NCBI GenBank assembly: GCA_021818905.1 | Contig: JAKASS010000015.1 | Coordinates: 1-22,767 of the forward strand | Length of the DNA stretch: 22,767 nucleotides | Direction: 5' to 3' | DNA from: Nanobdellota archaeon | GTDB taxonomy: Archaea; Nanobdellota; Nanobdellia; Parvarchaeales; Parvarchaeaceae | Shown here: positions 1 to 22,767 of the stretch, one piece after another | Position numbering within the stretch: the stretch's first letter is position 1 | Layout of the letters: every line of letters begins with the position of its first letter | The notes under the pieces: model-generated | The model's input: the letters and a program-made list of their open reading frames with translations, nothing else | Told to the model about the DNA's origin: nothing | Databases searched by the model: none | Position numbers and translations under genes: made by a program

Positions 1-2
1 AC

Positions 3-107
3 AAGCGCGGACTCGGATGGACGATACCTCAGAGAAGATTCGACAGGATAGACTGTGCCATCCTGTGCCGTTATGTATGGCACAACCTTTTCAGGCTGCG
101 CCAATGA
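3..107 (+). CDS. 3' end of a transposase-like gene (partial)
   Basis: An open frame enters from the left edge and ends at TGA 105-107. The visible 34 residues include RRFDRIDCAILCRYVWHNLF. An aromatic/basic run of this kind just before the stop is common at the C-terminus of DDE transposases of IS4/IS5-type elements, so I read it as the tail of a transposase distinct from the IS5-like copies elsewhere in the window. The catalytic residues are outside the window, so the family cannot be fixed. It lies directly upstream of another IS, which suits an IS cluster. Confidence 0.4.
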   Translation, partial: KRGLGWTIPQRRFDRIDCAILCRYVWHNLFRLRQ

Positions 108-194
108 TTGAATTATGTCCCACAGCCTTCGGTTGCACAACTCATTAATAGAATAGCCGTCTTTACAAGGATATGGCTTCTAATAAGCTTAAAA

Positions 195-219
195 AAGGAT
201 CTTTGTGGAGGAGATCCTT
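195..219 (+). promoter_or_regulatory. Hairpin upstream of IS transposase start (copy 1)
   Basis: AAGGATCT (195-202) and AGATCCTT (212-219) form a perfect 8-bp stem with a 9-base loop, TTGTGGAGG. The hairpin ends 17 bases before ATG 237. A hairpin in the same place, with a different stem sequence, precedes the transposase of the intact copy. It may limit translation or block read-through from outside transcripts; the function is inferred. Confidence 0.5.
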
Positions 220-224
220 CAAAC

Positions 225-239
225 CAGGTGATAAGCATG
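225..239 (+). promoter_or_regulatory. Shine-Dalgarno site deciding the transposase start
   Basis: AGGTGAT (226-232), a classic anti-16S match, lies a few bases before ATG 237-239. It selects this ATG over the upstream TTG at 108 that would extend the frame. The initiation mode differs from the leaderless host genes around it. Confidence 0.6.
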
Positions 240-1165
240 GAAAAGAAGGACTGCCTCCAACGAAGATCTGAGACGGTCATAGCTAAAATAAATCGCGTTC
301 TGCTAAAGGAACCGCAAAGACTTACCGTGATGAATAAAGGAAAGGAAGGAAGACCATTCCTTTATTCGGATGACCTGATCATAGCTATAAGCTTCTTCAG
401 GTCCTATTTCTGCCCAAAGCTAAGGCAGACCGAAGCCCTGGTTCGGAGGATCTACGGCTATTCTCCAGACCATACCACTATAGATAGAAGGTTATCCACG
501 ATAAGGCCGGAATGGACGGTCACCAAAAGCGAAAGGAAAGGCAGGCTCCTCGCCATAGACGCCACGGGGATATCGGTCTCCAATCGCAGAGGATATAGGG
601 ATTCTAGGTATGGTCCCGAGCCGAAGTTCTATAAGCTGCATGCGGTGGTGGACGTGGAGGAGATGGAGATTGTGGACTTCAGGCTGACTTCCGAGCACGT
701 GGCTGATAATCGGAAGTTTCTTGCCGTAGTCAGGGAAGCCGCAAGAAGGGGCGATACCATCTATGCCGACGGGGCCTACGATGCGAAGGAAAACTTCTCT
801 TTTCTTGAGAAGAAAGGGATAAGGTCTGGGATAAAGATAAGACAGACCGCCTCCCCCACTGCTCCAGGCTGTCTTCCGAGGAAGAAGGCGGTAATGGAGC
901 AGTTCTCCTTCCTTCCCCACTCCCATCTGGAGAAGACGCATCCATTGGCGGAGAAAGGCATGGTGTTCTTAAATGAGAAAGAAAGGATGAAGTACTGGCA
1001 GCAGAAATGGAAGGAAAAGGTCGGATACGGGAGAAGATGGCTGGTGGAATCCTTCTTCTCCGCCTTTAGCGGAGGTTCGGGGAGCGCGTATGCTCCCGAA
1101 GGTGGAAGTCCGTGCAGAACGAGCTCAAGCCGAAGGCGATGCTTTACAATAGACTGATCGGCTGA
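237..1165 (+). pseudogene. IS5-family DDE transposase, frameshifted (copy 1)
   Basis: This encodes the transposase of the element. From ATG 237 the protein aligns throughout with the intact copy at 21422-22339. The first catalytic Asp is in LAIDATG (about residue 108), the second in YADGAYD, and the catalytic Glu in WLVESFF. Near 1065-1069 one base is missing: this copy reads GCCTTTAGCGG where copy 2 reads GCCTTCAAGCGG. The frame therefore leaves the conserved KRRFGEHVCSRRWK block, runs through an unrelated tail and stops at 1157. Reading on in the correct frame restores the family C-terminus, ending RLIG at TGA 1163-1165. The shift removes the Lys of the Y(2)R(3)E(6)K signature, so the protein is probably inactive. 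GC content is visibly higher than in the host genes. Confidence 0.8.
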
Positions 1166-1240
1166 AGCGCCAGCAGAGAGAAGATCCGAACGAATCGGAC
1201 AGACTTAGGCTTATTTAAGGGACTTATGCACAAGCGTAAA
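1163..1240 (+). repeat. 78-bp direct repeat (IS 3' end), unit 1
   Basis: This stretch runs from the reconstructed transposase stop to the end of the element. It is repeated at 3284-3361 with one difference that I can see (C1235 versus T3356). It contains a small inverted repeat, TCCGA(ACGAA)TCGGA, at 1185-1199 and ends in the terminal repeat. The near-identity shows that copies 1 and 2 shared this end recently, or were homogenised by recombination. Confidence 0.75.
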
Positions 1241-1261
1241 CGGCCTTATTACTATTTCTAA

Positions 1262-1272
1262 AGCTTATATGA
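1262..1272 (+). promoter_or_regulatory. TATA-like box of the GH15-like gene
   Basis: AGCTTATATGA is centred about 30 bases before ATG 1298. No Shine-Dalgarno sequence lies between it and the ATG, so a leaderless or very short-leader transcript is expected. It lies outside the IS copy 1 right end at 1238, so the insertion left the core promoter intact. Confidence 0.5.
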
Positions 1273-1297
1273 TAGTAGGACTCATATTACTAATTAT

Positions 1298-2710
1298 ATG
1301 TCTTCCATTACTGAAGGATTAGATCGATTAACGGCGCCAGCTAAGGAAAAAAGAAATTTAGAACAACTTCTTTCAGAAAACGAAAGACTCGAGAAGATTA
1401 AGGCAGTAATAAATCATGAACGCAAGCACATAATACCCAGAGGACAGGATTATTCTTATATCCCCGCGTCGCTTACTTACGAGTCCTATAACCACCAGTG
1501 GATTAGAGACTCATCTAAAGGCATATTGCACCTTCTAGAGCTTCTTGATTTTGCCTATGAATCAGGGATGCATTTTTATCTTGGAAAAGACGTAGAAAAT
1601 ATAGAATGTGACCTTGCCAAGTCGATTAATACGCTCTGGAAGGCAGCCGAATTTTTCGTCGAAAATATATCAAAGCATGAAATAAGAGATATATCAAGAT
1701 TAGAATCGAAACTCGGCAAGAATCACGTTTTGGGCAGGTTTGAGATAGACGAAAACACAAACGTAAGGTTATGCGAGGCCGATAGAGGTCAACTCGAAGA
1801 AGGGCGAAGTTGGCAAATGCAATACGATTCTGTGCCCCTTATTATTTTAGCTACAAATAAGTTTATAGCTAGTTATGGAACGGAGCGCATAAAAGAGTCC
1901 ATGCCAATCGCAAAAAAGGTTTTGCCGTGGCTTGCAAGCTATATGATGAACTACTATACAACTCCGTGTGCAGATGCCTGGGAACAATATTACAGTTATA
2001 ATAATGAACCGACAAATAGTGGCAACAAAAACGTTGGAAAAACAATAGATTCTTACAGTTTATCCGCATTATATGCCGGGATCGGTGCGGCAAAAGGACT
2101 GGCTGATACATTGAACGTTCCGCTCCCCGACCTTGATCAAGGTAAGATAGAAGAATTTCTTTTTAGGTATTTTGTATACAAAGCCGATTCACTGGCCGTA
2201 CAGGTTTTATCTAAATCAAAGAAAGAATATGGGGAAACGATGGAAAGCATAGATTCAGAGGCCGTAGAGATTTTTAGACTCTTCAAGCCAAAATCTCTAA
2301 TTGGTTCAGACATAGAATTTAATACTATAAATACAATAGAGAGAACTTTGATTGGAAAAAATACTTTGCCTATAAGATATAAATTCTTCGGCAAAGATGA
2401 AAACATAAAAGACAGCTATTTCGATGGCGGCAGATGGCTACCAAATGGTCTAGAACTTGCTATGTATTACGTAGACACAGGAGAAATAGACAAGGCTAGA
2501 AAAATAATAGAATATGTAGAAAACAAAATATCTTTGGACGGTTCATTGCCAGAGCAGGAATTAGTCGATCCCGCAAGTCCAAATAATGATCCATCAAACT
2601 ATTTTGCAAAGAACGGCAATAGCATGATAAATTGTTTATGGTGGTCCGAGACGGCATACTTAGCAGCCGTATCAAAATATATGCGAGCCGCCATTTCTGC
2701 GAATATCTAA
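1298..2710 (+). CDS. Glycoside hydrolase family 15-like protein (glucoamylase/trehalase type)
   Basis: The 470-residue protein shows the landmarks of an (alpha/alpha)6-barrel GH15 hydrolase. These are the substrate-binding motif HQWIRDSS (67-74), WQMQYDSVP (172-180), ADAWEQYY (225-232) with the expected catalytic acid E229 as in the family's DLWEE, and GSLPEQ (415-420) with the expected base E419. GH15 enzymes release glucose from the non-reducing ends of starch-like glucans or split trehalose. Which substrate applies here is not readable from the sequence. There is no signal peptide or membrane segment, so a cytoplasmic role in storage-glucan or trehalose breakdown is likely. The protein is shorter than usual archaeal glucoamylases (about 600-650 residues), which suggests it lacks the N-terminal beta-domain. 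It is AT-rich like the host core and lies between two IS copies. Confidence 0.65.
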   Translation: MSSITEGLDRLTAPAKEKRNLEQLLSENERLEKIKAVINHERKHIIPRGQDYSYIPASLTYESYNHQWIRDSSKGILHLLELLDFAYESGMHFYLGKDVENIECDLAKSINTLWKAAEFFVENISKHEIRDISRLESKLGKNHVLGRFEIDENTNVRLCEADRGQLEEGRSWQMQYDSVPLIILATNKFIASYGTERIKESMPIAKKVLPWLASYMMNYYTTPCADAWEQYYSYNNEPTNSGNKNVGKTIDSYSLSALYAGIGAAKGLADTLNVPLPDLDQGKIEEFLFRYFVYKADSLAVQVLSKSKKEYGETMESIDSEAVEIFRLFKPKSLIGSDIEFNTINTIERTLIGKNTLPIRYKFFGKDENIKDSYFDGGRWLPNGLELAMYYVDTGEIDKARKIIEYVENKISLDGSLPEQELVDPASPNNDPSNYFAKNGNSMINCLWWSETAYLAAVSKYMRAAISANI

Positions 2711-2760
2711 ATTCAGCAAAAATATTAGATATTATTTAAGGACTAAACTAAGCGTCGGGC

Positions 2761-2922
2761 CTATTCGTTATCTTCATTTTCTGGCTCTTCTTCGCCCTCA
2801 TCAAAATCCCGTTCTTCTTCCTCTTCAAATTCCTGCGCTTCGTCCTTTAATTCGCCTTTGTCCACGACCTCTTCATCGGCGTCTTCCTTCGTTTTTCTTT
2901 CTTTTTTAGCCTTCTTTTTCAT
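2761..2922 (-). CDS. Small hyperacidic protein, 53 residues, unknown function
   Basis: On the minus strand an ATG at 2922 opens a 53-codon frame ending at TAG 2763-2761. The protein has a basic head (MKKKAKKERKTK) and then is almost entirely Glu and Asp, with runs such as EFEEEEERDFDEGEEEPE. It has no Cys and no hydrophobic segment, so it is probably disordered. A TATA-like box CTTTTTATC (2953-2945) is centred 27 bases before the ATG, the same spacing as at neighbouring genes, which is the main reason for calling it real. The charge pattern could suit binding to a basic partner such as a chromatin or ribosomal protein, but no family is recognised. It lies between the GH15-like gene and the truncated IS copy 2. 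Confidence 0.55.
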   Translation of the reverse strand: MKKKAKKERKTKEDADEEVVDKGELKDEAQEFEEEEERDFDEGEEEPENEDNE

Positions 2923-2944
2923 AAAAACAAGTAGTCAAATAAAA

Positions 2945-2953
2945 GATAAAAAG
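2945..2953 (-). promoter_or_regulatory. TATA-like box of the hyperacidic protein gene
   Basis: CTTTTTATC on the minus strand is centred about 27 bases before the start codon at 2922. No ribosome-binding site lies between them, so the transcript is probably leaderless. Confidence 0.5.
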
Positions 2954-3044
2954 CTTTGTTTTTGTCCCGAAACCCCATCTGGGGCACTGGCCGCCTTTAA
3001 TTATACGATTCTTAAAGCTTTAACATCGAGAATATTAGCTAGTT

Positions 3045-3359
3045 GCCTAGAGAGAAAGCATCCCCCCGTCACCGATGGCACCGTACTATTCAATGAACGT
3101 GAAGTGATGCGTTACTACCAGAAGAAATGGAAGGAAAAGGTCGGTTATGGCAGAAGATGGCTGGTAGAATCCTTCTTTTCCGCCTTCAAGCGGAGGTTCG
3201 GAGAGCACGTATGCTCCCGAAGATGGAAGTCTGTGCAGAACGAGCTCAAGCTGAAGGCGATGCTTTACAATAGACTGATCGGCTGAAGCGCCAGCAGAGA
3301 GAAGATCCGAACGAATCGGACAGACTTAGGCTTATTTAAGGGACTTATGCACAAGTGTA
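3045..3359 (+). mobile_element. IS5-family element remnant, copy 2 (5'-truncated)
   Basis: Only the last third of the element is present. Homology to copies 1 and 3 starts near 3045 and runs to the right terminal repeat ACTTATGCACAAGTGTA (3343-3359). No left terminal repeat is seen between the hyperacidic protein gene and 3045. It has the same orientation as copy 1, so the two form direct repeats around the GH15-like and hyperacidic protein genes. Confidence 0.75.
3047..3286 (+). pseudogene. IS5-family transposase, C-terminal fragment (copy 2)
   Basis: The fragment starts around LERKHPPV and carries the catalytic-Glu block intact: YGRRWLVESFFSAFKRRFGE, that is Y(2)R(3)E(6)K, ending RLIG at TGA 3284-3286. 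Both catalytic Asp residues are missing, so it cannot act alone. The first 25-30 codons are clearly diverged from copy 1, while the stretch from about 3125 to the end is nearly identical to it, a mosaic pattern. The open frame extends upstream to about 2858, but that part is antisense to the hyperacidic protein gene and is not transposase. Confidence 0.75.
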
Positions 3360-3361
3360 AA
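3284..3361 (+). repeat. 78-bp direct repeat (IS 3' end), unit 2
   Basis: Partner of the repeat at 1163-1240. It runs from the transposase stop through the terminal repeat of copy 2 and includes the same small inverted repeat, TCCGA(ACGAA)TCGGA (3306-3320). Confidence 0.75.
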
Positions 3362-3453
3362 TGGGGCTTTTATACAAAACGTGGCTTCTCCAGGGACAAT
3401 ATCACTTACAACCATAGTCGGCCCAGTTCCGTTAGTTCCCCGATGATTGCATA

Positions 3454-3843
3454 GTGAATGAATCCGGAGGATATCCTTCCGGATTGTCAGGATCCGTAGT
3501 CGGAGTAAGCGAGCTCCTGACCTACAATTATTCTTCTTCCGGAAGCAGTTCGGCTACGTTGGCTTACTCCCTTCCCACGTCTTCCTACGTCATACTGATG
3601 TTCTCGGGAGAAGGATACAACTCCAGGCTTCCAATGTATCTATCGGGGTCTTATCTGTCGCAGTCGGGCTGCACGCTGGAAAGCAACGAAACGGAGAGCA
3701 TAAGCACAGGTTACTACCTCGGCAATACCCTCGTCTACCTTTGTGCGGAGCGGGCGGGGGGCTATAGCTTCGCAGTTTCCGCGCCTTCCGGAGACAGCTG
3801 GGTCCAGTCGATAAGCGCCGCGGCATACGTGTTCCCGGTATAA
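3454..3843 (+). CDS. Ser/Gly/Tyr-rich ORF, probable remnant of a surface protein
   Basis: A GTG-started frame of 129 codons ends at TAA 3841-3843. The protein is rich in Ser, Gly, Thr and Tyr, with alternating hydrophobic stretches (SSYVILMFSG, LVYLCAERAGGYSFAV) suggesting beta-sandwich extracellular domains. It has two Cys that could pair. There is no signal peptide, TATA box or Shine-Dalgarno site. The segment just upstream (3378-3441), in another frame, reads like similar protein (SPGTISLTTIVGPVP) before a stop. I therefore suspect a frameshifted or 5'-truncated secreted protein rather than a complete gene. GC content and codon use (TCG, TCC, GGA) differ from the AT-rich host genes and resemble the IS elements, which suggests transfer. 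No family recognised. Confidence 0.4.
   Translation: MNESGGYPSGLSGSVVGVSELLTYNYSSSGSSSATLAYSLPTSSYVILMFSGEGYNSRLPMYLSGSYLSQSGCTLESNETESISTGYYLGNTLVYLCAERAGGYSFAVSAPSGDSWVQSISAAAYVFPV
3461..3485. repeat. Near-perfect 25-base palindrome
   Basis: AATCCGGA (3461-3468) and TCCGGATT (3478-3485) enclose GGATATCCT, whose first eight bases are also palindromic. The whole can fold as a 12-bp stem with one unpaired T at 3477. It lies at codons 3-11 of the Ser/Gly-rich ORF. It may be a chance product of Ser/Gly codons or an old recombination or insertion site. Confidence 0.5.
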
Positions 3844-3944
3844 TGGTGCGAGAGAAAATCTTATAATCGCAGCCCCCCCCGGTTTAATGACGCCACCCCC
3901 GATTATTTCTGTAGAAGTAATCCTGGGCAGTTAGTTGCGATGGA

Positions 3945-4961
3945 TTAAGGCAAAAATTCCTTTCCTAATTCTTCAAGTAAATCAACGTGTTTTTCGAAGT
4001 ACACTCGCACCTTTTCAAAACGTCTAACAAGATGAGCAGCCACGGCATTTTTAAGGTCTGTAGGATGGAGAGTCTTTTCAATGAACAATTTTTCTAAGTG
4101 TGCATATGAGTCTATTTCTACATCTCCTCCAAACTTTTCATCTCGCTCTACAATTAGTCGATTTTCTGATGGAAATATCAAAAATTTTGCTATCTGCATA
4201 ACTAGATTGTCTTCTATAACTCCGGCCGGGCAGTAAGCATTCTTAAGTTTTCTGTTTATTGATTCCTCTGAATCATACACTTTTATATGGCTCCCCGGTA
4301 TCGATGAACTCATTTTTGTACCCGGACCTTGCAATGAAGCAATCAAAGGTGTCATTATCTCCGCTCTTTTTCTGTAATCCAATTTAGGCAGGTATTCCCT
4401 AGCATAAGCCATGATATGTCGTTGGTCTATCCCTCCAAATTGTATATCTACATCAAGATACTGCTCATCTAAACACTGCATTATGGGATAAACAAGTTCA
4501 CTTACTTTGGGATTCTTCATCCTAGTGACTTCTGATGCGGCGTGCATAGCTCTTTCGACGGTCGAGACTGTTGATAATTTAAGCATATCAAGAACATAAT
4601 CATGTCCTAATTGAAAATCAGAGCCTTTCACAAATGTTATTTTTTTTGGCCAATCAAATGACAACTCTATGCATTTTTGTGTATATTCTACCCGCTTGTC
4701 TAAATCAGACCATTTTGCTTTGAGATCGTCCAATGCCGCGTGTATATCAGCAAGCAGAATCTTAACTTCTACATTTGCTTTTTGAAAATCAAATATCTTC
4801 CCTAGAGGTATCAGGTGCCCGACATGCAGAGGTCCGGTTGTCGCTCTGCCTATATAAGCAGAGCGCGACTTCTTTTCCTCGAGTAGTTTTTTTAAATCCT
4901 CATCCGTGAGTATTTCGAGCGTATTTCTTTTTATCAATTCAAAATCCGAGGCGTTATCCAT
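3945..4961 (-). CDS. tyrS: Tyrosyl-tRNA synthetase
   Basis: This class I synthetase charges tRNA-Tyr with tyrosine. The 338 residues match the compact archaeal/eukaryal type. The sequence shows the HIGH-like motif HVGH (46-49), ADIHA (71-75) and KMSSS (216-220). The tyrosine-pocket residues known from Methanocaldococcus TyrRS are all in place: Y36, Y158 and Q162 in YPIMQ, D165, and Q180 in GGIDQR. These separate it from TrpRS. The C-terminal region after KMSSS is the anticodon-recognition part, with no extra domain. It is transcribed divergently from the HAD gene. A TATA-like GATATAAG (4990-4983) is centred about 25 bases before ATG 4961, which implies a leaderless mRNA. Confidence 0.93.
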   Translation of the reverse strand: MDNASDFELIKRNTLEILTDEDLKKLLEEKKSRSAYIGRATTGPLHVGHLIPLGKIFDFQKANVEVKILLADIHAALDDLKAKWSDLDKRVEYTQKCIELSFDWPKKITFVKGSDFQLGHDYVLDMLKLSTVSTVERAMHAASEVTRMKNPKVSELVYPIMQCLDEQYLDVDIQFGGIDQRHIMAYAREYLPKLDYRKRAEIMTPLIASLQGPGTKMSSSIPGSHIKVYDSEESINRKLKNAYCPAGVIEDNLVMQIAKFLIFPSENRLIVERDEKFGGDVEIDSYAHLEKLFIEKTLHPTDLKNAVAAHLVRRFEKVRVYFEKHVDLLEELGKEFLP

Positions 4962-4982
4962 TTTATTATCTGAATTTCTGTT

Positions 4983-5013
4983 CTTATATCTCTTGCGTAA
5001 ACTAATTATTTAT
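4983..5013. promoter_or_regulatory. Divergent TATA-like boxes for tyrS and the HAD gene
   Basis: The 70-base gap between the two divergent starts holds GATATAAG on the minus strand (4990-4983, about 25 bases before tyrS) and ATTATTTAT on the plus strand (near 5005-5013, about 24 bases before ATG 5032). No Shine-Dalgarno sequence precedes either start. Confidence 0.5.
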
Positions 5014-5031
5014 CATTTGCATGTAATTTAT

Positions 5032-5661
5032 ATGGTAAAAGCAATCGCATTTGACTTGGATGGCACATTGATAGATAGTACAGATGTCCTGATAGAAGCC
5101 GAAGTGAAGGCGTTCACAATAAAAGGTGCGGTCGTAACTCATTCTGAATTAAAAAACCATGGTAGCACATCTATAAAGGATCTTGCAAAAGCAATTTTAA
5201 AGAGGACGGATGACGAAAGCATAAAGGAACTAAGAGAATTAAGAAAAGAAGAAGTGATGAAAAACTTGGATAAAATAGAAGTTTTCCCAGATACGCTACC
5301 AACTTTAAAGAAACTTAAGAAAAAGGGCATAAAAATGGGGATAGCAACAGGTTTGGGAAGAGATTTATTGCCAGTTTTTCTTAAAAAGACAGGCATAGAT
5401 TTATATTTAAGTACTTTTGTAAGCGCAGATGACGTGAAACTAGGAAAGCCATTTCCAGATGTTTTCTTGAGGGCATTTGAGCTTATGAACGTAAAAACAC
5501 AAGACGGGCTTGTGGTAGGCGATAGCAGAAACGATATCAGAGCAGCAAAGGCAGCGAAAATGCCAAGCGTTTTAATCGCAAGGAACGGGCTTTTTGTCTG
5601 CAAGGCAGACTACGTGATAACTAATCTAAAAGAGCTTATTGAACTTTCAAACAGGATTTAA
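5032..5661 (+). CDS. HAD-superfamily hydrolase (phosphoglycolate phosphatase-like)
   Basis: This 209-residue protein is a HAD phosphatase with all four motifs. Motif I is FDLDGTLIDS with nucleophile D8 and acid/base D10. Motif II is T106 in IATGLGR, motif III is K139 in KLGKP, and motif IV is GDSRND (163-168). The alpha-helical insert after motif I (about 16-85) is a C1-type cap, as in phosphoglycolate phosphatase and beta-phosphoglucomutase. The substrate is not predictable. The open frame extends upstream to 4906, but that part overlaps tyrS antisense, and the TATA-like box near 5009 points to ATG 5032. It converges with the aminotransferase gene, their stop codons sharing bases at 5658-5661. 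Confidence 0.85.
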   Translation: MVKAIAFDLDGTLIDSTDVLIEAEVKAFTIKGAVVTHSELKNHGSTSIKDLAKAILKRTDDESIKELRELRKEEVMKNLDKIEVFPDTLPTLKKLKKKGIKMGIATGLGRDLLPVFLKKTGIDLYLSTFVSADDVKLGKPFPDVFLRAFELMNVKTQDGLVVGDSRNDIRAAKAAKMPSVLIARNGLFVCKADYVITNLKELIELSNRI

Positions 5662-6965
5662 GTTATAGCTTTTTCAAGTAGATTAAATCCCGCGTCTATT
5701 TCTTCTTTTTTTATTACAAGCGGGGGCCTAAACCTTATACTTCGCTCACCACATTTTAGTACCAACAACCCTTTTTTGAATACTTCTGCTGTATAGAGAT
5801 CCCTGGTTTTTGCATCTTTGACATCAATTGCGCACATTAAGCCCCTTCCTCGGGGGTTAGAAAAGAAACTTGGATGCTCTCTGGCCAGATCACCCAGTCG
5901 TTTTAGCATATACTCCCCCGATTTATTTACATTATCCATTATATTTTCTTCGTTTATTATTTCAATATATCTTTTTCCGCGCACCATATCGGCGATGTTG
6001 CCGCCCCATGTGGAATTTATTCTGCCGCTTACATCAAAAACGTTTTCTTTAACTTCTTCGATTTTCGGGCCCGCCATAATACCACAAACCTGCAATTTTT
6101 TACCGAAAATAATAAAGTCAGGTTCTACACCAAAGTTTTGAATCGCCCACCACCTGCCAGTAATCCCCATTCCGCTCTGGACTTCATCAACTATAAACAT
6201 TATGTCATTTTTACTAGTTATCTCTCTTAGTGATTTAAAGTATTCTTCTCTGAAATGGTTATCACCGCCTTCTCCCTGTATAGGCTCGATTATAAGGGCA
6301 GCCAGGTCATCATTGTATCTATCTATTGCGTCTTGTATTTCGTCTAAACTTTTTCTTTCAAGTGCTTTTACCGACTCCAAATGTTGTTTGTTTAGGGGAA
6401 AAGTTATCTTAGGATTTGTCACTCTGGGCCAATCAAATTTTGGATAATATTTCGTCTTATTCGCATCAAATGTGTTAGTGAGCGATAGTGTATAGCCGCT
6501 TCTCCCATGAAATGCTTCCTTAAGGTGTATAACTTTAGTCCCGATTTCCTTCTTTTGTCCTTTGGAAAGGTTTTTTCTTATCTTCCAGTCAAACGAGGCT
6601 TTAAGAGCATTTTCGACTGCGAGCGCGCCGCCCTCGATAAAGAAAAAATGCCGCATATAAGCTGGCGCGGTCTTTATGAATTCTTCGAGAAAACTCGCCA
6701 TTTCTACCGTGTATACATCACTGTTAGTTACTTTATTTATGGAGGCATATTTCAACTCCTCAAGAAAACTCTTTTCGAACATCTTGGGATGGTTCATACC
6801 CAGCGGCGAAGTAGCAAAGAATCCAAAAAAATCCAATAGTTTACGACCATGTTTTGAGTCGTAAAGCCAAAGACCCTGGCTCTTTTTAAGGTCTAGAACA
6901 ATATCATAACCGTCTTTATTTACGTATTTACATAGGAACTCTCTTGCATTCTTAGAATTTATCAT
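5658..6965 (-). CDS. lat: L-lysine 6-aminotransferase (PLP-dependent, class III)
   Basis: The protein transfers the epsilon-amino group of lysine to 2-oxoglutarate, giving allysine (cyclising to piperideine-6-carboxylate) and glutamate. It matches the LAT subgroup of class III aminotransferases rather than general ornithine or GABA enzymes. Diagnostic stretches are FFIEGGALAVENALKASFDW, HLKEAFHGRSGY, IIEPIQGEGGD, DEVQSGMGITGRWW (Asp contacting the PLP pyridine) and FGKKLQVCG with the Schiff-base Lys. I place the start at ATG 6965, giving 435 residues. A GTG at 6980 would add five residues, but the TATA-like box (TTTTATAA on the plus strand, 6996-7003) puts the transcript start near 6973. Lysine degradation or allysine-derived osmolyte synthesis is possible. 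A 2-aminoadipate-type aminotransferase lies at 19992. Confidence 0.85.
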   Translation of the reverse strand: MINSKNAREFLCKYVNKDGYDIVLDLKKSQGLWLYDSKHGRKLLDFFGFFATSPLGMNHPKMFEKSFLEELKYASINKVTNSDVYTVEMASFLEEFIKTAPAYMRHFFFIEGGALAVENALKASFDWKIRKNLSKGQKKEIGTKVIHLKEAFHGRSGYTLSLTNTFDANKTKYYPKFDWPRVTNPKITFPLNKQHLESVKALERKSLDEIQDAIDRYNDDLAALIIEPIQGEGGDNHFREEYFKSLREITSKNDIMFIVDEVQSGMGITGRWWAIQNFGVEPDFIIFGKKLQVCGIMAGPKIEEVKENVFDVSGRINSTWGGNIADMVRGKRYIEIINEENIMDNVNKSGEYMLKRLGDLAREHPSFFSNPRGRGLMCAIDVKDAKTRDLYTAEVFKKGLLVLKCGERSIRFRPPLVIKKEEIDAGFNLLEKAIT

Positions 6966-7066
6966 GCATAGGTTAGTCACTACAAATATTTAGCCTTTTA
7001 TAATGTAGGATTGGCATCAAATTATATGTTGCACAGCCATCGTTCTAAAATGATAGAAACGGCCGA

Positions 7067-7074
7067 ATATAAAA
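7067..7074 (+). promoter_or_regulatory. TATA-like box of the kinase-like gene
   Basis: ATATAAAA is centred about 27 bases before ATG 7097. There is no ribosome-binding site, so a leaderless mRNA is expected. Confidence 0.5.
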
Positions 7075-7096
7075 CTGTATAAACGTTAAATTTTAA

Positions 7097-7828
7097 ATGG
7101 AAGGAAAAATAATCCCGGAAACTAAACATAAGTTTATTAGAAGAGCAATCCAAAGAGTTCTTTTAGTCTCAAAACCGAAAACCCGTGCACGCATATCAGC
7201 TTTTGGCATCAGAATAGACAGAGTCTTTGATTCTTTTAGAAAGGAGAACAATAACACTAATTCAAAAAAACTGATTTTAAGTAAAAAATACAAGCTTTCA
7301 ACTGTAAAAATAAACGATAGGGAATTTCCATATATTAAAGAAAGCACGATGCGGAAAAGAAATTTAGAAGCTTCAGGTTTGCATTACAAGAGAAACCGCA
7401 GCTATAAATTATGGCACACTCCAGAGGGGCAATTTGAATTGATGCAAAAAATCAGGGTGGTAGATAAAGCGGTAATAGCGGAGCCAATCGCTTTGGTCGT
7501 AGGCGAAGGAAACAGAGTAGTAGGCTACTTACTAGAAAAAGTGCATGGAGATAGCCTCGGTTCACTAATAGAAAATGGAAAGCTTACTCCTGCCGAAACC
7601 ATTAAAATTGAACGCAAGCTTCGCACGATGATAAGAAAGATGCATCGGCATGGGATCGGCCATGGCGATCTTAATAAGGGCAATATAATAATAAACAAAG
7701 GACTTAAAATAAAGTTAATAGACCCCCTAGACGGCAGGCGACACGAACTCAATATAAGGGACGACATTACATGGCTGGAATATCTAAAAAATGAATTAGA
7801 CAATTATCGACGTAAACAAAAAATGTAA
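7097..7828 (+). CDS. Small atypical protein kinase-like protein (Kdo/Bud32/RIO-like)
   Basis: This 243-residue protein carries the catalytic core of the lower-lobe kinase fold: HGIGHGDLNKGNIIINKG (185-202) with the HGDxxxxN loop (catalytic D191, metal-binding N196), followed by LKLIDP-like KIKLIDPLDG with D209 where typical kinases have DFG. GYLLEKVHGDSL (143-154) looks like the hinge. The preceding segment (about 60-125) should be the N-lobe, but its ATP-binding Lys cannot be assigned surely. About 60 basic N-terminal residues precede it. It resembles lipopolysaccharide-type, Bud32 and RIO kinases but lacks enough signature to choose. Bud32 usually accompanies Kae1, which is absent here. The TATA-like ATATAAAA (7067-7074) is centred 27 bases before the ATG. 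Confidence 0.6.
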   Translation: MEGKIIPETKHKFIRRAIQRVLLVSKPKTRARISAFGIRIDRVFDSFRKENNNTNSKKLILSKKYKLSTVKINDREFPYIKESTMRKRNLEASGLHYKRNRSYKLWHTPEGQFELMQKIRVVDKAVIAEPIALVVGEGNRVVGYLLEKVHGDSLGSLIENGKLTPAETIKIERKLRTMIRKMHRHGIGHGDLNKGNIIINKGLKIKLIDPLDGRRHELNIRDDITWLEYLKNELDNYRRKQKM

Positions 7829-7845
7829 AGTTTATTTATGTAATA

Positions 7846-9180
7846 TTAACTAAAGTAGCGTCTTCTCGAATCGAAACTTCTATTTCCTTTGCGTCTGCCA
7901 AATCTGTTTTCTCCTTGGCCAGGCCTTCTCGAGTGGTAGTCGTTCCCAGAGCCATGGGAAGACCCGCCGCCGAACCTCCCGCCGTAGTTGTGGCGTTGGC
8001 CACGTGCAGACCCGCCAAAATTTCTGTGGTAAGGCGCTTGATACGAAAAATTCTCTGCTTCTTTATATGGGTCTAGATTGAGTTCTAATCTGTTCATTTT
8101 TACATTTGCAGAATTTTCAATCTCACTAACCATATATCTATCTCTAGGGGAAAAAATGCTAAATGCTCGGCCTTCGGCGCCCATTCTCGCAGAGCGCCCG
8201 ACTCTATGTACATATACCGTGGGATCCTCAGAAGTATCAAAGTTTATGATATCTGACACATCGGTTATGTCTAATCCTCTCGCAGCTACATTTGTGGCTA
8301 TAAGAAATTGTGCGCCTTTTCTAAAATCAGATAAAGAATATTCTCTTCTTGCTTGGCTTAATCCGCCGTGCATAAGCGTTGCATTAAAATTGTCTTTCTT
8401 AAGAAGTTCATAAACCGAGTCAGCCGCCCTCTGTGTTTCTGTAAATATTATAGCCTTTACAGGCCTATATTCGTTTATGTAAGCAAGTAACGTAGAAAAC
8501 TTTTGTCTACCTACGGCTATTGCATAATAATGTTTTATAGTGCTTACCGTTACTTCTTCTTCTTTGCCTATACTAAGATAAACTGGGTCATGCATATAGC
8601 CCTGAGCTATGTGTACTATGGGTTTAGGCATGGTGGCCGAAAAAAGCATCACCTGTTTATTCTTTGGCAATTTAGATATTATATATTTTATATCATCTAT
8701 AAAACCCATGTCAAACATCGTATCAGCTTCATCAAGTACTAGGATTCTGAATTTATCGGTTTTTAATTCGCCCTGCTTCATTAGATCTATAAGTCTTCCC
8801 GGGGTGCCAACTATAATGTTAACACCGTTCCTTAAACTTCTTATCTGCACATTCATAGATGCGCCACCGTAGACCGTGGTTATCTTGAGGCCTACTTCAC
8901 CAGCGATGTCCTCAGCGACTTTTGCAACTTGCAAGGTCAGCTCCCGCGTGGGCGTTATTATAAGTACAGCATTATTTTCATTTCTTTGGACCATTTGGGT
9001 TATTGGAATAAGAAACGCCCCTGTTTTTCCGGTGCCAGTTTTTGCCCGTACTACTACGTCTTTGCCAGAAAGAACAACCGGTATGGCTTCTTTCTGTACA
9101 TCAGTAGGTTCTGAAAAGTTAACTTTTTTTAATGCAGAAATAAGTTCTGGTTTTAAATTCATTGATTCAAATTCGCTCAT
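7846..9180 (-). CDS. DEAD-box ATP-dependent RNA helicase with RG-rich tail
   Basis: All DEAD-box motifs are present in order over 444 residues: Q motif with Q29, AKTGTGKT (46-53), PTREL (77-81), TPGRLIDL (126-133), DEAD (150-153), SAT (181-183), IIFTETQ (244-250), ATNVAARGLDI (295-305) and HRVGRSARMG (325-334). After about residue 385 the tail is rich in Gly, Arg, Asn and Ser (GRFGGGSSHGSG, RFGRRKGNRSFDSRRRYF) and is probably a flexible RNA-binding extension, as in cold-shock helicases such as CsdA/DeaD. It likely unwinds mRNA or rRNA structures in the cytoplasm. A TATA-like box (minus-strand CATAAATA, 9216-9209) precedes the ATG by about 32 bases. Confidence 0.93.
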   Translation of the reverse strand: MSEFESMNLKPELISALKKVNFSEPTDVQKEAIPVVLSGKDVVVRAKTGTGKTGAFLIPITQMVQRNENNAVLIITPTRELTLQVAKVAEDIAGEVGLKITTVYGGASMNVQIRSLRNGVNIIVGTPGRLIDLMKQGELKTDKFRILVLDEADTMFDMGFIDDIKYIISKLPKNKQVMLFSATMPKPIVHIAQGYMHDPVYLSIGKEEEVTVSTIKHYYAIAVGRQKFSTLLAYINEYRPVKAIIFTETQRAADSVYELLKKDNFNATLMHGGLSQARREYSLSDFRKGAQFLIATNVAARGLDITDVSDIINFDTSEDPTVYVHRVGRSARMGAEGRAFSIFSPRDRYMVSEIENSANVKMNRLELNLDPYKEAENFSYQAPYHRNFGGSARGQRHNYGGRFGGGSSHGSGNDYHSRRPGQGENRFGRRKGNRSFDSRRRYFS

Positions 9181-9235
9181 AATATATTTAACATTATAGG
9201 GCGCAGAGTATTTATGTTTGTTTCCTTAGGATAAG

Positions 9236-9244
9236 CTTTTATTA
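9236..9244 (+). promoter_or_regulatory. TATA-like box of the ABC exporter operon
   Basis: CTTTTATTA is centred about 25 bases before ATG 9265. With only one base between the two ABC genes, it probably drives both. Confidence 0.5.
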
Positions 9245-9264
9245 GTTTAGCGTAATAGACTAAA

Positions 9265-10212
9265 ATGAATGTGCCCTCTATACAGGCAATCAGCTTAACC
9301 AAAAAATACGGATCGTTTACAGCCTTGTCGAATCTTAACATAAAAATAGAAGGTGCAAAATGCGTAGGATTTTTGGGACCAAATGGTGCTGGTAAGACAA
9401 CTACTTTAAAACTATTTACAGACATGATTAGACCGACAAGCGGGCAGGCGTTCATAAATGGGATAGACGTACATAAAGAAAAGAAAAAAGCATTAGCATC
9501 CGTCGGCACGTTGATTGAGACCCCACAAATTTATCCATCGTTAACAGAACGAGAAGCATTGCTGATGGTAGCCGAAATAAAAGGTGTGCCACCCGATTCG
9601 TTAGAAAAAAGCGTGAAGGAAGTAGTAGATAAGGTAAAAATGCAAGCATGGCTAGATAAAAAAATAGGTAAAATGTCGAAGGGCATGCAACAGAGAATAA
9701 ACGTTGCGGCCGCCCTTTTAGGGGACCCAGAAGTGGTACTCCTCGATGAGCCTACCTCTGGGCTGGATCCAAGAGGAATGAGTGAAGTAAGAGACATAAT
9801 AAAGGACCTAAAGAAGGAAAATAGACTGATATTCATGAGTTCTCACATCTTAAGCGAAGTTTCTGAAATGTGTGATGAAGTCGCTATGATAGACCATGGA
9901 AAATTATTAGCGTATGGACCAATCGAGGATGTAGTATCGAGATTTTCAGATAAACATGCGGGCGTAGTCGAAGTCTCGTTAATAAAACCTATCAAAGATA
10001 GTGCTCTAAAAAGAATAAGGACGATAAATGGAGTAAGAAGTTTAGAGAAACTCGACACCAGAAGATTTAATTTAAAGTTGTCGGGAGGAATAAAAACACA
10101 GCAAGCAGTACTTGCGAAATTGGTAAAACTTAATATTGGTATAATCGGTTTTAAACCCTCTTCATCAGCTTTAGAAGAGACTTATCTTAGCGTTTTTAAG
10201 GAAACTGTATAA
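9265..10212 (+). CDS. ABC transporter ATP-binding protein (ABC-2 exporter type)
   Basis: This is the nucleotide-binding subunit, 315 residues, of an exporter. It has Walker A GPNGAGKT (38-45), a degenerate ABC signature MSKGMQQR (137-144), Walker B VVLLDEP (157-163), the D-loop SGLDPR and the H-loop His in SSHILSE (H194). The roughly 90-residue C-terminal extension after residue 225 is typical of the DrrA/CcmA/NatA group, which pairs with ABC-2 permeases to export drugs, lipids or ions. The next gene encodes such a permease one base downstream, so the two form an operon and a complex at the membrane. The substrate is unknown. Confidence 0.9.
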   Translation: MNVPSIQAISLTKKYGSFTALSNLNIKIEGAKCVGFLGPNGAGKTTTLKLFTDMIRPTSGQAFINGIDVHKEKKKALASVGTLIETPQIYPSLTEREALLMVAEIKGVPPDSLEKSVKEVVDKVKMQAWLDKKIGKMSKGMQQRINVAAALLGDPEVVLLDEPTSGLDPRGMSEVRDIIKDLKKENRLIFMSSHILSEVSEMCDEVAMIDHGKLLAYGPIEDVVSRFSDKHAGVVEVSLIKPIKDSALKRIRTINGVRSLEKLDTRRFNLKLSGGIKTQQAVLAKLVKLNIGIIGFKPSSSALEETYLSVFKETV

Positions 10213-10213
10213 A

Positions 10214-11071
10214 ATGGAAAAATTAAATCTTGGAAAGAGAAATGTAGTACCGAATGGTGCTAGACAGATATTAATAATGACCAAATATACTTTTTTGGAT
10301 TATTTTAGATCAAGAAGATTCTTTGTATTGTTGATAATCGCGTTGGCTATAGGCGCACTGCTTACAGGTATAGTGGGATATTTCAGACCAGCCAGTTTTA
10401 TTACGTCAGTTCTCGCATTCTATTCTAGTTGGTGGGGCACGTCAGTGACATTTATAGTAATACTTTCAGCAGTGTTCTTCGGAGGGGATGCTATTTCTGG
10501 GGAATTTCAGAATAAAACGGGGTATTTTTTAGTAGGCAATCCCATAAGAAGATCGTCTATATACATAGGAAAATATTTAGCTGCATTCATCGCGGCAGTT
10601 ATAATTCTTGCGGTATTTACTGTAATAACCTTAGGAAATGGATTTTATTATTTCGGTTCTAGCAGTATACCATACCAATTTGTTGAATCTTTCATTCTCG
10701 CGATTTTATATACGGCATCGGCACTGGGATTAACTTTCTTTTTCAGTTCATTATTCAAAAGCAGTACGATGTCAATACTAACCACAATAATCTTATTGCT
10801 TTTTGTCTTTTCTCTAGTTAGCGTTTTAATAGAAAGCCTTGCAAATATCCAACCAACGTTTATTCTTACTTATGGCGCACAGGTTATAACGAACGTGCTT
10901 TCAAATCCATACCCGCCCGCAGTTACAACGTCATCCGCTGGCCCAGGCTCACACTTTATTCTAACCGTATATAATGTTGGATTATCCGAAGGTATCGCAA
11001 TTATGCTTGTCTATTTTGCAGTCGCTTCTGTAGCTGGACTTTTAATATTTGAGAGAAAGGAATTTATCTAA
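10214..11071 (+). CDS. ABC-2 type permease subunit
   Basis: The 285-residue membrane protein has about six hydrophobic segments: near 36-55, 65-90 (with FFGGDAISGEF after it), 115-140, 155-180, 185-210 and 257-278. The motif GDAISGEFQNKTGYFLVGNPIRR between TM2 and TM3 is the usual ABC-2 permease loop (ISGE followed by a Gly and basic residues). It starts one base after the ATPase stop, which indicates a shared mRNA. The two proteins should form a homodimeric exporter of two permeases and two ATPases. Confidence 0.85.
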   Translation: MEKLNLGKRNVVPNGARQILIMTKYTFLDYFRSRRFFVLLIIALAIGALLTGIVGYFRPASFITSVLAFYSSWWGTSVTFIVILSAVFFGGDAISGEFQNKTGYFLVGNPIRRSSIYIGKYLAAFIAAVIILAVFTVITLGNGFYYFGSSSIPYQFVESFILAILYTASALGLTFFFSSLFKSSTMSILTTIILLLFVFSLVSVLIESLANIQPTFILTYGAQVITNVLSNPYPPAVTTSSAGPGSHFILTVYNVGLSEGIAIMLVYFAVASVAGLLIFERKEFI

Positions 11072-11125
11072 AAATACGTTTATTTATTGTGAATATCTAG
11101 ATCTGATGTAAATCGGGGGTATTGG

Positions 11126-11137
11126 CCTTTTATTTTA
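11126..11137 (+). promoter_or_regulatory. TATA-like box of the MFS transporter gene
   Basis: CCTTTTATTTTA is centred about 27 bases before ATG 11159. No Shine-Dalgarno sequence intervenes. Confidence 0.45.
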
Positions 11138-11158
11138 AAAAACGTTTACTATAACGTT

Positions 11159-12628
11159 ATGCAGGCGGCTTTAGGGCAAAAGAGAAATAAAAATGAGAAT
11201 ATAATCCTAGCCATAGTTGTCCTTGGGCCCATGATGGCTGCGATAGACAGCACAATAGTACTCTTAGCTTTTCCTACGATAGTAAGCGGCTTGAACTCAA
11301 ATTTTTTAACGATAATTTGGGTCATTCTTATCTATCTTTTGATAATTACGGTTTTCACCACCCAATTAGGCCGGATTGGTGATATATTCGGCCGTGCACG
11401 CATATTCAATTTCGGATTCCTTATATTTGCAATAAGTTCTTTTATGTGCGGCCTCGCAAACACGGATATGTTTTTGATAGTTTCTAGAGGTATACAGGCG
11501 ATCGGTGGTGCGATGATGGCTGCTAATAGCGGTGCAATAATCGCGGACACTTTTGAACCACAAAGAAGAGGTCGCGCGTTTGGATTTACTTCGCTGGGTT
11601 GGACGGTAGGTGCTATGTTAGGGATAGTGCTCGGCGGCGTTATAACGACTTTTCTGGGGTGGGGATATATATTTTTTATAAATGTCCCGATAGGCATATT
11701 CGCATTCATATTAGGATGGAAGTATCTAGTTGACAATAAAACGTTCCAAAGCAAGTTAGACTTGCGTGGCATGCTGCTTTTTGGTGCAGCAATATCGTTG
11801 ATATCATATGGGGCTATAAATTCCATAGCTAGCATTTTATCAGTTGCCGACGTATTAATGATTTTGGTCGGGATAATTGCTTTGATATCCTTCATATTTT
11901 TAGAGCTGCGGACAGAAAGTCCTATGCTCGATTTACGCCAGTTTAAAAATAGGGTGCTTAGGTCTAGTCTATTAGCGGCATTCTTCCAAAGCTTGGGTTA
12001 CCTAGTGATAGTTTTTCTCATCATAATGTACATGCAAGGGATTCGGGGTTTGTCGCCATTAGATGCCTCTCTAATTCTTATACCCGGTTATGTTGTAGCC
12101 AGTTCATTGGCTCCGATAATGGGGAAACTTTCCGACAAAGTTGGTTCAAGAGAGATAGCTACGATAGGGATAGTCTTTATGTGCGCAGCCATACTAATTT
12201 ATCTAACTTTGACTCCAACAGTTCCTTCTTTTATTTGGATAATAATCGCCGCTTCCATAGCCTCTGGCATAGGCTCCGCGATGTTTTTCCCAGCGAATAA
12301 CCGTGCAGTAATGGCAAATGCGCAAACCAGTTCTTATGGCGCAACGAACGGTCTTTTGAGAACCCTAAGTTCTCTTGGCATGATGTTTAGTTTTGTACTA
12401 GTAATTTCAATAGCCGCTTACGCAATACCTCACGCAACTGCCTTTGAAGTATTCCTAGGCAGTAAAACACTGATAGGAAACGTTTCCGGCGCATTCATGT
12501 CGGGGATATATGCGGCCCTTTATGTTTCTCTGGCGATACTTGTTATAGCAGGGATACTGTCGGTAATTCGTGGAAAGGACAATATACCGCAAAGTTGGTC
12601 AAATGGTAATAATGGCTCTAAAAAATAA
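11159..12628 (+). CDS. MFS multidrug exporter, 14-TM DHA2 (EmrB/QacA) type
   Basis: A 489-residue transporter with about 14 hydrophobic segments. TM1 holds the family motif AAIDSTIVLLAFPTI with its membrane-embedded Asp. Motif A appears after TM2 as GRIGDIFGRARIF. Motif C in TM5 is GWTVGAMLGIVLGG, the hallmark of proton-coupled exporters, followed by the WGYIFFINVPIG motif of the DHA2 group. It should expel organic cations or other toxic compounds across the cytoplasmic membrane. Together with the ABC-2 pair just upstream it makes a small export region, though it has its own TATA-like box. Its stop directly abuts that of the convergent SWIM gene. Confidence 0.88.
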   Translation: MQAALGQKRNKNENIILAIVVLGPMMAAIDSTIVLLAFPTIVSGLNSNFLTIIWVILIYLLIITVFTTQLGRIGDIFGRARIFNFGFLIFAISSFMCGLANTDMFLIVSRGIQAIGGAMMAANSGAIIADTFEPQRRGRAFGFTSLGWTVGAMLGIVLGGVITTFLGWGYIFFINVPIGIFAFILGWKYLVDNKTFQSKLDLRGMLLFGAAISLISYGAINSIASILSVADVLMILVGIIALISFIFLELRTESPMLDLRQFKNRVLRSSLLAAFFQSLGYLVIVFLIIMYMQGIRGLSPLDASLILIPGYVVASSLAPIMGKLSDKVGSREIATIGIVFMCAAILIYLTLTPTVPSFIWIIIAASIASGIGSAMFFPANNRAVMANAQTSSYGATNGLLRTLSSLGMMFSFVLVISIAAYAIPHATAFEVFLGSKTLIGNVSGAFMSGIYAALYVSLAILVIAGILSVIRGKDNIPQSWSNGNNGSKK

Positions 12629-12940
12629 TCACTTTTGATTTGGTCTATTAGAATTTCTAATGTATACATTCCTTAATTTCAAAATATGCTTGCAAGGATT
12701 ACCAAAAAACTCATAGGCCTCGCAATCGCAATTACCATAAATCAGGTTTTTAGACGACGGTTCGTATTCTGCGCTAACCCTATGAAAGGCCCCAGACCTA
12801 GATTCACTTTCGACATAGCCTAAAATATCAAGTTTTCGGCCGATAGAGGTAAGTCCATAGATCTTCACGTCTTTTTCTTTCGACTCTATTATTGGGTCTT
12901 CTACTAGTTCTTCAAGTTTTAAAAAATGTCGAGTTTCCAT
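12629..12940 (-). CDS. Small stand-alone SWIM zinc-finger protein
   Basis: This protein of 103 residues has a C-terminal C-x-C-x(9)-C-x-H motif: C71 and C73 in GNCDCEAYEFFG, then C83 and H85 in NPCKHILKL. That is the SWIM finger, a zinc-binding module for DNA or protein contacts. The N-terminal 70 residues read as a small beta-rich segment preceding the finger (KIYGLTSIGRKLDILGYVESES), and no second domain is present. In archaea, short SWIM proteins occur as solitary genes of unknown role, and the family is associated with recombination partners such as Sws1/Shu2 in eukaryotes; that role is not shown here. It converges on the MFS gene with no gap between stops. Confidence 0.7.
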   Translation of the reverse strand: METRHFLKLEELVEDPIIESKEKDVKIYGLTSIGRKLDILGYVESESRSGAFHRVSAEYEPSSKNLIYGNCDCEAYEFFGNPCKHILKLRNVYIRNSNRPNQK

Positions 12941-12979
12941 TTATTTACAGACTATTTTTATCCCCCGGCATTTAAAAAT

Positions 12980-12990
12980 CTTATAAATAT
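12980..12990 (+). promoter_or_regulatory. TATA-like box of the broken DUF981-like gene
   Basis: CTTATAAATAT is centred near 12985 and predicts transcription from about 13011. That lies just downstream of the ATT at 13007 and upstream of the in-frame GTG at 13031. A start at the frame's ATG 12926 would be upstream of the promoter. Confidence 0.45.
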
Positions 12991-13030
12991 AGATAAGCAC
13001 CGTCTAATTACGGTTTTCGTAGATGAGCTT

Positions 13031-13204
13031 GTGTATTACCTATTCGTTCTCGCCTTTGCCGGGTTTCTTTTAGCTTACATGATGTCTGAGATGTATCTAG
13101 CTTATCGGAAGGGCAAGATGGACATTCACGCGCGCTTAGAGTCGTTATCCGTTCCTTTGATATTTTTAGGAGGTTATCTTCTAGTGACTGGCGTTATATC
13201 GTAG
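13031..13204 (+). CDS. N-terminal piece of the DUF981-like membrane protein
   Basis: If translated separately from GTG 13031 this gives 57 residues: two hydrophobic helices (YYLFVLAFAGFLLAYMM and SVPLIFLGGYLLVTGV) around a charged loop (YRKGKMDIHARLES), ending at TAG 13202. The frame is open further upstream to ATG 12926, but that part overlaps the SWIM gene and lies before the TATA box. Confidence 0.4.
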   Translation: MYYLFVLAFAGFLLAYMMSEMYLAYRKGKMDIHARLESLSVPLIFLGGYLLVTGVIS

Positions 13205-13216
13205 GTACTATGGTTC

Positions 13217-13543
13217 TTGCCAGGCTCTTATAATATACTTTACTATGATCCAATCTTAGCATCGGGTTTGTTGTTAGTTGCCTTTTCCGTTTCAATAAGA
13301 TTAAAAGCAAAAACACAATATGTAGGTTTTCTTGCATTACTTTTTGGAGCGATGACGATATGGTATGGAATCTCAGCTTATAATCTTGGACTATCAACTG
13401 CTCCGCCCGAGGTGTTAGGTTTATTTGGGCTTTTTAGCTTAGCCGGCATATTAGCTTATCCAGCTACATGGATAGTCGATAATTTCCTTAAGCCCAATAC
13501 AAAGATGCCATATTTATGGAACTTTTGGCTTGCGACGCTATGA
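13217..13543 (+). CDS. Central piece of the DUF981-like membrane protein
   Basis: From a TTG at 13217 this frame encodes 108 residues with about three TM segments (DPILASGLLLVAFSVSI, VGFLALLFGAMTIWYGI, VLGLFGLFSLAGILAYPA). It has no TATA box or ribosome-binding site of its own and is in the same frame as the preceding piece. Separate translation is unlikely without read-through of the TAG. Confidence 0.4.
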   Translation: MPGSYNILYYDPILASGLLLVAFSVSIRLKAKTQYVGFLALLFGAMTIWYGISAYNLGLSTAPPEVLGLFGLFSLAGILAYPATWIVDNFLKPNTKMPYLWNFWLATL

Positions 13544-13636
13544 TTCTATTGATACTTGCAAGTATATGCGCATTTTATATGGGGCTTGCGGCGCTACCAA
13601 GACACCTTGCAGCACCACCTTAGATGCAATTCTAAC

Positions 13637-13645
13637 TTTTATATT
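13637..13645 (+). promoter_or_regulatory. TATA-like box of the thioesterase-lyase operon
   Basis: TTTTATATT is centred about 27 bases before ATG 13669, the standard spacing in this window. Confidence 0.5.
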
Positions 13646-13668
13646 AGATAACTGATATTAAAACTAAC

Positions 13669-14142
13669 ATGAAGCGACTAGAGGAAAGTCTTCAAGAGCG
13701 ATATGCTCCGAATAGCATTTGTTTTGGATGCGGTCCCAAGAATAAAAACGGTTTTAGAATCCAAAGCATAGTAAAAGGCGATATCATAGTAGCAGATTTT
13801 AAGCCAAAAAAATATTATCATGCATTCAGAGGATATCTAAGCGGCGGCGCAATATCGGTCGTTATGGACTGCCACAGCAATTGGTCTGCGGCTTACTACA
13901 TAATGAAAAATCGTGGAGAAGATAAGATTCCTCCAACTGTAACTGCCCAATATACCGTTACTTTCCTTAAGCCTACGCCAATGGGAATAAAACTACAGCT
14001 TAAAGCGAAGTGTATAAACGTTTACACCAATAAAGCCGAGATAGAAACAGAACTTATAGCAAATGGCGAAGTAACCGCCAAGGCAATCGGGATTTTTGTT
14101 GCTGTTAAAGAGGGACATCCCGCTTATAACAGGTGGAATTAA
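13669..14142 (+). CDS. Hotdog-fold thioesterase, PaaI-like
   Basis: The 157-residue protein begins with CFGCGPKNKNGFRI (18-31), the N-terminal signature of PaaI-type hotdog thioesterases, which usually carry the form CFGCG-x-N-x-x-G-L. The hotdog helix follows in YLSGGAISVVMDCHSNWSAA, with a catalytic-region Asp. The later strands include TVTFLKPTPMG, typical of the family. Members hydrolyse acyl-CoA thioesters. The substrate cannot be read, but it ends only three bases before the methylisocitrate-lyase-like gene, so the two are co-transcribed and it may release CoA from an acyl-CoA of the same pathway. No membrane segment; cytoplasmic. Confidence 0.75.
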   Translation: MKRLEESLQERYAPNSICFGCGPKNKNGFRIQSIVKGDIIVADFKPKKYYHAFRGYLSGGAISVVMDCHSNWSAAYYIMKNRGEDKIPPTVTAQYTVTFLKPTPMGIKLQLKAKCINVYTNKAEIETELIANGEVTAKAIGIFVAVKEGHPAYNRWN

Positions 14143-14145
14143 ATT

Positions 14146-15012
14146 ATGCCCGAGAATAAGGCGAATAGACTTAAACTTCTATTGAAGAGCGAGTTCCTTG
14201 TAATTCCAGGAGTTTTCAATCCTTTCACAGCCTTGTTAGCCAAGAAAGCAGGATTCAAAGCGATTTATCTATCGGGCGGCGCGCTTACTTCTTCTCTAGG
14301 GATACCAGATATAGGACTTCTGACACTTGATGAAGTAGTCGATGCAGTTAAAAAAATAAAAGCAGTAGTCGAGCTTCCGCTAATCGTAGACATAGATACA
14401 GGATTTGGTGAACCCATAAATGTCTATAGGGCCGTCAGAGCCCTAGAAGCTGCGGGGGCTGATGCGGTACACATAGAGGATCAGCGTCTACCCAAGAGAT
14501 GCGGGCATTTAGGCGGTAAAGAAGTTGTAGAACCAGAAGAAATGATCAAGAAAATAAAAGCTGCAATAAAAGCACGTAAAGAGATGTTAATAATCGCAAG
14601 AACGGATGCACGTGCTGTGAATGGACTCGAAGATGCAATTAAAAGGGCAAGTTTATACGTAAAAGCTGGCGCAGACATGGTCTTTCCTGAGGCGCTCACA
14701 TCGGAAAAGGAATTCATAGACTTCTCAAGAAGAATTTCTGTGCCTTTACTTGCTAATATGACGGAATTTGGAAAGACACCCTACATAACTGCAGAATCGT
14801 TCAAAAAAATGGGTTATAGTTGTGTAATCTTTCCGGTTACTGCTTTTAGAGCGGGCGCAAAAGCGATGGAAAAAGCATTTAATATAATCGCAAAAGAAGG
14901 CACACAAGCAAATATAACAAACGATCTTATGACACGTAGCGAACAATACGATGTTATAAACTATTCTTTTTATCAAGACCTGGACGAAGAATTAAGCGAC
15001 AAAAAGAAATAA
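14146..15012 (+). CDS. prpB: Isocitrate lyase/PEP mutase family protein, probable methylisocitrate lyase
   Basis: The 288-residue enzyme has the landmarks of the methylisocitrate lyase branch: YLSGGALTSSLGIPD (41-55), the metal-binding pair in VDIDTGFG (D82, D84), E111 in HIEDQ, and the loop KRCGH (117-121) whose Cys is the catalytic acid in lyases. ARTDAR and AGADMVFPEAL complete the TIM barrel. The expected reaction is 2-methylisocitrate to pyruvate and succinate, the last step of the methylcitrate cycle. 2,3-Dimethylmalate lyase or another C-C lyase of the superfamily remain possible. A PrpD homologue at 15922 supports the methylcitrate role. It follows the thioesterase by three bases. The unusual C-terminal tail (residues 262-288) is acidic and Tyr-rich. 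Confidence 0.82.
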   Translation: MPENKANRLKLLLKSEFLVIPGVFNPFTALLAKKAGFKAIYLSGGALTSSLGIPDIGLLTLDEVVDAVKKIKAVVELPLIVDIDTGFGEPINVYRAVRALEAAGADAVHIEDQRLPKRCGHLGGKEVVEPEEMIKKIKAAIKARKEMLIIARTDARAVNGLEDAIKRASLYVKAGADMVFPEALTSEKEFIDFSRRISVPLLANMTEFGKTPYITAESFKKMGYSCVIFPVTAFRAGAKAMEKAFNIIAKEGTQANITNDLMTRSEQYDVINYSFYQDLDEELSDKKK

Positions 15013-15036
15013 TAGAAATTATCTCTAAATAAAAAG

Positions 15037-15045
15037 TTTATATTT
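15037..15045 (+). promoter_or_regulatory. TATA-like box of the ComA-like gene
   Basis: TTTATATTT is centred 27 bases before ATG 15068, which supports that start over the TTG at 15050 and suggests a leaderless transcript. Confidence 0.5.
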
Positions 15046-15067
15046 TAGGTTGTATTTACTATATATT

Positions 15068-15919
15068 ATGTTTGGTTCTAAACAAAAGCCATTTGACTTT
15101 GTTACTACAAGAAAACCACACGAAAAACCAAGAACAAGCGGGATAACTGAAATCCGCGGTCCGTATTATTCCGCGGTAACCGCAGATTACCTAAAAGCTT
15201 TACTCGATGACTGGGGCGAATATGTGGACGGGATGAAGTTCGCTGGTGGATCCTTTAGCTTGCTGAGCGAAACAAAATTAAAGGAATATATAAAGATATG
15301 TCATGAGCATGACGTTTTCGTTGACACTGGTGGGTGGATAGAGAGGGTCCTTATAGACGGAAAGATAGCTGTTGATAATTATATATCTAAATGTAAAGAG
15401 CTAGGGATCGATGTTGTAGAAGTTTCAAGTGGTATGGCACAAGAGGTGATGAACATGCGGCTAGAAGAGAAAATCGCGCTAGTTAAAAAAATAAGTCAAA
15501 TGGGCCTTAAACCAAAGCCAGAAGTGTCTATTATGATAGGGGCTGGTGGCGGCACGCATAGAACCGGCTATGAAACGGATATGGCTTATAGAGACTTGGA
15601 AGAGTTCATAGGGGAAACCAGGGCCTATTTAGAAGCCGGCGCAAAAATTATAATGGTTGAATCAGAGGGAATAACAGAGGATTTATCACCTGAAAAATGG
15701 AGAACAGACGTTATCAACAGGCTACTTGACGAATTTGGCTACGAGAAACTTATGTTTGAGGCTTCAGACCCCCCTGTTTTTAAGTGGTATCTAAAAAACG
15801 TAAGCAATAATGTTAATCTTTTTATAGACCATTCACAGATAGTTGAATTTACTGCCTGGAGATATGGCCTTTGGGGTGACAAGGACATCTGGAAAGGTAA
15901 GACCGTTTCTTATAAGTAA
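15068..15919 (+). CDS. ComA-like phosphosulfolactate synthase family protein (HSA32-like branch)
   Basis: 283 residues from the TATA-selected ATG. The protein reads as a TIM barrel of the ComA family: TEIRGPYYSAVTADYL, VDGMKFAGGSFSLL, VFVDTGGWIERVL, VVEVSSGMAQE, KPEVSIMIGAGGG, IMVESEGITED and LFIDHSQIVEF. In methanogens ComA adds sulfite to phosphoenolpyruvate to make phosphosulfolactate for coenzyme M. This sequence follows instead the branch found in fungi, many bacteria and plants (HSA32), judged from TEIRGPYYS and FAGGSF. The reaction of that branch is not established to my knowledge. No other coenzyme M gene is here, and its neighbours are a PEP-mutase-superfamily lyase and PrpD. A PEP-linked C3 reaction is an inference. 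Confidence 0.75.
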   Translation: MFGSKQKPFDFVTTRKPHEKPRTSGITEIRGPYYSAVTADYLKALLDDWGEYVDGMKFAGGSFSLLSETKLKEYIKICHEHDVFVDTGGWIERVLIDGKIAVDNYISKCKELGIDVVEVSSGMAQEVMNMRLEEKIALVKKISQMGLKPKPEVSIMIGAGGGTHRTGYETDMAYRDLEEFIGETRAYLEAGAKIIMVESEGITEDLSPEKWRTDVINRLLDEFGYEKLMFEASDPPVFKWYLKNVSNNVNLFIDHSQIVEFTAWRYGLWGDKDIWKGKTVSYK

Positions 15920-15921
15920 AA

Positions 15922-17286
15922 TCAGTTTACAGCTAGAAGAGTTACAAGATTACCTAACGTTTTTGCTTTGTCCAGCGCGTAAATAGTGGCTATTATCTTT
16001 TTGCGTCTTTCACTTGGAAGGAATCCCAAAGTAAGCGTATTAAATTTTTCCATTATTTCTTCGCGGGTCATAGGATTATAAGGATGCCCTCTCGGGTCCT
16101 CTACTTTTTTAGATAATATTTTTCCAGAAGCTAGTTTTACCGTAACCTTATTTGCTACCCTTTTTGGGTATATTGCGGTAATAGACTTATCTTCAAATAC
16201 CTTTATTTTCTTCATAAATTCAATTATTTTTTTATCCTTTAGCTTGCTAGATTGATACGTGCTATTATCTATTTTACCGTCAAGCAGTGCTCTTCCAACA
16301 ATGTATGGCAGGCTGTGGTCTGCAGTTTCTTTAGTTGTCGGGTTCCATTTGGCGGGGTCATTGCCTAATATCGTGAAACCGGCTTCTTGGGTGGATACCT
16401 CAACGCCAACTATATCATCTAAGTTGCCTATATTTTTTCTTAGATCTAGTGCGGCCCATATTGCACTTTGAGAGTGGTATTCAGCAGGGAAATATTTTAT
16501 ACTTGTTTCATTTATCTTGAAGGCCCCTTCTCTGCCGCCAAATAAGTTTGTGTCAATATCGAATTTCCCAGAAATCTGTTTCCAAAAGCCCATATCTCCC
16601 TCGAAGATAGGCGCAGGCCCAGTAATTCCTTCTTTAGCCAACATTACAGAAAAGAGCGCGTTTCTTGCAGCTTCAGCAAATGAGCAACCCTTCCACATTG
16701 ACAATTCTCCGGACCTGACTTGTCGCATAGTTATGTGCGAATTTAAAGACAGGTTTACTGCCTGAGTAAGCTGGTCCACGTTTAATCCCAAAAGTTTTCC
16801 TGTAGAAAGGGCAACAGATACAAGCCCATAACACACATGATCCCAACCCCGGTGTCTTATATCGGCAGCGTCCGCTAGTCGGCACTGTATCTCGTAAGCA
16901 AGAGCAATCGCTGTAAGCAATTGTTTTCCGCTTGCTCCGGTGGCTTCGGCAGCAGCTACACAGGTAGGGATATTATCGCTTGGATGTGCAGGTTCTTTTG
17001 AGAGATATGTATCGTTATAATCAAAATATCTCACCATTATGCCATTCACAAATGCGGCAAGTGGCGGCGTAGTAGTTTGCTTAGTGCCCCACAATGTTGC
17101 GGAGTTCTTAGTTTTTATTTTTTCAGCTATTTTTCGTGTTATAACTGCAGGGACTACTTTATACCCTCCGATAGCGCAACCAAAGGCATCGATTATCCTA
17201 TCTTTAGTACTGCTTAAAGTTGCATCGTCCAGGTCTTCAAATCTTAAAGAATGAGCATACCTACTAAGTTCTTCTGCTAACGTCAT
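15922..17286 (-). CDS. prpD: MmgE/PrpD family protein, probable 2-methylcitrate dehydratase
   Basis: This 454-residue protein matches the MmgE/PrpD fold from end to end. The N-terminal helical domain contains IIDAFGCAIGGY, GTKQTTTPPLAAFVNGIMVRYFDYNDTY, HPSDNIPTCVAAAEATGASGKQLL and IRHRGWDHVCYG. The alpha/beta domain contains KYFPAEYHSQSAIWAALDLR and NPTTKETADHSLPYIVGRALLDG, and the C-terminus FN-L. PrpD dehydrates 2-methylcitrate to 2-methyl-cis-aconitate. Relatives include cis-aconitate decarboxylase, so the exact reaction is inferred from the PrpB homologue nearby. It converges with the ComA-like gene with a two-base gap. A TATA-like box on the minus strand lies about 34 bases before the ATG. 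Confidence 0.85.
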   Translation of the reverse strand: MTLAEELSRYAHSLRFEDLDDATLSSTKDRIIDAFGCAIGGYKVVPAVITRKIAEKIKTKNSATLWGTKQTTTPPLAAFVNGIMVRYFDYNDTYLSKEPAHPSDNIPTCVAAAEATGASGKQLLTAIALAYEIQCRLADAADIRHRGWDHVCYGLVSVALSTGKLLGLNVDQLTQAVNLSLNSHITMRQVRSGELSMWKGCSFAEAARNALFSVMLAKEGITGPAPIFEGDMGFWKQISGKFDIDTNLFGGREGAFKINETSIKYFPAEYHSQSAIWAALDLRKNIGNLDDIVGVEVSTQEAGFTILGNDPAKWNPTTKETADHSLPYIVGRALLDGKIDNSTYQSSKLKDKKIIEFMKKIKVFEDKSITAIYPKRVANKVTVKLASGKILSKKVEDPRGHPYNPMTREEIMEKFNTLTLGFLPSERRKKIIATIYALDKAKTLGNLVTLLAVN

Positions 17287-17391
17287 AAGAGTATATTTAA
17301 TTATTGTTGGGCATACTTAAATATTATTCATCGATAAAGTAATAAAAAGTGTCCTAATTTCATTTTTATTGTAAGAAATTATGATATAATT

Positions 17392-19938
17392 ATGGAAAAT
17401 AATGAGCATGAAAGCTTGGGCGAAAATGTAATACCCAAAAATTATAAATTATTTTTTGAACCTGACTTCGGCTCATTCAAGTCTAATGGCCATGAGGAGA
17501 TAAGCGTTTTTGTAAAAGAAGCCACCGATATGATTCGTTTGAATGCAAAAGAACTGCAAATACTTAAAGTCAGTGCACTTGTAGGCGGCCGAGAAATAGC
17601 CGGTGCTGTAAAAGACATACCGCAAAAACAAATTATAGAGATAAGTTTTCAGGAAAAAATAAAGGGAGAAATAAAACTAAGAATAGAGTTTATAGCTGAT
17701 AATAACGATAGGATGTATGGCCTTTCTAGAAGCAAGTACGAAGTAGATAGCAAAGAGGAATATTTACTAAGTTCCCAGTTTGAGGCTACTGATGCAAGAG
17801 CAGCATTTCCATGCATAGATGAGCCAGAATTCAAAGCGACATTTGATTTATCACTAAAAATAGACAAAGGATTAGAAGCTATATCCAACATGCCCAAAAA
17901 AACTGAGAAAATGGATGGCAAAAAGAAGATAGTTACATTTGATACAACCCCAATAATGTCTACGTATCTCTTATACATTGGCATTGGAAAATACGATGTG
18001 CTTAGTGGAAGCTTAGGAAAGCTAAAAATAAACGTGATCACAACACGTGGGAAGAAGAAGTATGCTAATACGGCATTGGAAGACGCAAAGAAAGTCGTCA
18101 AATACTTTGAAGATTATTTTGGGATAAAATATCCTCTCCCAAAATTAGACCTTATTGCTGTACCAGATTTTGCGAATGGAGCCATGGAGAACTGGGGAGC
18201 GATAACTTTCAGAGAAATCTATCTTCTTTTAGATGAGAAAAGTTCGACAACGATGCGAAGACAAATAGCCGAAATAATAGCGCACGAGCTTGCTCATCAG
18301 TGGTTTGGTGACCTAGTTACAATGAAATGGTGGAATGACATTTGGCTTAATGAAAGTTTTGCAACATTCATGAGCTATAAAGCAATGGATGCTATATTCC
18401 CCGAGTGGAAGGTCTGGCTAGAATATATGCTCTACGCATTTAACAGCGCCTTTTCGACTGACGGTCTTAAAGTAACACATCCGATAAGCGTTCATGTACA
18501 GACTGCGGATGAAATAGAAGAAATATTTGATGTTATAAGTTACCGAAAAGGTGGGAGCGTTCTTCATATGCTTGAGGATTACGTAGGAAAAGAGACTTTC
18601 AGAGAGGGCCTTCACATATATCTTGAAAAAAATGCTTATAGAAATGCTACTAAATTTGATTTATGGAACTCTATAGAAAAAGCCGCTGTCAAAGACGGGA
18701 AAAAACTCGACGTGCCAGAACTTATGAGTGCATGGGTTGAAAAGATAGGTTACCCAGTAGTGCACGTTTCAGCTAAAAATGATTTATTTACATTAAAGCA
18801 AAATAGGTTCTTATTCTCTGGAGAAATGGAGGATACTTGGCCTTTGCCGGTACATTATAAAACACAGAATAATGACAAGATAATTTTAATGAAAGGATAT
18901 GAGAGTTTAATAAGAGAAAATTCAGATTGGATAAAACTTAATTACGGCCAGCATGGGCTTTATAGAGTAATATACGAGGATTCTATGTTGGAAAAACTCG
19001 GTGGCCTGATTAAGAAAGGCGTACTCTCTGCAGAAGATGCATGGGGTATAGAAAATGACTTATTTTCAATTTTAAGAGGAGGAGGTTTGGATACCTCAAA
19101 ATATCTTGATTTCATAGGCAGATTTTGCACCGGCTTAAAATACCCTTTGAGTGAAGGCGTGATTATGCATCTAGCCTGGCTTTATAGCATAAACTATAAT
19201 AGACCCCTAGCGGAAAAAGTAAGAGAAACCGGTATAAACTTTGGCGCTGATATATTAAAGAAAATTGGTTGGGACTCAAAGAAAGCTGAAAGTGACATAG
19301 TAAAAATGACCAGAATAGACGTGATAGCCCTTCTAAATATACTCAAAGACGTAAACGTAACTAAAAGACTTTTGTTAATGTTTGAAGAAGCGAAGAAAAA
19401 ACGAAATAAAATAGACCCGGATATGTTAGGTAATGTATACGCTGCGGCAGCTTTAAATGTAGACAAAAAGACGTTTGATGAACTGATTAAACTATATAGA
19501 GATGCCACTTCTCCAAATGAAAGAATATTTATCCTTTTAGCATTGGGAAAATTACGTGATCCAGCGATGCTATTAAAGGCATTGGACTTCCAAAAATCGA
19601 AAGATGTTAGACCACACGATTCTTGCGTCGTGTCACTTTCCGCAGCCTACAATCAATTTAGTTTCGGTCAATATGCAGCATCAAATCCCATAAGTGAGAA
19701 AGTCTTGGTTAAATGGTTAAAAGCGAATTGGAAGGACATAATAAAAAAATTTGATCCAGCTACGAAAATAGCGAATAAACAGCTTATTAGCCTGGTTTGT
19801 GTAACTAATCCCACCTTGGCAAAAGATATAGCGAATTTTTTCTCCGCTGAAGGAAACTTCAGGGACGATTTAAAATATCCTTTAGGCCAGACTCTAGAAG
19901 CAATAGAGCTTAACATCGGTTATTTAAAAAATAATTAA
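17392..19938 (+). CDS. M1-family zinc aminopeptidase (tricorn interacting factor F2/F3 type)
   Basis: 848 residues. The catalytic M1 signature is complete: exopeptidase motif GAMEN (263-267), HELAH (298-302) with zinc ligands H298 and H302 and catalytic E299, and the third ligand E321 in NESFA. VISYRKGG carries the transition-state Tyr. N-terminal beta saddle (about 12-200), thermolysin-like domain (about 205-460) and a long helical C-terminal domain follow the aminopeptidase N plan. In Thermoplasma, F2 and F3 trim short peptides from the proteasome and tricorn protease to free amino acids, and a cytoplasmic role of that kind fits the absence of a signal peptide. Slightly longer than the approximately 780-residue Thermoplasma factors. 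A TATA-like TTTTTATT (17363-17370) sits about 25 bases before the ATG. Confidence 0.88.
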   Translation: MENNEHESLGENVIPKNYKLFFEPDFGSFKSNGHEEISVFVKEATDMIRLNAKELQILKVSALVGGREIAGAVKDIPQKQIIEISFQEKIKGEIKLRIEFIADNNDRMYGLSRSKYEVDSKEEYLLSSQFEATDARAAFPCIDEPEFKATFDLSLKIDKGLEAISNMPKKTEKMDGKKKIVTFDTTPIMSTYLLYIGIGKYDVLSGSLGKLKINVITTRGKKKYANTALEDAKKVVKYFEDYFGIKYPLPKLDLIAVPDFANGAMENWGAITFREIYLLLDEKSSTTMRRQIAEIIAHELAHQWFGDLVTMKWWNDIWLNESFATFMSYKAMDAIFPEWKVWLEYMLYAFNSAFSTDGLKVTHPISVHVQTADEIEEIFDVISYRKGGSVLHMLEDYVGKETFREGLHIYLEKNAYRNATKFDLWNSIEKAAVKDGKKLDVPELMSAWVEKIGYPVVHVSAKNDLFTLKQNRFLFSGEMEDTWPLPVHYKTQNNDKIILMKGYESLIRENSDWIKLNYGQHGLYRVIYEDSMLEKLGGLIKKGVLSAEDAWGIENDLFSILRGGGLDTSKYLDFIGRFCTGLKYPLSEGVIMHLAWLYSINYNRPLAEKVRETGINFGADILKKIGWDSKKAESDIVKMTRIDVIALLNILKDVNVTKRLLLMFEEAKKKRNKIDPDMLGNVYAAAALNVDKKTFDELIKLYRDATSPNERIFILLALGKLRDPAMLLKALDFQKSKDVRPHDSCVVSLSAAYNQFSFGQYAASNPISEKVLVKWLKANWKDIIKKFDPATKIANKQLISLVCVTNPTLAKDIANFFSAEGNFRDDLKYPLGQTLEAIELNIGYLKNN

Positions 19939-19959
19939 AGATAAAAGGGATGGCCTTCC

Positions 19960-19968
19960 TTTAAATAT
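19960..19968 (+). promoter_or_regulatory. TATA-like box of the LysN-like gene
   Basis: TTTAAATAT is centred near 19964, about 28 bases before ATG 19992 but only 10 before ATG 19974. The window-wide spacing favours 19992. Confidence 0.45.
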
Positions 19969-19991
19969 TTGAAATGGAAACCAGCAAACGA

Positions 19992-21227
19992 ATGAAAAGA
20001 GAATCTAAAAGACAGAATAATCTGAATATAAGCGATTTCTTGTCAAAAGGCATGGAGAAAATGAGGGCTTCCGATATCAGGGACGCGTTAAAACTAGTCG
20101 AAGGTAAAAAAATAATAAGTTTTGCTGGAGGCTTACCGGATCCAGAAACATTCCCGCACAATGAAGTTAAGGAGATAGTAAGGATGCTAGAACATTCAGA
20201 TTTTTCTTCCTCATTTCAATATGGCGCAACCTTAGGGATGAGAGAATTAAGAAAAGAACTAGCAAAATTTGTTTCAAAACGAGGGATATTAAATGCAAAT
20301 GAGGATAACGTTTTGATATCCGCAGGCAGTCAAGAAGCGATATATATTTTATGTTTTCTCCTCTTGGACCCGGGGGATGACATAATAGTAGAAGCCCCCA
20401 CCTATGTTGCTGCATTAAATGCCATGAGGCTAAGAAATCCAGTTTTTCATGGCATACCTATAAAAAATAATGGCATGGATATGGATGACCTAGAAAAAGA
20501 AATCAAAGAAATCGAGGCCGTCGGTAGAAAAGTAAAGTTCATTTATACAGTTCCATCGTCCCAGAACCCGGGCGGCGTAACAATGAGCATGGACAACAGA
20601 AAACGGCTCTTAGAGCTCGCCGAAGAACACAATATATTAATAATAGAGGACGACGCATATGGCTTTCTAGCCTTTGATGGGAATGCTCCGGATGCTATAA
20701 AATCGCTTGACACTACTGGACGGGTTATATATACCTCGACTTTTAGCAAGATACTTGCACCCGGCTTTAGACTTGGATGGGTCATAGCAAGCACAGAGAT
20801 AATATCAAAAATGGAGCTTATGAAACAAAGTATAGACTTGCATTCCTCTACATTTACACAGCGAATAGCCCTAGAAACCTTAAGACGCGGCGTTATAGAA
20901 AGAAATATGCCAAAAGTACGGAAGCTTTATAAAGAAAAGAGAGACGTCATGATAAAAAGTATCGAAGAATGGTTTCCCAAAAACGTGAAATATAGTGTAC
21001 CAGACGGAGGAATGTTCATTTTCGTCTGGTTAGACCAAAAAATAGATACGCGTAAACTATTGCAGGATGCGATTAAACGTGGTGTAGCATTTGTTCCGGG
21101 TTCGGGCTTCTACCATGACGACAGCGGAAACAACACAATGAGACTAAATTTCAGTAGACCGTCCACTGAAGAAATAAGAGATGGCATAAAAATTCTGGGC
21201 GCACTTATAAAAGAAGCAACCACCTAG
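19992..21227 (+). CDS. PLP-dependent aminotransferase, class I/II (LysN/ARO8-like)
   Basis: 411 residues from ATG 19992; ATG 19974 adds six. The fold-type I aminotransferase shows ISFAGGLPDPETFP near the N-terminus, YGATLGMRELR, APTYVAALNA, the cofactor-binding PSSQNPGG, IIEDDAYGFLAF, the Schiff-base Lys in TSTFSKILAPGFRLGW with the following Arg, and a C-terminal LNFSRPS with the substrate-carboxylate Arg. The pattern SFAGGLPDPETFP plus FSKILAPGFRLGW is that of the 2-aminoadipate/LysN-MocR-like group, which act on 2-aminoadipate, aromatic or branched amino acids. The exact substrate is open. Together with the lysine 6-aminotransferase it could complete a route from lysine to 2-oxoadipate. 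Ends with TAG. Confidence 0.85.
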   Translation: MKRESKRQNNLNISDFLSKGMEKMRASDIRDALKLVEGKKIISFAGGLPDPETFPHNEVKEIVRMLEHSDFSSSFQYGATLGMRELRKELAKFVSKRGILNANEDNVLISAGSQEAIYILCFLLLDPGDDIIVEAPTYVAALNAMRLRNPVFHGIPIKNNGMDMDDLEKEIKEIEAVGRKVKFIYTVPSSQNPGGVTMSMDNRKRLLELAEEHNILIIEDDAYGFLAFDGNAPDAIKSLDTTGRVIYTSTFSKILAPGFRLGWVIASTEIISKMELMKQSIDLHSSTFTQRIALETLRRGVIERNMPKVRKLYKEKRDVMIKSIEEWFPKNVKYSVPDGGMFIFVWLDQKIDTRKLLQDAIKRGVAFVPGSGFYHDDSGNNTMRLNFSRPSTEEIRDGIKILGALIKEATT

Positions 21228-21265
21228 ATATCATTATGGGTCTGTCTATGAATAAGATGCCATAA

Positions 21266-21273
21266 TTTATATA
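21266..21273 (+). promoter_or_regulatory. Orphaned TATA-like box of the ISAzo13-like transposase
   Basis: TTTATATA lies 15 bases before the left target duplication of IS copy 3. If the IS and one duplication are removed, its centre falls 25-26 bases before ATG 22425 of the ISAzo13-like gene, matching the spacing at neighbouring genes. The insertion has moved it more than 1.1 kb away. Confidence 0.45.
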
Positions 21274-21279
21274 CTATTG

Positions 21280-21288
21280 CATTCATAT
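21280..21288. repeat. 9-bp target-site duplication, left
   Basis: CATTCATAT directly abuts the left terminal repeat of IS copy 3 and recurs at 22410-22418 after the right one. Confidence 0.85.
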
Positions 21289-21305
21289 TACGCGTGTGCA
21301 TAACT
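21289..21305 (+). repeat. Left terminal inverted repeat of IS copy 3
   Basis: TACGCGTGTGCATAACT. It pairs with the right repeat with one mismatch (sixth base). Confidence 0.85.
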
Positions 21306-21368
21306 CGACCAGTAAACCTTTATTCTAAGCCGAACTATGACTGATATGGCGTCTAATATCGCTAAAAA

Positions 21369-21402
21369 GGGATCGATAAGAAGTGGAAGTGGGGGCGATC
21401 CC
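21369..21402 (+). promoter_or_regulatory. Hairpin upstream of IS transposase start (copy 3)
   Basis: GGGATCG (21369-21375) pairs with CGATCCC (21396-21402) around a 20-base purine-rich loop. The hairpin ends 19 bases before ATG 21422. Copy 1 has a hairpin at the same place whose outer base pairs differ but still match, which suggests the structure is maintained. Confidence 0.5.
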
Positions 21403-21410
21403 GTCTACAA

Positions 21411-21424
21411 CGAGGTATCGTATG
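21411..21424 (+). promoter_or_regulatory. Shine-Dalgarno site of the copy 3 transposase
   Basis: GAGGT (21412-21416) stands five bases before ATG 21422. It favours this start over the upstream ATG at 21383, which falls inside the hairpin loop. Confidence 0.55.
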
Positions 21425-22339
21425 AAAAAGGATCGTCGCCTCCAGAAATGTGAGGCAGTGATAGGTAATATAGTCGACTGGAAGCAAAATGAGCGCCCCG
21501 CGCTCATCGAGATGAACGAGGACAAGGAAGGGAGGCCTTTCCTTTATTCGGACGAACTCATCACAAAGATAAGCTTCTTGAGGTCCATGTCCTGCGACAA
21601 GCTTATCCCGACCGAAGCTCTGGTAAGGAGGCTTTACGGCAGCTCTCCAGACCATACCACGATAAGCAGGAGGCTTTATAGATTGGACGTCAAATGGACT
21701 ATCGACAGGAAACGCAGGAAAGGAAGGCTTTTGGCGATAGACGCCACGGGGATGTCCGTCTGCCGTACTGGAAGCTACAGGCATTCAAAGTACGGGGGGG
21801 CGCCAAGGTTCTACAAACTGCACGCTTTGTTCGACCCAGATACCAAAGAGATCGTGGACTTAAGGGTCACAAAAGACCGCTGCCATGACAATAGGAAGTT
21901 CGGTCCTATGATCAGGGAAGCCGCAAGCAGGGGAGATACCATCTACGCCGACGGAGCCTATGATGCAAAGGAGAACTTTGACTATCTCTCAAGGAACGGC
22001 ATCAGAAGCGGCATAAAGATAAGGAGGAACTTCTCCACCAAGGCTGGAGGGAGCTACGCCAGGCAGAAAGCCGTGATGGAGCAGTTCGGGATATCGACTG
22101 TGCGTCTTAAGGGAAGGCTCCATTTCCTGCCTACCGAAGGGGTCGTCTTCGACAAGATAGGATACTACCAGCAAAAATGGAAGGAAAAGGTGGGATACGG
22201 GAAAAGATGGCTGGTAGAATCCTTCTTCTCCGCCTTCAAACGCCGCTTCGGAGAGCACGTATGCTCCCGAAGGTGGAAGTCCGTGCAGAACGAGCTCAAG
22301 CTGAAGGCGATGCTTTACAATAAGCTTCTCAAAACGTAA
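21422..22339 (+). CDS. IS5-family DDE transposase (intact)
   Basis: 305 residues from the Shine-Dalgarno-selected ATG. The DDE triad is D107 in LLAIDATG, D177 in YADGAYD and E266 in WLVESFF. The signature Y259-x2-R262-x3-E266-x6-K273 is complete, typical of IS4/IS5-type transposases. The N-terminal 100 residues (EGRPFLYSDELITKISFLRS and following) form the DNA-binding part. The basic tail KRRFGEHVCSRRWKSVQNEL matches copies 1 and 2 almost exactly, while the first 250 residues are clearly diverged from copy 1. It catalyses cut-and-paste or related movement of the element. Confidence 0.92.
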   Translation: MKKDRRLQKCEAVIGNIVDWKQNERPALIEMNEDKEGRPFLYSDELITKISFLRSMSCDKLIPTEALVRRLYGSSPDHTTISRRLYRLDVKWTIDRKRRKGRLLAIDATGMSVCRTGSYRHSKYGGAPRFYKLHALFDPDTKEIVDLRVTKDRCHDNRKFGPMIREAASRGDTIYADGAYDAKENFDYLSRNGIRSGIKIRRNFSTKAGGSYARQKAVMEQFGISTVRLKGRLHFLPTEGVVFDKIGYYQQKWKEKVGYGKRWLVESFFSAFKRRFGEHVCSRRWKSVQNELKLKAMLYNKLLKT

Positions 22340-22359
22340 GCCGATACGAGAAAGATGAA

Positions 22360-22388
22360 AGACCGCTAGCCTCAGCTATCGTCTTTTA
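22360..22388 (+). terminator. Hairpin and T-run after the copy 3 transposase
   Basis: An imperfect stem, AGACCGCTAGC against GCTATCGTCT with a CTCA loop (22360-22384), is followed by TTTT. It could end the transposase transcript. One bulge and one mismatch make this tentative. Confidence 0.35.
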
Positions 22389-22392
22389 TGCT

Positions 22393-22409
22393 AGTTATGC
22401 ACAGGCGTA
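22393..22409 (+). repeat. Right terminal inverted repeat of IS copy 3
   Basis: AGTTATGCACAGGCGTA. The same end occurs as ACTTATGCACAAGCGTA in copy 1 (1222-1238) and ACTTATGCACAAGTGTA in copy 2 (3343-3359). Confidence 0.85.
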
Positions 22410-22418
22410 CATTCATAT
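22410..22418. repeat. 9-bp target-site duplication, right
   Basis: CATTCATAT, the second copy of the duplication flanking IS copy 3. It ends six bases before the ATG of the ISAzo13-like transposase gene. Confidence 0.85.
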
Positions 22419-22424
22419 ACTCCC

Positions 22425-22767
22425 ATGAAAAGGACCGAAATCGACGACCTTTGGTTAAAAACACTCTATCAATGCAATGAAGTTCAGCGCAGGAGACTCG
22501 CAGGAGTCAAAGCACTAGAACTCGGGCGGGGAGGATCATCAAGAGTCTGCGGACTGACAGGGATGTCGCATCATACTGTCATTAAGGGGATCCGAGAGGT
22601 CAAAGACGAAAAAAGAAGACCGCTTACAAGATTACGAAAAGAAGGGGGAGGCAGAAAAAAGATCGCCGAGAAAGATCCTGGTATAAAAAACGAAATCCAA
22701 AGTATTCTGGAAGAGAATACCGCTGGAGATCCGATGAGCGATATAAAATGGACTAACAAATCTGTGC
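22425..22767 (+). CDS. ISAzo13-like transposase, N-terminal part (runs off the window)
   Basis: 114 codons are visible from ATG 22425 and the frame is still open at the edge. The helix-turn-helix-like segment SSRVCGLTGMSHHTVIKGIRE is followed by RLRKEGGGRKKIAEKDPGI and then ENTAGDPMSDIKWTNKSV. The string GGGRKK...EKDP plus GDPMS-x-x-(K/R)-W-T-x-K-S is the N-terminal hallmark of ISAzo13-family transposases. The catalytic domain lies beyond the window. IS copy 3 is inserted immediately upstream and has displaced its probable TATA box, so normal expression from its own promoter is unlikely. The left end of this element should lie between 21228 and 21280 but cannot be fixed without its right end. 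Confidence 0.8.
   Translation, partial: MKRTEIDDLWLKTLYQCNEVQRRRLAGVKALELGRGGSSRVCGLTGMSHHTVIKGIREVKDEKRRPLTRLRKEGGGRKKIAEKDPGIKNEIQSILEENTAGDPMSDIKWTNKSV

Follow-up and report, generated by a model that had tools for sequence, protein, structure and literature searches.

Three described systems resemble parts of the locus reported here. Ordinary pseudogenes of reduced, IS-rich prokaryotic genomes are dispensable genes with multiple disabling lesions each, whose relatives are intact and which share their genome with further decayed genes; all of these features recur here and no difference was found. Pyrrolysine recoding also involves an in-frame TAG in an archaeal gene. UreI and SatP possess related six-helix channel folds, which the model of an intact protein of the family under study may resemble. 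This family, DUF981 (Pfam PF06168), is almost restricted to one archaeal family among the 327 genomes of the phylum searched, and a search of the available papers recovered none on it.

The window, i.e. the whole stretch of 22,767 nucleotides analysed here, is the entire contig 10 of a genome that comprises 944,665 bases on 25 contigs and has a completeness rating of 100%. Of the relatives bearing a name, the two nearest that were recovered are Micrarchaeota MAGs. One DDE transposase family is present in three copies in the window, at 207-1159, 2990-3280 and 21383-22339: one copy is frameshifted near its end, one is a C-terminal fragment and one is of full length. Genome-wide this family has about 19 matching stretches, comprising whole and partial copies, some of them at contig ends.

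The DUF981 gene and its three lesions

The DUF981 gene of the window is located on the forward strand at 13010-13623 and is the sole copy in its genome according to a profile search. The first-pass annotation had read this region as a single DUF981 gene interrupted by two lesions, a TAG in frame and a shift to the -1 frame, and the Pfam search with the joined frames bears this out. The joined translation matches the profile with 119.9 bits (E 1.7e-34) over positions 9-185 of 186, spanning both junctions, whereas the first and middle fragments reach 19.3 and 73.7 bits singly, and a translation read through the TAG alone 105.8 bits. Since the joined score exceeds those of the single fragments, joining brings genuine signal and the single-gene reading stands. 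Family membership was defined by the gathering cut-off of 29 bits and coverage of most of the model; the joined translation lies well within both and retains the motifs LPG-YNIL-YDP and YVGFLALL. The single intact frame of its relatives is lacking in the window copy, which has lost its start codon and contains an in-frame TAG and a frame break.

The most upstream lesion affects the start codon, where ACG (13010-13012) replaces the ATG of the relatives in the syntenic alignment. This ATG is present in all 25 relatives read, directly 5' of a conserved F-(V/T/I/M)-D, so that the remnant properly begins at 13010. Its loss agrees with the earlier remark that a TATA box remains without an in-frame ATG behind it, which already hinted at a third lesion. 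The putative TATA-like stretch (12971-12990, forward strand), proposed from its sequence and from archaeal promoter spacing, is retained about 20-40 bases 5' of the lost start. Another in-frame ATG occurs at 12926, but is improbable as a start because it lies 5' of the TATA-like stretch and inside the start of the SWIM gene on the opposite strand.

The next lesion is the in-frame TAG at 13202-13204 (forward strand), a position at which all seven closest relatives encode Gln. The same frame is open on either side of it, as had been noted, is DUF981-like after the stop and closes at TGA 13541-13543. At 13540-13543 (forward strand) the alignment reveals the -1 frame break, in a Trp codon that is kept in six of the seven closest relatives and is Cys in L027. 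The ATGA overlap at 13540 is a by-product of this break. Beyond it, the final stretch MILLILASICAFYMGLAALPRHLAAPP in the -1 frame forms the family-like C-terminus and extends up to TAG 13621-13623.

Relatives and synteny

Besides the window genome, 31 genomes of its archaeal family were searched; 27 of them contain DUF981 above the cut-off, without any internal stop in the match, and among these family genomes such a stop is confined to the window copy. The homologues are single intact ORFs, not the separate short proteins that would have spoken against one gene. No DUF981 was detected in G021, G026, G028 and G031, many genomes being incomplete drafts so that loss is not implied; the SWIM homologue of G026 is not syntenic with the window locus. 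A partial second DUF981 in G017 was considered as another broken gene and rejected, as it is cut by the contig end. Viral contigs and plasmids yielded no DUF981 relatives.

Two relatives, G024 and G012, carry an intact DUF981 gene at the same place, within the conserved order MFS-SWIM-DUF981-PaaI-ICL-ComA-PrpD-M1-AT. The window gene shows one mark of a pseudogene, disabling lesions alongside an intact same-place orthologue in relatives. Its upstream neighbour is a SWIM zinc-finger gene (12629-12940, reverse strand, Pfam PF04434) with 79% identity to G024 and 83% to G012; downstream follows a gene (13669-14142, forward strand) without Pfam match, PaaI thioesterase-like by eye, with 85% and 88% identity, respectively. 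Both are intact and syntenic, and the neighbours that could be aligned are free of lesions, in agreement with the initial impression. Identity of the window to G024 and G012 is mostly 74-89% for the neighbours and 53-58% for DUF981. In the same syntenic block, the HAD-phosphatase of G024 (L094:3139-3551) looks frameshifted and truncated, and the window copy, ending at 5661, is intact; different genes would thus have been lost in the two lineages.

Alternative readings of the lesions

Gene death, recoding and error had all been offered as readings, and the tests favour the first: the window DUF981 is very probably a recently inactivated gene, and its case is one of ordinary gene loss, not of a novel reading of the genetic code. 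Sequencing or assembly error in an intact gene would suit a draft genome of 25 contigs and a DUF981 copy that otherwise looks conserved, but is unlikely given three lesions, i.e. two substitutions and one frame break, in 614 bases against zero in the aligned neighbours. The frame break lies outside any homopolymer, and under a Poisson distribution, with some 10 lesions counted roughly by hand across 517 genes, 0.0006 genes would be expected to carry three or more. Other broken genes of this genome, moreover, mostly carry two lesions apiece. A comparison of 517 G024 genes with the window genome produced 29 automatic broken-gene flags, many of which are artefacts (over-extended starts, spurious antisense ORFs), and only hand-checked genes are cited here. 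At least three such genes elsewhere in the genome are decayed: a peroxiredoxin (G000:C20:44419-44855, reverse strand; lost start and frameshift), a ferredoxin-reductase-like gene (G000:C5:83659-84435; two frame shifts) and a TPR protein gene (G000:C18:26806-27184, reverse strand; frameshift and stops). Together with the transposase copies, these multi-lesion genes fit erosion better than scattered error. Separately, G000:C8:18577-20013 (reverse strand) matches the G024 ORF D19_4006_5430 as separate segments that are spread over two frames and differ in their order, and to judge from these matches possibly represents a rearranged or decayed gene.

Synthesis of the full protein in this DPANN archaeon by starting at ACG, reading through the UAG and shifting to the -1 frame is highly improbable, despite the family-like coding sequence on both sides and the retained TATA-like stretch, since three separate rare events would be required in one gene. 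Across the 327 genomes of the phylum, internal stops are absent from every other above-cut-off DUF981, and a heptameric slippery site at 13540 was not seen by eye. The suggested check for pylS and pylT is clear for the former: only weak, generic synthetase-like matches of 21.9 and 19.5 bits were obtained for PylS, against a family cut-off of 178. For the latter, none of the 39 tRNAs found has a CUA anticodon, in a detection that also missed the expected His, Cys and Asn tRNAs. (TIGR02912 was set aside as a PylS family, being a sulfite reductase model.) The locus further differs from pyrrolysine recoding in its additional lesions and in homologues with Gln instead of TAG. TAG is the stop of 141 out of 733 ORFs of at least 150 residues, and 80 of the 82 TAG-ending genes compared stop where the G024 homologue ends, the two exceptions being the window DUF981 and a helicase fragment. 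A genome-wide UAG-as-sense code, doubted from the beginning, is rejected on these counts. Equally far-fetched are two or three short proteins from separate ORFs at 12926-13204, 13217-13543 and 13540-13623. Every fragment is open and ATGA at 13540 would permit coupling, but none of the 27 family genomes with an above-cut-off homologue displays this organisation, the middle ORF could start only with a TTG within a conserved motif, and the last product would have just 27 residues. In-frame TAGs in such genomes should accordingly not be taken as recoding.

Age of the probable decay and predicted fold

For the favoured reading as a recent pseudogene, the ancestral locus would have encoded a membrane protein of the DUF981 family with six helices and about 203 residues. 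Damage to the start codon, to a mid-gene codon and to the frame before the last helix would then have struck the window lineage, so that the full protein could no longer be made; decay has so far spared most of the coding sequence and the promoter-like stretch. Judged from the lesions, the locus probably yields no functional product, and we infer that the loss followed relaxed selection in a transposon-rich genome. The species concerned, whose genome is already tiny, would have lost a gene that 27 of the 31 other family genomes sampled still possess.

Three-taxon branches of DUF981 are 0.36 for the window, 0.32 for G024 and 0.44 for G012, compared with about 0.04-0.19 for the neighbours. DUF981 evolves fast in each of these lineages, with no acceleration so far visible in the window copy, a point against gene death which requires the decay to be young. 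Dating by dN/dS was attempted and met saturated dS. A simple simulation of neutral change accumulates three disabling lesions after a median of 10-30 substitutions, by which time 1.6-4.3 of 42 family-invariant columns are altered on average. The window copy has one missense change in these columns (P(<=1) of 0.17-0.55, depending on the assumed indel share), which fits the simulation; the loss is therefore recent, and conservation is no argument for function.

The AlphaFold2 model of an intact relative (L031:9794-10405), calculated from a three-sequence alignment (pLDDT 77.5, pTM 0.70), contains six long helices and a short one. Foldseek returns nothing under E 0.001 for this model, the best match being a urea channel (0.019). 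VIA-align ranks UreI (6nsj; Z 15.5, 2.8 A over 168) and SatP (5ys3; Z 15.1, 2.9 A over 167) at the top, with Z values barely over the level usual for helical bundles. At the thresholds used, sequence profiles give no match between DUF981 and the solved UreI and SatP chains or Pfam AmiS_UreI. As a lead, the modelled protein may resemble the six-helix channels of UreI and SatP; if this hint is true, a small-solute channel would be the first functional guess for DUF981.
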